Positions 1 to 64,000 of a stretch of DNA of 64,000 bases are shown here, piece after piece. Below the pieces are notes generated by a model. That model worked only from the letters and a program-made list of their open reading frames with translations, ran no database searches and was not told the DNA's origin. Positions within the stretch are counted from its first letter, which is position 1; every line of letters starts with the position of its first letter. Position numbers and translations under genes: made by a program. Source of the DNA: Bacteroidota bacterium (GTDB lineage: Bacteria; Bacteroidota; Bacteroidia; Bacteroidales; SZUA-534); contig QKGS01000067.1 in the NCBI GenBank assembly GCA_003250355.1, positions 124,001-188,000 on the forward strand, written 5' to 3'.

Positions 1-657
1 GGCTCGTACAGCAAAGCAGCTTCCAATAGTGTGAAATGCATACGGAAATTGGGTGTATTTTAAAGCCAGATTGAAGTATCGTAAGTGCGATTCGTATTTT
101 GTTATGGCACCTATAGTTTCGGTGTTGTATATTTCAGGGTTAGTGTCATGTTCAAAATTAAATACGGCACAGTTTATTGTTTTTGTTTTTAAAAATGAGT
201 TTTCAATTTCTGTAAAGTAATTTTTTGATACGGTACAGTCGGCATCCAGCGAAACTATTACCCCGTTGGGGTTGTTAATGCTATTGAATCGCCGGCACGC
301 TTCGTCCATAGCTATTTTTCGGGCAAGCCCTACTCCGGAGTGTTTGGCAGGTAAATTCGATATGTGAATCGCAAAAAGTTTGAAAAATGGGTTGTTTTCA
401 TTTTTCCATTTTTCAACTTTTTTGAGTGTTTGTCTGTTTGTTTCAATTATAGAGTTAGGGGTGGTTTCAGAATCATTAAATACAATTATTGCTTCGCAGC
501 TGAGCTTGGGCTTATTGCATAGGGCTAGCGAAATGAGGGTGTTTATAATATCCGGTTCGTTAAATGCCGGAATTATTACAATGATATTGATATTTGGGGT
601 TGGTTTTTCCTTAATTAGGTGAGGGTATATTGTATTGTTTTGAAGGTAGCGTTCCAT
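1..657 (-). CDS. Family 2 glycosyltransferase (partial, C-terminus beyond window)
   Basis: Reading back from an ATG at 657 gives 219 codons without a stop, running off the left edge, so the C-terminus is missing. The N-terminal part has the GT-A layout of family 2 glycosyltransferases: a beta strand followed by IIPAFNE near residue 27, a nucleotide-binding region, and the metal-binding DxD as SLDADC near residue 142. It also has HSGVGLARKIAMDEA near residue 111, which in this subgroup precedes the DxD. It should transfer a sugar from a nucleotide-sugar donor, probably to a lipid or surface glycan at the cytoplasmic face; the acceptor is unknown. It lies 3' of the OmpH gene on the same strand but is separated from it by a terminator, so it probably has its own transcription. 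The family assignment is firm and the substrate cannot be given. Confidence 0.82.
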   Translation of the reverse strand, partial: MERYLQNNTIYPHLIKEKPTPNINIIVIIPAFNEPDIINTLISLALCNKPKLSCEAIIVFNDSETTPNSIIETNRQTLKKVEKWKNENNPFFKLFAIHISNLPAKHSGVGLARKIAMDEACRRFNSINNPNGVIVSLDADCTVSKNYFTEIENSFLKTKTINCAVFNFEHDTNPEIYNTETIGAITKYESHLRYFNLALKYTQFPYAFHTIGSCFAVRA

Positions 658-662
658 TTGTA

Positions 663-694
663 ATAAAAAAAGCCGGTCAAAAATGAGCCGGCTT
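663..694 (-). terminator. Rho-independent terminator of the OmpH gene
   Basis: A stem AAGCCGG (670-676) pairs with CCGGCTT (688-694) around a short loop. On the minus strand the stem is followed by a run of six T. It lies 20 bases after the OmpH stop codon. Confidence 0.85.
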
Positions 695-713
695 GCATTA
701 TTTTATGTGTTAT

Positions 714-1307
714 TTATTCTTTGTTGTAGTTTTTGTTCAATCCTTCAAGAATAGTTTCAGTTATATCAATTTGTTCAGAGCCATACAGAATGTTTCCACC
801 TTGAGCAAGCCCCATTATAACCTGAAATTTTTCGGGTGTGTTATATGTATTTATATAACTATTGATACTGTCAAATATGCGCGAGTTCATTTTTTGTTGT
901 TCGCGGGCAAGTTCATCGCTATATTCCATTTCAAGCTTTTGTATTTCGCGTTGTTTTACCATTAGTTCTTGCTGAGCTTCTTCTTGGCGTTGCTGGGTAA
1001 GGAATATTCCTTTTTGAGCTTTGTCTATAAATGTTTTGTAGTCTTTTTCAAAATCGGCCATTTGTTTTTCGAGTCGCGACTGCATGCTGCTCCCTTTTTG
1101 TGTTAGTTCGGTATTAAGCTCGGTTGCAAGGGTGTAGTTTGCGAAAATAGAATCAATGTTAACATATGCTAAACTTATGCCTGAAGCGTTGGCGTCTTGT
1201 GCTGCTATCTCTTTTTTTGAGGTTTTAGGAGTTAAAAAATGGAGAATAAATAAAACAGCAACAGCTGCTATTAATACTGCATTAATAATGATTGTTAATT
1301 TTTTCAT
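714..1307 (-). CDS. OmpH/Skp-like periplasmic chaperone
   Basis: A 197-residue protein with an N-terminal hydrophobic segment (residues 5-24) and a long charged, helix-forming region (about 65-145, rich in E, K, Q), as expected of the OmpH/Skp family. These form a trimeric jellyfish-shaped chaperone that holds unfolded outer-membrane proteins in the periplasm. The conserved start of the mature domain, LAYVNIDSIFANY, is visible near residue 46. The hydrophobic N-terminus lacks a clear signal peptidase site, so it could stay anchored in the inner membrane. A Bacteroidota-type promoter lies 27 bases upstream and a terminator follows, so it appears to be monocistronic. OmpH copies in Bacteroidota often sit next to bamA; that is not the case here, so this is probably an additional paralogue. 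Confidence 0.85.
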   Translation of the reverse strand: MKKLTIIINAVLIAAVAVLFILHFLTPKTSKKEIAAQDANASGISLAYVNIDSIFANYTLATELNTELTQKGSSMQSRLEKQMADFEKDYKTFIDKAQKGIFLTQQRQEEAQQELMVKQREIQKLEMEYSDELAREQQKMNSRIFDSINSYINTYNTPEKFQVIMGLAQGGNILYGSEQIDITETILEGLNKNYNKE

Positions 1308-1333
1308 TGTATTTGTTTTAAAATTTTGCTAGC

Positions 1334-1341
1334 CAAAAGTA
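1334..1341 (-). promoter_or_regulatory. Promoter -7 box of the OmpH gene
   Basis: TACTTTTG on the minus strand matches the Bacteroidota -7 consensus TAnnTTTG. It lies 27 bases before the ATG at 1307. Confidence 0.65.
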
Positions 1342-1605
1342 TTATAAAAGAATGATTATATGAAGTGCAGAAAGTGTTTTTCTAAATAAAAGTCATAAGT
1401 ATTTTTTTTTTTGTTAATAATACGATGGTTGTATTTAAAAGGTGTTTATTTAACTAAATAATTCCGAAAATAACAAACTGTTTTGATTTTAAGATATATA
1501 TTTGGATAAATTTTCAGAATAAAATTTTGTCTAGTGTAAATAATCTTTAGTCAAAAAAATGTAACCATTAGTGTTGAATGTGAGTATTGCATAATACAAA
1601 TATGA

Positions 1606-1613
1606 TACTTTTG
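1606..1613 (+). promoter_or_regulatory. Promoter -7 box of the giant surface protein gene
   Basis: TACTTTTG matches TAnnTTTG and ends 28 bases before the ATG at 1642. A TTG at 1587-1589 could serve as the -33 element, though its spacing of 16 bases is short. Confidence 0.65.
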
Positions 1614-1641
1614 TGAATAAGGTTTTTAAAAATATTGTAAA

Positions 1642-4600
1642 ATGAGACAGAAAATTACCTTGCTAGCATTAGGGCTAGTGTCTATATTGCTGGTGTTTGG
1701 ACAGAGTGGACCTGCCGGAGTAGGTAATGCTTCAATTAATGAAGTGTGGTTGAAAGCTTCAGATATATCGTTGGCAGTTGGTAGTAATGTTCAGGAGTGG
1801 ACTGATGCTTCCGGTAATGGCTATGGTATGATTCAAAATACCGCATCAAACCAACCGGTGCTTCAGGAGCAGGATGGGATTCGTGTTTTAAGGTTTGACC
1901 CCTCCGGAGGTACTTCTGGACACGACTTTATGAGTAATAGTTCAAGTTATACTGCTCGTACAGTAATAATTGTATTTAGGGTTGACCTGAATACACACGA
2001 TGGGGCAAATGATTTAGGTCAGTTGTGGGGTGATTATCAGCGAGGTGTTCATATTGCTGTTGATGCACGTAATGCTGTTCAGGAATTTAGTTTCGATGGT
2101 AATAATGCATCAACGCGGGCACGTTATGGAATGAATGGAGCGAGTTATGGTGGGTATACCAATGAAACTGGCGTTAACGATTGGGTGAATGAAAAGTTTG
2201 AACTTGTTGTAGCTGAATTTCAGACAGATAAAGTTTTAAATGAGCATTATATAGGCGATTTGGTTTCGCCTACGGGGCATTATTTAGGTGCCGATATAGC
2301 CGAAATAATTGTATTTAGCACACAATTAAATGCAGCCCAAAAAATAGTTATTGAGAATTATTTGGCTGCAAAATTTGGTTTAACACTTTCTCAAAACGAT
2401 TTTTATGCATATCAGGATGGCTATGGCAATGAAGTAGCCGGTTTGGGGCAAATATCGTCGGCTTCTCAGACTGAATCATGGTCAGGAACAGTATTAGGAA
2501 TTAGTGGGTTAACATCGTTAGACGATAATGATTTCTTAATTTTTGGGCATGATGGAGGAGCTGTAAATTCGTGGACTACTGTAAATACACCTTTTGCAGG
2601 TAGTAATATTAAACGAATAAACCGCACTTGGCGACTCGACGAGACAGTATCGGCAGGCGATGTAGGTAATATTACTTTAACTATTGATACAACATTATTT
2701 GCAGCACGCGATGCCGGTTACTCAAAATTTGTGGTACTACTCGATAATGATGGTGATTTTTCTGATGCTACAAGAATTAAAGAATTGACTTCGGCAGGGG
2801 GTAATAATTTCTTTTCAATATCAAACCTGGAAATAAACGATGGCGATTTTCTTACAATAGCTGAAATAAAGCCGGTTGTACAATTTGCCACAACAGAGTC
2901 GCGCGGATTTGAAGATGGAAATGCAATAATATCAATTAGTTCAAATGTTGAGTTGGCAAGCGATATTACTGTTCAGGTAACAACTTCCAATGGAGGTGGT
3001 ATTGTCGACGATGCAATTGCCGGATCAGATTATACTGCATTATTGTTGTTTGATGTTACAATTGCTGCCGGTAGTTTGTCTGAAAATGTTATTGTTACAG
3101 TAGCCGACGATGGCGATTTAGAAAATGATGAAAGCTTTACATTAACACTCACATCGAGCGATGTAAATGTATCGTTGGGAGATAATACAACTCATGTATA
3201 TACAATAAATGATAATGAAGAGACAGAGACTGTATATTTTTCATTGTCAACATCATCGGTTGCCGAAGCAGTAACAACTCATAATGTTGAAGTAACATCG
3301 TCGGGTATTGGTTCTGTCGATTATAGAGTTGTAGGCGGAACAGCTACAAGTGGTTCAGATTATACGTCATTTACAGGAACTCTTAATTTTGCAGGCGCAG
3401 GAACTCAAAATGTTGGCATTGATATATTGAATGATGCTATTCCTGAATCGAATGAGACAATTATTGTTGAATTATATAATCCGGTAGGGTTACGACTCGA
3501 TGGAACAAATTTTTTGGAGCATTCTGTAACTATCGATGATAGCGGAGAGTCGCTTTATGAAGTGAAATTTACAGAGCCATCTGACGAGAATTATGAATCG
3601 GTTACGTCGTATAACATTAGTCTGGGATTAACAGGTGTTGCCGAAGTCGATGTTGAAGTAACATATGTTGTATCAGGTAATGGAGTTTATGGCGAAGATC
3701 ATACACTTGCAAATGGTACTTTTACAATACCAGCCGGTGTAACAAATTATAATTTAGAACTACCTATAATTGATGATAATATTGAAGAACAACAAGATAC
3801 AATTGTTGTAACACTAACAAATGCAGTAAATGCAAATTTAGGAACAATTACAAGGTTTCAGTATTTTGTATTCAACGACGATTTTGGCTTTACCGGTCCC
3901 GGAGGAGTTGGTTCGTCGGTGGCTATAAAACAGTGGTTTAGAGCCGATAAAAATGTAACAGCAACAGCTGGGAAGGTTTCTGTTTGGGGCGACTATTCGG
4001 GCAATGGTTTTGATTTGACTCAGGTTGTTGCTGGTGAGCAACCCACACTTATAAATAATATGGTTAATGGTTTTCCGGCAGTAGCTTTCGATGGTGGAGC
4101 ATCGGGTACTTCGGGGCATGAGTGGTTATCGTGGACAGCTACCGGAACAGGTTATCAGGCACAGGAGGTTTTTGCTGTTTACAGAGTTTCGACCGATTCA
4201 ATGTCAACAACAAGCTTAGGGCAGTTGTGGGGAAGCTATCACGATAGTATGCACGTAGCTGTTGAGGCAAGAAATTTGGCAAATAAGCAAGGGTTTAGTT
4301 TCGATGGAGTCCCAGATCCTTCACTAACAGCTCGATATAGTCTCGATGGTCAGTATTTTCAAGGGCAGACAGCAGGAGTGCCTTCATATTATACTTGGAA
4401 TTATGACCAATGGCATATGGTAGTTGCCGATTTTCCTAATGTAAATACGCTTGAGGAAAATAAAATGGGACGACTTGTTACTTCAGGGCCAACTAATTAC
4501 TGGTATGGAGGTTATATAGCTGAGGTTGCAGTATACAGCTCAACCGTAGACAGTGCCGATAGAATAATAATTGAAAACTATTTAGCAGCAAAGTATGGAA

Positions 4601-7600
4601 TAACTTTGGCTAATAATGATATGTATGCATATGAGAATATATTTAAGTATGATGTGGCAGGTATAGGTAAAACTTCAGATAATAGTTATCATTTTGCAGC
4701 TCAATCATCAAAAATATTTAAAATATCAGAAGCATCAGATTTAGAAAATGGCGAGTTTATGTTGTTTGGGCATAATAATGCCGATACTTCATTTTCAACA
4801 ACCGATGCACCATCTTCTTATCAGCGACTTGCGAGGGTTTGGCGTTTTGATCAAACAGGAGGCGATGGAGTTGGAAAACTAACTGTTGATATTGATGCAT
4901 CGGAGATTGGAGAGCTTCCGGCAAGTGCAACAAGTGTAGTTTTATTGGTTGATAATGATGGAGTTTTTAATAATGGCGTAACTTCAGAGTATACATTAAC
5001 ACTAAAAAGTGGAAGCTATCAGGTGAAAAATGTTACTATTCCTGATGGAGCTTATTTGACAGTAGCTTGTAAAGAACCTACTTTAACTTTCGAGAATAAT
5101 ATTCAGACAGGTTCTGAGGGAGTTGCATCTCAGTCAATTACTGTTCGATTATCAAATGTGTCGTCAGAAACTATTACTGTAGAATATTCAATAACCGGTA
5201 GCGATGCTACAAACCCCGATGATTATACTATTTCATCAACATCGCCGCTTACATTTAATCCGGGCGAAGTTTCTAAAACAATTGATTTGTCAATTGTTGA
5301 TGATACTGATTCTGAATCGGCCGAGTATATAACATTCCAATTAGCAAATCCAACAAATGCAAGTTTCGGATTATATAATGAGCTTTCATATTATATACTC
5401 GATAATGATGGGCTTGAGTATCAGGGGCCTGCAGGTATTGGTAATTTAACTAGTCAGGTGAATGTTTGGTTTAATAATGTAAATCAGACAAACCTTACTG
5501 ATGGTGATAAGATTGATAATGGAACAAAAAAATGGTTGAATCAGACTGAAAATAGTGGTATTGATGCATTTCAGGATATAGCAGCTAATCAGCCTACGTT
5601 TTATACTACTACTGTTAGTTGGAATAAGAAGCCTATAGTTTACTTTCAGCCGGGTAAAAATACTTTTCTTAAAGTGCCCGATAATTCATATATGAATACA
5701 TTTAGTAATGCTACACCACAAACACAGCGGAGTGTGTGGGTTGTATTCCAACCCGGAGCCGATGTTGTTTCTCGTCAGGTAGTATTTGAAGAGGGTGGAG
5801 GAACAAGAGGACTAAACGTATATATTGAAAATAATAATATATATCTGGGAATGTGGAACGATAACGATCAGGGAGGTACTGTAACACCAATGCCTTACCA
5901 ATCGTCAAGTGCTGCAATTTTGGGTAATAAACCATACTTTGCTTTATTAGAGTTTGATTATAAAGCACCCGACGATTCAGAGATTCGTGGTACAGTAAAT
6001 GGTACTCAGCTTAATGATTATAATGGAGCCGGTGCTGCTTTATATAGTCATGGTGGAGATATTGGTATTGGTGCTATGAATGGTGGTTCTTGTTTCTCAG
6101 GCGATGATTGTGATGGAGGTAATGGTCACTATTTTGCAGGCTATATTGCCGAATTTGCTTCAGCTAAAGAAATATATAATACTGCACAGAAGTATATATT
6201 GTTCAATTATTTTGCAGCCAAATATGGAATACCAATTACTACTCCTGATTTATACGACTATGATATAAACTATGGTTATGAGTTATTTGGTATTGGTCAG
6301 GTTGATGTTAACAATAGTCACTATGCAGCCAAAGGAACAGGTATAATAAAGTTAGAGAATCCTTTAGGTATTGGCGATGGTGAATTTCTTTTAGTTGGAC
6401 ACGATACTAATGTTGTAGATAGTTGGGTGCAAACAAGTATACCTAATTCTGACTCAACAATATACAGAGTGGAAAGAGTATGGAGAGTTGATGAAACAGG
6501 TGATGTAGGTTCGCTTACTTTTAGGTTAGATACTACTCAATTAGATACACGCCCTTCACAGACGCTCAATTATTGTTTAATAGTGGATTCTGATGGAGAT
6601 TTTACATCAGGGTCAACTATTAAGTTATTGAATAGTACCGATACTGAAGCGGGAACAGTTTATACTACAGGCATTGATTTTAATGCAGGTGATTATTTTA
6701 CAATTGGGTGTATAACACCTTCAGTTGATTTTACTGTTTCTTCGGGCGAAACACCGGAGGGGAATACTACGGTGAAAGTTGCAGTTGCATTGAATGTAGC
6801 TTTAACAGCCGATGTTACAGTAGATTATACTTTTGCAAATATTACTCCAACTATAAGTAACCCAAATGATTACATTGGAACAAGTGGTACATTGACTATT
6901 ACAGCCGGTAATTTGTCAGATTCAATTACCTTCGAAATAAAACAAGATGACCTTGGAGAGATTAATGAGCAATTTTCAATAACCCTATCTAATCCTACCG
7001 GTGGTGTAATAATAGGATTTGATAATACATATATTCATTCAATCATAGATGAGGATTTAACGCAAAAAGTCAATTTTGGACAGCAGGTTAGGAGTGGAGC
7101 CGAGAATATAGCTTCAGGTAATGATACAGTATATGTTGTACTAGTAGTACCGGCATCGGGTGGTGGTATATCAGTTGATGTTCAGATACTTGGCACTTCA
7201 ACAGCCGATAATGATAGTGTTGATTATTATTTGTTAAATACACAGACATTAAATTTTGCCGATGGTGTAGACAGTATTGCTATAGTATTTGATATTATAG
7301 ATGATAATATCGACGAATTGAATGAAACTATTGTTCTTCGATTAACAAACCCACAAGGTCAGGTTAACTTAGGCGATACAACACAATTTACATATACAAT
7401 TATTGATAATGATGATACTCCGGAAGTTGATTTTACAGTTGGTTCAGCTAGTGGAGCAGAGAGCATTACACCAGTTCAGGTTGAGGTTGTGTTATCGGCA
7501 CCGTCGGGACAAGATGTTGTTGTTGATTTTGTAGTAGATTCAAATGTTGCCGATTCTGCTATATTGAATGAGGATTATCGTTTTGATATAACATCAGTAA

Positions 7601-10600
7601 CAATACCAGCCGGAGAAACAACCGCATATTATTTGCTCGATATAATTAATGACCCCGGATATGAGGCATCAAATGAGATAGTTAAACTGGATATTGATAA
7701 TGTAACAAATGCAAATATTGGTAGTACAAATGTATCATATGCTTATACAATAATAGATGATGACTTTGGAGGTTGGGAAGGACCTGGAGGAGTTGGTGAT
7801 TTAGATTATCAGATAGGATGTTGGTTACGTTCAACACAGGTTTATAATATTACCAATGGTTCTGAAATAGGAGTTCAGGGTAGTGTAACAATGTGGGAAG
7901 ATCAGTCGAATAATGGAAATGATGCATATAAAAAAGCTACAAATGAGGCTCCAATATTTTACGACGATGATGCTACTTGGAATAAGCGACCTATATTGAA
8001 ATTCAAGAGTTTCGATAGTGAAATACTTGAAATAGCTGATAATGATGAGATGAATCTTCCAACAGGTGCGCAAACACAGAGAACACTAATTGTTGTATTC
8101 AGACCCGGCGACGATGTAACAACGCGTCAGGTATTATTTGAAGAAGGAGGAGGAACAAGAGGTCTTAATATTTATATACATAACGATTCTTTATTGATAG
8201 GTGGCTATAATCTTAGTGCAAATGATGAACCTGCATGGGGCGATACATATTGGAGTTATGTGCCGGTGAAATTTAAACTAGAGCCCAATACACCATACTT
8301 TGCAATCCTTCAGTTCGATTTTGATGGTACTTCGGGTGATGTTCGAGGTGCATTAAATGGCAGTGATTTTATTGAATTACCTGGAGCTAAGAAGCTTTAT
8401 CGCCATGGCGATAATATAGGTATTGGCGGCGTTAATGGAGGAGCAAGAGGCGAAGATAACGTGAGCTTAAATAGTTCTTCAAACTATTATAATGGATACT
8501 TCGCCGAATTTGTATCCGGAAACTTTGTGTATAATACAGCTCAGCTACAAATAGTTCAAAACTATTTGGCAGCAAAATATAATATTAATATTGGGTCAAA
8601 AGATATTTATGAATTTGGCGATAATTATGGCTGGGAGGTTATAGGTATAGGACAAAAGGCCGGTAATAATAAACATAATAAGTCTCAGGGACAAGGAGTT
8701 ATTATGTTATATAACCCCACAGCAATGAATTCCGGCGATTTTATGTTTGTTGGTCACGATGCCGGATTGGTTGACAATCCATCTGCATCAACGGGTATTG
8801 AGGAATGGCTCGATTATAGATTTTTAGATGTGCCTAATAACGATGAAAATATAGTTCGTATACGACAGGAGTGGCGAGTAAACAAGGTTAACGATGTTGG
8901 TAATGTTAATATTGATGTTGACTTTAGAAATAATGGAAATCCCGGACGTTTCGACGCTAAAGACCCAGAATACGATAAATATGTTATGCTTATTGATGAT
9001 AATGGTGATTTTACTGAAAATGCTGAGGTTTGGGAACTAAAACCTAGTACTACATTGAATCATAATGGTTATTATATGCTTGCAAATCACTCGTTTAATC
9101 ATGGCGATTATTTTACCATTGGAATTGCAAATACAACAATTGGTTTTACCGATACTCTATATGAGTGTATGGAAAATGCAGGAACAGTTAACGTTGAAGT
9201 TAAGCTAAATATGTTATGTGCAGCACAAACAACCGTTGGGTATAGAATTGCTTCAACTACCCCGGAATCGGCTAATGCTGCCGATTACAGCGGAACTACA
9301 ACCAGTGGAACATTGACGTTTAATGCATGGGATAATTCAGAATTTATTCCTGTTATAATTAATGATGATGCAATTGATGAGAATGATGAGTCGTTCTATA
9401 TAATTTTAGAAAACCCTGTTAATGGGGAGTTAGCTCAGGATACAATTTTATTTATTATTCACGATAACGATACAGAAAGTAAAATAAACTTTTCGAGAGC
9501 TACCGATGCTATTGTTGAAAATGATTTGAATATAGTGTACACCGGATTGAAGGTGGAGAGATCGGTTTCTACAGCAGGTGCAGCAAGTGTTGATTATGTA
9601 ATTTATGGAGGAACTGCTACTGCCGATGAAGATTATGTATTAGCAAATGGAACAGTAAACTTTGTAGATGGAGCTTCATCGGCCGATCTTGATATTGATG
9701 TATTAGGCGATTTGATGGATGAAGATTATGAGACTTTGATATTACGATTGACTAATCCTATTTCATGTGCTATTGATACTATTACTCAGTTTACATTGAG
9801 TATAGAGGATAATGATTCTCCTCCAACTTTAATGTTTACTAACAGTGAGGGACAAGGAGCAGAGAATGTTAGTCCGGTTAATATTGAGTTAAATTTATCG
9901 GCTTCGAGTGGGAAAAATATTGTAGTTTATTATTCTGCAATTGATTCAAATGCTGTAAATGGAGGTATCGATTATAACCTCATTACTCCGGGGTCAATTA
10001 CTATTTTGGCAGGAAATGCTACAGGAAATATTGCTCCCGATATATTTAATGACTTGGTATCGAATGAGGATAGAGTATTTAAAGTTCAAATTGATTCAGT
10101 TCGTAATGCAACCCTAGGGGCAAATGATCTGTTCAGATACAAAATTGTTGATGATGATGAATTAGGGTACGTTGGTCCCGGTGGTATTGGCGATGAACGT
10201 CAGTATGTATCATGGTTGCGAGCCGAAGATGAAACCGAAGGAGATGGAAATGCAGTTAATACTTTTAACGATAAGTCGGGTAATGGTAATGATGCAGTAA
10301 AGCGTAGTGGAATTAATGCACCTGTGTTAAGGGCTAATCAGGTTAATACTTATCCTGCACTTCAGTTTTCGGGTGCTGAATTACTGGAAATTAAACGCGA
10401 TGCTCAAATTGATAATGCAGGATTTAGTGAAAAGTCAATTGTTGTGGTATTTAATGCTACAACCGTTGCAACAGCAACTCCGGAGGTTATTTACGAGCAA
10501 GGTGGAGGTAATAATACAAGTGGAAGCGGGTTTGCTATTTATATTCATAATAGCCGTATATATTTTAATGCATATAATAATAGTGGTTGGGGATATACTG

Positions 10601-13191
10601 AAATAAGTACCCCCATTACTACCGGATACCATTATGCAATAATGGTATTCGATGAAGGTGCAGGTGAGCTTAATGCAACTCTCGATGGTACTTTGCTTAC
10701 ACCGTCAACTGTTATAAATGCCGGCTTGAAAGTGCCTACTACTACAGGTAATGGATTGGGAGGTATGTATAATTCAATGTGGCTCGATAATAACCATGAT
10801 GGTAGCTTAACAAATGCAGAAAAAACAACAGGAAATGGTTATTATTTTAATGGATATATTGCAGAATATTTACAATACAATTTTGCGTTAAAAGTTCCTT
10901 ATAGAGTAATTATAGAGAACTATTTGGCATCGAAATATAATATTGCAATAAATGCAGCTTCAGATAAATTTGATTACTCGTACAACGATGCTCCTGCCGT
11001 TTTTTATGGAAATCATGTAACCGGTATAGGGCAAGTTGGTAGCGAAAGTCATATTGTTGCTTTGGGAACAGGTACAGCCAAGCTTGAAGCAAATCAAGGT
11101 ATGGTAGGAACTAACTATTTGCTAATAGGTGATAATGGTGGTGATATTAGTTCGTGGAACGATGTACCGGGCGCTCTTGTAGGTACTGCTAAATTTGTGG
11201 ACAGAGGTTGGCGAGTTTCAAAAGAAGGAACCGGATTGTCGCAAGTTGTAATAGGGATTGATATTTCTGATTTTCCGGCAGCACCCGCCGATTATCCAAC
11301 TTATGTAATTGTGGTTGATAATGATACAGACTTGGGTGATGATGAGAATGAATTGGATGTACATAATTTAAAAACACCAGATGGTAGCATTTTGCGTGAT
11401 ACTATTACAATTAGCGACGGTGCTGTAATACGAATAGGTGTGGCTAAGAATCGTTCCCGAGTTAATGGCTCATGGCACGACCCAAATACGTGGTTAACCG
11501 GTACAGTACCATCAGGTAATACGCAGACAGCTTATATTTCTGCAGGTCAGCGCGTATGGATTACAGACGCAACGGTTTCAATTGGAACGATAGTTATAGA
11601 ACCGGGAGGACAGCTTGATATTAATCAGCGTACTTATATTGCAAGAGGAGCTCTTGAAAATGAAGGGACTATTAATTTAGGTACAAGTACAAGATTGTAT
11701 ATAACCGATTTGGATATAACTAACACAGGTACTGTTAATTGTGGTGCAGGCTCGATGGTTTTATATGCCGCCGGAGCAACACCTCAGGAAATAATATCAG
11801 GGGTTAATTATAATAGTATATTTACTTATTCGGGGAATTATAATATTACAGGAAATATTGGAGTAACAGTATTGTATCATTATAATAGTGCGGTTCTGAA
11901 TGCTATAGGAAGTCCAACTATATCGGTGGGTTACTGGAATAAATCAGGCACTTCTACTTTTGTGCCGGCACAGAGTACTGTTGAATTTGTCGGAACATCA
12001 TCAAGTACTTATTCATTGTCGAGTAATTTGTATAATATGGGTGTAAATATGGTATTAAATAGCGGCAAGCTTACATTGTCAAGTGATATTGAAGTAGCTA
12101 ATAATTTGACACTTACATCTGGTTTAATTGATTTGGGAGTTAGAAATTTAACATTATCAAATGGAGCAACAGTTAATTATCCTGGAACAACAGCTTCGTA
12201 TGTTAAAGCCGATGGTACTGGTAAACTAATTAGAAAGGTTTCTGCCGGTAATACATATGAGTTTCCTATTGGTGATGCCGACGATTACTCACCATTTACA
12301 ATAACAATGAATTCATTTACTGCGGGAGCAAATCCAAGAATAGGAATAAATACAGTTGATGCCGCTCCATCGCAGATTGTAGAAACTTCAGAAGCTCACA
12401 TTACAAGGTATTGGGATGTACAGCCAACAGATATCACAAATCCCGATTATAATGTTTCATATTCTTATTCAACCGATGTTAGTGATGTTGTCGGTACTGA
12501 AGGGTTAATACTACCATTTAAATGGAATGCAACCAATGGTCTTGAAATTGGACGTGATGGCTCTGTTAATACAGCAACTAATACGTTAGTGTGGAATAAT
12601 ATTACATCGTTCAGTACATTTGGAGGAGGTAGTTTTGAAGCTCTTCCGGTTGAGATGATATATTTTACTGCATTGCAAACAGATAATATGGTTGAACTCA
12701 AATGGGCTACTGCAACTGAAATTAATAATGATTATTTCGAGGTTCAACGTTCAGTAGATGGTATAAACTTTGAAACTATTAATATAGTTCAGGGTAATGG
12801 AAATAGTAGCGCAACTATTAAGTATTCATTTAAAGATGTTGACCCTGTGAGTGGAATATCATACTATCGATTAAAGCAGGTTGATTATGATGGTATGTTT
12901 GAATATTCTCAAACAATATCAGTAAACTACTCGAATGTCGATGCCATAGGTAATATTTCAGTAAATGTATACCCGATACCTGTATCTGATAAGCTTTATG
13001 TAAATACAGGTGGCGATAAGCTGATAAAAAAAGTAATGCTTTTAACCCCAAGTGGTTTATTGTTAAGTGAATATAGCTCTTTGGGAACTGATGTTCAGGT
13101 TGTTGATATGACAGATCTTGCTCAAGGTATTTATATTATTAAAGTAATGGGAGATAATATAAATTATAGTAAAATGGTAGTGAAAGAATAA
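1642..13191 (+). CDS. Giant T9SS-exported surface protein, LamG-like blocks and Calx-beta repeats
   Basis: An intact 3849-residue protein. Residues 1-20 form a signal peptide ending in FGQ. Five blocks each begin with GPxGVG or GPxGIG near residues 23, 752, 1261, 2047 and 2845. Each has a LamG/concanavalin-like fold region, an NYLAAKYGI-type motif, a GIGQ-type motif and an FGHD-type motif with a D-N-D-G-type acidic loop. Ten Calx-beta repeats, recognisable by ETI..L.NP and a terminal DDN/DND, follow the blocks in the pattern 3, 1, 3, 3, 0; these folds bind calcium. Residues about 3273-3560 look like a beta-helix, about 3669-3765 like an FN3-type domain, and 3772-3849 form the T9SS type A sorting tail (VYPIPVSDKLYV, ending MVVKE). 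It is probably a cell-surface adhesin or matrix protein exported through the outer membrane. The ligand is unknown. It has its own promoter and terminator. Domain boundaries are by eye. Confidence 0.9.
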   Translation: MRQKITLLALGLVSILLVFGQSGPAGVGNASINEVWLKASDISLAVGSNVQEWTDASGNGYGMIQNTASNQPVLQEQDGIRVLRFDPSGGTSGHDFMSNSSSYTARTVIIVFRVDLNTHDGANDLGQLWGDYQRGVHIAVDARNAVQEFSFDGNNASTRARYGMNGASYGGYTNETGVNDWVNEKFELVVAEFQTDKVLNEHYIGDLVSPTGHYLGADIAEIIVFSTQLNAAQKIVIENYLAAKFGLTLSQNDFYAYQDGYGNEVAGLGQISSASQTESWSGTVLGISGLTSLDDNDFLIFGHDGGAVNSWTTVNTPFAGSNIKRINRTWRLDETVSAGDVGNITLTIDTTLFAARDAGYSKFVVLLDNDGDFSDATRIKELTSAGGNNFFSISNLEINDGDFLTIAEIKPVVQFATTESRGFEDGNAIISISSNVELASDITVQVTTSNGGGIVDDAIAGSDYTALLLFDVTIAAGSLSENVIVTVADDGDLENDESFTLTLTSSDVNVSLGDNTTHVYTINDNEETETVYFSLSTSSVAEAVTTHNVEVTSSGIGSVDYRVVGGTATSGSDYTSFTGTLNFAGAGTQNVGIDILNDAIPESNETIIVELYNPVGLRLDGTNFLEHSVTIDDSGESLYEVKFTEPSDENYESVTSYNISLGLTGVAEVDVEVTYVVSGNGVYGEDHTLANGTFTIPAGVTNYNLELPIIDDNIEEQQDTIVVTLTNAVNANLGTITRFQYFVFNDDFGFTGPGGVGSSVAIKQWFRADKNVTATAGKVSVWGDYSGNGFDLTQVVAGEQPTLINNMVNGFPAVAFDGGASGTSGHEWLSWTATGTGYQAQEVFAVYRVSTDSMSTTSLGQLWGSYHDSMHVAVEARNLANKQGFSFDGVPDPSLTARYSLDGQYFQGQTAGVPSYYTWNYDQWHMVVADFPNVNTLEENKMGRLVTSGPTNYWYGGYIAEVAVYSSTVDSADRIIIENYLAAKYGITLANNDMYAYENIFKYDVAGIGKTSDNSYHFAAQSSKIFKISEASDLENGEFMLFGHNNADTSFSTTDAPSSYQRLARVWRFDQTGGDGVGKLTVDIDASEIGELPASATSVVLLVDNDGVFNNGVTSEYTLTLKSGSYQVKNVTIPDGAYLTVACKEPTLTFENNIQTGSEGVASQSITVRLSNVSSETITVEYSITGSDATNPDDYTISSTSPLTFNPGEVSKTIDLSIVDDTDSESAEYITFQLANPTNASFGLYNELSYYILDNDGLEYQGPAGIGNLTSQVNVWFNNVNQTNLTDGDKIDNGTKKWLNQTENSGIDAFQDIAANQPTFYTTTVSWNKKPIVYFQPGKNTFLKVPDNSYMNTFSNATPQTQRSVWVVFQPGADVVSRQVVFEEGGGTRGLNVYIENNNIYLGMWNDNDQGGTVTPMPYQSSSAAILGNKPYFALLEFDYKAPDDSEIRGTVNGTQLNDYNGAGAALYSHGGDIGIGAMNGGSCFSGDDCDGGNGHYFAGYIAEFASAKEIYNTAQKYILFNYFAAKYGIPITTPDLYDYDINYGYELFGIGQVDVNNSHYAAKGTGIIKLENPLGIGDGEFLLVGHDTNVVDSWVQTSIPNSDSTIYRVERVWRVDETGDVGSLTFRLDTTQLDTRPSQTLNYCLIVDSDGDFTSGSTIKLLNSTDTEAGTVYTTGIDFNAGDYFTIGCITPSVDFTVSSGETPEGNTTVKVAVALNVALTADVTVDYTFANITPTISNPNDYIGTSGTLTITAGNLSDSITFEIKQDDLGEINEQFSITLSNPTGGVIIGFDNTYIHSIIDEDLTQKVNFGQQVRSGAENIASGNDTVYVVLVVPASGGGISVDVQILGTSTADNDSVDYYLLNTQTLNFADGVDSIAIVFDIIDDNIDELNETIVLRLTNPQGQVNLGDTTQFTYTIIDNDDTPEVDFTVGSASGAESITPVQVEVVLSAPSGQDVVVDFVVDSNVADSAILNEDYRFDITSVTIPAGETTAYYLLDIINDPGYEASNEIVKLDIDNVTNANIGSTNVSYAYTIIDDDFGGWEGPGGVGDLDYQIGCWLRSTQVYNITNGSEIGVQGSVTMWEDQSNNGNDAYKKATNEAPIFYDDDATWNKRPILKFKSFDSEILEIADNDEMNLPTGAQTQRTLIVVFRPGDDVTTRQVLFEEGGGTRGLNIYIHNDSLLIGGYNLSANDEPAWGDTYWSYVPVKFKLEPNTPYFAILQFDFDGTSGDVRGALNGSDFIELPGAKKLYRHGDNIGIGGVNGGARGEDNVSLNSSSNYYNGYFAEFVSGNFVYNTAQLQIVQNYLAAKYNINIGSKDIYEFGDNYGWEVIGIGQKAGNNKHNKSQGQGVIMLYNPTAMNSGDFMFVGHDAGLVDNPSASTGIEEWLDYRFLDVPNNDENIVRIRQEWRVNKVNDVGNVNIDVDFRNNGNPGRFDAKDPEYDKYVMLIDDNGDFTENAEVWELKPSTTLNHNGYYMLANHSFNHGDYFTIGIANTTIGFTDTLYECMENAGTVNVEVKLNMLCAAQTTVGYRIASTTPESANAADYSGTTTSGTLTFNAWDNSEFIPVIINDDAIDENDESFYIILENPVNGELAQDTILFIIHDNDTESKINFSRATDAIVENDLNIVYTGLKVERSVSTAGAASVDYVIYGGTATADEDYVLANGTVNFVDGASSADLDIDVLGDLMDEDYETLILRLTNPISCAIDTITQFTLSIEDNDSPPTLMFTNSEGQGAENVSPVNIELNLSASSGKNIVVYYSAIDSNAVNGGIDYNLITPGSITILAGNATGNIAPDIFNDLVSNEDRVFKVQIDSVRNATLGANDLFRYKIVDDDELGYVGPGGIGDERQYVSWLRAEDETEGDGNAVNTFNDKSGNGNDAVKRSGINAPVLRANQVNTYPALQFSGAELLEIKRDAQIDNAGFSEKSIVVVFNATTVATATPEVIYEQGGGNNTSGSGFAIYIHNSRIYFNAYNNSGWGYTEISTPITTGYHYAIMVFDEGAGELNATLDGTLLTPSTVINAGLKVPTTTGNGLGGMYNSMWLDNNHDGSLTNAEKTTGNGYYFNGYIAEYLQYNFALKVPYRVIIENYLASKYNIAINAASDKFDYSYNDAPAVFYGNHVTGIGQVGSESHIVALGTGTAKLEANQGMVGTNYLLIGDNGGDISSWNDVPGALVGTAKFVDRGWRVSKEGTGLSQVVIGIDISDFPAAPADYPTYVIVVDNDTDLGDDENELDVHNLKTPDGSILRDTITISDGAVIRIGVAKNRSRVNGSWHDPNTWLTGTVPSGNTQTAYISAGQRVWITDATVSIGTIVIEPGGQLDINQRTYIARGALENEGTINLGTSTRLYITDLDITNTGTVNCGAGSMVLYAAGATPQEIISGVNYNSIFTYSGNYNITGNIGVTVLYHYNSAVLNAIGSPTISVGYWNKSGTSTFVPAQSTVEFVGTSSSTYSLSSNLYNMGVNMVLNSGKLTLSSDIEVANNLTLTSGLIDLGVRNLTLSNGATVNYPGTTASYVKADGTGKLIRKVSAGNTYEFPIGDADDYSPFTITMNSFTAGANPRIGINTVDAAPSQIVETSEAHITRYWDVQPTDITNPDYNVSYSYSTDVSDVVGTEGLILPFKWNATNGLEIGRDGSVNTATNTLVWNNITSFSTFGGGSFEALPVEMIYFTALQTDNMVELKWATATEINNDYFEVQRSVDGINFETINIVQGNGNSSATIKYSFKDVDPVSGISYYRLKQVDYDGMFEYSQTISVNYSNVDAIGNISVNVYPIPVSDKLYVNTGGDKLIKKVMLLTPSGLLLSEYSSLGTDVQVVDMTDLAQGIYIIKVMGDNINYSKMVVKE
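1705..11440 (+). repeat. Five-copy coding repeat (blocks A, A, B, B, B)
   Basis: The five LamG-like blocks start near nucleotides 1708, 3895, 5424, 7780 and 10174. Blocks 1 and 2 share a version with LGQLWG and AV(D/E)ARN motifs. Blocks 3 and 4, and more loosely 5, share a different version with VVF-P and EEGGGTRGLN or EQGGG motifs. The copies have diverged at the nucleotide level, so the duplication is old. Confidence 0.8.
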
Positions 13192-13213
13192 TATATTAGC
13201 TTAAAAAATAATG

Positions 13214-13246
13214 AGGCTGTTTCAAAATTGGAACAGCCTTTTTTTG
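13214..13246 (+). terminator. Rho-independent terminator of the giant gene
   Basis: AGGCTGTT (13214-13221) pairs with AACAGCCT (13232-13239) and is followed by a T-rich run. It starts 22 bases after the stop codon. Confidence 0.9.
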
Positions 13247-13293
13247 TTTTTTACAACATATATAAAGTTGAAAATACTTTTTTACTTATTGAA

Positions 13294-13301
13294 TAACTTT
13301 G
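13294..13301 (+). promoter_or_regulatory. Promoter -7 box of the small secreted protein gene
   Basis: TAACTTTG matches TAnnTTTG and ends 30 bases before the ATG at 13332. It lies after the terminator of the giant gene, so the small gene is transcribed on its own. Confidence 0.6.
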
Positions 13302-13331
13302 TACTGTTTAGCAACCCAAAAATGATAAACC

Positions 13332-13763
13332 ATGAAAAAGTTATTATCCTTAGGTATTATATGCTCGTTGCTTTTATTGATAAAAGTTTCAAATTCAGAA
13401 GCAGAGACATTGGAAACAGGTATAATAGTTAATTCAATTCCTAATAATGAAGTGTTAGGAGGTGAATTGGCATTTGTTTCTAAAGGTGATTCAGTTATTT
13501 CAAATGGTGATTTTATTGTAGGTACATTAGGAATAGGTGGAGAATTGGTAGTAGAAGGTGTTTTGATGGTGAATGGCGACTTTTATAATGCTTTTGGAAG
13601 TAAGGTTACGGTTAATGGAAAATTAATTGTTAAAGGGGCTTTTTATAACTTTGAGAGTAAACTTAATGTAAATGGTACTATTGCAATTGAAAATGGTTTC
13701 GATAATTTATATGGGAGTGAGGTAAAATGTGGAGGTGGAGTATTCTTAGTTGCAGAACACTAA
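13332..13763 (+). CDS. Small secreted protein with beta-repeat (single-strand beta-helix-like) body
   Basis: 143 residues. I do not recognise a named family. The N-terminus (MKKLLSLGIICSLLLLIKVS) is a Sec signal peptide. The rest is a series of roughly 19-residue repeats with a G-x-hydrophobic-x-V-x-N/K-G pattern, for example GVLMVNGDFYNAFGSKVTVN, then GKLIVKGAFYNF and GTIAIENGFDNLYGS. Three copies are clear and one or two are weak. Such regular V/N/G repeats usually fold as a stacked beta-helix, as in bactofilins and polymer-forming proteins, though there is no sequence proof of polymerisation. One cysteine lies near the C-terminus. It starts 140 bases after the giant surface gene and has its own promoter. 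The ATG at 13332 is preferred because an earlier frame gives no signal peptide. Function unknown. Confidence 0.65.
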   Translation: MKKLLSLGIICSLLLLIKVSNSEAETLETGIIVNSIPNNEVLGGELAFVSKGDSVISNGDFIVGTLGIGGELVVEGVLMVNGDFYNAFGSKVTVNGKLIVKGAFYNFESKLNVNGTIAIENGFDNLYGSEVKCGGGVFLVAEH

Positions 13764-13813
13764 TCAAATAATAAATCGGTTTTCCAATATCAACAGATAG
13801 TTTAAAATAATTG

Positions 13814-13821
13814 TATTTTTG
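13814..13821 (+). promoter_or_regulatory. Promoter -7 box of the CCA-adding enzyme gene
   Basis: TATTTTTG matches TAnnTTTG and ends 20 bases before the ATG at 13842. Confidence 0.65.
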
Positions 13822-13841
13822 CAGCGCTTAAGTTTATAGAT

Positions 13842-15266
13842 ATGCGCAGAATGGAAGAATACTTAAAGCACAAGATATTTGTTGTTGCGTCGCAGGTTGC
13901 CGCAGAACAGAACAGGAAGGCTTTTGTAATAGGTGGTTATGTTAGGGATATTATTCTACAGCGACCATCGAAAGATATTGATATAGTAACTATTGGGAGC
14001 GGGATAGAATTTGCCAAGGAAGTTGCAAAACGATTACATCCCGGTATTAAAGTTTCAGTATTTAAGAATTTTGGAACAGCAATGTTCAAATTCGATAATA
14101 TCGAAGTAGAATTTGTTGGAGCCAGAAAAGAGTCGTATCAGCGTAATTCACGTAAGCCAATTGTGGAAGATGGAACACTTGAAGATGACCAAAACAGAAG
14201 AGATTTTACAATTAATGCACTTGCAATATCATTGCATCCCGATAGCTTTGGTGAAGTAATTGACCCTTTTGGCGGAATTGAAGACCTTAGTTCGGGCATA
14301 ATTCGTACCCCGTTAGACCCCGATATTACATATTCCGACGATCCCTTGCGAATGATGCGAGCAATACGTTTTGCAACACAGTTAGGCTTTGAAATAGAGC
14401 GTGAGTCGCTTAATTCTATATCACGAAATGGAGAACGTTTAAAAATTGTTTCAGCTGAAAGAATTAGCGATGAGCTTAACAAAATTATGCTGAGCAAAAG
14501 ACCGGGAACAGGATTTAAACTTTTAAATAAAACCGGATTGTTGCCAATAGTATTGCCTGAGTTAGAAGCAATGAAAGGTGTAGATACTAAAGATGGTAAG
14601 GGACATAAAGATAATTTTTTCCATACACTTCAGGTACTCGACAATATTAGTAAATATACCGATAATATTTGGTTGCGATGGGCTGCTTTGTTGCATGATA
14701 TTGCAAAACCTAAAACAAAACGATATTCAAAAGAAACCGGATGGACATTCCATGGGCATGAGTTTGTTGGCAGTAAAATGATACCTCACATATTCAGGAA
14801 TCTGAAGTTGCCATTGAATGAGAAAATGAAATATGTTCAGAAAATGGTTGGGTTGCATATGAGACCTATTGTACTAGCCCAAGAGGAAGTAACCGATAGT
14901 GCTGTCAGGCGTTTGCTATTTGAAGCCGGTAACGATATTGAAGATCTGATGATACTATGCGATGCTGATATAACATCGAAGAATCCCGATAAGGTTGCAC
15001 GTTATTTAGACAATTATAAATTGGTTCGTCAGAAACTGAAAGAGGTAGAAGAGAAAGATAAAGTGAGAAATTGGCAGCCTCCAATATCGGGAGAAGAGAT
15101 AATAGAAACATTTAACCTGCCACCATGCAAGGCAATAGGCGATATAAAGCAAGCCATTAAAGATGCCATTTTAGACGGTGAAATAGAAAACTCATACCAA
15201 GCTGCATATATATTTATGTTGGGCAAAGGCAAAGAAATGGGCTTTGAACCTATAAAAAAAGGCTAG
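13842..15266 (+). CDS. cca: CCA tRNA nucleotidyltransferase with HD domain
   Basis: 474 residues. The N-terminal nucleotidyltransferase head has the signature GGYVRDIIL near residue 29 followed by the catalytic DIDIV. The [11 protein letters not shown] motif and the neck with [11 protein letters not shown] match class II CCA-adding enzymes and poly(A) polymerases. The C-terminal half holds an HD phosphohydrolase domain (HTLQVLDN and LLHDIAK). The enzyme adds or repairs the CCA end of tRNAs in the cytoplasm; a poly(A) polymerase activity cannot be excluded from sequence, but Bacteroidota usually have one such gene and it is CCA-adding. Starting at 13851 (second Met) would also be possible. Its stop codon overlaps the stop of the convergent histidine kinase gene in the palindrome CTAG (15263-15266). 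Confidence 0.92.
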
Positions 15267-16657
15267 TTAATTGAAAAAGGGAGCTTAATTTTTACAGTAG
15301 TGCCTTTATTTTCAGGAGATTCAAAAGTTATTATTCCATTGTGCTTTTTTATAATGGAATATACTACCGATAAGCCAAGGCCAACACCTTGTCCGGGGGC
15401 TTTTGTTGTGTAGAATGGTTCGGTAATTCTGTCTATATAGTCTTCATGTATTCCTATGCCGGTATCTTTTATTTCTATAAAAATATCGTTATTTACCGCT
15501 TTTGTAGAAATATTGATTGTTCCGGTATTGTTAATAGCTTGTATCGAATTTAAAATTATATTGGTAAATACCTGATGGAGGTTGCTGCAATTACCTTTCA
15601 TTACTAATGGTGATAATGAAAAATTTTTTATTACTGTTATCCTGTTTTCAATTTTAAAGTTAAGTACCGACAAGCAGTTGTTAATAATTTTATTTATATC
15701 GCAATTTTCATCCATTAGGTTACTATATTCGTTAAAGTAATCTAAATCTTTAATTATTGCAGAAGCTTTATCAACACCCGATTTAATATGTGTCATTGAA
15801 TCATTTACTGTTTTTGAGCTTATTTTATTTGATTCAATATAATCTTCAATTCCTGTATATCCGGCAAGAATGTAATTTAGCGGATTATTTATTTCATGAG
15901 CAATACCGGCAGTAAGTACACTTATCGATGCCATTTTTTCGGCCATTATAAGTTGTGATTGTGTGGCTTGTAAGTTCTTTATTGTTTCTTTTAGTTCAAT
16001 GTTGGTAGCTTTTAGCTCTTGTGTTTTATTCTCTACCATTTCTTCAAGCTTATCTTTATATTCCTGAAGGTCTTTGTTTTGGCTTTTAAGCCTAATGATA
16101 AGTGCTAAAAGGGCTTTATTGTAGTGCTTTATAATTATTATTACAATTATTGAAAGGATTGAAATTAAAACAATATTAATAGCCCATACAAATATTTCAT
16201 TGGCTCTAATATTATAATCGCATTGAGGAGTTAAAATATTACTATTAAACAGAAAGCCCAAAATAAGATACCCCATAAGCGATATGCCTGAAAGTATTAT
16301 AGCTTCTTTATATGAGAATATTACATATGATATTAATGGAATAAGTATAAAAAGTATTTTATTGTCAGAGAATATTCCATATCGGTAAATATCGGCTATG
16401 GTTATAAGAAAAATACAAAGCAAACTGCCATACACTTTAAATGGTAGAGATACTCTTTTTCTTACTATATACATAATAAGAAATGATGTAACTATAAGGA
16501 GGTCGAAAAGAAAACCCATTTTAAAATCGGATTCATAGTATCCTCCTAAACTGAAAAAAAATGCAATAAAACCTAAAATAGTTCCGGTTAACAGAGCACC
16601 GTCAATAATGCTGTTTTTTTTATTAAAAACAGCTGAGTAATCGGTTCTTATACTCAT
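15263..16657 (-). CDS. Membrane sensor histidine kinase
   Basis: 464 residues. The N-terminal 185 residues contain about six hydrophobic helices and no large periplasmic domain. A coiled coil (about 186-235) leads to the HisKA domain with [13 protein letters not shown], placing the phospho-accepting histidine at residue 254. The HATPase_c domain shows the N box ([12 protein letters not shown]), DTGIGI, and [16 protein letters not shown]. This is a class I histidine kinase autophosphorylating in the cytoplasm. It carries no receiver domain and no response regulator gene is next to it, so it is an orphan kinase; the signal is unknown. A -7 box 65 bases upstream suggests its own promoter, separate from the operon upstream. 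Confidence 0.88.
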
Positions 16658-16721
16658 TTACGAAAAGTTAATTTATACCCTTTGAATAATATAATTGCAA
16701 TATACAATATGTTATCGGCTT

Positions 16722-16729
16722 CAAAAATA
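16722..16729 (-). promoter_or_regulatory. Promoter -7 box of the histidine kinase gene
   Basis: TATTTTTG on the minus strand matches TAnnTTTG, 65 bases before the ATG at 16657. Confidence 0.55.
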
Positions 16730-16796
16730 GAAAAAAAATTAAATTACTAGTATATGTGTATGAAAACGTTATTTAGATACTAAATATTTAATCTGT

Positions 16797-17519
16797 TTAA
16801 ATCATATTTGCCAATTTTTGTAGCATCTCAGGGTTCTGTTCAATAACAGTACCTATTATTATCATATTTGCTCCGGCATCAAATATTTCTTTAATAGCTT
16901 CAGGAGTTTTAATTCCTCCCCCTACAAAAATAGGAATGTCAATGTTTTGTTTTACAATAGCAATCATTTCAGTGCTAATATGTTTGTTGGCTCCGCTGCC
17001 ACCTTCAAGATAAACAGCTTTAAGTCCGAGCATCTCTCCTGCAATTGCAGTTGCAGCTGCAATGTCATTTTTGAAATAAGGGATTGGAGTTGTGTTGCTC
17101 ATATATGAAACCGATGTTGCATTGCCACAGTCTATTAGTATATATCCGGTTGGAATAATGTCTATGTTTAATCGTTTTAATTTTGGAGCAGCTATTACAT
17201 GATTGCCAATCAGAAAGTCAGCATTACGCCCCGATATTAATGATAATAATAATATACCGTCGGCATTTTTACTAAGGTCGCAATTATTGCCGGGGAATAT
17301 GTATACAGGTTTGTTGGAAAGTGATTTTATATAATTGATAGTATTTTCAATGTCGCTAAATATCAAGCTTCCTCCTACTAGAATTATATTTGGATAGGTA
17401 TATTTATTCGTTTCTTCAATAAGTTTTTGTAGCGATTCAGGAGTGTGCTTATCGGGGTCTATTAGTAATGCAAGGTTTTTTTTGTTGTTTGAAAGTATGT
17501 TAAGTAGTTTGTTTTGCAT
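16797..17519 (-). CDS. Geranylgeranylglyceryl/heptaprenylglyceryl phosphate synthase (GGGP synthase family)
   Basis: 240 residues from the ATG at 17519 (a TTG lies just before it). The TIM-barrel prenyltransferase signature is visible: LLIDPDK near residue 17, FPGN near 74, YLEGGSGA near 170, and the phosphate-binding VGGGI(K)TP and IIIGT. The family joins a polyprenyl diphosphate to glycerol-1-phosphate through an ether bond. It is typical of archaeal membrane lipids but also occurs in Bacteroidota, where the physiological product is not well known. The gene is last in a tight operon after the phosphopantetheinyl transferase (17-base gap). Chain-length preference cannot be read from the sequence with confidence. 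Confidence 0.88.
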   Translation of the reverse strand: MQNKLLNILSNNKKNLALLIDPDKHTPESLQKLIEETNKYTYPNIILVGGSLIFSDIENTINYIKSLSNKPVYIFPGNNCDLSKNADGILLLSLISGRNADFLIGNHVIAAPKLKRLNIDIIPTGYILIDCGNATSVSYMSNTTPIPYFKNDIAAATAIAGEMLGLKAVYLEGGSGANKHISTEMIAIVKQNIDIPIFVGGGIKTPEAIKEIFDAGANMIIIGTVIEQNPEMLQKLANMI

Positions 17520-17536
17520 CAAATATATTTTTTATA

Positions 17537-18157
17537 CTAAGAGTGTAATGTAAAAGTAAGAAAGTTGTTTTCAATTTTTCTGTATGAAACAATAAATTGT
17601 TTGTTGGTATTTTTTATTAATGCAGCATTGATGGTTCCAGTGTTTTCTAATACTTCAAATGTATTTATTTTAATGTCTTTAAAGTCAATATTTTTCCCAA
17701 ATAATTTAAAAATAGTTTCTTTTGCGCTCCAGCAAATAATATGTTTTTCAACAGTATTGCACCACTCTAGTTCATTAGTATCGAGAAATTTTTTGCGAAT
17801 TCGTAATACTCTGTCTGATATATGTTCAATATCAATACCGGTTATGTGTTTTTGGGAAATAATAATAGCTACAAAATTTTTAGTATGTGTTATGCTTATG
17901 TTAGCGTTGTTGTTGTTGAGTAATTTAGGTTTGCCTTCTTGCGAGTAAATAATTGAAGTGTCTTTATTAGTAAGCTCTAAAAGCAGCTTTCGTACGGCTA
18001 AATATTCCTTTTTTCTTGACTCGTTTGTGATTTTTGAAAAATAGTCATATTCAGTATCAGATAATGTTACCGATGATAAATAATACTCTAAAGACTCAGT
18101 TGTTTTCCATATTCCAATGGTGAAATCATCATTTTCTTCTTTTAAAAATTGAGGCAT
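17537..18157 (-). CDS. 4'-phosphopantetheinyl transferase superfamily protein
   Basis: 206 residues. It carries the Sfp-type double-domain signature: ISITHTKNF in the first half, the magnesium-binding GIDIEHI, and WSAKETIFKLFG in the second half. Enzymes of this type move the phosphopantetheine arm from coenzyme A onto acyl carrier or peptidyl carrier proteins. The length fits the Sfp type better than the 120-residue AcpS type. It overlaps nothing but is spaced only 4 bases from gldD upstream and 17 from the GGGP synthase downstream, so it is co-transcribed. The partner carrier protein is not in this window. Confidence 0.85.
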   Translation of the reverse strand: MPQFLKEENDDFTIGIWKTTESLEYYLSSVTLSDTEYDYFSKITNESRKKEYLAVRKLLLELTNKDTSIIYSQEGKPKLLNNNNANISITHTKNFVAIIISQKHITGIDIEHISDRVLRIRKKFLDTNELEWCNTVEKHIICWSAKETIFKLFGKNIDFKDIKINTFEVLENTGTINAALIKNTNKQFIVSYRKIENNFLTFTLHS

Positions 18158-18161
18158 AGCA

Positions 18162-18734
18162 TTAATTCCATTCGAAAGTTTCCATAATATGAACTATGTC
18201 TTGTTCAATAAAATCAATAACCGGGGCTAATGAATCCTTGTTGGGAGCAACGTTAAAATACAAGGCTCCCCTTATGAAATGGGTTGTACTATCGGTTAAA
18301 AAGAATTGTAAATTCGAAGCAGCATCACCCTGAATTTCATATAGTATGCCAAAAGTCTTTTTTCCGTGATTTTCAAATCGGCTTTCGCTAATAGCATCGG
18401 CCTTTATAGTGTGTTTGTATGCAAAATTTCTGGAGTCAGACAAGTATGTGGCAAGATTATTATCTATAGCTTTATAGCTAAAGTGAATAATTGCTTTCTG
18501 TTTAGGGTAGGCTATGTCAATCCAGTATTTTTCTTCATTGTTTTTGTTTTGTTTTACTAAAGCAGCATATTTTGGATATTCAAACCTGTAGGGGAGAAAG
18601 TCGGGTGTTAGTGTATAGTCTTTCTCAGGAAAGTCAATTCTGAAATAACCTCTGGGCTTTGGTGTATACTCGTTTTTGCAGCCCAATAGTATTATTGAGG
18701 TAGCAAACACACAAAAAAGTAATCTGTTTTTCAA
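18162..18734 (-). CDS. gldD: Gliding motility lipoprotein GldD
   Basis: 190 residues. A lipoprotein signal peptide ends in the lipobox IILLGC, making Cys19 the lipidated residue. The body is recognisable as GldD by PRGYFRIDFPEK near residue 27, the FEYPKYA motif, WIDIAYP, and the C-terminal RGALYFNV and FIEQDI segments. GldD is required for gliding in Flavobacterium and is linked to the gliding/T9SS apparatus at the cell envelope; its biochemical role is unclear. The start codon is TTG, one base after the gldE stop, which is common in closely packed operons; no ATG near it would keep the signal peptide. Confidence 0.9.
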   Translation of the reverse strand: MKNRLLFCVFATSIILLGCKNEYTPKPRGYFRIDFPEKDYTLTPDFLPYRFEYPKYAALVKQNKNNEEKYWIDIAYPKQKAIIHFSYKAIDNNLATYLSDSRNFAYKHTIKADAISESRFENHGKKTFGILYEIQGDAASNLQFFLTDSTTHFIRGALYFNVAPNKDSLAPVIDFIEQDIVHIMETFEWN

Positions 18735-18735
18735 T

Positions 18736-20061
18736 TTATTGTCTATTAATAGTAGTCTTAATTTTCTTAATCCGCCTTTTGTCTACCTCTTCAATTGTAA
18801 ATTCAAAAGGGTGATATTGAATTTTGTTATAAAGCTGAGGAAAATCACCTTTAATTTCAAGAATAAGTCCCGCTAAAGTATCAGCATCACCTCTTACATT
18901 GTCAAAAATAGTATTGTCAATATCCATTATTCTGAAGAAATCATTTAATAGAGTTTTACCTTCAAAAATAAATGTATTGTTATTAACTCTTGTAAATGTT
19001 AAGTCTTCATCGTCAAATTCATCAGGTATTTCACCAACTATTTCTTCAAGAATATCTTCCATGGTAACAATTCCTGAAGTGCCGCCGTATTCGTCAACTA
19101 CAATAGCCATATGTATTTTTTTTGCTTGTAGTTCTTCAAGTAGTTCATTTATTTTTTTGTTTTCAGGCACAAAATAGGGTGTTCTAATTAGGCGTTGCCA
19201 GTTAAAATTATCGCTTTGGTGAATGTATGGTAACAAATCTTTTATATAGAGTACCCCTTTTATGTGATCCGATGTGTTATCGTAAACAGGTATTCTTGAA
19301 TAGCCGGCATCAATAATTTTTGCAACAACACTGTTGAAAGGAGTTTTTAGTTCCAATGCAGTTACATCAACTCTGGGACACATTATTGATGATGCTTCAA
19401 TGTTTCCAAATTCTACAATTCCTTTAAGTATATCTTTTTCTTCAGCTATATCTTCGGTAGTTATTTCAAGTGCATTCGATAAGTCGCCAATTGAAATATT
19501 TTGCTTTTTAGAAAAACGTTTGTCAACAAATTTGGTTGATGAAACCAGCAGAATGCTTATAGGTTTAAAAATATAATCGAGAGTTTTTAATGGAATAGAC
19601 ATGACAAGTGTAACCTTTTCGGCATATTGATTGGCATATACTTTAGGTATAATTTCACCAAAGAGTAAAAGAAGAAATGTTATTAAAACAATCTGAAAGA
19701 GTAGCGCTAAAGCGTACGAGTTACCAAAGCTCACTATTTCAGAAACAGTATAACTGGAAAGAATTACAATTCCAATATTTATAAAGTTGTTGGCAACTAA
19801 GATGGTTGCAAGTAAGTGTTTGGGTTTGTTAAGAAGTTGTTTTGCAACACTTTTTCTTTTTGACTCAGAACAATCGTCGAAACTTTTTATTTCACCCGGA
19901 CTAAGTGAAAAAAAAGCAACTTCGGAACCGGAAATAAGGGCAGAGCATAGTAATAAAAGAATGGTGCCGGCTAAACTAAATGCAGTTGATATGTTTAGTG
20001 GCGAAAAGGTAATATTAAGATTACTTAATATTACCATGCTGACTAGAGGGTCACTTTCCAA
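18736..20061 (-). CDS. gldE: Gliding-associated membrane protein GldE (CNNM/CorC-like, CBS domains)
   Basis: 441 residues: a DUF21/CNNM transmembrane domain with about four helices (residues 20-190), a CBS pair (about 220-345, with MCPRVDVTAL and VVDEYGGTSGIVTMEDILEE), and a C-terminal CorC_HlyC domain ending after LAGLILE. The family resembles magnesium/cobalt efflux proteins; in Bacteroidota the copy beside gldD is called GldE and was found through its effect on gldB gliding mutants. The annotated start is a TTG at 20061 that keeps the MESDPL beginning; an ATG at 20037 is an alternative. It lies 25 bases after ssb and one base before gldD. Confidence 0.88.
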   Translation of the reverse strand: MESDPLVSMVILSNLNITFSPLNISTAFSLAGTILLLLCSALISGSEVAFFSLSPGEIKSFDDCSESKRKSVAKQLLNKPKHLLATILVANNFINIGIVILSSYTVSEIVSFGNSYALALLFQIVLITFLLLLFGEIIPKVYANQYAEKVTLVMSIPLKTLDYIFKPISILLVSSTKFVDKRFSKKQNISIGDLSNALEITTEDIAEEKDILKGIVEFGNIEASSIMCPRVDVTALELKTPFNSVVAKIIDAGYSRIPVYDNTSDHIKGVLYIKDLLPYIHQSDNFNWQRLIRTPYFVPENKKINELLEELQAKKIHMAIVVDEYGGTSGIVTMEDILEEIVGEIPDEFDDEDLTFTRVNNNTFIFEGKTLLNDFFRIMDIDNTIFDNVRGDADTLAGLILEIKGDFPQLYNKIQYHPFEFTIEEVDKRRIKKIKTTINRQ

Positions 20062-20086
20062 TTTCTTAAATATTTAGTTTGTAAAA

Positions 20087-20512
20087 TTAAAATGGCAAAT
20101 CGTCAGTTTCCAAATCAGGTTCACTTACCGTTGATTCAACAGGAGCGTGTTTTTGTTCGTAGTTGTCGGCTGAGCCTGAGCCTGAATTTCCTTTTGGAAA
20201 CATTTTCATTTCGTTTGCAACTATCTCAGTTATATATTTTTTATTGCCGTCTTGACCATCGTATGAGCGAGAGGTTAAGCGACCTTCTATATAAAGCATT
20301 TGACCTTTCTTTACATATTTTTCTACAACATCGGCCAGTCCTCTCCAAAGAACAATATTGTGCCATTCGGTTCTGGTTTGGCGGTTGCCATCTCTGTCTT
20401 TGTAGGTTTCAGAAGTAGCAAGAGAGAATGAGGCTACTGCTGTTCCGTTTTCCAAGTGTCGTACTTCCGGGTCTTTCCCTACGTTTCCAACAAGAATCAC
20501 TTTGTTAATCAT
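20087..20512 (-). CDS. ssb: Single-stranded DNA-binding protein
   Basis: 141 residues. The OB-fold begins MINKVILVGNVGKDPEVRHL and continues with TEWHNIVLWRGLADV and YIEGRLTSRSYD, all characteristic of bacterial SSB. A flexible glycine/serine linker leads to the acidic tip DLETDDLPF, which recruits repair and replication proteins. It coats single-stranded DNA during replication, recombination and repair. It is the first gene of the minus-strand operon ssb-gldE-gldD-PPTase-GGGPS. Confidence 0.95.
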   Translation of the reverse strand: MINKVILVGNVGKDPEVRHLENGTAVASFSLATSETYKDRDGNRQTRTEWHNIVLWRGLADVVEKYVKKGQMLYIEGRLTSRSYDGQDGNKKYITEIVANEMKMFPKGNSGSGSADNYEQKHAPVESTVSEPDLETDDLPF

Positions 20513-20696
20513 TTCTAATTGTTTTAGGTTATAATTTCAAAGAGCTAAATTACAAACTTTTTTTATTTGGCGATAAAAAATAGTAAGCGATAAGATTATG
20601 TGTGTGTAAAATAGCTGAAAAACAAACAGTTATCACTAAAAATGATTTGTTTGTATAAAATAGAACTTTTTGTTTTTATATTCTGAATTAAACATT

Positions 20697-20704
20697 TATA
20701 TTTG
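20697..20704 (+). promoter_or_regulatory. Promoter -7 box of the HU gene
   Basis: TATATTTG matches TAnnTTTG, 49 bases before the ATG at 20754. A TTG at 20670-20672 is a possible -33 element with long spacing. Confidence 0.6.
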
Positions 20705-20753
20705 CGACACTTTTTTTGACAAAATAAATTATTGATTATAAAAGGTTTTAGAA

Positions 20754-21041
20754 ATGACAAAAGCGGATATTGTTAATGAGATTTCAAAAAATACCGGAAT
20801 TGAAAAAGTAACAGTTCAGAAAACTGTTGAGGCTTTTATGGACGGTATTATATCATCATTAGAAGATGGTAATAATGTATATTTGAGAGGATTTGGGAGT
20901 TTTGTGGTAAAGAAGAGAGCTGAAAAAACAGCAAGAAATATCTCTAAAAATACAACAATGATAATACCGGAACATTTTATCCCTTCATTTAAACCGGCAA
21001 AAAGTTTTGTGAGTCAAGTTAAGGATAAGGTTAAAAAATAA
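20754..21041 (+). CDS. HU family DNA-binding protein
   Basis: 95 residues. The sequence follows the HU/IHF fold: MTKADIVNEIS, then VEAFMDGI, VYLRGFGSFVVKKRA, and the DNA-binding arm. HU-type proteins bend and compact DNA. Compared with canonical HU, the arm region reads ARNISKNTTMIIPEHFIPSF, close to the HU form seen ahead of RNase E/G genes in Bacteroidota. It is followed by a 30-residue basic peptide gene and then RNase E/G. Confidence 0.92.
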   Translation: MTKADIVNEISKNTGIEKVTVQKTVEAFMDGIISSLEDGNNVYLRGFGSFVVKKRAEKTARNISKNTTMIIPEHFIPSFKPAKSFVSQVKDKVKK

Positions 21042-21061
21042 CAATTTAAAATTTACGAATT

Positions 21062-21154
21062 ATGCCAAGCGGAAAGAAAAGAAAAAGACATAAGATGGCC
21101 ACGCATAAGCGTAAAAAGCGTCTTCGTAAAAACAGACACAAGAAGAAGAAATAA
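21062..21154 (+). CDS. 30-residue basic ribosomal-type peptide (AURKAIP1/COX24 family)
   Basis: A 30-codon reading frame beginning MPSGKKRKRHKMATHKRKKR and ending in a lysine run before TAA. Twenty-one of its 30 residues are K, R or H. The sequence matches my memory of the AURKAIP1/COX24 C-terminal family that Bacteroidota carry as a tiny gene after HU and before RNase E/G. Relatives in mitochondria and mycobacteria are small ribosomal proteins, so a place on the ribosome is likely. The frame begins 20 bases after the HU stop and is followed by a strong terminator, so it shares the HU transcript. It is too small for most gene finders. Confidence 0.82.
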   Translation: MPSGKKRKRHKMATHKRKKRLRKNRHKKKK

Positions 21155-21176
21155 TTTTCTTTTTTGCGAGTTTTGA

Positions 21177-21221
21177 ATAAACCTAGAGGGAAAATTCTCT
21201 TTAGGTTTATTTGTTTTTTTA
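21177..21221 (+). terminator. Rho-independent terminator after the 30-residue peptide gene
   Basis: A long stem, ATAAACCTAGAG (21177-21188) against CTCTTTAGGTTTAT (21197-21210), followed by a T-rich run. It ends the HU-peptide transcript. Confidence 0.85.
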
Positions 21222-21365
21222 TATGTTTTGCAAGCACAAATGGGAAGGTTAATAAGCATTTTGAAAAACATGATGGTTTCTTTGATTGTATTTAAAGGTA
21301 CCATGATGACTCAAAAAAATATCTTCCTTAATTAAAGAATCTTCAAATATATTAAGTAATCTACT

Positions 21366-22913
21366 GTGAGTAAAGAACTTGTAATAAATGCAAATTCGTC
21401 GGAAGTAGTAATAGCCTTATTGGAAGATAAAAGCCTTGTTGAGCTTAGTAAAGAGAAGAATAACACCAACTTTTCGGTAGGTGATATTTATTTAGGGAAG
21501 GTAAAGAAAATTATGCCCGGCCTAAATGCTGCTTTTGTTGATGTTGGGTACGAAAAGGATGCTTTTTTGCATTATCTCGATTTAGGTCATACATTTAAAT
21601 CATTAGATAAATATTTGAGCAGGGCGTTAGACCCGAAGCAGAAGAATATACCTCTTTCGAGAATGACTCTCGAACCCGATATAGATAAAAACGGTAAAAT
21701 TCAGCAGGTTTTATCAGAAGGGCAAACAATATTGGTTCAGGTTGCAAAAGAACCAATTTCTACAAAGGGTCCGCGTTTAGCTTCGGAAATATCTATTGCC
21801 GGAAGGAATCTTGTATTAATTCCATTTACCGATAAAATATCTATTTCGCAGAAAATAGGGAGTGCCGAAGAGAGAGATCGTTTAAGAAAGTTAATACGTA
21901 GTATTAAGCCTAAAAACTATGGTGTAATAGTTAGAACTGTTGCTGAGGGTAAGCGGGTAGCCGATCTTGATTCAGAGTTAAGAGAGTTGGTAGTTAAATG
22001 GGAGGGAGCAATTCAAAATATAAAAAATAAGCCTCCAAAGCTTGTTTTAGGTGAGCTTAATAGAACTGAAACAATACTTCGCGATATACTAAACTCTGAT
22101 TTTAACAACATTTTCATAAATGATCAGAAAATGTTTGAAGAAACCAGAGATTACATTAAGGCTATTGCTCCCGAAAAAGAGAAGATAGTAAGACACTATA
22201 AACGGTCGCATCCTATATTTGAGCATTTTGGTTTAGAAAAGCAAATAAAAGCTCTTTTTGGTAAAAGTGTTGCTGTGCAAAAAGGTGCCTATCTTGTGAT
22301 TGAACACACTGAAGCTCTTCATGTTATAGATGTAAATTCGGGTAACAGAACACAATCGTCGAGCAATCAGGAAGAGAATGCAATTGATGTAAATATTGCT
22401 GCTGCTAAGGAAATAGCCAGGCAGTTGAGGCTTCGTGATATGGGAGGTATTATTGTTATCGATTTTATTGATATGCACTCTCAGGACAACAAGCAAAAGC
22501 TTCACGAAAAGCTTAAAGAGTTTATGTCGACCGACAGGGCTAAACATCATATATTGCCATTGAGTAAGTTTGGTCTTATGCAGATAACACGCCAGCGTGT
22601 TCGTCCTGAAATGAATATTAAGACAATTGAAAAATGCCCGTCGTGTAATGGTTCCGGTGAGGTTAACCCAACTGTACTATTGATTGATGAATTGGAGAAT
22701 CATGTACGTTGGACATTAAGTAAATATAAAAACAGAAAAATAACATTAGTGGTGCATCCGTTTGTAGCATCATTTTTAAATAAAGGGTTCTTTTCAATAC
22801 GTTTTAAGTGGCGTGTTAAATATTTGAAACGTTTAAAAATAAAGAGTTCAAATTCTCTTACTTTCCTTGAATATCACTTTTACGATAAACATGGTGACAG
22901 AATATTGAATTAA
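21366..22913 (+). CDS. rng: Ribonuclease E/G family protein
   Basis: 515 residues from a GTG start; the GTG is supported by the family's conserved beginning SKELVINANS-EVVIALLED. An S1 domain lies near residues 35-130 (VGDIYLGKVKKIMPGLNAAFVDVG). The catalytic domain shows the two metal-binding aspartates in VIDVNSG and IIVIDFIDM, and the Zn-link CPSCNGSGEV near residue 425. The C-terminus is short, so it is an RNase G-like form without the degradosome scaffold of RNase E. It processes rRNA and mRNA in the cytoplasm. The preceding HU gene and peptide are a usual Bacteroidota neighbourhood, but a terminator separates them. Confidence 0.92.
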   Translation: MSKELVINANSSEVVIALLEDKSLVELSKEKNNTNFSVGDIYLGKVKKIMPGLNAAFVDVGYEKDAFLHYLDLGHTFKSLDKYLSRALDPKQKNIPLSRMTLEPDIDKNGKIQQVLSEGQTILVQVAKEPISTKGPRLASEISIAGRNLVLIPFTDKISISQKIGSAEERDRLRKLIRSIKPKNYGVIVRTVAEGKRVADLDSELRELVVKWEGAIQNIKNKPPKLVLGELNRTETILRDILNSDFNNIFINDQKMFEETRDYIKAIAPEKEKIVRHYKRSHPIFEHFGLEKQIKALFGKSVAVQKGAYLVIEHTEALHVIDVNSGNRTQSSSNQEENAIDVNIAAAKEIARQLRLRDMGGIIVIDFIDMHSQDNKQKLHEKLKEFMSTDRAKHHILPLSKFGLMQITRQRVRPEMNIKTIEKCPSCNGSGEVNPTVLLIDELENHVRWTLSKYKNRKITLVVHPFVASFLNKGFFSIRFKWRVKYLKRLKIKSSNSLTFLEYHFYDKHGDRILN

Positions 22914-22950
22914 TACGTTTTTTAATTAGTTAATTGTTTTAATTTTATAG

Positions 22951-22981
22951 TCCCGAAATGAAAATATTAATCGTTTCGGGA
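22951..22981 (+). terminator. Hairpin after RNase E/G, possible weak terminator
   Basis: TCCCGAAA (22951-22958) pairs with TTTCGGGA (22974-22981). The T-run after it is poor, so it may be an attenuator or an mRNA-end stabiliser. It covers an upstream ATG at 22958 that would otherwise extend the next gene, which argues for the later start at 23003. Confidence 0.5.
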
Positions 22982-23002
22982 TTAATGTTAAAATTAGGAC
23001 TA

Positions 23003-25072
23003 ATGAAAAAGTTGTTGTTACTGTTTTTTATTGCTATTTCTGTACTGAATGTTAATGCTCAACTCCTTGAGCCTGTTGTTTGGAATTTTAAGACAGAAAA
23101 GATTTCTGATTCTGAATACGAATTAGTTTTTGAAGCTTCCATACAGGAAAGCTGGCATTTATATGCACAGTATCTACCACCCGAAAATTATTCATTACCA
23201 ACAAAGTTTATTTTTGATTCATTAATTGGCGTAGAGCTTATTGATACTGTTGTGCCATATTCTAAAGTGTATGAAGAGTTTGAGGAGTTGACAGGGGCAG
23301 TAAGTCGTTTTTACAAAAATGCGGCAGTATTTAAACAAAAAGTTAGAGTTGTGGCCGATGTTGCTTATGTACAGGGTGCTATTGATTATATGGTATGTAA
23401 TGATGAACAATGTGTTAAGCTCGACAAAGATTTTGAATTTCCAATTAAAGGTGAGGTTTTGGCTGTTGAAGTTGGAAATGCAGAAACATATTACAAGTCG
23501 ACTATTGAATTAAATGTAGATAAGTCAATATTAGAGGTAAGCAAACAATCGATGTGGTTGTTTTTTATAATAGCTTTTGTAGGAGGTCTTTTAACATTGG
23601 TTACTCCTTGTGTTTTTCCTATTATTCCAATGACTGTATCGTTTTTTATGCATGGCGGAAAAACTAAAAGTAAGGCAAAGTTACAGGCTATGCTTTATGG
23701 GTTGTCAATTGTTCTTATATATACAGTTCCAATTATTGTTTTAACATTGCTTACGGCCTTTTTGGGTTCAAATATTTTAGAAGCCGACTTTGCGAATACA
23801 TTAAGTACCGGTTGGTTTTTTAATGTATTATTTACATTAATATTTATTGTTTTTGCAGCTTCATTTTTTGGTATGTTTGATATTACCCTGCCAAGTAGTA
23901 TGGTAAATAGGGCTGACCGAAATGCAGATAAAGGAGGTTTTACCGGTGCTTTTTTTATGGCATTTACATTGGTATTGGTTTCTTTCTCTTGTACCGGACC
24001 AATTGTGGGAACTATAATAGTTCAATCATTGACCGGATTAACGGTTGAGGCAGGTATTGATTATTCGTTTATTGATTTGTTAGTTCAGTATGGTGAACCA
24101 ACAGTTGGAATGTTGGGTTTTTCCTTAGGTTTAGCATTGCCTTTTACAATGTTTGCAATATTTCCGCAATGGTTAAAGTCGCTGCCAAAATCGGGTGGTT
24201 GGTTAAATACCGTAAAAGTAGTGTTAGGTTTTATAGAACTTGCACTTGCTTTAAAATTTTTAAGTGTTTCAGATCAGGCATACCATTGGGGAATATTGGA
24301 CAGGGAAGTGTATATAGCTGCGTGGATAGTTATTTTTGGTTTGCTGGGGTTATATTTATTAGGAAAAATAAAATTTGCACACGACTCTGAAGTTAAGTAT
24401 TTATCGGTTCCAAGGTTATTTGTAGCATCAGTGGTTCTTGTTTTTGTAGTATATTTAATACCGGGTATGTTTGGAGCACCTTTAAAGGCGCTTTCGGGTT
24501 ACTTGCCTCCAATGAAGAGTCACGATTTCGATTTGAAAGGGATTGCACGCCAGAATGCAGCATTAATTCTTGAAGAGATTGATTCGGAAAGCAATATTTG
24601 TGAATCGCCTAAATATGGCGATTTATTTCATTTACCACATGGAATAAAAGGGTATTTCGACTATGAGCAAGGCTTAAAGTGTGCAAAGGAGTTAAATAAG
24701 CCCATTTTTATTGATTTTACAGGGCATGGGTGTGTTAATTGTAGAGAAATGGAAGCAAATGTTTGGTCGGAACCTCAGGTGTTAAAACGAATAACAGAAG
24801 ACTATGTTGTAATAGCTCTTTATGTTGATGATAAGACGGAATTAGCTGAAAGTGAATGGGTAATGTCATTGCACGATAATAAAATAAAGAAAACTATTGG
24901 TAAGAAATGGGCCGACTTTCAGGTATACAATTTTAATAAAAATGCTCAGCCATATTATGTATTGCTTGACCATAACGGTGAACTACTTGTGCAGCCCAAG
25001 GCATACGATTTGAATGTTGATTCATTTATTGATTTTTTAGACAGGGGAAAAGTAGCATTCGGGGAGAAATAG
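23003..25072 (+). CDS. DsbD-like thiol-disulfide transport protein with thioredoxin domain
   Basis: 689 residues from the ATG at 23003, which gives a clean signal peptide (MKKLLLLFFIAISVLNVNAQ). The three DsbD parts are present in order. A periplasmic alpha domain covers about residues 21-175, with WHLYAQYLPPENYSLPTKF and a C-x4-C pair at VCNDEQC. A transmembrane domain of about eight helices has the active cysteines in TPCVFP and SCTGP. A C-terminal thioredoxin domain has the CxxC motif CVNC near residue 575. It moves electrons from cytoplasmic thioredoxin across the inner membrane to periplasmic proteins, serving disulfide reduction or cytochrome c maturation. It follows RNase E/G but a hairpin separates them. 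Confidence 0.9.
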   Translation: MKKLLLLFFIAISVLNVNAQLLEPVVWNFKTEKISDSEYELVFEASIQESWHLYAQYLPPENYSLPTKFIFDSLIGVELIDTVVPYSKVYEEFEELTGAVSRFYKNAAVFKQKVRVVADVAYVQGAIDYMVCNDEQCVKLDKDFEFPIKGEVLAVEVGNAETYYKSTIELNVDKSILEVSKQSMWLFFIIAFVGGLLTLVTPCVFPIIPMTVSFFMHGGKTKSKAKLQAMLYGLSIVLIYTVPIIVLTLLTAFLGSNILEADFANTLSTGWFFNVLFTLIFIVFAASFFGMFDITLPSSMVNRADRNADKGGFTGAFFMAFTLVLVSFSCTGPIVGTIIVQSLTGLTVEAGIDYSFIDLLVQYGEPTVGMLGFSLGLALPFTMFAIFPQWLKSLPKSGGWLNTVKVVLGFIELALALKFLSVSDQAYHWGILDREVYIAAWIVIFGLLGLYLLGKIKFAHDSEVKYLSVPRLFVASVVLVFVVYLIPGMFGAPLKALSGYLPPMKSHDFDLKGIARQNAALILEEIDSESNICESPKYGDLFHLPHGIKGYFDYEQGLKCAKELNKPIFIDFTGHGCVNCREMEANVWSEPQVLKRITEDYVVIALYVDDKTELAESEWVMSLHDNKIKKTIGKKWADFQVYNFNKNAQPYYVLLDHNGELLVQPKAYDLNVDSFIDFLDRGKVAFGEK

Positions 25073-25124
25073 CAGTGGTTAATCAAATATTACTTTATTG
25101 CGATATTTTCTGAGGTATTGTAAG

Positions 25125-25132
25125 TATTTTTG
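25125..25132 (+). promoter_or_regulatory. Promoter -7 box of the SpoIIE-type phosphatase gene
   Basis: TATTTTTG matches TAnnTTTG, 64 bases before the ATG at 25197. Confidence 0.55.
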
Positions 25133-25196
25133 TGCTGTATTTATGTTTATAAAAAAATAATTCTAATTTTAGAAATACAAACAACCACTTGTATTT

Positions 25197-27779
25197 ATGG
25201 GAAAGCATTTAATCATTTTATTTTCATTTTTTGTGTGTTTATTTTCGGCTAATGCCGGTATTATAATCACATCATCAAATGAAGAATTGCCATACGATTT
25301 GTCGGGTAATATTTATTATTTACACGATGAAATGGGGGCATACTCTTTTGAAATGATTATGAATGGAAAGCTCGATGATGCTTTATTGCAATCGGAAAGT
25401 TCGTCGTTTTATTTTAGTGGCAGAGCACCTAGCCAGTGGTATAAGTTTTCGGTTGAGAATACTACTGAAGATTATCAAACACTGGTATTTGGAGTTGAAA
25501 ATAATACACTTGAGAATGTTACTTTTTTCTCGTCAATTGATTCTGCTTATTATACTACCGGAGCAAAGCATCCATTTGGGCAGCGACAAATAAAGGATAA
25601 AGATTTTCTTTTCTATATAAAACTAAAACCTAAGGAGCAAGGTGATTTTTGTTTGTTTATATCCGATAATAGAAGTGCATTGCATATTGATTTATCATTG
25701 AAGCCTGCATCGTTGTACAATAAAGATGTAGAGAGTAGAAATAGTATGCGGTGGGGGTATTATTTAGTGTCGGTATTTCTTGTTTTTATATTAATAGTTT
25801 TATACTATTCAGAGCACGATAAATCATACTTATTGTTTGTATTTTTTCTTTTGTCGTTGGTGTTGTATAAGTCGTGGAGTGAAGGTGTTTTATTTCAGTA
25901 TATATGGCCAAGCTACCCTTTGTTTAATAATATTATGGGTAGGGTTCTGTATATATTTTCGGGCTTTATGTTTATTTTTTACACATATATTGTTTTCAGA
26001 ATAAGAGAAGAGGGTAAAAATTTAGTATTGTTTTATAAGACATCGTTAGGAATATTTTTGCTTTTAGTTTTGGTGCAGTTATTTAATATAGCAGGGTTAA
26101 ATACAATTGCTTTATTAGTAGTTACACTTTTAAGTATGGTGGCAGCATTGATAGGATTACGTGTAGCATATGAGAATAAATCCCTTTATAAGGGGCTATA
26201 TACTTTTATATATTCAGTATATGTATTGGCTCTGATTTCAAATATTATTCACCATTATGGAGTGAAAGGGGCTTTGATAGGAGAGGTTCAATTTTCGTTG
26301 GGTGTTATAGTTTCATTTTTCATAGTATACTCGTTAATATTTGTATTAAAATATCAAAAGGCTAAGAGTGAGCTGTTGGTAATGAATAAAGAGTTGGAGA
26401 GGAAGGTTGATAAGCGAACTCAGGAATTAAGTATTCAGAAAGAGGAGTTGCGTTCTCAGCACGAAGAATTACTAATTCAGAAAGAGACTCTTCAAACACA
26501 AAGGGAAGAGTTAAGAGCACAAAAGGAATTGCTTGAAATAAAGAATGTAGAGCTTGAAAAACTTTCGTTAGTAGCAAGTGAAACTGATAATCTTATATAT
26601 ATACTAAACCCCAATGGCGATTTAGATTGGTTTAATTCATCGTTTGGAATACTACACGATATGTCGCATGAAAGATATCGTCAACGTGAAAATAAGCTTA
26701 AGATTACAGATATGGAGACTAATAACAATATTAAGCATGTGTTTAATACTTGTTTGCGAGAAAAAACGGTTGTTTCATTTGAATCGGAGCACAATAAGCC
26801 CGGAGGAGGAAGGGTGTGGTATCAGACAACATTGACGCCAATATTAAGCAAGGATGGTGAAATAAAGCATTTAATAGCAATAGATACTGATATTACCAGA
26901 TTAAAAAATTATGAGAATGAGTTGAATGAGCAGAGAAAGGAAGCAGAAACTCAAAAAAATATAGTACTAAAGCGTGAGGAAGATTTAGAAGAGCAACAGG
27001 TTCGGTTGATGGATAGTATTAGATATGCCAAAAGGATACAGTCGGCAATTTTGCCTAAAGCAAAACAGATTCAAAGAGACTTTTACGATAGTTTTGTTCT
27101 GTTTTTACCGAAGGATATAGTTAGTGGTGATTTTTATTGGTATCACCGAATTGAGGATAAATATTTTATAGCAGCAGTAGATTGTACAGGGCATGGTGTT
27201 CCGGGGGCTTTTATGTCAATTATAGGTAACTATTTGCTTAATTCTATTATTATTCATAATAATGTGTCGGATCCGGTTGAGATTTTAAAACAGCTAAACA
27301 GGAAAATTAAAATTGCACTTAAAACCGATAACCGTGTACAAACATCGGATGGAATGGATGTGGCTTTGGTTGTAGTTGATAAAAAAGAGGGTAAACTAGA
27401 GTATGCAGGAGCACTGCGTCCGTTGTATTTGTTTAGTAATGGTAGGTTTATTGAAGTTAAAGGCGATAAAATTCCTATTACAAGTAGTATAACAGGCACT
27501 ACGCTAAGTTCGTACACAAAGCATACTTACGATTTTAAAGAAGATGATTCTTTGTATATTTTTTCTGACGGTATTATTGATCAATTTGGAGGAGAGCAGG
27601 GGAAGAAATTTCTGACAAAACGATTCAAAGAGTTGCTATTTGAAATTAGTCCTCTTACTATGCGTGAGCAAAAAACAATAATTAAGAAAGCTCTTGACGA
27701 TTGGAGAGGCAGTAAATACGAACAGGTTGACGACGTTCTGGTTATTGGCTTAAGGAATAAGGAAGGAGAACTTGGCTAA
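25197..27779 (+). CDS. 7TM sensor with PAS domain and SpoIIE-type PP2C phosphatase
   Basis: 860 residues. A signal peptide (1-20) is followed by a periplasmic 7TMR-DISM extracellular domain (about 25-170). Seven predicted transmembrane helices (about 180-390) lead to a coiled coil with repeated QKEEL/QREEL units (about 400-455). A PAS domain follows (about 460-580, with WYQTTLTPI and IDTDITRLK), then a second short coil and the PP2C/SpoIIE phosphatase. That last domain shows VSGDFYWY, AVDCTGHGVPGAFMS, and the terminal DDVLVIGLR with the metal-binding aspartates. Such proteins dephosphorylate an anti-sigma-antagonist or another serine/threonine-phosphorylated partner in response to an envelope signal. 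No anti-sigma gene is beside it, so the partner is unknown. Confidence 0.9.
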   Translation: MGKHLIILFSFFVCLFSANAGIIITSSNEELPYDLSGNIYYLHDEMGAYSFEMIMNGKLDDALLQSESSSFYFSGRAPSQWYKFSVENTTEDYQTLVFGVENNTLENVTFFSSIDSAYYTTGAKHPFGQRQIKDKDFLFYIKLKPKEQGDFCLFISDNRSALHIDLSLKPASLYNKDVESRNSMRWGYYLVSVFLVFILIVLYYSEHDKSYLLFVFFLLSLVLYKSWSEGVLFQYIWPSYPLFNNIMGRVLYIFSGFMFIFYTYIVFRIREEGKNLVLFYKTSLGIFLLLVLVQLFNIAGLNTIALLVVTLLSMVAALIGLRVAYENKSLYKGLYTFIYSVYVLALISNIIHHYGVKGALIGEVQFSLGVIVSFFIVYSLIFVLKYQKAKSELLVMNKELERKVDKRTQELSIQKEELRSQHEELLIQKETLQTQREELRAQKELLEIKNVELEKLSLVASETDNLIYILNPNGDLDWFNSSFGILHDMSHERYRQRENKLKITDMETNNNIKHVFNTCLREKTVVSFESEHNKPGGGRVWYQTTLTPILSKDGEIKHLIAIDTDITRLKNYENELNEQRKEAETQKNIVLKREEDLEEQQVRLMDSIRYAKRIQSAILPKAKQIQRDFYDSFVLFLPKDIVSGDFYWYHRIEDKYFIAAVDCTGHGVPGAFMSIIGNYLLNSIIIHNNVSDPVEILKQLNRKIKIALKTDNRVQTSDGMDVALVVVDKKEGKLEYAGALRPLYLFSNGRFIEVKGDKIPITSSITGTTLSSYTKHTYDFKEDDSLYIFSDGIIDQFGGEQGKKFLTKRFKELLFEISPLTMREQKTIIKKALDDWRGSKYEQVDDVLVIGLRNKEGELG

Positions 27780-27782
27780 TTG

Positions 27783-28325
27783 CTATTCTATTTTAAACTC
27801 ACCTGTTTCATATTCTTTAAATTTTTTAGATAAAACAGCCATGAGCTTGCTGAATTTGAGAACAGCCTCATTGGTTTCGTCTGATATATCTTGTTTTTTT
27901 AGTTTCAGTAAATAGTAACCATATATAGTGTCGGTAATGGTTTGAATATCATTAGTTTGTGTGTTTTGCTTTTGTCGGAGTGTTGTTAAATATGGAGCAG
28001 TTGCATTGCATAATTCCAAATAACTATTTTGGTCGTGTCGCGATAACAGGTATAGATGAAAGTCATTAACTTCGTTTACTTTATTGGTAATGATACTAAG
28101 ATGCCCGTTTTTATGTATTTTTTCTTCATTCATAAGGTCAATTAATCCAAAATACCAGTTGCGTATTTCTGCTAATGTTGTATTGTTAACCTTGTATTGT
28201 GAAACTATATTGGTTTCAATCGTATTTTTATCCAACTTGCAGGCGCGTATCATATCTTCAATTTGATACATATAAATTATATATTCACCTATGTTATTTT
28301 TGATTTTATCTTTAGCAACCAGCAT
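27783..28325 (-). CDS. DUF4924 family protein
   Basis: 180 residues. The start MLVAKDKIKNNIGEYIIYMY followed by QIEDMIRAC matches the Bacteroidota family DUF4924, a mostly helical cytoplasmic protein. I see no signal peptide, membrane segment or catalytic motif. The role of the family is unknown. It has a well-formed promoter (minus, 28346-28376) and converges with the phosphatase gene, the two stop codons being three bases apart. No partner gene is beside it on its own strand. Confidence 0.7.
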   Translation of the reverse strand: MLVAKDKIKNNIGEYIIYMYQIEDMIRACKLDKNTIETNIVSQYKVNNTTLAEIRNWYFGLIDLMNEEKIHKNGHLSIITNKVNEVNDFHLYLLSRHDQNSYLELCNATAPYLTTLRQKQNTQTNDIQTITDTIYGYYLLKLKKQDISDETNEAVLKFSKLMAVLSKKFKEYETGEFKIE

Positions 28326-28345
28326 ATTGTGTATTTTTAAGTTTG

Positions 28346-28376
28346 CAAAAATAGTATTTTAGAAAATATGTTGCAA
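28346..28376 (-). promoter_or_regulatory. Promoter of the DUF4924 gene
   Basis: On the minus strand a TTG (28374-28376) lies 20 bases before TATTTTTG (28346-28353), a good match to the Bacteroidota -33/-7 arrangement. The -7 box ends 20 bases before the ATG at 28325. Confidence 0.7.
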
Positions 28377-28396
28377 AACAGCAAGTATTTGGTTTT

Positions 28397-29305
28397 ATGG
28401 AATTACAGAAAGAGGAAATAGATATAATTAATAGTCATGTGGGAAATATGTCGACTGAGGCACTTTCTAATTTATTTAGAAATATTGATTATTATATTAA
28501 TGAAAATGTAAGTGTATTTATTCCTTTATATAATTATTGTCATTATGCGGTTATGCCAAATCACTCGCATAATTCATATTCATTTATTATTTATGTCGAT
28601 AATAGTGAGGATAGTTTATTTAAGGTTGAAGGTAAGGAGGTAGTAATACCCAAAATGAAGGGGTATACATGTGTTGCTTTTTCGCCAAATGTAGAGCATC
28701 AGGAAATTATAGAAGAGGGTTTTGCCAGTTATTATGCGGTTTTTGTGAGTGTTAATTATTTTGAAAGAATTTATAAAAATTATACGAGTGAAAACCCACT
28801 TTTTAGGGGTGGTGTATTTTCAATTGATGCTCAATTGCTTAATTTGCTAAAGCAGTATATGTATGAGATAAAGCATAATATGCCTATGAAAAGAGATGTG
28901 CTTGGGCTACTATCAGAGAGTTTGGTACATATGCTTGTTAGGTCAATGGTTTGTGTAGATTGTGATGAAGTACCGGTATATAATCGGGATGATATAAATA
29001 GGGCAGTTTTGTTTATATATAAAAATATAAGTAAGAAGATTGTTGTTGAAGATTTAGCGTGGCAGGCTAATTTGTCGTTGCCTCAGTTTAATAGGGTGTT
29101 TAAGCAAGTAACACAGCGAACACCCAATGAGTATGTAAAGTATGTTAGATTAGAAAGGGCAAAGGTATTGTTGAAAGAAGGGAAGTTAGATTTAACAGAA
29201 GTGGCTTTGGAGTGTGGCTTTTCAAGTTCTTCGTATTTTTCTCATTGTTTTATTGAAGGAGAAGGGATAACTCCCAAAATGTATCGAGAGAGGTATTTGT
29301 GTTAA
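28397..29305 (+). CDS. AraC family transcriptional regulator
   Basis: 302 residues. The N-terminal 160 residues look like a cupin-type sensing domain (HYAVMPNHSHNSYSFIIY). The C-terminal 100 residues form the AraC double helix-turn-helix: DLAWQANLSLPQFNRVFK, then RLERAKVLL and DLTEVALECGFSSSSYFSHC, ending GITPKMYRERY. Both DNA-recognition helices look intact. The target is unknown; the PPOX gene 85 bases downstream on the same strand is a natural candidate, and a binding site could lie in 29306-29390. Confidence 0.9.
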   Translation: MELQKEEIDIINSHVGNMSTEALSNLFRNIDYYINENVSVFIPLYNYCHYAVMPNHSHNSYSFIIYVDNSEDSLFKVEGKEVVIPKMKGYTCVAFSPNVEHQEIIEEGFASYYAVFVSVNYFERIYKNYTSENPLFRGGVFSIDAQLLNLLKQYMYEIKHNMPMKRDVLGLLSESLVHMLVRSMVCVDCDEVPVYNRDDINRAVLFIYKNISKKIVVEDLAWQANLSLPQFNRVFKQVTQRTPNEYVKYVRLERAKVLLKEGKLDLTEVALECGFSSSSYFSHCFIEGEGITPKMYRERYLC

Positions 29306-29390
29306 TTGATAATTGATATTATTTGATTCAATTTTGATAAGAGTATGGTTGAGTAGTTTGTAATATTGTATAAACTTAAAATACAATATT

Positions 29391-29843
29391 ATGGAATTAA
29401 CTGAATTACAACAGGAAGTGCTTTCATTTGCAAATAAAGTACAGGTAGCTCATTTGGCAACAGTAGATAATAATAGGCCAAGGGTAAGAGGGATGCAACT
29501 TTGGTTTGCTGACGAAACCGGTTTTTATTTCCATACAGGATCAGTTAAGAGATTGCCCGGGCAAATTATGGAAAATCGAAATGTTGAAGTGGCATTTCTT
29601 TATATAAACTCTGAAAATCCGATGGCAACAAAAGAGCTAAGAGTAACCGGTGAAGTTGAGATAATAGAGAATAAAGAGCTGGAAAAGCGTTTGTTTACAG
29701 AGCGCCCGTGGTTGAATGATTTAACATCGTCAGAGGAAGTAAATCTTGTTTTGTTTAGGATAGTAAATAGTGAAGCCTACTTTTGGGATATGGCCAATAA
29801 TTTGCGTGAAGCAAGTATTCCCAGGGCGAAGTTTCCGGGTTAA
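29391..29843 (+). CDS. PPOX-type (pyridoxamine 5'-phosphate oxidase-like) flavin protein
   Basis: 150 residues. The split-barrel flavin-binding pattern is visible: VAHLATVDNNRPRVRGMQLW, then FYFHTGSVKRL, NVEVAFLY, and ELRVTGEVEII. Family members bind FMN, F420 or haem and range from true oxidases to general stress proteins. This short form without the C-terminal PNPOx dimer segment is more like the stress-protein branch than like PdxH. Substrate unknown. It follows the AraC regulator and is convergent with the acyl-CoA dehydrogenase gene, with a palindrome between them. Confidence 0.82.
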   Translation: MELTELQQEVLSFANKVQVAHLATVDNNRPRVRGMQLWFADETGFYFHTGSVKRLPGQIMENRNVEVAFLYINSENPMATKELRVTGEVEIIENKELEKRLFTERPWLNDLTSSEEVNLVLFRIVNSEAYFWDMANNLREASIPRAKFPG

Positions 29844-29870
29844 ATATATTTTTTGATTATAGGGAATAAT

Positions 29871-29920
29871 ACCACTAAGACACAAATGTTATAGTTTAAA
29901 ACTTTGTGTTCTTAGTGGTT
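29871..29920. repeat. Long imperfect palindrome between convergent genes
   Basis: ACCACTAAGACACAAA (29871-29886) is nearly the reverse complement of TTTGTGTTCTTAGTGGT (29903-29919). It sits between the PPOX gene and the convergent acyl-CoA dehydrogenase gene and could act as a terminator for both. The sequence resembles a short palindromic repeat that I remember from many Bacteroidota intergenic regions. Confidence 0.75.
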
Positions 29921-29931
29921 TTCAAAATTAT

Positions 29932-31638
29932 TTAGTTCTGTTTGAATTTTCCTAAATCATTTATGTTTGAGTGTTTAATGAACTCAGAGTTTTGAGCGTT
30001 AGCAGCACGCGCCCATTTTAAGAATACTTCGGTTGATTTCCAGTAATTGTGGTCGCGGTCGGTATCCAAAACAAGTAAGTAGCCCATAACAATATTGCCG
30101 GCCATTTCAACCATTCTGCGAGCGTGGAAGTCGGTAAATTCATTGTTATTAATTCCGTTAACTTTTTCAACGGCAGCTTCGTACTCTTCGGTCATTGATA
30201 TTAATATACGACGGTAAGAGTGTAGTTCGGGTTTTATTTCGGCAGCTTCATAATCGCGTATTTGCTTTAGTAAATTACCGGTAGTAACGCCACGTATGGC
30301 AGCAACAACTTGTAGCTGAGTAGTACCTTCGTATATTGAAGTAATGCGGGCGTCGCGGTAGATACGTTCAATGGGATAATCTTTCATAAAGCCGCTACCA
30401 CCATGTATTTGAAGTGAATCATAGGCATTCTGGTTTGCAAATTCAGAACCAAGTCCTTTAGCCAGGGGAGTAAACATATCGGCCATACGCTGATATTTTT
30501 TCATTTCGTCGCGTTCCTCTTTTTCAAGTTGACGTTCTTCGGCTATGTGCATATATGTTTTGTAGATATCGACAAAGCGCGATGTTTCATATAGCAGCGA
30601 GCGAGAAGCATCGAGTTTTGCTTTAATAAGTGCTACCATTTCATATACGGCAGGAAATTCAATAATTGGCTTTCCAAATTGGTATCGTTCCTTGGCATAG
30701 CTTAATGCTTCACGGTAAGCAGCTTCTGATACACCAACCGACTGAGCAGCAATGCCTAATCGAGCTCCGTTCATTAGTGCCATTACGTATTTAATTAGCC
30801 CCATTTTGCGGTCGCCGCATAATTCGGCTTTAGCGTTTTTAAATACGAGTTCACAAGTAGGAGACCCTTTAATTCCAAGTTTATTTTCGATACGGCGAAC
30901 TGTAACGCCACCATCGTTTTTGTCGTAAATAAACATTGACAAGCCGCGACCATCGGAAGTTCCTTCTTCGGAGCGGGCAAGAACAAGTGAAATATGACCG
31001 TCGCCGTTAGTAATAAAACGTTTTACACCGTTTAAATACCAACAGTTGTCTGTTTCGCTATATGTAGCTTTGAGCATAACAGCCTGAAGGTCGGAACCTG
31101 CATCGGGTTCGGTTAAGTCCATTGCCATGGTTTCGCCGGCACAAACTCGCGGCAGGTATTTTGCTTTTTGTTCATTGCTTGCATATTCGTTTATGGTTTC
31201 GGCACAATCTTGCAGCCCCCATATATTAACAAAACCGGCATCGGCTCGTGAAACCATGTCGGCAGCCATAATGTAAGGGACAATAGGGAAGTTGAGCCCG
31301 TTGTATTCACGTGGCAGTGTTATTCCCATTAGGCCGGCTTTAACAAGTGCGTCGAGGTTTTTTTCTGTGCCGGAAGCATATATAACCCTTCCGTCTTCAA
31401 CTTTAGGGCCTTCGGCATCAACACTTTCGGCATTTGGTCCAATTATATCGCCACATATTTCGCCAACCACTTCCAATACCTGGTTGTAGCTGTCCATAGC
31501 GTCTTCAAAATCGATTGGGGCATAGTCGAATTTGTTTTTATCGGCAAAGTTGCGCTCTTTAAGAGCAACTATTTTTTTCATTAATGGGTGTTCCAAATGA
31601 AATTTCAATTCCGGAGTATCCGTATAAAAGTTTGCCAT
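29932..31638 (-). CDS. Acyl-CoA dehydrogenase
   Basis: 568 residues, longer than the usual 380 because of an N-terminal extension and a C-terminal domain. The core has MAMDLTEPDAGSDLQAV (FAD/substrate contact), FITNGD, and KLGIKGSPTCELVF. The active-site glutamate lies in SIYEGTTQLQ near residue 450, and QIHGGSGFMKDYPIER marks the flavin-binding helix. It oxidises an acyl-CoA to the 2-enoyl-CoA, or works in reverse, and passes electrons to an electron transfer flavoprotein. The etfA and etfB genes directly upstream on the same strand fit this. The chain length of the substrate cannot be read with confidence. Confidence 0.9.
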   Translation of the reverse strand: MANFYTDTPELKFHLEHPLMKKIVALKERNFADKNKFDYAPIDFEDAMDSYNQVLEVVGEICGDIIGPNAESVDAEGPKVEDGRVIYASGTEKNLDALVKAGLMGITLPREYNGLNFPIVPYIMAADMVSRADAGFVNIWGLQDCAETINEYASNEQKAKYLPRVCAGETMAMDLTEPDAGSDLQAVMLKATYSETDNCWYLNGVKRFITNGDGHISLVLARSEEGTSDGRGLSMFIYDKNDGGVTVRRIENKLGIKGSPTCELVFKNAKAELCGDRKMGLIKYVMALMNGARLGIAAQSVGVSEAAYREALSYAKERYQFGKPIIEFPAVYEMVALIKAKLDASRSLLYETSRFVDIYKTYMHIAEERQLEKEERDEMKKYQRMADMFTPLAKGLGSEFANQNAYDSLQIHGGSGFMKDYPIERIYRDARITSIYEGTTQLQVVAAIRGVTTGNLLKQIRDYEAAEIKPELHSYRRILISMTEEYEAAVEKVNGINNNEFTDFHARRMVEMAGNIVMGYLLVLDTDRDHNYWKSTEVFLKWARAANAQNSEFIKHSNINDLGKFKQN

Positions 31639-31743
31639 TTTATTATAAATTTTATTTCGTTAATAATTTAGTGAATTTTGAATGATGAACTTTGAATAAT
31701 GAAAGTTGAAATTAATACCTTCAATATTTGCTATTCATAATTC

Positions 31744-32763
31744 TTACTTTGTATTGGCTTTGTATTGCTTCATCATTTTAGGAATAACGTCTTCAACGTT
31801 TCCGGTAATTACGTAGTCGGCAATTTTATTTATCGGAGCTTCGGGGTCGTTGTTTATGGCAATAATCATACTTGACTCTTCCATACCTGCGGTATGCTGA
31901 ACCTGACCGGAAATACCACAGGCAATGTATAGTTTTGGACGCACGGTAACACCTGTTTGACCTATTTGTCGTTCGTGTTCAGCGTATCCGGCATCGACAG
32001 CAGCACGCGAAGCTCCCACATCGCCACCAATAAGGTCGGCAAAGTTGTGAAGCAGTTGGAAGTTCTCTTTTGAACCAACGCCATAGCCACCGGCTACAAT
32101 TATTGGAGAGTTTTTAATGTTGATTTTCGATTTTTCAACATGGCGTTCAATAACTTTAACCAAGAAGTCGGTATCGGTAAGTATTTTATCAACATCGATA
32201 TTAATTATTTCGCCTTTGTGGTTTTCGTTGAATATTTCTTTTTTCATTACCCCTTCACGAACGGTAGCCATTTGAGGGCGGCAGTCGGGGTTAATGATAG
32301 TAGCAACAATGTTGCCGCCAAATGCCGGGCGTATTTGATAGAGTAGGTTTTCATATGTTTTTCCCTGTTTTTTATCTTCGTGTGGGCCTATTTCAAGGCT
32401 GGTGCAGTCGGCTGTAAGACCACTTTTCAGAGCAGAGGAAACACGCGGTCCCAGGTCTCGACCTATTATAGTTGCACCCATTAGAGCTATTTGCGGTTTT
32501 TCTTTTTCAAAAACATTAACCGTAATAGTAGTGTGAGGTTGAGTTACGTAGGGGTCTAACCTTTTATCGTCGGCAATAAAAATTTTATCGGCTCCATAAG
32601 GGAGAAGTTGCTTTTCAATATTTTTCAAATTGCTGCCAATAACAAGGGCTTCGAGTTGCACGCCAAGTTCATTGGCTAAGGTTCGCCCTTTTGTCATAAG
32701 CTCAAGGCTTACATCGGCTATTTTGCCCTCGTCGAGTTCGCAATATACACAAACGTTATTCAT
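31744..32763 (-). CDS. etfA: Electron transfer flavoprotein, alpha subunit
   Basis: 339 residues. The C-terminal FAD-binding signature is clear: IIVAGGYGVGSKENF, then VGASRAAVDAGYAEHERQIG, GVTVRPKLYIACGISGQVQH and IIAINNDPEAPI. The N-terminal half is the ETF nucleotide-binding-like domain. With EtfB it forms the heterodimer that carries electrons from acyl-CoA dehydrogenase. The gene lies between etfB and acd, with gaps of about 100 bases on each side that hold degenerate ATGATGAA-type sequence and no clear terminator. Confidence 0.93.
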   Translation of the reverse strand: MNNVCVYCELDEGKIADVSLELMTKGRTLANELGVQLEALVIGSNLKNIEKQLLPYGADKIFIADDKRLDPYVTQPHTTITVNVFEKEKPQIALMGATIIGRDLGPRVSSALKSGLTADCTSLEIGPHEDKKQGKTYENLLYQIRPAFGGNIVATIINPDCRPQMATVREGVMKKEIFNENHKGEIINIDVDKILTDTDFLVKVIERHVEKSKINIKNSPIIVAGGYGVGSKENFQLLHNFADLIGGDVGASRAAVDAGYAEHERQIGQTGVTVRPKLYIACGISGQVQHTAGMEESSMIIAINNDPEAPINKIADYVITGNVEDVIPKMMKQYKANTK

Positions 32764-32866
32764 CTTATTATTTTTTAGATTTTGGATTATAGTAGAGAGT
32801 ATAGAGAACTTTTGTAATAAGCGATGTTATTCTAATATCTCATGTCTCATATTATTTTACCCTTTT

Positions 32867-33742
32867 TTATCCAAGGGTATGGTTTGAAATAAGTTCTTTC
32901 ATCAGCCAGTCGATATCTTTGTCGGAATCGGTTAGTTTTTTCGATTCTTTGGCGGCAAAAACAACACTTTCAATTTGTTTTACTTTAGTTGGCGAACCGC
33001 TGAGTCCAAGCTGGATTATATCGGCTTCAATGTTATTCACAGTCCACTCCGGAATATCGAGGTATTCTCTGCCATTTTGCATACCTATGTAGTCGTCGTC
33101 TGTTTCCTGACGTTCGCTTACAGTAGTGGCATGTTTGTATTTCATTAATCGGCGAACATTGCGCGGACGACAGTCGGGAGCAGAGTTATTAACTGTTATT
33201 ACGCAAGGCATTTTACCTTCAACTATTTCAATACCTCCCTCAATACGGCGTTTTACAGTTAATTTTTCTTTTTTTATGGAAATAACCTCTTCGGCATAAG
33301 TTATTTGAGGGATGTTTAGTTTTTCGGCAACCTGTGGACCAACCTGAGCAGTATCGCCGTCAATAGCTTGTCGGCCTGCAATAATAAGGTCTACTTTATC
33401 CATTTTTGCAATAGCCCTTGATAGAGCATAAGAAGTGGCTAGCGTATCGGCTCCGGCAAATGCTCGGTCGGTAAGCAGTACTCCGTTGTCGGCACCTCTG
33501 TAAATTGCTTCGCGCAAAATTTCAGCAGCCCTTCCGGGCCCCATGGTAAGAACGGTTACTGTTGTTCCTGGGTTCGAATCTTTAATGTTTAGAGCCAGTT
33601 CAAGAGCGTTTAAATCTTCGGGATTGAAAATGGCTGGTAGTGCGGCACGGTTTACGGTACCATCGGCTTTCATTGCATCTTTGCCTACGTTCCGTGTGTC
33701 GGGAACTTGTTTGGCAAGTACAACGATTTTTAGTCCTTTCAT
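32867..33742 (-). CDS. etfB: Electron transfer flavoprotein, beta subunit
   Basis: 291 residues. It begins MKGLKIVVLAKQVPDTRNVG and contains IIAGRQAIDGDTAQVGPQVA, the nucleotide-binding segment that in my memory is typical of ETFs from anaerobes, several of which bifurcate electrons. The usual 250-260 residues are extended at the C-terminus. First gene of the etfB-etfA-acd set, with a promoter about 90 bases upstream. Whether this ETF bifurcates (two FADs, NADH and ferredoxin) cannot be decided by eye. Confidence 0.92.
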   Translation of the reverse strand: MKGLKIVVLAKQVPDTRNVGKDAMKADGTVNRAALPAIFNPEDLNALELALNIKDSNPGTTVTVLTMGPGRAAEILREAIYRGADNGVLLTDRAFAGADTLATSYALSRAIAKMDKVDLIIAGRQAIDGDTAQVGPQVAEKLNIPQITYAEEVISIKKEKLTVKRRIEGGIEIVEGKMPCVITVNNSAPDCRPRNVRRLMKYKHATTVSERQETDDDYIGMQNGREYLDIPEWTVNNIEADIIQLGLSGSPTKVKQIESVVFAAKESKKLTDSDKDIDWLMKELISNHTLG

Positions 33743-33832
33743 ACTTTTATTGATTTGTTAATAATTTGTGATATATGGCTCAATACCTTTGATAGTAAGG
33801 GTTTTGGTCTATCGATTTGTATTAAGGTATAC

Positions 33833-33840
33833 CAAAGATA
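33833..33840 (-). promoter_or_regulatory. Promoter -7 box of the etfB-etfA-acd operon
   Basis: TATCTTTG on the minus strand matches TAnnTTTG, 90 bases before the ATG of etfB. Confidence 0.5.
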
Positions 33841-33871
33841 AAATTTTATATGAAAGTATAATAATCAGAGG

Positions 33872-33913
33872 CTTATAAAATGCATACGGTTGCATTCATT
33901 TGGATTTTATAAG
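33872..33913. repeat. Inverted repeat upstream of etfB
   Basis: CTTATAAAAT (33872-33881) and ATTTTATAAG (33904-33913) are perfect reverse complements. The 12-mer GATTTTATAAGT and the heptamer CGGTTGC found here recur in the nested palindrome at 41704-41900, so the two may be related elements. Confidence 0.7.
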
Positions 33914-33949
33914 TGGTGTTGGCTGTCAGAATTGTGGTTCTATTGCCAT

Positions 33950-35152
33950 TTAATAGGAATGGATTCGTTTTACCATACCGGTTTCAGGATAAAATTCAAT
34001 GCCATATTTTGAGTTATTAATGTAAGTAGCCGGTAACGGTATAGTTTTACCTTTCTGAGCTATCTGAAATTGTTGAACCGCAAGTTTTTTGTCAATTAGT
34101 TGCAGAGTAATATTTACGTTTCCGGGTATTTGGTTATACAGGCCGTATTTGATAGTTGTAGGGGTTTTTTGAGTATTGTCGGTTGTGAGAACTTTAGTTT
34201 CGGGCAGGCTATATGTAGGCGTTATGTTAATTAAGATAGGTTCATAGTCGTTTCGTTTGTTCGATGGTTTACTTGTGGTAATACCTTCGGTAGGACTAAA
34301 CCAAGCAATAATTTTTTGTTCTGTTTCTTGTATGTGCGAGGGTTCAAATATTACTTTCACAGTTTGATTGTATTCAAATGTTTTACCGGTGAACAGGGCA
34401 ATATATTCATTTTCCAGTTTGTTTATTTCGGCAATTGATATTTCGAGATTGTCATTACTAACAGTTGTAACTTCGCCTTCCATGGCGGCAATAATTTTTA
34501 AACGGCGTTTGCGTATTTTTCTTATAAATGCGGCTGCAGCAGCGGCATTTTCTTCTGTTGATGTTTCAACAAGTTGCTCTTTTATGTAAGCAACTTTTCG
34601 AGGAACAGAGTCGGTAGGAATAGTTTTGTAAAGGGTGATAGGTTTTTCGGTAAGGAACGATTTTGTACCTAAATCGGTAAATGCAAAGTTGGTTTCGTTA
34701 ATTTGTGGTGAAACAAGTTGAGGATTATAAATATTATATCCTTCAATATTTTCCTGAACATTGCAGCCAAGAATTACTCCATCGGGGTTTAGTTGAATGA
34801 ATGGTGGATTTTCATTGTTTATTTTTAGGCAATATAGTTTGCTTGAATCGGGATAGCTTAATCGGTTTAGTTCTGCTTTTTCAATATTGTATAGCATTGC
34901 ATCGCGGAGTATTACTCCGTCGGTTATATTCAAATATTTTTGAGAGTATGCCGAGTAAGGGCCTTTGTAATGTTCAGTAATATTTACCGAAAGTGTAATT
35001 TCAATGGCATTTTTCGGAAGGCTATAAAATATTTGAGTTCCGTTTACGTCAATACTGTTTGTAATTGGTGTTACTTCGTTGATATGAGTTTGAGTGTAAG
35101 CAGTATTACACAGTAGTGTAATTATTAAAGCGGGTGATAATATTTTTAACAT
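33950..35152 (-). CDS. DUF4831 family secreted protein
   Basis: 400 residues with a Sec signal peptide (MLKILSPALIITLLCNTAYT). The body, with IFYSLPKNAIEITLSVNITE near residue 42 and YGLYNQIPGNVNITLQL near 340, matches the Bacteroidota family DUF4831, for which no function is known to me. It is probably periplasmic or on the outer membrane; no lipobox, transmembrane helix or sorting tail is visible. The start lies two bases after the stop of the NAD(P)HX repair gene, so the two are co-transcribed. Confidence 0.75.
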   Translation of the reverse strand: MLKILSPALIITLLCNTAYTQTHINEVTPITNSIDVNGTQIFYSLPKNAIEITLSVNITEHYKGPYSAYSQKYLNITDGVILRDAMLYNIEKAELNRLSYPDSSKLYCLKINNENPPFIQLNPDGVILGCNVQENIEGYNIYNPQLVSPQINETNFAFTDLGTKSFLTEKPITLYKTIPTDSVPRKVAYIKEQLVETSTEENAAAAAAFIRKIRKRRLKIIAAMEGEVTTVSNDNLEISIAEINKLENEYIALFTGKTFEYNQTVKVIFEPSHIQETEQKIIAWFSPTEGITTSKPSNKRNDYEPILINITPTYSLPETKVLTTDNTQKTPTTIKYGLYNQIPGNVNITLQLIDKKLAVQQFQIAQKGKTIPLPATYINNSKYGIEFYPETGMVKRIHSY

Positions 35153-35154
35153 AT

Positions 35155-36720
35155 TTATTGTTTTACATATTTATACGCATTTGCAATGTTGTTTATTATG
35201 TCAGATGCAATAAGAGATTCTTCGCCGGTTTCATTTTTTGCAATATCGCCTGCCAAGCCGTGTAAGTAAGTTCCGGTTATAGAGGCGTTAATGGGCGAGT
35301 ATCCCTGTGCAAGCAAAGATAAAATAATTCCGGTCAAAACATCGCCACTGCCGGCGGTTGCCATTCCGGGATTTCCGGTAGGGTTGAAAAAAATATTTCC
35401 GCAAGGCTCAGATATAGATGTAAAAGCACCTTTTAGAACTATTATAATATTGTATTTGATAGAGAGTTCTTGTTGGGTTTGCAAACGGTGGTATCCACTT
35501 TTGTGTTTGTATGTAAGTCTGTCGAATTCGCCAGGGTGAGGTGTTAATATAGAGTTGTGTGGTAATAGTTTGAGCCACTCTTTATTTTCTGCAATAATAT
35601 TAATTGCATCGGCATCAATAACTAAAGGTTTTGAATAGTTAGTGATTAATTGAAACAGGGCGTTTTGAATCGATTTTTTTGTGCCTATTCCCGGTCCAAT
35701 TCCTATGTTGGTATAGTTATTAATGTTTTTTGCTGAACAATATTCCATTTCAGTTTCATCAATACAGAGCATGGCTTCGGGAACAGCGGTTTGCATAATG
35801 TTATATGCCGATTGGGGTACATGAACCGTTAATAATCCAACGCCTGTTTTAAGACAGGCCCGAGCTGCAAGTACAGCTGCTCCGGTTTTTTGGTATCCAC
35901 CTGCTATAAGAAAAGCATGGCCATATGTGCCTTTATGGTCAAATGTGTTTCGTTTGCGAATAAGTGGTGTAATGTCTCTTTTTTCAATAACTCGGTATTT
36001 TGTACTGAGGTCTTTAATTATTTGTGGGTGGAGGTTTATGTTTAGAATATGAAACTTTCCAACATATTGACTGTTTTCGGCAAATAAAAACGAGAGCTTA
36101 GGGAACTGAAAGCTTAGAGTGTGTGTTGCAGTTATTGTGGCTCCTGTGTTATTTTTATTGTCTTCGCAAAATAAGCCCGACGGAATGTCAATGGAAATAA
36201 TTTGAGTCTGCGCAAGAGATTCATTTTCTCCTATATGGTTGTTTTCAAAAGAGTTGTTTGTTTTGGCATATTTGTTAATGTGTTCAATTAGGTTACCCCA
36301 ATACCCGGCAATAGGTCTGTTAAGGCCGTTGCCAAAAATACCATCTATTATTGTATTGTATTCTGTAAGGTCGGGTAGAGGAGTGTTTTCATTAATTACT
36401 TGTAGTTTTATGTGTGGGTAGTTATTGAGTTTGTTGTAATTAATAATACAGGCGTTCGATTTTTTGCCAATATTTAGTGAATATACCGATACTTTATATC
36501 CTTCGTTAAATAGCATACGCGCCAGAGCAAAAGCATCGCCTCCATTGTTTCCTGTTCCTGCAAATATTGCAATATTATTATCTTTTGAAATATTGCAGCA
36601 TACCCATATTTTAAGTTCGTGTGCAGCTCTTTCCATAAGTTCTATTGATGGAATAGGCTCATGTTCTATGGTATATGTATCGGCTTTTTGTATTTGTTTG
36701 GCAGAGAGTATTTTAATCAT
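35155..36720 (-). CDS. nnr: Bifunctional NAD(P)H-hydrate epimerase / ADP-dependent dehydratase
   Basis: 521 residues from the ATG at 36720, which gives the family start MIKILSAKQIQKADTYTI. The N-terminal half is the epimerase (YjeF_N): FAGTGNNGGDAFALARML and DGIFGNGLNRP. The C-terminal half is the dehydratase (YjeF_C/carbohydrate kinase fold): GHAFLIAGGYQKTGAAVLAA, IDADAINII, TPHPGEFDRL, and NPGMATAGSGDVLTGII. It repairs hydrated NAD(P)H in the cytoplasm. An in-frame extension back to 36786 would overlap the preceding gene and lacks family similarity. It shares a transcript with the DUF4831 gene and perhaps with the upstream AAA/nuclease gene. Confidence 0.93.
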   Translation of the reverse strand: MIKILSAKQIQKADTYTIEHEPIPSIELMERAAHELKIWVCCNISKDNNIAIFAGTGNNGGDAFALARMLFNEGYKVSVYSLNIGKKSNACIINYNKLNNYPHIKLQVINENTPLPDLTEYNTIIDGIFGNGLNRPIAGYWGNLIEHINKYAKTNNSFENNHIGENESLAQTQIISIDIPSGLFCEDNKNNTGATITATHTLSFQFPKLSFLFAENSQYVGKFHILNINLHPQIIKDLSTKYRVIEKRDITPLIRKRNTFDHKGTYGHAFLIAGGYQKTGAAVLAARACLKTGVGLLTVHVPQSAYNIMQTAVPEAMLCIDETEMEYCSAKNINNYTNIGIGPGIGTKKSIQNALFQLITNYSKPLVIDADAINIIAENKEWLKLLPHNSILTPHPGEFDRLTYKHKSGYHRLQTQQELSIKYNIIIVLKGAFTSISEPCGNIFFNPTGNPGMATAGSGDVLTGIILSLLAQGYSPINASITGTYLHGLAGDIAKNETGEESLIASDIINNIANAYKYVKQ

Positions 36721-36758
36721 GTTATCCAATTGTTGTTGAGAGGATAAATATTTAGTGT

Positions 36759-38315
36759 TTATGTATTTGTTTGCATCTTCTCCCAAACCATACTCACCAC
36801 ATTCTTCTCGTCGCTGCTAAAGTGCATACCCACGAAATATATTTGCTTACCGTGGTTCAGGTATTTTTCGTAGTACCGTTTGGTTTTAATTTGGTGCAGA
36901 GCATTTTCGGCGGGCATATCTACTTTAAATTCGAGTATTACAATTTCGTTCGGGCCGGTCAGGGTCATATCGGCTCGCCCTTTGTTGGTGGTATCTTCGG
37001 CATAAGCCAAAAAGCCGAGGCTTGCCATAAAAGTGTACATAACGCTGGCGTAGTAACCCTCGTAAGTACCCATGTTGTTGTTCACATAGTTATGGTACGG
37101 AATGGCAGCGAAAAGTGATTTTATTTCGGTTTCGAGACTCGAAAAGTCTTTGCTTTTCAGAATATTATGAATTTTAAGCTGGTGAGTAGTTTTTTGAGTT
37201 GACATATTGCTCAAATAATCGAAAAATAAGGCGTTGAGCGATTTTTGAATCTCCAGATTAGGTATTTTCATTTTATACAGCAAAAAGCTTTCGTCGCCTA
37301 CCTCCGTATCGAAAGTTAAGTAGCCTGTTTGCCAAAGCAGTGCAACTATATCAATTTGCTCTACATCGAATGCACTTAGTGTTTCTTTTGTTACTACAAT
37401 ATTTTCAAGGTCGGGGAGGTAATATTTATTCTTTTTCAATATGTCAATCAGAAATTTTGGATTACCTGTTTCCCACCAGTAATTGCTGAATTTACCGTTC
37501 TCGGAAAGGAAAAGCAGTATATCGAATGGGTTGTAAATTGGTTCACCGAAATAGTTGTAACCGTTATACCATTGTTTTACCTTTTCTAAATCAATACCAT
37601 CGAGATAGTCGGTAAACGATTCTTTTAAATCATTATGAGTGTAACCGGTTATGGTAGCGTATTTTTCGTTAAGAGTAATGTCTTGAATGTTGTTGAGCCC
37701 GCTGAACAGGTTTAGCTTGCTGAACTTGCTTACACCGGTCATAAATACAAAGCGGAGGTATTGGTCGCAAGCTTTTATTGAAGCGTAAAATCCTCGAAGA
37801 ATATTACGTGCTTCAAGGGCTGTCTCCTTATTTGTTATGTTATCAATTATAGGTTTGTCGTACTCGTCAATAAGCAGTACTACTTTTTGGTTGTATTTTT
37901 TGTATAGGGTTTTAATCAAAGAGGCAAGCATTGTTCCTAAATCAATATTCTCAACGCTTTCTTTGAATGACACATTATTAAATTCGCAATTATCTTTAAG
38001 ATTAGTTGTTATTTTATTTTCAATAAACACTCTGCTCGACAGCTCACCACCTGTAAAGTCAATTTTAATAACCGGGTAGTTTTGTTCCCAGTCGTACTTA
38101 TCGTATATATGCAGCCCCTCAAAGTGTTGTTTATGACCTAAGAAAATTTCTGAAAGGGTATCTAAAAACAGCGATTTACCAAAGTGGCGGGGGCGGGAAA
38201 GGAAGTAGTATTTGCCGTTTTCAGTAAGCTTCAGAGCTTCGGGAGTTTTGTCTATATATACATAATTCTCCTTAGGGTCGCGTATATCTCTAAAAGTTTG
38301 GATTCCTATTGGCAA
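36759..38315 (-). CDS. AAA-ATPase-like protein with PD-(D/E)XK (DUF1703) C-terminus
   Basis: 518 residues in the open frame, which starts at a TTG. It begins LPIGIQTFRDIRD, continues with the P-loop-like SRPRHFGKSLFLDTLSEIF, the Walker B-like VVLLIDEYDKPI, and a C-terminal nuclease-like core ADMTLTGPNEIVILEFKVD. These proteins are very common in Bacteroidota and their job is unresolved. The expected start, an ATG at 38332 giving MDKKK-R-LPIGIQ, is out of frame by one base because of an A8 tract at 38319-38326; with nine A it would read straight through. So the gene is either started weakly at TTG, expressed through slippage, or a recent frameshift. A promoter -7 box lies at 38348-38355. Confidence 0.85.
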   Translation of the reverse strand: MPIGIQTFRDIRDPKENYVYIDKTPEALKLTENGKYYFLSRPRHFGKSLFLDTLSEIFLGHKQHFEGLHIYDKYDWEQNYPVIKIDFTGGELSSRVFIENKITTNLKDNCEFNNVSFKESVENIDLGTMLASLIKTLYKKYNQKVVLLIDEYDKPIIDNITNKETALEARNILRGFYASIKACDQYLRFVFMTGVSKFSKLNLFSGLNNIQDITLNEKYATITGYTHNDLKESFTDYLDGIDLEKVKQWYNGYNYFGEPIYNPFDILLFLSENGKFSNYWWETGNPKFLIDILKKNKYYLPDLENIVVTKETLSAFDVEQIDIVALLWQTGYLTFDTEVGDESFLLYKMKIPNLEIQKSLNALFFDYLSNMSTQKTTHQLKIHNILKSKDFSSLETEIKSLFAAIPYHNYVNNNMGTYEGYYASVMYTFMASLGFLAYAEDTTNKGRADMTLTGPNEIVILEFKVDMPAENALHQIKTKRYYEKYLNHGKQIYFVGMHFSSDEKNVVSMVWEKMQTNT

Positions 38316-38318
38316 TCG

Positions 38319-38326
38319 TTTTTTTT
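38319..38326 (-). repeat. A8 mononucleotide tract between ATG and body of the AAA/nuclease gene
   Basis: On the minus strand ATGGAT is followed by eight A and then CGATTGCCAATAGG. Eight A put the ATG out of frame and lead to a stop after eight codons; nine A would join it to the main frame. Such tracts can change length during replication or slip in transcription. Confidence 0.8.
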
Positions 38327-38347
38327 ATCCATATAATAATGTTTTTG

Positions 38348-38355
38348 CAAAAGTA
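38348..38355 (-). promoter_or_regulatory. Promoter -7 box of the AAA/nuclease gene
   Basis: TACTTTTG on the minus strand matches TAnnTTTG, 15 bases before the out-of-frame ATG at 38332. Confidence 0.6.
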
Positions 38356-38443
38356 GTAAAAAATGAAGATATAATTGTCCGATTTTTAGTCGACAATGGG
38401 CTAATCTTCAGTACACTGCCTTTATTATCAGATGTTTCCAAAT

Positions 38444-39832
38444 TTAGAGTTCCTTATTCAGTTCATCGACACTGGCTTTGGCATCGCCGTAAAGCATATC
38501 GGTGTTTTCTTTATAGAAAAGGGGGTTCTCAATTCCTGCATAACCGGCAGCCATAGACCGCTTCATAACTATTACTTTTTTTGCTCGCCATACTTCAATT
38601 ACAGGCATACCGTATATTGGACTTCCTTCATCTTCAAGAGCCGATGGGTTTACTATATCGTTGGCTCCAATAACCATAACCAAATCTGTTTCAGGGAGGT
38701 CGTCATTTATTTCGTCCATTTCCAACACAATATCGTAAGGGACACTTGCTTCGGCTAAAAGTACATTCATGTGCCCGGGTAAGCGTCCGGCTACGGGGTG
38801 AATACCAAAACGAACCTCTTTCCCTGCAGCTTTTAGCTTTTGAACCATTTCATAAATAGGATATTGAGCTTTAGCAACAGCCATACCATATCCCGGAACT
38901 ATTACTACCGACCTTGCCTCCTTGAGCATATTAGCAACTTCAATATGTGAAGCAGATGTTACTTCTCCTTCAATTTTAGTTGAACCGCTCGAAGAACTGT
39001 TTCCAAAGCCTCCAAATATAACCGATAAGAATTTTCGGTTCATAGCTTCACACATAATAATTGAAAGAATTGCCCCCGAGCTTCCAACAAGAGCTCCGGT
39101 AACTATAAGTAGGTCATTGCCAAGCATAAATCCTGCTGCCGCTGCTGCCCATCCCGAGTATGAGTTTAGCATTGAAACTACAACAGGCATATCGGCTCCC
39201 CCAATAGCCATTACAAGCATAACACCAATAAACAGAGCAATACCTGTCATGATTGATAGTTCAATCAGAGCTTCTGTTCCGGGAGATTTTACAAATAAAA
39301 TACCAAGTACTATTGATATAATTACTAAAGTAATATTAACAGAATGACGCCCTTTGTAAGCAAGAGCTTTGCTCATAATTCGTCCTTCAAGCTTACCCCA
39401 TGCTATTACAGAACCGGTAAATGTTATGGCTCCAATAAATACCCCTGCAAATACTTCAACTAAGTGAATTGCACGTTCAGCACCTGTAAGTTCTGCAGCA
39501 TGAGGATCAAGATAAGAACCAAAACCTACCAAAACTGCTGCTAACCCAACAAAACTGTGAAGTATAGCTACCAATTGAGGCATAGCTGTCATTTCAACTT
39601 TACTAGCTACAATTATCCCTATAACCGAAGCAATTGACAATGCAATAATAATATATATGTGCCCTTTAACTTCTGCTCCCAATACTACCGAAGCTATTGC
39701 AATAGCCATACCTATAATGCCGTAAAGAACCCCGCGCTTAGCCGACTCCTGCGATGACAGACCGCCAAGGCTAAGAATAAACAATATTCCTGCAAACAAA
39801 TATGCTGCTGTTTGTATTCCAGTTGATATCAT
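38444..39832 (-). CDS. pntB: NAD(P) transhydrogenase, beta subunit
   Basis: 462 residues. The N-terminal 270 residues form about nine transmembrane helices of the proton channel. The C-terminal domain III binds NADP, with [20 protein letters not shown], then [19 protein letters not shown] and [13 protein letters not shown]. Together with PntA it couples hydride transfer between NADH and NADP to proton movement across the inner membrane. It starts three bases after pntA ends, so the two are one operon. Confidence 0.95.
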
Positions 39833-39835
39833 AGT

Positions 39836-41374
39836 TTATTTTTTAAACATTTTTAACATACGGTGAGTAACAAAAAAACCTCCTACAATATTTATTCCCG
39901 CTACTAATACAGCTACAAAAGCAAGTATCGACATTATGTTGTTAATTCCTGCCTGCATTTGTAATAATCCGCCTACTATAATAATTCCGCTAATAGCATT
40001 GGTTACTGCCATAAGTGGAGTATGAAGTGCGTGAGTAACATTCCATATTACTTGCCAACCTACAAATATTGCTAATACAAAAATTGTAAAATGTTGCATA
40101 AAGCTTGCAGGGGCAACTTGTCCCATTCCTAAAATCAATGCACCTATTACAACCAAACCAACAGCAGATGACTTTGCTTTCTTTTTTGCTTTTGCAGCCT
40201 GTTGAGCAACTCGGTCAAATTCTACTTTTTTCTCTTTTATTTTGGGTTTAGATGAGCTGACAGGGAGTGGTTCAGGAGGCCAGTTTATTTTCCCGTTGTA
40301 AGTTACCATTGCTCGTTTTACCACATCATCGTCCATGTCTATCCTGAATCCTTCTGCTTTACCCATATCGTCGAGCAAATGGCAAAGGTTATTGCCATAT
40401 AGTTGGCTTGCCTGTGAGGGAAGCTGGTCAACCTTTCCCAGAATTGTAACCCCGTTATTAGTAGTGTATACTTCACCCGGTTTTGTGTAAACACAGTTAC
40501 CGCCGGTTGATGCTGCAAGGTCTACAATTACAGAACCCGGTTTCATGGCATCTACATGATAATCGAGAATTAGTTTTGGTGCTTCGCGTCCCGGTATTTG
40601 AGCTGTGGTAATAATTATGTCTACATCTTTTGCCTGCTCTTTAAATAGTTCCATTTCGGCATCAATAAATGCTTGACTCATAACTTTTGAGTAACCTGAA
40701 TCAGTAGAGCCGTCTTCTTCTATCTCAACGGTAAGAAATTCTGCACCCATACTGGTTATTTGCTCGGCTACTTCTTTGCGGGTATCGAATGCCCTTACTA
40801 TAGCTCCTAGCGAGTGTGCTACACCAATAGCTGCCAAACCTGCAACACCGGCACCAATAACAAGAACTTTCGCAGGTTCAACTTTACCGGCAGCTGTTAT
40901 TTGGCCGTTCAAAAAACGACCAAAATGCGAAGCCGCTTCAATTACAGCTCTGTAACCGGCAATATTGGCCATACTGGAAAGTACATCCATTTTTTGGGCT
41001 CTTGATATGCGCGGAATAGCATCCATTGCTATCGCATTTATATTTTTATCGGCAAGTTTTTGTAATAAATCGGGATTTTGTGCAGGCCACAAATAACTTA
41101 ATGTAACCGTTCCATGATTCATTAACTCTATCTCACCCTGAGTTGGAGCAAGTACTTTCAACACTATTTGGGATAATAAATATAGAGCTTCTGCATCAGG
41201 AACTATCTCTGCTCCGGCTTCTTTAAATGCTTCATCGGAATAGTTGGCGCGCTCTCCGGCACCCGACTCTATTAACACTTTGAACCCCTGTTTTAGTAAC
41301 CTTTTTACGGTTTTAGGTGTTGCAGCAACTCTTTGTTCTTCAAGTGTTAATTCTTTTGGAACTCCTACTTTCAT
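39836..41374 (-). CDS. pntA: NAD(P) transhydrogenase, alpha subunit
   Basis: 512 residues from the ATG at 41374, which gives the family start [20 protein letters not shown]. Domain I binds NAD ([20 protein letters not shown] near residue 170; [18 protein letters not shown]). The C-terminal 110 residues carry three to four transmembrane helices ([20 protein letters not shown]). Domain I and the membrane part, split into two genes in many bacteria, are fused here as in Escherichia coli. The frame stays open 87 codons upstream to 41635 but that part has no resemblance to PntA and is probably not translated. Confidence 0.94.
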
Positions 41375-41703
41375 TATTAATATGTGTTTATTGTTTTGGC
41401 AACAGCCATATGGTATTTTATTTAAATATAAACAATAATAATCGTAAGATGTTTCTCTTATCTCTGAAATTATGGTTTCCCGAGATGTTTTCGAAATTTT
41501 TCTAAATTCTTGTTTGCACGTGTTGCCTGTAAATGTAACTAACTTCGAAGACTTACTAAATGAGAAGTATGGAGAAAAAGGAACTCTATCAAGATATAAA
41601 TTTGATACTTTTGCTTGATTATTGAGCTCCGCCAAATCTACAATTTATTCATAGTCATATTTATTTTCAAAGGCATTCATGATTCTTAATTGACGTATTA
41701 TTT

Positions 41704-41730
41704 CGATTTTATAAGTTTGTCGTAAAATCG
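41704..41730. repeat. Hairpin CGATTTTA / TAAAATCG
   Basis: An 8-bp perfect inverted repeat (41704-41711 and 41723-41730), five bases to the left of the larger nested palindrome. Confidence 0.75.
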
Positions 41731-41735
41731 TAAGG

Positions 41736-41900
41736 GCAACCGCATTTAAAGCATATCACCACGAAAGTCTCGAATAACACGAAAAAAAAATTGCAAAGCA
41801 ATTTTTTTGATATAATTAATTTGAATTTATTAGTGGTTTTTGTGGTTGAAAAATTATTCTTTGGCTTGCCAAAGAAACTAAAAAAGTTAAATGCGGTTGC
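41736..41900. mobile_element. 165-bp MITE-like element with nested inverted repeats
   Basis: The ends are a perfect 14-bp inverted repeat, GCAACCGCATTTAA (41736-41749) and TTAAATGCGGTTGC (41887-41900). Inside are an 11-bp perfect hairpin around an AAA loop (41784-41808) and a 9-bp perfect hairpin TTCTTTGGC / GCCAAAGAA (41857-41876). An imperfect pair CACCACGAAA / TTTTTGTGGT is also present. No open frame is present. The build is that of a non-autonomous MITE or REP-type element; the family is not recognised and no clear target-site duplication is visible. The central hairpin with T-run could also end transcription from the lysE-type gene. Confidence 0.6.
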
Positions 41901-41926
41901 TGTGGTAAAATAGTAGCCGGAGAGGG

Positions 41927-42562
41927 TTAAATAAAGAAAAGGCGTATACCAATAATGAGTGTTAGCCCTATAATAATAGCTCCGCTTATGTAATTTAAAT
42001 AAACAAGTTTGCGAAGGCGAAATTTTTTCCTAAAACGGTTTACTATTGAACTTAACCCAAACCACCAAAGACCTGCTCCTGCAAATACTCCTGCAACAAG
42101 CATTAGACCATTTAAGGTTGTAAACTTATTGTCAAAAATACCCATCATAGTTATGGCAGTACCAAAAAATAGAATTGTTAACGGATTCGATAACGTAATA
42201 AAGAATACCGATGCAAAATTTTTTATATGAGTAGCTCCTCTGGCACCAAAATTTTTATAACGAAATTGTTTAATAGGGTCGCGCTGAATCATTTGTATGC
42301 CTAAAAATAGTAATGCAATGATGCCAATAAGCTGAAACGTTATTTGATTCTTTTGTAAAAAATCGGTAATGAATGAAACACCGAAAGCGGCTAAAAAAGA
42401 GTAAATAGAATCGGCAAATGCAGCCCCTAAACCTGAAATAATACCTGTTATTTTGCCTCGATTTACAGTACGTTGTATGCATAACACTCCTACCGGCCCC
42501 ATGGGTACCGACACTATTATTCCTAATAAAATACCTTTTAAAAGTAGTGCTATTGCTGTCAT
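41927..42562 (-). CDS. LysE family exporter
   Basis: 211 residues with about six hydrophobic helices. The N-terminal signature SVPMGPVGVLCIQRTVNRG followed by GLGAAFADSIYS is typical of LysE/RhtB amino-acid exporters. The protein should export an amino acid or a similar small molecule through the inner membrane; the substrate is unknown. It stands alone, with the nested palindrome downstream and a 243-base divergent gap upstream. Confidence 0.88.
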   Translation of the reverse strand: MTAIALLLKGILLGIIVSVPMGPVGVLCIQRTVNRGKITGIISGLGAAFADSIYSFLAAFGVSFITDFLQKNQITFQLIGIIALLFLGIQMIQRDPIKQFRYKNFGARGATHIKNFASVFFITLSNPLTILFFGTAITMMGIFDNKFTTLNGLMLVAGVFAGAGLWWFGLSSIVNRFRKKFRLRKLVYLNYISGAIIIGLTLIIGIRLFFI

Positions 42563-42773
42563 TCAAACGAAAATAAGTAAACCGGGTGTGAAATTAGAAA
42601 TAAAATGCATTAAGTTATGTATAAATTAAACTTTTCTCAATATTAATAAGTTGTAATGCGAGGTTGTTCTAAACTTATGGAACAATATATGGTTGTATTT
42701 TTTGTTTACGGTATTTAATATTATAATGTTGCAGTTTGGTTTTATTTTTATAATTCTAGTTACGGTAAATATT

Positions 42774-42781
42774 TACTTTTG
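42774..42781 (+). promoter_or_regulatory. Promoter -7 box of the TIGR02757 gene
   Basis: TACTTTTG matches TAnnTTTG and ends 24 bases before the ATG at 42806. Confidence 0.65.
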
Positions 42782-42805
42782 TCATAATTTGAAAATGAAC
42801 TTTTA

Positions 42806-43567
42806 ATGAATGACATAGCTAACTATCTCGAATCACTTTACAATAAGTATAACAATACCTCTTTTATAGAGCTTGACCCAATAAGTATTCCGCATAAATT
42901 TTCAAAACGGGAGGATATTGAAATTGCAGGTTTTTTATCGGCTACTATTGCCTGGGGAAATCGTAAAGCTATTTTAAAGTCGGCCAATCAGCTTATTGCA
43001 TGGATGGATAATTCCCCTTACGATTTTATTATAAACGGTACCGATGCCGATTTCAAGCCTTTCTATGATTTTGTATACCGAACTTTTTCGGGCGAGGATT
43101 GTGTGTTTTTTCTAAAATCAATTCAAAATATTTATATAAATGAAGGTGGAATAGGAGATTTGTTTCAAAGTTTGTTTCAAGAAACCGGTAATATAAAGAA
43201 CACTATTTTTGAATTTCGGAAAATATTTATGTCAACTCCACATTTTGACAGGACAGAAAAGCATTTTGCAAATACTGAAAAAGGCTCTGCCGCTAAGCGT
43301 ATAAATATGTACCTACGGTGGATGGTAAGGAGTGATAACCGTGGTGTTGATTTCGGATTGTGGGATAAAATACCTACTTCGGAGCTAATGATTCCACTTG
43401 ATGTTCATAGTGGTTCAGTAGCACGAAAACTAGGGTTGCTTAATCGCAAACAGAACGATTGGAAAACTGTTGATGAACTTACCCAAACACTAAAAGAGTT
43501 TGACCATACCGACCCGGTAAAGTACGATTTTGCACTTTTTGGTGCTGGTGTTAATAAAGAATTATAA
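42806..43567 (+). CDS. TIGR02757 (DUF2400) family protein
   Basis: 253 residues. The sequence REDIEIAGFLSATIAWGNRK near residue 36, YLRWMVRSDNRGVDFGLW near 168, and DVHSGSVARKLGLL are characteristic of TIGR02757/DUF2400, a widespread bacterial family without an established function that I know of. Its helical layout with LRWMVR and the terminal DPVKYDFALFGAG recalls HhH-type DNA glycosylases, but this is only a resemblance. No signal peptide or membrane segment. The TrmN6-like gene follows 48 bases downstream on the same strand and may be co-transcribed. Confidence 0.82.
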   Translation: MNDIANYLESLYNKYNNTSFIELDPISIPHKFSKREDIEIAGFLSATIAWGNRKAILKSANQLIAWMDNSPYDFIINGTDADFKPFYDFVYRTFSGEDCVFFLKSIQNIYINEGGIGDLFQSLFQETGNIKNTIFEFRKIFMSTPHFDRTEKHFANTEKGSAAKRINMYLRWMVRSDNRGVDFGLWDKIPTSELMIPLDVHSGSVARKLGLLNRKQNDWKTVDELTQTLKEFDHTDPVKYDFALFGAGVNKEL

Positions 43568-43615
43568 AAGTTAGAACTTCATTTTTTCTTGTCTATCTGC
43601 AATTACGGATTATAT

Positions 43616-44311
43616 ATGTTTCGATTTAAACAATTTACAATAAAACAAGAGCGTGCAGCTATGAAAGTAGGAACCGATGGTGTTCTGCTTGGAGCATGGG
43701 CTAATGTAAATAATGCACATAGAATACTCGATATTGGTACTGGAACAGGGTTAATTGCACTTATGATGGCTCAGCGCACTTTGGCTAACATTACTGCATT
43801 AGAGATAGATGAAAAAGGATATCTCGATGCCTGCGAAAATGTAAATAATAGCCGATGGGCCGACAGAATAAATGTTATAAATACTGCATTGCAAGAATAT
43901 AATTGCAGCTTTAAGTTCGATGTTATAGTTTCAAATCCCCCTTTTTTTATTGATTCAATGAAAGCTTCATGTAATTCACGAACAAAAGCTCGCCATACCG
44001 ATACTTTATCAATAAATGACCTATTTAAGTATTCTGCTCAATTGTTGGACGAAGATGGGGAATTTCATCTGATTTTACCGGTCGATAATTTGGAAGTAGC
44101 AAATAAGGCTGCAAGAAGCAATAATTTTTATATACATAGGATATGTTATGTAAAACCTACTCCACAAATTAATGCCAAAAGAGTGTTGCTTACATACTCA
44201 TTTAAGAATACTTCTTTATTACACGATGAGTTAATTATTGAAGAGTTTGGCAGACATAATTATTCTCAAAAATATATTGACCTTACAAAAGATTTTTACA
44301 TGAAAATGTAA
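43616..44311 (+). CDS. tRNA1(Val) (adenine-N6)-methyltransferase-like protein
   Basis: 231 residues from the ATG at 43616 (MFRFKQFTIKQERAAMKVGT); an in-frame TTG at 43589 is a less likely start. The Rossmann methyltransferase core shows ILDIGTGTGLIALMMAQ and the adenine-N6 methylation motif NPPF in VSNPPFF. A family arginine-rich loop SRTKARHTD follows. By these features it is TrmN6/YfiC, which methylates A37 of tRNA-Val in Escherichia coli. Its stop codon abuts the stop of the convergent OmpA-type gene in the palindrome TAATTA. Confidence 0.88.
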   Translation: MFRFKQFTIKQERAAMKVGTDGVLLGAWANVNNAHRILDIGTGTGLIALMMAQRTLANITALEIDEKGYLDACENVNNSRWADRINVINTALQEYNCSFKFDVIVSNPPFFIDSMKASCNSRTKARHTDTLSINDLFKYSAQLLDEDGEFHLILPVDNLEVANKAARSNNFYIHRICYVKPTPQINAKRVLLTYSFKNTSLLHDELIIEEFGRHNYSQKYIDLTKDFYMKM

Positions 44312-45436
44312 TTAGTTTAAAACCTTAATTTCTACCCTACGGTTTAGTTTTCGCCCCTCTTCTGTTAAGTTATCGGCAATAGGTCTTGTATCGCCATACC
44401 CATTGGTTTCAATTAAAAACCTCGATACTCCTTTGGCAAGCAAATAATTTCTTACGGCAACAGCACGTGCGGTTGAAAGCTCAGTATTATGTTCGCTTGA
44501 ACCTGTATTATCGGTGTGTCCGTTTATAGCTATACGAACATTGCGGTAATGTTTCATTGCCCTTACTAATTTATCGAGCTCATCGTAACTTTGTGGTAAT
44601 ATTATTGATTTATCAATATCAAAATGGAGATTTTCAAGTACAAGTGTACTGTTAGGTGGTAAGTTTCCTTTAAATGCAACTATTTCGCTCTCCTTACAAT
44701 TACTACAACTGCCTATTAATGAATCTGTTGCTTCATAAAGCTCCACATAGTCAATATAGTAGTATGCCAGATTCGATATTTTTGGTGTTTGTATCAGGTT
44801 TTCATCAAGCAAAACATAATCCATTTGTTGATTCGACCAAAAATTACCAATTATTATATATTCTTCATTTCCCGAAGCTTTATAAGTTCCGCATATTTTC
44901 ATCCAGTTTTTTTTATCGTTCAGTATAGGATCGCCCGATAATATTATCTCAGGTTCAATAGGAATATTGTGGTTTTGAGGCATTTGAAATTTATTTTTCG
45001 AGAAAAATGCTCCTATTCCATTGCAGGCAGTATTGCAGCTTAAACCAAGCATAATGTTAAAGCTTAAATAGTATATTTTACCACTATCGAGTGGTTGTTT
45101 AAGTTTAGTGCTTACGTATTCGCGATATGCTATTTGGTTTTTATCTATTTGCTGCATACAGGCTATTATTCCCATATATGCCTGCCCGTGAAATGGTTCG
45201 GCATAACCTGCCCAGTTAAGTGGAGTTCCGCTTTTGTCGGAGCAACTATGAAAATAATCGGGAGTACCTATTGTTGGAGTTGACCAACCATAAACAAATT
45301 GGTCGCGGGCATTGATACCAAAATTATCGGGGCATTTGCTGTAAAGCTCAAAACTACCGTTGTATATATAGTTTTCCGGTTGACCATTGACAATCAGAGA
45401 AGTTAGTAAAAGGAAGTATGTAAATATCTTTTTCAT
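44312..45436 (-). CDS. OmpA family outer-membrane protein
   Basis: 374 residues from the ATG at 45436 (signal peptide MKKIFTYFLLLTSLIVNG). Residues about 20-245 form a beta-rich, carbohydrate-binding-like or jelly-roll domain (YNGSFELYSKCP, then a C-x-x-C pair at SCSNC). The C-terminal OmpA domain follows, with LHFDIDKSIILPQSYDELDK, INGHTDNTGS, and the peptidoglycan-binding TARAVAVRNYL and NRRVEIKV. It should link the outer membrane or its surface to peptidoglycan. This is a soluble-domain type without the eight-stranded OmpA barrel. The closing NGHTDNTG motif is complete. Confidence 0.88.
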   Translation of the reverse strand: MKKIFTYFLLLTSLIVNGQPENYIYNGSFELYSKCPDNFGINARDQFVYGWSTPTIGTPDYFHSCSDKSGTPLNWAGYAEPFHGQAYMGIIACMQQIDKNQIAYREYVSTKLKQPLDSGKIYYLSFNIMLGLSCNTACNGIGAFFSKNKFQMPQNHNIPIEPEIILSGDPILNDKKNWMKICGTYKASGNEEYIIIGNFWSNQQMDYVLLDENLIQTPKISNLAYYYIDYVELYEATDSLIGSCSNCKESEIVAFKGNLPPNSTLVLENLHFDIDKSIILPQSYDELDKLVRAMKHYRNVRIAINGHTDNTGSSEHNTELSTARAVAVRNYLLAKGVSRFLIETNGYGDTRPIADNLTEEGRKLNRRVEIKVLN

Positions 45437-45517
45437 TAAATGGATATGGTTCATTCTTCAAGTCTATATTTGAATATTTATCATACGATTAATTCATTTT
45501 ATACAAGTAAAAAAATA

Positions 45518-46741
45518 TTATTCTTCCGGATTTGTCCATGAATCATCATACAGGAATGTATTAAACGGATATCTCTTGGCATGAAGTTCTTTTACATTGT
45601 CGTAAAGCATTTTTCGAAATTCATCAATATTTTGCTTTTCTTTTGCAGAAATAAAAATACATGGGGTATTTTCCTTAGCCATCCATGATTTTTTCAAGTC
45701 GTCAAGCGATATGTTATCTTTAGTTAATGGCGAAAGGTCATCATCATCTTTTGGAGTATAGTTGTAAGCATCAATTTTATTGAAAATAATGTATTGTTGC
45801 TTGTCGGCTGCTCCTATTTCGTGAAGTGTTTCGGTTACTACACGTAATTGGTCTTCAAAAGCTTTATGCGAAATATCGACCACATGGAGCAGAATATCGG
45901 CTTCGCGGGTTTCGTCGAGTGTCGATTTAAATGACTCAACCAAATTGTGAGGTAACTTACGAATAAAACCTACGGTATCGGATAGTAAAAATGGTAAATT
46001 ATCAACAACAACCTTACGCACTGTAGTATCGAGAGTAGCAAACAGTTTATTTTCGGCAAAAACTTCACTTTTGCTAAGCATATTCATAATAGTTGACTTT
46101 CCAACATTGGTATATCCAACAAGTGCAACTCTAATGAGTTGTCCTCGGTTTTTACGTTGGGTAATCATTTGTTGGTCAATGGTTCTGAGTTGTTCTTTAA
46201 GTCGCGAAATTTTATCTAAAATTATACGTCGGTCAGTTTCTATTTGCGTTTCACCCGGCCCGCGCATACCTATACCTCCTCGCTGACGTTCCAAGTGTGT
46301 CCACATTCGAGTAAGACGGGGTAGTAAGTACTGATACTGAGCCAATTCAACCTGAACCTTTGCGTGTGCTGTTCTTGCTCGCTGGGCAAATATGTCGAGT
46401 ATCAGGTTTGTTCTGTCTAGTACTCTTGCATTGAACATTTTTTCAAGGTTGCGTAGCTGCGACGGCGATAATTCATCGTCGAATACAACTAACTCTATCT
46501 CATTCTCTTCAACATATTGAGCTATTTCATTTATTTTACCTGTTCCTACAAATGTTTTAGAATTTGGTCTGTCAAGCTTTTGTAGAAACTGTTTTACAGG
46601 TTTTGCCCCCGCTGTTTCTATCAAAAAAGCGAGTTCATCGAGATACTCAATTGCCATTTCCTCGGTTTGATGTTGTGTAATAACACCAACCATAACCGCA
46701 CTTTCTATCTCCTGTATCGATTTATATTCTTTTTGTTCCAT
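45518..46741 (-). CDS. hflX: GTPase HflX
   Basis: 407 residues from the ATG at 46741 (MEQKEYKSIQEIESAVMVGV). The HflX N-terminal domain ends with the RGGIGMRGPGETQIETDRR signature. The GTPase domain has G1 GYTNVGKST, G3 DTVGF, G4 NKID and G5 SAK. HflX rescues or splits stalled ribosomes in the cytoplasm under stress. An in-frame extension to 46801 would start inside the promoter box and is rejected. The upstream tonB transcript is closed by a terminator, so hflX is transcribed from its own promoter. Confidence 0.95.
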   Translation of the reverse strand: MEQKEYKSIQEIESAVMVGVITQHQTEEMAIEYLDELAFLIETAGAKPVKQFLQKLDRPNSKTFVGTGKINEIAQYVEENEIELVVFDDELSPSQLRNLEKMFNARVLDRTNLILDIFAQRARTAHAKVQVELAQYQYLLPRLTRMWTHLERQRGGIGMRGPGETQIETDRRIILDKISRLKEQLRTIDQQMITQRKNRGQLIRVALVGYTNVGKSTIMNMLSKSEVFAENKLFATLDTTVRKVVVDNLPFLLSDTVGFIRKLPHNLVESFKSTLDETREADILLHVVDISHKAFEDQLRVVTETLHEIGAADKQQYIIFNKIDAYNYTPKDDDDLSPLTKDNISLDDLKKSWMAKENTPCIFISAKEKQNIDEFRKMLYDNVKELHAKRYPFNTFLYDDSWTNPEE

Positions 46742-46798
46742 TTGATACTTATATAATAGGCCAAAATAATTAATATGTAAATGCTCACTTATTAACAG

Positions 46799-46806
46799 CA
46801 AAAGTA
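46799..46806 (-). promoter_or_regulatory. Promoter -7 box of hflX
   Basis: TACTTTTG on the minus strand matches TAnnTTTG, 57 bases before the ATG at 46741. Confidence 0.6.
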
Positions 46807-46821
46807 ATTAATAAATACAAC

Positions 46822-46855
46822 AAAAAACCGTTCCGGAAATCCGAAACGGCTTTTT
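46822..46855 (-). terminator. Rho-independent terminator of tonB
   Basis: CCGTTCCGG (46828-46836) pairs with CCGAAACGG (46841-46849) with one mismatch. On the minus strand it is followed by TTTTTT, and on the plus strand by TTTTT. It lies 86 bases after the tonB stop. Confidence 0.8.
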
Positions 46856-46941
46856 ATAATTTTATTGCGGTGATTAAATAAGAAAATAAATTTCTTCATT
46901 CAAAACGCCAAAAATCGTATATCTGACTTTTTACTTCAAAC

Positions 46942-47622
46942 CTAGTTCAACTGGAAGTTGATAGGTACTGTAAACGATACCTTTACAGGCTTACCCCTTT
47001 GAGAACCAGGCTTCCATTTAGGAAGACTATTAATAACTCTAATAGCTTCTGCATCAAGCGATGGATCAACACCGCGAACTACTTTAGCATTGGTAATTAC
47101 ACCCTGCTCATTTACAACAAACTGAACGTATACTTTTCCCTGAATACCGTTCTCTTTTGCTACTTCAGGATATTTGGTTCTTTTAGCTATCTGCTTTCTA
47201 AGTTCCATTTGACCTCCGGGAAATTCAGGCATATTTTCTACAATTACGAAAACCTGCTCTTCTTCCACTTCTTCTTCCTCTGCTATTTCAACTATCTCTA
47301 CAGCTGTTTCCTGATCAGCCTCAGTATCTTCAATCTCAAGCTCATCTTCAATCTCAACATCATCTTCTACAATGTTAAGTACTTCGGTAACTTTTGGAGG
47401 CTCCGGTGGTGGTGGAGGTTGAATTTCCTGTTGACGCGTAATAGGAATAATTTCCTCTTCAGCTACTACATCTTTAAGTTCTCCAAGGTCACTAGCAATT
47501 TTATCCCTTTTAGTAATATTAAAAGCTAGAAGCATTAAACCCAATGAACACACAAATCCAATCTGCAGAAACAATCCGCTGTATTTGCGCATATCAACTT
47601 TAGGATTCTTTTTTAGTTCCAT
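46942..47622 (-). CDS. tonB: Energy transducer TonB
   Basis: 226 residues. One transmembrane helix lies at residues 14-34. A proline-rich stretch (PPPPPEPP near residue 70) and a strongly acidic linker (about 80-125, mostly E, D, V, I) precede the TonB C-terminal domain, which shows PEVAKENGIQGKVYVQFVV and KVVRGVDPSLDAEA. It transmits energy from the inner membrane to TonB-dependent outer-membrane receptors. No ExbB/ExbD genes are adjacent, so it works with motor proteins encoded elsewhere. A near-consensus -7 box TACTTTTA (47682-47689 minus) may drive it. Confidence 0.93.
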   Translation of the reverse strand: MELKKNPKVDMRKYSGLFLQIGFVCSLGLMLLAFNITKRDKIASDLGELKDVVAEEEIIPITRQQEIQPPPPPEPPKVTEVLNIVEDDVEIEDELEIEDTEADQETAVEIVEIAEEEEVEEEQVFVIVENMPEFPGGQMELRKQIAKRTKYPEVAKENGIQGKVYVQFVVNEQGVITNAKVVRGVDPSLDAEAIRVINSLPKWKPGSQRGKPVKVSFTVPINFQLN

Positions 47623-47768
47623 AATGTTTATTGTTATCGTTATGTTGTTTCAAAAATGTGTCCCGAAATTTAAACAGGTGCTAAAAGTACAGTTTAAAAA
47701 TTAATTTTTCAAACAAATAAAATGAACTTACTCAGGTTTTTTAAACCTTTTGCACTTATTTTTTGTTA

Positions 47769-49127
47769 TTAATTGTTTAGTAACTCTTCAGCAAAACTTT
47801 TTAGTTCAACTCCTGAAAAATTACCCGAACTCAATAACAAGAGTATCGAATTATAATAATCCATAAGTTTTAATTCATCTTTTAACTCATTTTGTTCTGT
47901 TATCACCTTTAAGCCCTCTTTATCAAATGATTCGTATACAAACTTTTTTTCAATTTTTTCTAACCGCTTTAGTTCAATAGCGTGGTCAGAATAGTATACT
48001 ATTGCCTTATCGGCTTTATCCATACAACCTTTATATTGTATCAGAAAATCTTTGTTTAAGCTACTGTAAGTATGTAATTCCATACAAGCAATAATTTTTT
48101 TCTCAGGGAATTGGGTTTTTACAGCATCGACAGTGGCTTTAAGTTTTGATGGGGAATGGGCAAAGTCAAGAAAAACCGTTGTTGTATTATTTTGTGCCAG
48201 CACTTGCAAGCGCTTACTAGCACCGCTAAAGCTTTGTATACTTTCGTAAAATGCTTTTTTACTTACGCCAAGCTTTTCGCAAACAATTTTTGCGCCATTA
48301 AGGTTTTCCAAATTATGTTTCCCAAATATTTCTAAAGGGTATTCTTTACCCAATTCTGTTGTAAGATAAGTTATGCCATTCTTAACTATATTGCTATGTT
48401 CGGTATATGGAGTTTTGTTGTATGCAAATTTGTTTGCAATAGTTGCAAGATTCTTATCGCCCGAATAATATACCAAGTCGCCATTGGGTTCTATTAATTT
48501 GGTAAATTCCTCAAACTGCCATACGTAGTTTTCAAAAGTAGGGAATACATTAATATGATCCCATGCTATACCGGTAACAAGGGCAATATGAGGTTTGTAT
48601 AAGTGAAATTTTGGGCGAGGGTCAATTGGCGATGTCAAATATTCGTCGCCTTCAAATATTGCAATATCCGATTCGTTTGAAAAGCCTACCATGGTGTCGA
48701 AACCGTCAAGTTGAGCCCCTACCATATAATCGAACTTAATATTGCAGTGTTGCAACACATGAAGAATCATTGCCGTAGTCGATGTTTTACCATGACTGCC
48801 ACCAATAACAACTCGTTTCTTATTTTTTGTTTGTTCGTATAAAAATTCCGGATATGAAAATATTTTCAACCCTAATTCCTGAGCTTTTAGTAATTCAGGG
48901 TTATCCTTTTTGGCATGCATACCTAGAACTATTGCGTCAATATCTGTGGTTATTTTTTCAAAATGCCAACCTTCCTTTTCAGGGAGTAGTCCAAGCTTAC
49001 TGAGCCTCGATTTTGAAGGTTCAAATATTTCATCGTCCGAACCGGTTACTTTCTCTCCTTTTTTGTGTAATGCAATTGCAAGGTTATGCATTGCGCTACC
49101 ACCTATTGCTATAAAATGATAATGCAT
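47769..49127 (-). CDS. mpl: Muropeptide ligase Mpl
   Basis: 452 residues. The start MHYHFIAIGGSAMHNLAIAL followed by the conserved GSDDEIFEPS is typical of the Mpl branch of Mur ligases in Bacteroidota. The ATP loop is GGSHGKTSTT near residue 107, followed by FEGDEYLTSPIDPRPKF and the ligase motif DFAHSPSKL. Mpl attaches recycled L-Ala-gamma-D-Glu-meso-diaminopimelate to UDP-MurNAc in peptidoglycan recycling. The other reading would be MurC, but the IGGSAMHNLA start and EYLTSP region favour Mpl. It has its own promoter box. Confidence 0.9.
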   Translation of the reverse strand: MHYHFIAIGGSAMHNLAIALHKKGEKVTGSDDEIFEPSKSRLSKLGLLPEKEGWHFEKITTDIDAIVLGMHAKKDNPELLKAQELGLKIFSYPEFLYEQTKNKKRVVIGGSHGKTSTTAMILHVLQHCNIKFDYMVGAQLDGFDTMVGFSNESDIAIFEGDEYLTSPIDPRPKFHLYKPHIALVTGIAWDHINVFPTFENYVWQFEEFTKLIEPNGDLVYYSGDKNLATIANKFAYNKTPYTEHSNIVKNGITYLTTELGKEYPLEIFGKHNLENLNGAKIVCEKLGVSKKAFYESIQSFSGASKRLQVLAQNNTTTVFLDFAHSPSKLKATVDAVKTQFPEKKIIACMELHTYSSLNKDFLIQYKGCMDKADKAIVYYSDHAIELKRLEKIEKKFVYESFDKEGLKVITEQNELKDELKLMDYYNSILLLLSSGNFSGVELKSFAEELLNN

Positions 49128-49143
49128 TTGTAAATAGTTTTGC

Positions 49144-49151
49144 CAAATGTA
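49144..49151 (-). promoter_or_regulatory. Promoter -7 box of mpl
   Basis: TACATTTG on the minus strand matches TAnnTTTG, 16 bases before the ATG at 49127. Confidence 0.6.
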
Positions 49152-49251
49152 ATAAAAGATAGTAGAAATAATAGTGATACAACTTTGAACCCACTATTAT
49201 ATGTACCTATAAATACTGCATACTACCGATAATATAATAAATAACGGCTGA

Positions 49252-52200
49252 TTAGATTATAATAGGATAAGTAACAATATTTCCATCATATTCTATCATA
49301 TATTGATATAATCCGGGTTTTACTGTTTGTATATCAAAAGTATGCCTATTATATCCTGCTTCGGATACGTTTTCATACAATACCTTGGTATTCTTCCCAA
49401 TAGCATCAATCAGCCATATTTTTACATTTCCTTTAAATGGAATTATATATTCCGAAGTAATAAAGCCATTGGCCGGATTAGGATATGGCTGTGCCGGTTT
49501 AAAGCTTTTGGTAAATACCACACATTTCTCATTGTCTGTTGGTACATTGTCGGCTGTTGATGGTAACAATATCTGTACACATACATAATCTAATATGTCG
49601 TATTCGTTGAGTTCCAGTTTTGTTGCAAATTCATATATGTAGGTTTGTCCCGAATATATAGTGTCTTTAATTATTTCTTTAAACCTTCCGGTTAAATTAG
49701 TGTGATATTTTATATCAATATTATCCATATCGAGTGTGCCTCTATTCTGTAATATTGCTGAAATACTCAAATATCCGTTATTTATTTCGGCACTAACCGA
49801 TAGTATTGCAAGGTCAATAAAAGCATTTATTCCTCTAACTACTTTAATAGTAGAATCGGAACATCCATTTTCCGAAGTGGCTTTTAATAATACATTATAG
49901 CTTTTTTCATTGTTAAAAATATGAACCGGCTCATACTCTTGCGATTCTGTACTGTCGTTAAAATTCCAATAATACGTTTCTGCACCCGAAGTATAATTGG
50001 TGAATTTTACATTTAGCGGTATGGCTCCCTTTTTTGGTGTTGCTTCAAAATCAACGACAGGAACCGGGTGAACTATAATAATATTTAAGGAAGTGTCGTT
50101 GCAACCATTTTCGTCGGTTACAGTAAGTGTGGTGTTATAATTACCTTCATCGGAGAACGATATTTCCGGGTTTTTATTTGTTAAGTAACCTATGGAATCT
50201 ATTTTCCATAGCCACTGAGTTAAATCGCTATCGAGTGAGTAACTGTTTTCTGTTAAGGCTTTCTTCTGTTCTTTACAGTATTGTTGTACATCGAAAGCAG
50301 CTACCGGATTTCGGTATACTTTTATTGTTTTTTCGGTTTTACCGGAGCAAAGGTTCGACGTTTGTGTTGTTTTAAGTTTAATTGTATAAGTTCCGGTGTC
50401 GGGGAAGGTTATTGAAGGATTATTGACATAGCTAAAGAGCGAATCGTTAATATACCATTCGTAATAGAGGGGTAAATTCAGAAAGCTTTCGGTTTGGTCG
50501 GTAAAATATACCTGTTTCAGATAGCAAGCAGGCGAATGGTAAAAATTAGTATTAGGTCCGGTTTTAGTCAATACAGTCAGGTTGCCTGTACCTTTGCAAC
50601 CATATTGGGTAATTACATTAAGGGTTACATAGTTTTCTCCGTCTGATGTAAATGTATAAGCAGGGTTTTGCTCTGTGCTTATGCTGTCGTTGGGAAAAGT
50701 CCATAACCATTGGGTAATAGCACCATCGGTACTTATCGACAAGTCTGCCATTTGCGTAAGCGCATAAGAGCAGGTAGCAGGAGGGGCGGCATATACTTGT
50801 GGCAGGTTATATATTTGTATACTATTGATATATGAGTTTGAGCAATCGTTGTTGCTGGTTACTTTTAATTCTACATTATAGTTACCTGCTGAAATGTAGC
50901 TGTATTGGGGATTTTCTTGGTTGCTTATTTCAGAGTTGCCAAAATTCCATGTTTGCGATATAATGCTGTACCCTTCAGGTGCTAATGAAAGGTTTGTAAA
51001 TTGAACAGTGTCGTTAAAGCATAAATTAGCTGCGGCAAAGTCAACTTGAGGTGCAATACCGTTTATTGTTATGCTAATAGTGTCGTTTGCAATACAACCC
51101 AAGCTATTTGTTGCAGTAACTGAGTATTCACCAGTATTTTGTAATATTATATTGTTTTGTGTGGTGTTATCGCTCCACAGGAACGAAACAGCACTTTCGC
51201 GACCGTTTTGTAGGTATAGCCTGTTGCCTTGGCATAGTGTAGTATCGTTACCTAGTGATACTATGTTAGGAAAATTGTCGACAGTTATGGTTATGGTATC
51301 GGAATACCAGTTATTGCCAAGTGTATCGGTAATTTTTACCCGGTAGTTGCCCCCTTGTGATATTTTTATTGAAGGTGTGGTTTGGGTTGTACTCCATTGG
51401 TATAAGTAGTTGCCTGTGAGGTTTGTATTCCAAATAATTGTATCGCCCCAGCAGATAGTGGTATCGGATAGTTGTGTTGGTTCGGTTAATGTAACTTTTA
51501 TTGTGTCGGAGCTTTGGAAACCGAATATGTCGGTTACGGTTACGGAATAGGTGCCCGATTTATTAATATTTATTAAAGAGTCGGTAGATCCGGTGTTCCA
51601 AATATACGATTTAAACCATGGTTTATATGCAGAAATAGATGTATCGGAAAAACCGTATGCAATATTAATGTCGGCTCCTAAATTGAGTGCGGGGGCATAT
51701 TTTTGACGGAAGTATCCAAATAAATTATTCCTCACCTCTTCGGGTGGATTATCTTTGAATATTAGCATTTCAAATAGTTGTCCTTTAAAACCCTGAGTAC
51801 CGCTAGAATGGGCACCAATTGTATATTGTCCGGAATTAAATGTTCGGTTTATTCCTAATTCATATTCGGTATTGCCAATATAGGCTTTTGCACCTGTTGT
51901 TCCTTTCGATTTTTGAGCTAATATCATATAATATCCTGTTGTAGGGTCGCCAAAGAGTGTTCGGAGTGAACTATTGGAGTTAAAACGCATTTCAAAATCA
52001 TCAAGCTTTAAACTCAATCCATTTTCGCCGGAATAATCAAATATTCTTGAAAAAGCCGGTAATGAATCTATTTTTATGATAATTAAAAATGCAGAGGGAG
52101 AGTAAGCAGAGTCAATAGTCAAAAAATCATTTATCCCATCGAAGTTTATTGACGGGTAACCATTTAATGCATTTGTTTTTATAACAGGTCTATTTGTTGT

Positions 52201-54444
52201 TGTATTTTGTATTGCACTAATTGCGGCAGGCATTTTATCATTTAAACTACCAATTAAAGAACCATTGGCTAAGTTTGTATCTGCACTATACCAGCTCAAT
52301 ACCGATTCTTCAGTTATTGGATTAATAACAATTAACTTGCTGGTTTGAGATGTTGAGTAATCTGAGCATAAATTCAGAGCCTTAACACGCCAATAAAATA
52401 TACCCGATGACAGTAATTTGTAACTTGTTTGATTATTGGTTGTTTGTATGCTATATATAATATTGTTAAAACCAATGTCTGTAGATATCTCAAGTTTATA
52501 ATTAAATGCTTCGCCACTGGTTGACCATGAAAAGTTAATGCTATCATTTATCAAATAATATGAATAGTTTGAAGGATTATTCAAAAGAGGTTTGTCAGGT
52601 AATGGCAATGTTGAAAAAACAGATATGTTATGAGTTATACTATCGGTACAGCCATTAGATAATTCAATCGAATGAGTTACATTATAATAGCCTTCTTGAA
52701 TATATGTATAAATTGGGTCTTTGATTTGTGAAAAATCTTGGTTTCCAAAGTTCCAGTAATATTTATACACAGTCTCCGGAATTTGAGAGTTGTCAAAGAA
52801 TTTAATATTTGATGCTACACAATGAACATTACCATTTTCTATATAAAAATTTGCATCAGGACTATGTTTGACTATAATTGAGTCGCTATAGAAATTATTA
52901 CAACCTATTTGTGACGTAGCAGTTAAAGTTACCTTATAAGAACCTGCAATGGGGTAAGCTAATTCCGGAGAAGAGTCATTTGATTGAAGCCCATTGCCGA
53001 AATCCCAATGGTATGTTGAAATATAATCAGGTAATATAATAGTACTTTTATTTATAAATTTTGTAGCAGAGCCGTAACAAACAGTATCGAATGTAAAAAG
53101 TACAGTTGGCGATTGTCCTGAGATTGATACAGATATAGAATCACGTAATTTGCAACCTCGCATATTTGATACTTCTACCCAATAATCTCCTGCGCTCAAT
53201 ACATTAATATAATCGATGTTAGCTCCGGTATTCCATAGCCAGTTTTTTATATCGCTTGTTTTTTCAATAAGTGTAATAGCTTCGCCATTGCAAACGGAAC
53301 GGTCAGCGCCAAGGGTATTTTTTAAAGAAAAACTATCGATAACTACGCATAATGTATCAGACAGTATATAATATCCATTACTATCAGTTACTCTAACTGA
53401 ATATTTGCCGGCTTTAAAAATACTTAAGCTGTCTGTTGTTGATATGCCTCCTTGCCACTGGTAGTTATATGTGTTTCCTAATTTAGTATTCCATATGATA
53501 GTGTCATTTAAACAAATAGTAGTGTCATTTAAATTGTTTATTTGTGGGTATGTTACAGTTATAAAGTCTGAGCTTTCGAATCCGAATATATCGGTTACTG
53601 TAACAGAATAAGTTCCACTTTTGTTAACTGTAATCTCAGAATTGGTTTCGCCGTTACTCCAAATATAGTTTGTAAACCTGGGATTATTTGCAGATATTGT
53701 TGTACCTGAAAAGCCATAGTCGATGTTAATATCAGCCCCTAAATTAACAGGTGGTGAATACTTATTGCGCAAATAGCTGAAGAAATCGGTTTTTGATCCT
53801 TCATTTGGAATGCTATTGAAAATAATCATCTCAAATAACTGTCCGTTAAATGCCTGAGTACTGCCTGAATGTGCTCCAATTGAGTATTTTCCTGAATTAA
53901 AAGAACGATTTGTACCTAGGTCATATTCTGTATTGCCAATATATGCTTTTGCGCCGGTTGCATCTTCCGATTTTTGAGCCAATAGCATATAATATCCGGT
54001 GGTTGGATCGCCAAACAACACTCTCAGCGAACTGTTTGAATTAAACCTCATTTCAAAGTCATCGGGTCGTATACATAAACCATTTTCACCACTTAAATCA
54101 AATATTCTTGAAAATGAAGGGATTGCATCTATTTTAAATACAACTAGAAATGCTGAAGGAGAATAAACAGAGTCAATTAAAAAAAAATCATTTACTCCAT
54201 CGAATTTAATTGCCGGATAGCTATTTAATGCATTTGTAGTTATAGTTGGTTGATTTGATGATGTATTTTGTGTGGCGCTTATTATGTTGCCCTTCTTTGT
54301 ATTATATAAATTTTTCACTTTGCCGCTAACAATATTAACCGAATCGGCACGATACCACATTTTAACAATTGTACTATCAATATTTTGGGTATATGCAGAA
54401 CAGTATAAGAGTATGGCTGATATTAAAAAGATAATGTTTTTCAT
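49252..54444 (-). CDS. T9SS-exported PKD/LamG-like surface protein with internal duplication
   Basis: 1730 residues. A signal peptide (MKNIIFLISAILLYCSAYTQ) leads to a LamG-like domain with an Ig-like tail (about 25-305) and further Ig/PKD-type domains. An FN3-like segment lies near 615-700, and a second LamG-like plus Ig-like module at about 714-985. PKD-type domains follow (YYWNFNDST and similar, about 985-1500), then a CARDB-like beta domain (about 1520-1640) and the T9SS type A tail (PYPNPANGFITSEYII, 1649-1730). It is probably a cell-surface adhesin or glycan-binding protein. A promoter box lies at 54465-54472. It is convergent with nothing and divergent from the polysaccharide export locus. 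Domain boundaries are by eye. Confidence 0.88.
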   Translation of the reverse strand: MKNIIFLISAILLYCSAYTQNIDSTIVKMWYRADSVNIVSGKVKNLYNTKKGNIISATQNTSSNQPTITTNALNSYPAIKFDGVNDFFLIDSVYSPSAFLVVFKIDAIPSFSRIFDLSGENGLCIRPDDFEMRFNSNSSLRVLFGDPTTGYYMLLAQKSEDATGAKAYIGNTEYDLGTNRSFNSGKYSIGAHSGSTQAFNGQLFEMIIFNSIPNEGSKTDFFSYLRNKYSPPVNLGADINIDYGFSGTTISANNPRFTNYIWSNGETNSEITVNKSGTYSVTVTDIFGFESSDFITVTYPQINNLNDTTICLNDTIIWNTKLGNTYNYQWQGGISTTDSLSIFKAGKYSVRVTDSNGYYILSDTLCVVIDSFSLKNTLGADRSVCNGEAITLIEKTSDIKNWLWNTGANIDYINVLSAGDYWVEVSNMRGCKLRDSISVSISGQSPTVLFTFDTVCYGSATKFINKSTIILPDYISTYHWDFGNGLQSNDSSPELAYPIAGSYKVTLTATSQIGCNNFYSDSIIVKHSPDANFYIENGNVHCVASNIKFFDNSQIPETVYKYYWNFGNQDFSQIKDPIYTYIQEGYYNVTHSIELSNGCTDSITHNISVFSTLPLPDKPLLNNPSNYSYYLINDSINFSWSTSGEAFNYKLEISTDIGFNNIIYSIQTTNNQTSYKLLSSGIFYWRVKALNLCSDYSTSQTSKLIVINPITEESVLSWYSADTNLANGSLIGSLNDKMPAAISAIQNTTTNRPVIKTNALNGYPSINFDGINDFLTIDSAYSPSAFLIIIKIDSLPAFSRIFDYSGENGLSLKLDDFEMRFNSNSSLRTLFGDPTTGYYMILAQKSKGTTGAKAYIGNTEYELGINRTFNSGQYTIGAHSSGTQGFKGQLFEMLIFKDNPPEEVRNNLFGYFRQKYAPALNLGADINIAYGFSDTSISAYKPWFKSYIWNTGSTDSLININKSGTYSVTVTDIFGFQSSDTIKVTLTEPTQLSDTTICWGDTIIWNTNLTGNYLYQWSTTQTTPSIKISQGGNYRVKITDTLGNNWYSDTITITVDNFPNIVSLGNDTTLCQGNRLYLQNGRESAVSFLWSDNTTQNNIILQNTGEYSVTATNSLGCIANDTISITINGIAPQVDFAAANLCFNDTVQFTNLSLAPEGYSIISQTWNFGNSEISNQENPQYSYISAGNYNVELKVTSNNDCSNSYINSIQIYNLPQVYAAPPATCSYALTQMADLSISTDGAITQWLWTFPNDSISTEQNPAYTFTSDGENYVTLNVITQYGCKGTGNLTVLTKTGPNTNFYHSPACYLKQVYFTDQTESFLNLPLYYEWYINDSLFSYVNNPSITFPDTGTYTIKLKTTQTSNLCSGKTEKTIKVYRNPVAAFDVQQYCKEQKKALTENSYSLDSDLTQWLWKIDSIGYLTNKNPEISFSDEGNYNTTLTVTDENGCNDTSLNIIIVHPVPVVDFEATPKKGAIPLNVKFTNYTSGAETYYWNFNDSTESQEYEPVHIFNNEKSYNVLLKATSENGCSDSTIKVVRGINAFIDLAILSVSAEINNGYLSISAILQNRGTLDMDNIDIKYHTNLTGRFKEIIKDTIYSGQTYIYEFATKLELNEYDILDYVCVQILLPSTADNVPTDNEKCVVFTKSFKPAQPYPNPANGFITSEYIIPFKGNVKIWLIDAIGKNTKVLYENVSEAGYNRHTFDIQTVKPGLYQYMIEYDGNIVTYPIII
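51490..52305 (-). repeat. Second copy of the LamG-like/Ig-like module
   Basis: Encodes about residues 714-985. It repeats residues 25-305 almost colinearly: both contain FEMRFNSNSSLR, FGDPTTGYYM, GAKAYIGNTEY, and SGTYSVTVTDIFGF. The first copy lies at about 53545-54375. Confidence 0.85.
53545..54375 (-). repeat. First copy of the LamG-like/Ig-like module
   Basis: Encodes about residues 25-305. Partner of the module at 51490-52305; nucleotide differences are spread throughout, so the duplication is not very recent. Confidence 0.85.
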
Positions 54445-54464
54445 ATAACAGTAATTATTTAATA

Positions 54465-54472
54465 CAAATATA
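54465..54472 (-). promoter_or_regulatory. Promoter -7 box of the PKD surface protein gene
   Basis: TATATTTG on the minus strand matches TAnnTTTG, 20 bases before the ATG at 54444. Confidence 0.65.
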
Positions 54473-54581
54473 CAATATTAAAGATTGTACCTATTATAGA
54501 TTAGTAAAGAGCATAGTATTGTTTATCAAATTGATGAGATTATCATATTTATGCTGTTTAAAGTTTTAATGATATAAATCT

Positions 54582-54589
54582 TATATTTG
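54582..54589 (+). promoter_or_regulatory. Promoter -7 box of the ABC permease gene
   Basis: TATATTTG matches TAnnTTTG and ends 18 bases before the ATG at 54608. It covers the TTG at 54587, which therefore cannot be the start codon. Confidence 0.65.
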
Positions 54590-54607
54590 AGCGAAAAAGA
54601 ATATTAT

Positions 54608-55450
54608 ATGGATAAAAAAATATATCAGGTAATTACCCCTAAGCGGCATTTGCTGAGTCTTAATCTTAAAGAATTATTCTATTACAAAGATTTGTTATGG
54701 CTTTTTGTACGTCGCGATTTTGTTTCTGTTTACAAACAAACAATACTTGGTCCAATATGGTTTTTTATACAGCCGGTATTGTCGTCGCTAGTATTTTTTG
54801 TGGTATTTAATAAATTCGGTAAAATTCCAACTGATGGGATTCCCCCTTTCCTATTTTATATGGCAGGCTTAACTGCTTGGAACTATTTTTCAACATGCCT
54901 TACTACTACCAGTGGTGTATTTGTGGGCAATGCAGGTATTTTTGGCAAGGTATATTTTCCAAGGTTAATTACTCCTATTTCAATTGTAATATCAAACCTC
55001 ATCAAATTTGGAATACAATTTGCACTTTTTATAATTATATATCTATACTATTTTTTTATAGGTTATAATGTATCAATTAATTATGCTGTATTGCTGTTGC
55101 CTATAATGATTTTTATAATTGCTGGTTTAGGACTTGGTTTTGGATTAGTATTTTCTGCATTAACAACAAAATATCGCGATTTGACCTTTTTATTAACTTT
55201 TGGAGTTCAATTATTTATGTATGCAACTCCGGTAATTTACCCACTCTCAGAAGTGCCTGTCAAATTTCAGAATGTAATAAAGTTAAACCCTATGACAAGT
55301 GTTATTGAAACTTTCAAAACAGCCTTTTTTGGAACAACACCTGTTGATTGGCTTTCGCTTGCATACAGTTTTGGATTTATGTCTATTTTAGTATTTATAG
55401 GAATCATTATTTTTAACAGAACAGAGCAGAATTTTATGGATACAGTTTAG
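54608..55450 (+). CDS. ABC transporter permease for polysaccharide export (Wzm-like)
   Basis: 280 residues from the ATG at 54608 (MDKKIYQVITPKRHLLSLN). The ABC-2 polysaccharide exporter pattern is clear: LFVRRDFVSVYKQTILGPIW, then about six transmembrane helices, TTKYRDLTFLLTF, and LNPMTSVIETFKTAFFG near the C-terminus. With the ATPase at 57065 it would move a lipid-linked glycan across the inner membrane. It is the first gene of the export locus; a RecG/AlbA-type regulator gene separates it from its ATPase partner. Confidence 0.93.
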   Translation: MDKKIYQVITPKRHLLSLNLKELFYYKDLLWLFVRRDFVSVYKQTILGPIWFFIQPVLSSLVFFVVFNKFGKIPTDGIPPFLFYMAGLTAWNYFSTCLTTTSGVFVGNAGIFGKVYFPRLITPISIVISNLIKFGIQFALFIIIYLYYFFIGYNVSINYAVLLLPIMIFIIAGLGLGFGLVFSALTTKYRDLTFLLTFGVQLFMYATPVIYPLSEVPVKFQNVIKLNPMTSVIETFKTAFFGTTPVDWLSLAYSFGFMSILVFIGIIIFNRTEQNFMDTV

Positions 55451-55509
55451 GTATCTAGGTTTATTAATATTTGAATAATTAGAGCAATAAGGTCAAAAAG
55501 ATATATTCT

Positions 55510-56937
55510 ATGCTTAACAAGAAAATTATAGAAATAATTTCGAAAGGCGAAGGTATTACTGTAGAGTTTAAAAAAGCAGAAAATGAATTACCTGACAATC
55601 TTTTTGAAACCATTTGTGCCTTTTTAAACAGGAATGGAGGTATTATATTGCTTGGAGTGGAAGATAATGGTAATATTTCGGGAATAAATAATAGTATTGC
55701 AAAAAAACTATGTCAACAGATTTCAAATCTCAGCAATAATCCACAAAAGTTATTTCCTTCATTTTTAATAGAACCTAAAATACACGAAATAAAAAACAAA
55801 ATTATAATTTCTATTTATGTGCCAATATCTTCTCAAGTACATAAATGCAACAATAAAATTTTTGACCGCAGTTCAGATGGTGATTTTGAAGTAAAAAACG
55901 ATAATCATATAAAACAGATTTATATCCGAAAATCATCAGAATACAGTGAAAATAAGATCTACCCTTTTTTATTTGAAAGTGATTTTGCAGATGGCATAGT
56001 TGATCGTGTTCGCAAAATAATAAAAATTAATCGCCCTAATCACCCTTGGAATGAACTTACAAATATTGAGTTTTTTAAAATATCAGGTTTATATAGAAGG
56101 GATATAGCTTCAGGGAATGAAGGTTTTACTATGGCAGCTTTGCTATTATTCGGAAAGCCTGAAATTATAAGTAGTGCTATTCCTCACTATAAAATTGACG
56201 CATTACTGAAAATAGATAATACCGACAGATACGATGACCGTGATAATATACGCTGCAATCTTATTGAAGCGTATGACAGATTGATGGCATTCGTAAACAA
56301 GCATTTGCCTGATAAATTTCATTTGCAGGGAGATCAGCGAATTTCACTAAGAGATAAAATATTTAGAGAATTAATAGCCAATTTACTTATACATAGAGAA
56401 TATACGAATGCCTTTCCTACAACTTTTGTTATTTGCAAAAATAGAGTTGAAAGTAAAAATGCCAATAGGCCCCACCATTGGGGTGAATTAAAACCTGGTA
56501 ATTTTGAAGCCTTCCCTAAAAATCCTCATATTGGGCAAATTTTTACCCAAATGGGCAGATCGGAAGAATTAGGGACAGGTATTAATAATATATTCAAATA
56601 TAACCGGATATATTCCGGAACCGATAATAATATTTTTAGAGAAGAAGATGTATTTATAACTATTGTCCCTTTAAGTTTATTTGACAATACTGTTTCACAT
56701 AAGAATGACACTTTAAATGACACTTTAAATGACACTTTAAATGACACTTTAAACAAACGCCAAATAACAATTTTAGGCATAATTAAGAAAACCCCTTCGG
56801 TTACAGGAATAGAGTTGGCAAATAAATGTGATGTTAGTGTTGAAACCATTAGGAGAGATATGGCTTTGCTGCAAGAAGCCAAGCGAATTATCCGTATGGG
56901 CAGTAAAAAATCTGGTTATTGGAAATTAATAGAATAA
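55510..56937 (+). CDS. AlbA/Schlafen-type ATPase-HTH regulator with variable repeat
   Basis: 475 residues. The AlbA_2 (Schlafen-type) nucleic-acid-binding domain begins GEGITVEFKKAENELPDN and contains FLNRNGGIILLGVEDNG. A RecG-like C-terminal ATPase region follows (FRELIANLLIHREYT and MGRSEELGTGINNI). The linker consists of four NDTL units encoded by 12-bp repeats. The C-terminus is a winged helix (IKKTPSVTGIELANKCDVSV and ETIRRDMALLQE). Such proteins probably regulate transcription, but the targets are unknown. Nothing in it belongs to glycan export, yet it sits between the permease and ATPase genes of the exporter; the ATPase has its own promoter. Confidence 0.85.
   Translation: MLNKKIIEIISKGEGITVEFKKAENELPDNLFETICAFLNRNGGIILLGVEDNGNISGINNSIAKKLCQQISNLSNNPQKLFPSFLIEPKIHEIKNKIIISIYVPISSQVHKCNNKIFDRSSDGDFEVKNDNHIKQIYIRKSSEYSENKIYPFLFESDFADGIVDRVRKIIKINRPNHPWNELTNIEFFKISGLYRRDIASGNEGFTMAALLLFGKPEIISSAIPHYKIDALLKIDNTDRYDDRDNIRCNLIEAYDRLMAFVNKHLPDKFHLQGDQRISLRDKIFRELIANLLIHREYTNAFPTTFVICKNRVESKNANRPHHWGELKPGNFEAFPKNPHIGQIFTQMGRSEELGTGINNIFKYNRIYSGTDNNIFREEDVFITIVPLSLFDNTVSHKNDTLNDTLNDTLNDTLNKRQITILGIIKKTPSVTGIELANKCDVSVETIRRDMALLQEAKRIIRMGSKKSGYWKLIE
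56707..56754 (+). repeat. Four tandem 12-bp repeats (NDTL coding)
   Basis: The unit GACACTTTAAAT occurs at 56707, 56719, 56731 and 56743, the last with a final C instead of T. Because 12 is a multiple of three, copy-number changes keep the frame and alter only the linker length. Confidence 0.95.
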
Positions 56938-56971
56938 AATGGGGTACTTTTTAACCTAAAGCTTACTTAAA

Positions 56972-57002
56972 TTGAGACTTATAAAATATAAATATACATT
57001 TG
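56972..57002 (+). promoter_or_regulatory. Promoter of the Wzt-like ATPase gene
   Basis: A TTG at 56972-56974, exactly 20 bases of spacing, and TACATTTG at 56995-57002 fit the Bacteroidota -33/-7 arrangement well. The -7 box ends 62 bases before the ATG at 57065. Confidence 0.75.
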
Positions 57003-57064
57003 CGTTCAAAGAAAACTTAAAAACCAAATTCAATAAAAAATAACATACCATTAGCAACCTAATA

Positions 57065-58336
57065 ATGAGCAATATATTAGAAATAGAAAACCTGAGTAAA
57101 CAATACCGCCTTGGAACCGTAGGGACAGGCACCTTAGGGCACGATTTAAACCGGTGGTGGCATCGTGTACGAGGTAAAGATGACCCATATTTAAAAATTG
57201 GAGAAACTAACGATCGTAGTATAAAGGGCAACTCAGAATATGTGTGGGCTTTGAAAGATATTAATCTGACAATAAATGAAGGCGAAGTTTTAGGAATTAT
57301 TGGAAAAAACGGAGCCGGGAAATCTACATTACTTAAAATACTTTCAAAAGTAACAGGTCCTACTACCGGTACAGTAAAGGCATATGGTCGAATAGCAAGT
57401 TTACTGGAAGTGGGAACTGGATTTCATCCTGAATTGAGTGGCAGAGAAAATATATACCTTAATGGGGCAATATTAGGGATGCGGAAGCACGAAATTACAC
57501 GTAAGTTCGATGAAATAGTTGACTTTGCCGGAGTAGAGCGGTATATTGACACCCCTGTAAAACGTTATAGCAGCGGAATGTACGTACGTTTGGCTTTTGC
57601 TGTGGCTGCACACTTAGAACCGGAAATACTTGTTGTTGATGAAGTGTTAGCTGTAGGCGATGCTGACTTTCAGAAAAAAGCTATTGGCAAAATGAAAGAT
57701 GTAAGCAAGGGCGAAGGTAGAACTGTACTTTTTGTTAGTCATAATATGGGATCGATAAATTCATTATGTAAGAATTCGGTTTGGCTCGAAAACGGAAGAG
57801 TTAAAGAAATAGGTGAAAGTTCCCTTATTATTAATAATTATTTAAAAAATTATGGTGAAGCAAAATCGACAAGTGTAAATTGGAATAATGAAAATAGACC
57901 ACAAGATAGTTTTGCTGCATTAAATAGCATTAGATTAATTGATTCTGATATGAATTTAAAAGAACTCTTTTCGGTTGATGATAATTTTGGAATTGAAATA
58001 TGCTACGAACTAAAAAAAGAGACAAAAGGAGGTGCTAATTTTCTGTTATCAACTCAAGATGGAACTAAAGTTTTTCAATCGCTTGAAAATTCCAGTGAGA
58101 TATTTACTCCGGGCATATACAAAAGCATTTGTTGGTTTCCCAAAAATTTACTAAATGATGATAATTATATGATTACCGCTGCCATTACTACCCATAATCC
58201 CACACAAATACACTGCTCATACAATTTGTTTTTCGATGTTGTTGACAGTAAAAGTTCAATACTACGGGGAAACTATATGGGTAAAATGCATGGAGTAATA
58301 CGCCCTGCACTAAAATGGGAAACAAAAAGAATATAA
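57065..58336 (+). CDS. ABC transporter ATPase for polysaccharide export (Wzt-like)
   Basis: 423 residues. The ATPase domain has Walker A GIIGKNGAGKSTLLK, the signature RYSSGMYVRLAFAVA, and Walker B EILVVDEVLAVGD. An H-loop histidine lies in FVSHN. The C-terminal 160 residues form a Wzt-type beta-sandwich (about 265-423) of the kind that recognises the glycan end before export. The N-terminal loop between residues 17 and 57 is long, as in other O-antigen ATPases of this type. The FkbM-type methyltransferase downstream starts three bases after its stop, so they are co-transcribed. It should pair with the permease at 54608. Confidence 0.93.
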   Translation: MSNILEIENLSKQYRLGTVGTGTLGHDLNRWWHRVRGKDDPYLKIGETNDRSIKGNSEYVWALKDINLTINEGEVLGIIGKNGAGKSTLLKILSKVTGPTTGTVKAYGRIASLLEVGTGFHPELSGRENIYLNGAILGMRKHEITRKFDEIVDFAGVERYIDTPVKRYSSGMYVRLAFAVAAHLEPEILVVDEVLAVGDADFQKKAIGKMKDVSKGEGRTVLFVSHNMGSINSLCKNSVWLENGRVKEIGESSLIINNYLKNYGEAKSTSVNWNNENRPQDSFAALNSIRLIDSDMNLKELFSVDDNFGIEICYELKKETKGGANFLLSTQDGTKVFQSLENSSEIFTPGIYKSICWFPKNLLNDDNYMITAAITTHNPTQIHCSYNLFFDVVDSKSSILRGNYMGKMHGVIRPALKWETKRI

Positions 58337-58338
58337 CA

Positions 58339-59100
58339 ATGAAGCCATCAGAATCAAATTTTAAGAATCTTATATCGTTTATAAATAAAAACAAACAACT
58401 CTCAATAAATACTATCGTTGAAATAGGAGCAAGAGACTGTAACGAAACTCTGCTTTTTAATAATGCTTTTCCCAATGCTCAAATATTCAGTTTTGAATGT
58501 AATCCGGCTACTTTACCTGTTTGTAAAAAAAATATATCCGGCATAAAAAATATTAAGCTAATTGAAAAAGCAGTAAGCAATAAAAATGAAACCATAAAAT
58601 TTTATCCTATTGATCAGGAAAAAACCCAAACATCATGGGTCGATGGTAATCCGGGAGCATCGTCAGCTTTTAAAGCTTCAGATAAATATAATGTTGAAAA
58701 ATATATTCAAACCGAAATTACAGTAGAGGCTACTACAATTGAAAACTTATATACTCAGGAACAACTTAGCAGTATTGATGTTTTGTGGATGGATATTCAG
58801 GGTTCAGAACTTAATGCATTAAAAGGAGCAGTAGATAAAATTTCAGATATTAAACTTATTCATACCGAAGTAGAGTTTGCTGAAATATATCAGAACCAAC
58901 CTTTGTTTTGGGATATAAAAAAATATTTGGTTGACAATGGTTTTCTTCTTGTTAAATTTACCTCTTTCAGTACAACATCGGGTGATGCCGTTTTTATAAA
59001 CAAAAGGTATACAAAATCACTATTGCATACTATGAAATACACTATTAACAATAAACTGCTTTATCCGTTTTTATATTATAAAAAAAAGCTTTTTACATGA
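58339..59100 (+). CDS. FkbM family methyltransferase
   Basis: 253 residues from the ATG at 58339 (MKPSESNFKNLISFINKNKQ); an ATG at 58315 is possible and would overlap the ATPase gene. The SAM-binding core shows TIVEIGARDCNETLLF near residue 27 and the FkbM signature VLWMDIQGSELNALKGA near 150. These enzymes put methyl groups on sugar hydroxyls; a glycan of this locus is a likely substrate. The stop codon overlaps the next start in ATGA. Confidence 0.85.
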   Translation: MKPSESNFKNLISFINKNKQLSINTIVEIGARDCNETLLFNNAFPNAQIFSFECNPATLPVCKKNISGIKNIKLIEKAVSNKNETIKFYPIDQEKTQTSWVDGNPGASSAFKASDKYNVEKYIQTEITVEATTIENLYTQEQLSSIDVLWMDIQGSELNALKGAVDKISDIKLIHTEVEFAEIYQNQPLFWDIKKYLVDNGFLLVKFTSFSTTSGDAVFINKRYTKSLLHTMKYTINNKLLYPFLYYKKKLFT

Positions 59101-60032
59101 GACAGTTTATAAACCAAATAAAATGCATATTAAAAATACCCAAAAATTTTTCAATTATTGATTTTCTAATTTATAAGATAAAAAACAAATTAGAACTTCC
59201 TTTTTCAAAAGATAAGTATTTCAAAATATACAAATATTACAAATTGAATCAGTATACAATTACTGCCGATAATATTCCTGTTGATATTGCAATTTGTTGT
59301 ATTAAGAAAGATGTAGATATTCTCCCATATTGTATTAATGGGTTACGAAAATACATAAATCATAAAATAAGTAACATATATATAATTGCACCTGCCAACG
59401 ATGAAATTATTAATATTTGCAATGAACTCAACCTTACTTTTGTTAATGAGAATAAGTGCATAGGTATTAAAAAAAGCGACATAAGCTATACTGTAAATAA
59501 AAAAGATAGGTCAGGGTGGCTTTTTCAACAGCTTCTAAAACTACACGTTGATAAAATATGTACAGAACAAAATATATTTGTAATTGATGCCGACACTATA
59601 TTGACTAAACCCAAAACTTTAATATCAAATAATAAAACATATTTCGATTTCTCCGATGAATACCATATACCATACTTTAAAACTATTAACAAACTTATAG
59701 ACAGAATTAAACCTTTGCCTGTAAGCTTTGTTGCTCACATGATGGTATTTAATAAAAGTGTTTTAGAACAAATGAGAAATGATGTTGAAAATTGCACAAA
59801 ACAAAACTTTATATCTGCAATAATTAAAGAAATTGACACAAATGAAAACTCATTTTTTTCGGAATTTGAATTGTATGGCAATTATTTCTATACTGTTAAA
59901 TATAAAGAATCGGCACTTCGTTACTGGTTTAATATCTCATTGAAAACAGATGATTTGAAGAGTATTGAAGAAGTAATTAAAGCAAATAACAATGTAGTTA
60001 ATTCAATTTCCTTTCATTCATACAATAATTAA
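59097..60032 (+). CDS. DUF6492-type putative glycosyltransferase
   Basis: 311 residues. After a short N-terminal helical region the core reads VDIAICCIKKDVDILPYCI, then RSGWLFQQLLKL and the DxD FVIDADTIL near residue 162, followed by a short H-rich segment SFVAHMMVF. This is the layout of the DUF6492 family, which resembles GT-A glycosyltransferases though no activity is known to me. Start codon ATG overlaps the stop of the FkbM gene. Within a glycan locus, a glycosyltransferase role is likely but inferred from context and the DADT motif. Confidence 0.75.
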   Translation: MRQFINQIKCILKIPKNFSIIDFLIYKIKNKLELPFSKDKYFKIYKYYKLNQYTITADNIPVDIAICCIKKDVDILPYCINGLRKYINHKISNIYIIAPANDEIINICNELNLTFVNENKCIGIKKSDISYTVNKKDRSGWLFQQLLKLHVDKICTEQNIFVIDADTILTKPKTLISNNKTYFDFSDEYHIPYFKTINKLIDRIKPLPVSFVAHMMVFNKSVLEQMRNDVENCTKQNFISAIIKEIDTNENSFFSEFELYGNYFYTVKYKESALRYWFNISLKTDDLKSIEEVIKANNNVVNSISFHSYNN

Positions 60033-60037
60033 TAAAC

Positions 60038-60823
60038 ATGATTGAAGTTAAACTTAACGGCAGATTAGGGAATCAATTATTTCAATACGCTTTTGCACAT
60101 AATGCAGCAAATCGTTTGAAAACTCAATTTGTTTTAGGTGAAGAAAAAAATAAATATGCTTTAAAATACTTCAACTTGAATGGGATAAATAAAAAATGTA
60201 ATGATAGATTATTATCTTCTTTTTCAGAAGAAAATTATAAGACCATTCAGGAAGATAACTTGCAAGTATCAGATAATAGTATTTACGAAGGTTTCTATCA
60301 ATCGGTAATATATTTCAGGGAAAGTGAAAAACAATTAAAAAATATTACAATCAAACTTAAATATCGGTTGCAATTCTATTACTATTTTAAAAAGCACCTG
60401 TTTAACCCTTATATAGCTGTACACGTAAGAAAAACTGACTATGTAAATATTGGACAAAAAACCGGAAGCCCGCAAGATTTATCGTTGCCTAAAGAATATT
60501 TTGTAAAATGTTTTGACGCAATAGATAATTTAATTAAATACAAAATCATATTTGTATCGGACGATATAAACTGGGCAAGAAAAAACTTTATAGAGTATGA
60601 TAATGCCATATTTATGAGTAGTTCGGAAATAAATGATTTTCAGGTTTTACTTCATGCTAAGAAACTAATTATTGCAAACAGCTCTTTCTCATGGTGGGCA
60701 GCTTTCTTAAACAAAAAATGTAATGCTGTATTTGCCCCCAAATACTGGATGGGATATAATTTAAAAATATGGAAACCTCACAACAAAATATTTGAAACAC
60801 TGAATTGGAAAATTATAGATTAA
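60038..60823 (+). CDS. Alpha-1,2-fucosyltransferase (family GT11)
   Basis: 261 residues. The GT11 motifs are all present: GRLGNQLFQYAFAHNAA near the N-terminus, AVHVRKTDYVN (the HxRxxDY motif) near residue 128, and LIIANSSFSWWAAFLN near 210. It transfers fucose from GDP-fucose to a galactose or similar residue of the exported glycan, so GDP-fucose synthesis genes should exist elsewhere in the genome. Its stop codon TAA directly abuts the ATG of the next gene. Confidence 0.93.
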   Translation: MIEVKLNGRLGNQLFQYAFAHNAANRLKTQFVLGEEKNKYALKYFNLNGINKKCNDRLLSSFSEENYKTIQEDNLQVSDNSIYEGFYQSVIYFRESEKQLKNITIKLKYRLQFYYYFKKHLFNPYIAVHVRKTDYVNIGQKTGSPQDLSLPKEYFVKCFDAIDNLIKYKIIFVSDDINWARKNFIEYDNAIFMSSSEINDFQVLLHAKKLIIANSSFSWWAAFLNKKCNAVFAPKYWMGYNLKIWKPHNKIFETLNWKIID

Positions 60824-61789
60824 ATGAGCTTTGAAACACCTATACTACTGTTAATATTTAACCGACCCGATACTACATTACACGTTTTTAATAGTATAAA
60901 AAGCATAAAACCTAAGAAACTTTTTATTGCAGCCGATGGTTACAGATCAAATAAGCCCGCCGAAAAACAACTTTGTGAGCAAGCAATTGAGATTGCAACA
61001 AATGTTACTTGGAATTGTGAAGTAAAAACACTGTTCAGGAATGAAAATGTGGGATGTAAAGCGGCTGTTAGAGAGTCTGTCGATTGGTTTTTCAGTAGTG
61101 TTGAAGCAGGAATTATTTTAGAAGATGATTGTGTTCCCGATATTAGTTTTTATCGATACTGTGAAATATTACTTAAAGAATATGAATTGAATGAATCGAT
61201 AGGTATAATTGCAGGTACAAATTATTTGTTTAATAAAGAGAATAAGCTGAAATCGGAATACTTTGTAAGCTCATTGATGCCTATATGGGGCTGGGCAACA
61301 TGGAGAAACAGATGGGAAAAAATTGACTGGAATATAACCGAAAAACAAGTTAATTCAGTTGTTGAACATGGAGTATTTAGTAAGCGTTTCCCTGTTGATG
61401 AGTTCCGAAAATGGAACATAGAAATGATAAATGGAGTTATAACAGGAAGTTTAGATGCGTGGAGTCTTTATATGATGTTTTACTTTATTTCAAACAATAT
61501 ATTTTCAATAGTGCCAAAATACAATCTAATTGCAAATATCGGTGAAGTAGGTTTGCATTCAACTAAAAAAGCTTCGGCTTTTATTAATATGCCTACAAAA
61601 CCAATAAATGTTCAAAATATACCTTCATCAAACTTTGAATTGTTGCTAAATGAAGAATTAAGTAATAAGATGATGTTAAATATTGTAAAAGGGAGAGAGA
61701 AGCAAAAAATAAAACAGAATAAAATTACTATGTTTGCTAATAAAGTAAGGGATAAAATTACAAAAGAGCTAAAAAAATATGCAAGATAA
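60824..61789 (+). CDS. Family 2-like glycosyltransferase (nucleotide-diphospho-sugar transferase)
   Basis: 321 residues. MSFETPILLLIFNRPDTTLH is the GT-A start, followed by LFIAADGYR near residue 35 and the DxD-like IILEDDCVPDISFYRYC near 98. A typical WGWATWRNRWEKIDW motif lies near 152. The pattern is that of nucleotide-diphospho-sugar transferases in O-antigen loci. The start abuts the fucosyltransferase stop and the end overlaps the sulfotransferase by 11 bases, so translation is probably coupled. Donor and acceptor unknown. Confidence 0.85.
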   Translation: MSFETPILLLIFNRPDTTLHVFNSIKSIKPKKLFIAADGYRSNKPAEKQLCEQAIEIATNVTWNCEVKTLFRNENVGCKAAVRESVDWFFSSVEAGIILEDDCVPDISFYRYCEILLKEYELNESIGIIAGTNYLFNKENKLKSEYFVSSLMPIWGWATWRNRWEKIDWNITEKQVNSVVEHGVFSKRFPVDEFRKWNIEMINGVITGSLDAWSLYMMFYFISNNIFSIVPKYNLIANIGEVGLHSTKKASAFINMPTKPINVQNIPSSNFELLLNEELSNKMMLNIVKGREKQKIKQNKITMFANKVRDKITKELKKYAR

Positions 61790-62348
61790 ACCAAATATTA
61801 TAGTATATGGAATAGGACATTCAGGTACAAGTATAGTGTCAAAAATGTTACATGAACTTGGGTGGAATGTTGGAATTGATGTTGATGAATATCATTTTGA
61901 GGATATACCTACAAGAGAGCTTAATGAAGATATTGCAAGGAATGATTTTAATGAAGGTCATGAAAAAGAGATTTTGAATTTATATAATGAGTATCCCAAA
62001 CCATTCTCGGTAAAAGACCCAAGATTTATATGGACAATTGAATATTGGGAAAACGTTTTTATTAATAACAGTATTCAATTACCATTTCTACTTTGGGTTA
62101 CAAGAGATAAGCAAAGCGTAATGCATAGCCATGATCGAAGAGGAGAGCTTTCTGAAAATAAAAAACTTATAAGCTATAAAAACACCGAAAGCACATATGA
62201 AGAATATTATGAATTTACAGAACAAAAATTTAATGCATATTCAGGACAAAAATTAAAACTTTCATATGAAGATATTTTAGCTGCGGTTTCATTGTTTAAA
62301 CCTACAACAAAGCCTGATAAAAAGACATTTCTAAGAAAACTATTTTAG
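61779..62348 (+). CDS. Sulfotransferase-like protein
   Basis: 189 residues. IIVYGIGHSGTSIVSKML near the N-terminus is the 5'-phosphosulfate-binding loop of PAPS-dependent sulfotransferases. PFSVKDPRFIW and the RD segment LLWVTRDKQSVMHSH (3'-phosphate binding) follow. It is short for the family (usually 220-300), so parts of the acceptor domain may be reduced. A role in sulfating the glycan made here is an inference from context; the enzyme would need PAPS. Confidence 0.72.
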   Translation: MQDKPNIIVYGIGHSGTSIVSKMLHELGWNVGIDVDEYHFEDIPTRELNEDIARNDFNEGHEKEILNLYNEYPKPFSVKDPRFIWTIEYWENVFINNSIQLPFLLWVTRDKQSVMHSHDRRGELSENKKLISYKNTESTYEEYYEFTEQKFNAYSGQKLKLSYEDILAAVSLFKPTTKPDKKTFLRKLF

Positions 62349-62352
62349 AGTT

Positions 62353-63510
62353 ATGTTGAAGCAATTAATTAGAAAACTAATACCTGCAACACCCGTTGTA
62401 TTAAAAAACGTTTATAATATAGATAAAACGAAACCTAAAGCTCTTGTGTCGTACATAAGTAAGAATGTTTTTAAATATGATAGCGAAATACTACATAATA
62501 ATATTATTGAATGCAGAGCTATTTGTGAAGTATTAGATGAGCTTGGTTATCAGGTTGATGTAGTAGATTATAACATTCCGACATATAGCACAAATGAGTA
62601 TGAACTAATTATTGGTTTTGGAGAGTCTTTAGAAATAGCACTAAAAAAAAGAATAGAAACAAAACCGTATATTATAGCATACTATACAGGAACCAATCCT
62701 TTAATATCGAATCCTAATACAATAAAACGGTGCATTGAAGCCTACAATAAAACCAATAGGCTTTTTTTATCATCTATAAGGTTTGTTGATAAGGTATATC
62801 CTGCTCAAATAATTAACTCCGATTTAATGATACTTCTTGGAAATAAGTGTGTTAAAGAAACGTATGATGGGTATGGTATTTCTAAAATTGAAACAATTGA
62901 TGCTCCGGCAGTAAAATTAAAAGCCGATTTAATAAGTAATAAACACTACAATACTGCAAAAAATAATTATTTGTATTTTTCCGGTTCAGGTAGTATTCAC
63001 AAGGGCTTAGACCTTTGCATTGAAGCTTTTGCCGATAATAAATTGAGGAAACAAAACCTTCATATTTGCGGACCTGTTGAATATGAAAAAGAGTTTTGGA
63101 ATTATTATTCACCAATAATCACGAAATCTGAAAATATACATTATTATGGTTTTGTAAGTATTTCAAATCCGGTATTTACCGAATTGCTCGAAAAGTGCGC
63201 TTTTATTATTTCTCCAACAGTATCGGAAGGGCAAAGTACCTCAATAATTAATGCAGTTGCAAATTCAGGTATTATACCTGTTACAACTAGTATTGCCGGA
63301 ATACCCAAATCAATAAATGTTTTTTATTTAGATGAACTGTGCAAAGAAAAAATAGAACAATCAGTTTTGTCATGCAGTAATTTAAATGATGAAGAGATAA
63401 AAGAAAAAACCAGTAATAATTTGGAAATTAGTCATATTTTTTCCTTGGAAACATTTAAGGGAAACATTAAAAAATATATAAAATCAGTATTATATAAAAC
63501 ATATCAGTAA
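62353..63510 (+). CDS. Family 4-like glycosyltransferase
   Basis: 385 residues. The GT-B C-terminal half has YFSGSGSIHKGLDLCIEAF near residue 213, LHICGPVEYE, and ISPTVSEGQSTSIINAVANS near 295, the donor-binding E-x7-E region of GT4 glycosyltransferases. The N-terminal half has an acceptor-binding Rossmann pattern (YELIIGFGESL). It begins four bases after the sulfotransferase stop. Sugar specificity unknown. Confidence 0.85.
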   Translation: MLKQLIRKLIPATPVVLKNVYNIDKTKPKALVSYISKNVFKYDSEILHNNIIECRAICEVLDELGYQVDVVDYNIPTYSTNEYELIIGFGESLEIALKKRIETKPYIIAYYTGTNPLISNPNTIKRCIEAYNKTNRLFLSSIRFVDKVYPAQIINSDLMILLGNKCVKETYDGYGISKIETIDAPAVKLKADLISNKHYNTAKNNYLYFSGSGSIHKGLDLCIEAFADNKLRKQNLHICGPVEYEKEFWNYYSPIITKSENIHYYGFVSISNPVFTELLEKCAFIISPTVSEGQSTSIINAVANSGIIPVTTSIAGIPKSINVFYLDELCKEKIEQSVLSCSNLNDEEIKEKTSNNLEISHIFSLETFKGNIKKYIKSVLYKTYQ

Positions 63511-63511
63511 C

Positions 63512-64000
63512 ATGAAATGTAACATTTGCGGAAACAAAACAAGCATACTTTTTAGTAAAGACATACTTGGAAAATACCCTGTAAACTATCACCAATGCTC
63601 GGAATGCTTTTTTATACAAACCGATGAGCCATTTTGGATAAAAGAGGCGTATGAAAATGATGCTATCTCTGCATTGGATACCGGTATTGCCGACCGTAAC
63701 CTCGACAATGTTAACTTTATATCAAATATTCTAAATAAAACTATCAAGGGCAAAAATATATTTCTCGATTATGGTGGTGCTGAAGGTCTTTTTGTAAGGC
63801 TAATGAGAGATAAAGGATTTAACTTTTACCGATATGACAAATATGCAAAGAACATTTATGCACGTTTTTTTGATTATTCCGATATTGATGATAAAAATTC
63901 AAAATTTGATGTTATAACATGCTTCGAAGTATTTGAACATATACATAATCCACTTGATGAATTAAAACACTTACTAAATAAAACAAATGTTCTAATTTTT
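63512..64000 (+). CDS. SAM-dependent methyltransferase with zinc ribbon (partial)
   Basis: 163 codons from the ATG at 63512, running off the right edge. The N-terminus has two CxxC pairs (CNICG and CSEC), which usually bind zinc. A SAM-binding motif follows (IFLDYGGAEGLFVRLMRDKG near residue 89), then DVITCFEVFEHIHNPLDEL. This is the pattern of C-methyltransferases and related class I methyltransferases in deoxysugar and O-antigen loci. The gene starts one base after the previous stop. The C-terminal part is missing. Confidence 0.8.
   Translation, partial: MKCNICGNKTSILFSKDILGKYPVNYHQCSECFFIQTDEPFWIKEAYENDAISALDTGIADRNLDNVNFISNILNKTIKGKNIFLDYGGAEGLFVRLMRDKGFNFYRYDKYAKNIYARFFDYSDIDDKNSKFDVITCFEVFEHIHNPLDELKHLLNKTNVLIF

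Follow-up and report, generated by a model that had tools for sequence, protein, structure and literature searches.

The DUF1703 family is defined by a Walker A motif resembling RPRRFGKS and a Walker B motif of the form DEYD (PMC1913061). Its expansion within a single genome is already known from Cardinium cCpun, for which 25 paralogs with recombining copies have been reported (PMC6387759); the main text of that paper does not contain the word 'frameshift'. Genes that are interrupted at short homopolymers have been discussed in other settings. In Blochmannia, frameshifts at poly-A/T tracts in otherwise intact genes may be corrected by slippage (PMC3017870). Singleton frameshifts, in turn, have been described as likely indel mutations or sequencing errors, with those validated by BLASTp expected to represent sequencing errors rather than true indels (PMC3711429). 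Here, we describe a member of the DUF1703 family whose start region contains such a tract.

The gene lies on the minus strand of the 64,000-nucleotide stretch of DNA that was analyzed (hereafter, the window), where an open reading frame of 518 codons extends from position 38315 to 36759. Its predicted product matches PF09820 (AAA-ATPase_like) at residues 2-204 with 199.3 bits (curated cut-off 26.1) and, at its C-terminus, the nuclease domain PF08011 (PDDEXK_9) at residues 418-507 with 73.9 bits (curated cut-off 25.5), and its translation includes a Walker A motif (RPRHFGKS) as well as a Walker B motif (DEYD). Judged by its domains, the gene is thus predicted to have the DUF1703 architecture, PF09820 plus PF08011, outlined previously (PMC1913061). 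None of the PADLOC families was matched by the protein at E values of up to 1, so that the role in defense mentioned for this family in a preliminary description of the locus gains no backing. PF09820 is tabulated among the domains of RADAR, PARIS1 and Old-tin (PMC10952713), a listing that we do not take as an assignment of function to the window gene. A structural likeness to AlgQ2 was likewise discarded, with solved structures giving only weak matches at residues 280-333 (E 0.008-0.015) that we take as chance.

Read on the minus strand, the start region comprises an ATG at the position typical of the family, as judged by alignment with sister copies (38332-38330), a GAT codon (38329-38327), a tract of eight A (38326-38319), a CGA codon (38318-38316) and a TTG (38315-38313) that is directly followed by CCA ATA GGA. 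The ATG is out of frame with the long open reading frame; translation from it would yield MDKKNDCQ and then terminate at a TAG (38308-38306). In the long frame, a TAA (38327-38325) is located just ahead of AAA AAA CGA TTG, so that TTG 38315 is the first ATG, GTG or TTG available. The A8 tract represents the longest homopolymer of the leader, and the net one-base difference from other copies falls between the ATG and the CGA. Located 15 nt upstream of the ATG is a TAnnTTTG-like box, TACTTTTG (38355-38348), which aligns with TATTTTTG in other copies and which we take to be a putative promoter motif. This arrangement of promoter box, ATG at 38332, eight A and family start in another frame is exactly as noted in the preliminary description.

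The genome contains 37 matched pieces of the family, 34 of which end no more than 14 bases from a contig end, and the window copy is the only complete one. Several of the others are 80-97% identical to it. The N-terminus is visible in 18 copies, including that in the window. Comparison among them, which had been proposed as a check on the locus, reveals that in each of the other 17, an ATG is in frame with the L of the LPIG motif and precedes it by six codons (18 nt), giving a short basic tail such as MHKRKK, MQKRKK or MYKKKR, whereas this distance is 17 nt in the window copy, leaving it a single base short. As previously stated, one more A would restore the frame. At the same site, the longest A runs in the 17 other copies measure 6-7 nucleotides, and none of these copies has a run of at least eight. 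Their L codon is either CTT (11 copies) or TTA (6 copies) but in no case TTG, and the leader sequence of the window copy is unique among the 18 aligned N-termini.

More distant relatives give the same picture. The comparison of start codons used 22 of 30 such loci. In 21 of them an ATG is present in frame within 12 codons, the remaining one has a GTG only, and none of the 22 shows a TTG at the start position. The remaining loci were omitted because their N-terminus was absent (L042, L045, L049, L063, L066), their match began only at residue 15 (L051) or 11 (L061), or the start of the match was not resolved (L041). Since all 17 copies from the same genome and all 22 relatives have an in-frame ATG or GTG, comparison of these sequences identifies the ATG, and not the TTG, as the family start, with the window copy alone being one base short. 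The possibility that TTG is the normal start in all relatives, raised earlier as an explanation that would dispose of the frameshift, is contradicted by these counts, TTG being absent from this position in all 17 own copies and in all 22 relatives. Among the matches listed for 59 other genomes, the best identity to the window protein is 46%. The closest named relatives (L037, L040 and L042; L038, L043 and L046-L049), which are 45-56% identical, come from a Desulfobacterales MAG and a Nitratifractor MAG that both contain several copies, a distribution that may reflect transfer and repeated expansion or mis-binned contigs. A homolog from a genome of the same family as the source (G006:C12:199688-201214) contains one internal TAA.

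To judge how ordinary the A8 tract is, we considered a 464 kb sample consisting of the window and 20 stretches of 20 kb, in which genes were called by a simple codon-bias script. This sample contains 116 A/T runs of at least eight bases, 69 of them inside called genes. When one base was added or removed at each of these runs (232 run-strand checks), a single place was flagged as a potentially broken gene, at window position 59079, which on reading turned out to comprise two ordinary neighbors with overlapping stop and start. This joining test cannot detect breaks right at a gene's end, and the A8 tract in the window went unflagged. A second test, directed at gene starts and runs of at least seven bases, returned six rows, namely the window copy and five cases with A7 runs, whose called starts are ATG (4) or GTG (1). 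In three of these five (L087, L089, L090), the called ATG lies downstream of the run, and the printed strings of the other two (L100, L092) do not include the run; none was taken as a clear break. The two tests thus identified no other gene in the 464 kb that was clearly broken at an A/T run and, given that runs of at least eight bases are common, a general homopolymer error problem in the assembly, of which we saw no sign, is unlikely.

Genome-wide, the pattern ATGNNNA8 occurs 13 times, compared to 10 times for a reversed control pattern. At nine of the 13 sites, the surrounding frame is open both before and after the run (L123, L124, L126-L129, L131, L133, L134). Three adjoin no open frame of more than 22 codons (L122, L130, L132), and the site in the window is the only one at which a long frame, extending for 500 codons past the run, is closed immediately ahead of the run. 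The length of the tract is therefore ordinary, and its effect on the window gene is the exception. At one of the sites (L133; G000:C70:63445-63432, minus strand), an uninterrupted run of nine A is found in a frame that stays open for 95 codons upstream of the run and for no fewer than 499 codons downstream, indicating that such runs are tolerated in long open reading frames of this genome.

Downstream of the tract, the 518-codon frame contains no internal stop. Its dN/dS values (NG86) relative to 22 paralogous pieces range from 0.05 to 0.33. These low pairwise values reflect constraint on the window copy for much of its separate history, which argues that the break is either recent or has done little harm. 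The changes private to the window copy comprise two nonsynonymous and five synonymous ones (neutral nonsynonymous fraction 0.767; p = 0.009), but this test is weak, because the changes are few (7) and the same count varies widely across the 22 other pieces, from 0:14 to 4:1. Both analyses cover 22 of the 37 pieces, leaving aside the window copy as the query, L024-L030, and seven pieces without a locus. A start at the TTG would remove no more than the short basic tail, because the PF09820 match extends from residue 2 of the resulting product onward. In Flavobacterium johnsoniae, initiation is favored by adenines at positions -3, -6, -12 and -13 (PMC6847099); relative to TTG 38315, there is an A at -6 and -13 but a C at -3. 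The mere occurrence of this codon calls for no selection, as TTG makes up 17.9% of the leucine codons in called genes of at least 200 codons in the 464 kb sample.

Starting from what is directly observed, namely an ATG that is out of frame, a shortfall of one base relative to 17 copies that lack the tract, and a frame that has stayed open and under constraint, we consider it probable that one DUF1703 paralog has undergone a private, recent one-base contraction in its A tract and retains residual expression from the TTG, perhaps with some slippage. The contraction would have affected an uninterrupted A tract between the ancestral ATG and the first domain and most likely arose by replication slippage. 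Initiation at TTG 38315 probably still yields the protein, at a lower level, so that the gene may be rescued in part by this neighboring, weaker start codon, with the short basic N-terminal tail being lost and the Pfam domain remaining entire. Transcript slippage on the A8 tract may contribute a little full-length product. Arguing against efficient use of the TTG, the upstream out-of-frame ATG would compete for initiation, and the C at -3 is unfavorable. Of the three options put forward in the preliminary description, phase variation, transcriptional slippage and a recent frameshift, the last is the best supported, and the best reading is that of a lesion that is recent or tolerated rather than an evolved switch. 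Our confidence in a contraction is reduced by the expectation that BLASTp-validated singletons are errors (PMC3711429). It is conceivable, if rather unlikely, that one A is missing from the assembled tract and that the gene is in truth an ordinary intact family member. The shift amounts to exactly one base and falls within the longest homopolymer of the leader, all sister N-termini are in frame, and the assembly is broken by repeats, as seen from the many family pieces that stop at contig ends. However, the 232 run-strand checks flagged only a pair of ordinary neighboring genes, which argues against widespread homopolymer error; these checks miss breaks near gene ends, and it was the 5'-end test that caught the window site instead. 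Moreover, as the leader is unique among the 18 aligned copies, it does not represent a mixed repeat consensus.

The remaining alternatives assign a function to the tract. Programmed recoding, in which RNA polymerase slippage on A8 or a -1 ribosomal shift at A AAA AAC would give rise to the full-length protein from the ATG, appears quite improbable. A slippery heptamer of the type X XXY YYZ is indeed present in register with the ATG frame (A AAA AAC, 38324-38318), and a -1 shift at this site would enter the right frame. In addition, productive slippage has been suggested in some bacteria for IS elements that have eight A instead of nine (PMC1088944), and rescue at poly-A tracts has been demonstrated for C. 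rodentium tssM1 (PMC4256274), with genes of Blochmannia and Buchnera cited as further cases (PMC3017870). In view of the IS elements and the Blochmannia genes, some slippage product from A8 is plausible by analogy. However, the tract is not kept in any of the 17 sister copies, the gain would be only about six residues, with no evident second product, and the RNA of this region (38343-38235; 109 nt) folds no better than its shuffled versions (z -0.19; 81 of 200 shuffles at least as stable), which speaks against a stimulatory structure within the scope of pseudoknot-free folding. Slippage, for its part, would be expected to involve a conserved run of about nine or more A at the frame transition, whereas the run here is A8 and is not conserved. 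Transcriptional slippage as a function is thus left unsupported, and the same is true of phase variation, in which the tract would gain and lose bases and thereby turn the window copy on and off, a scenario that we regard as very improbable. Its position just 3' of the start codon is one where a change in length would act as an on/off switch, a run of eight A is found only in the window copy among the 18 N-termini, and slipped-strand mispairing at poly-A has been documented elsewhere (PMC3711429). A phase-variable tract, however, would be expected to be common to related copies or clustered homologs, and this one is private, with a run of at least eight A in none of the 17 sister copies; run lengths of this kind are common in the genome, the 13 ATGNNNA8 sites barely exceed the control, and some expression might persist through the in-frame TTG. 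We give least credence, finally, to the idea of a contingency role for the window copy within the family, in which the tract would let this copy alternate between full-length synthesis from the ATG and low-level synthesis from the TTG, with interrupted tracts locking the other copies in frame.

On the preferred reading of a private contraction, the frameshift itself is ordinary and, as such, of little consequence, and we judge the expanded, mosaic gene family to be more interesting than the tract. That a single genome holds closely related copies with 18 N-termini among them poses the more rewarding question. In the alignment of these N-termini, in which the window copy is represented by positions 38470-38230, an exact promoter-region block, TTTTTTACTATTTTTGNNCAAAA, is common to 15 copies. 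Upstream of it, nine copies share AATTAGCGGCTTTAAATC and eight look unrelated, and the start variants combine in a mosaic fashion across the 18 N-termini. Short tandem repeats are visible by eye in many of 18 other 3' flanks, and in all three flanks tried, Tandem Repeats Finder detected repeats with a period of 7-8 (GACTGTG, AGGTTGA and ACCCTGCA; L026:224-299, L012:532-598 and L034:989-1060), with the same program reporting none around the 3' end of the window gene. In one further copy (L024:1385-1773; G000:C69:28852-29240), the frame is broken by an apparent internal deletion that spans the Walker A region, possibly due to an assembly fault, as the break is near a contig end. Another piece (L033; G000:C87:20656-20772) matches residues 477-515 only. 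With 172 bases between this piece and the contig end, truncation there does not simply account for it, and it may be what remains of a copy, a copy altered by recombination or an artifact of assembly. In practical terms, a frameshift may be masked here, as gene callers may assign a TTG start to the window copy. Should the tract prove to vary or to be bypassed, it would offer a handle on the dosing of an expanded family of predicted ATPase-nucleases.

Among the systems with which this locus can be compared, C. rodentium tssM1 likewise has a poly-A tract that parts two frames of one protein (PMC4256274). There, however, the tract consists of 11 A, and two required products were established by experiment, whereas the tract described here comprises eight A at the extreme 5' end of the gene. 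Similar to the Blochmannia genes, the window copy carries a single short homopolymer indel, with the rest in frame and transcript slippage being possible, but the former belong to an obligate endosymbiont, whereas the latter is one of many paralogs and has a TTG directly downstream (PMC3017870). The closest parallel at the level of the family is provided by Cardinium cCpun, which shares with the genome investigated here the combination of PF09820 and PF08011, many paralogs per genome and partial copies near scaffold borders (PMC6387759). Recombination was tested in that system and is suggested here by the alignment only, and several of the copies in this genome are 80-97% identical to the window copy, as opposed to a mean identity of 39% in Cardinium (PMC6387759).
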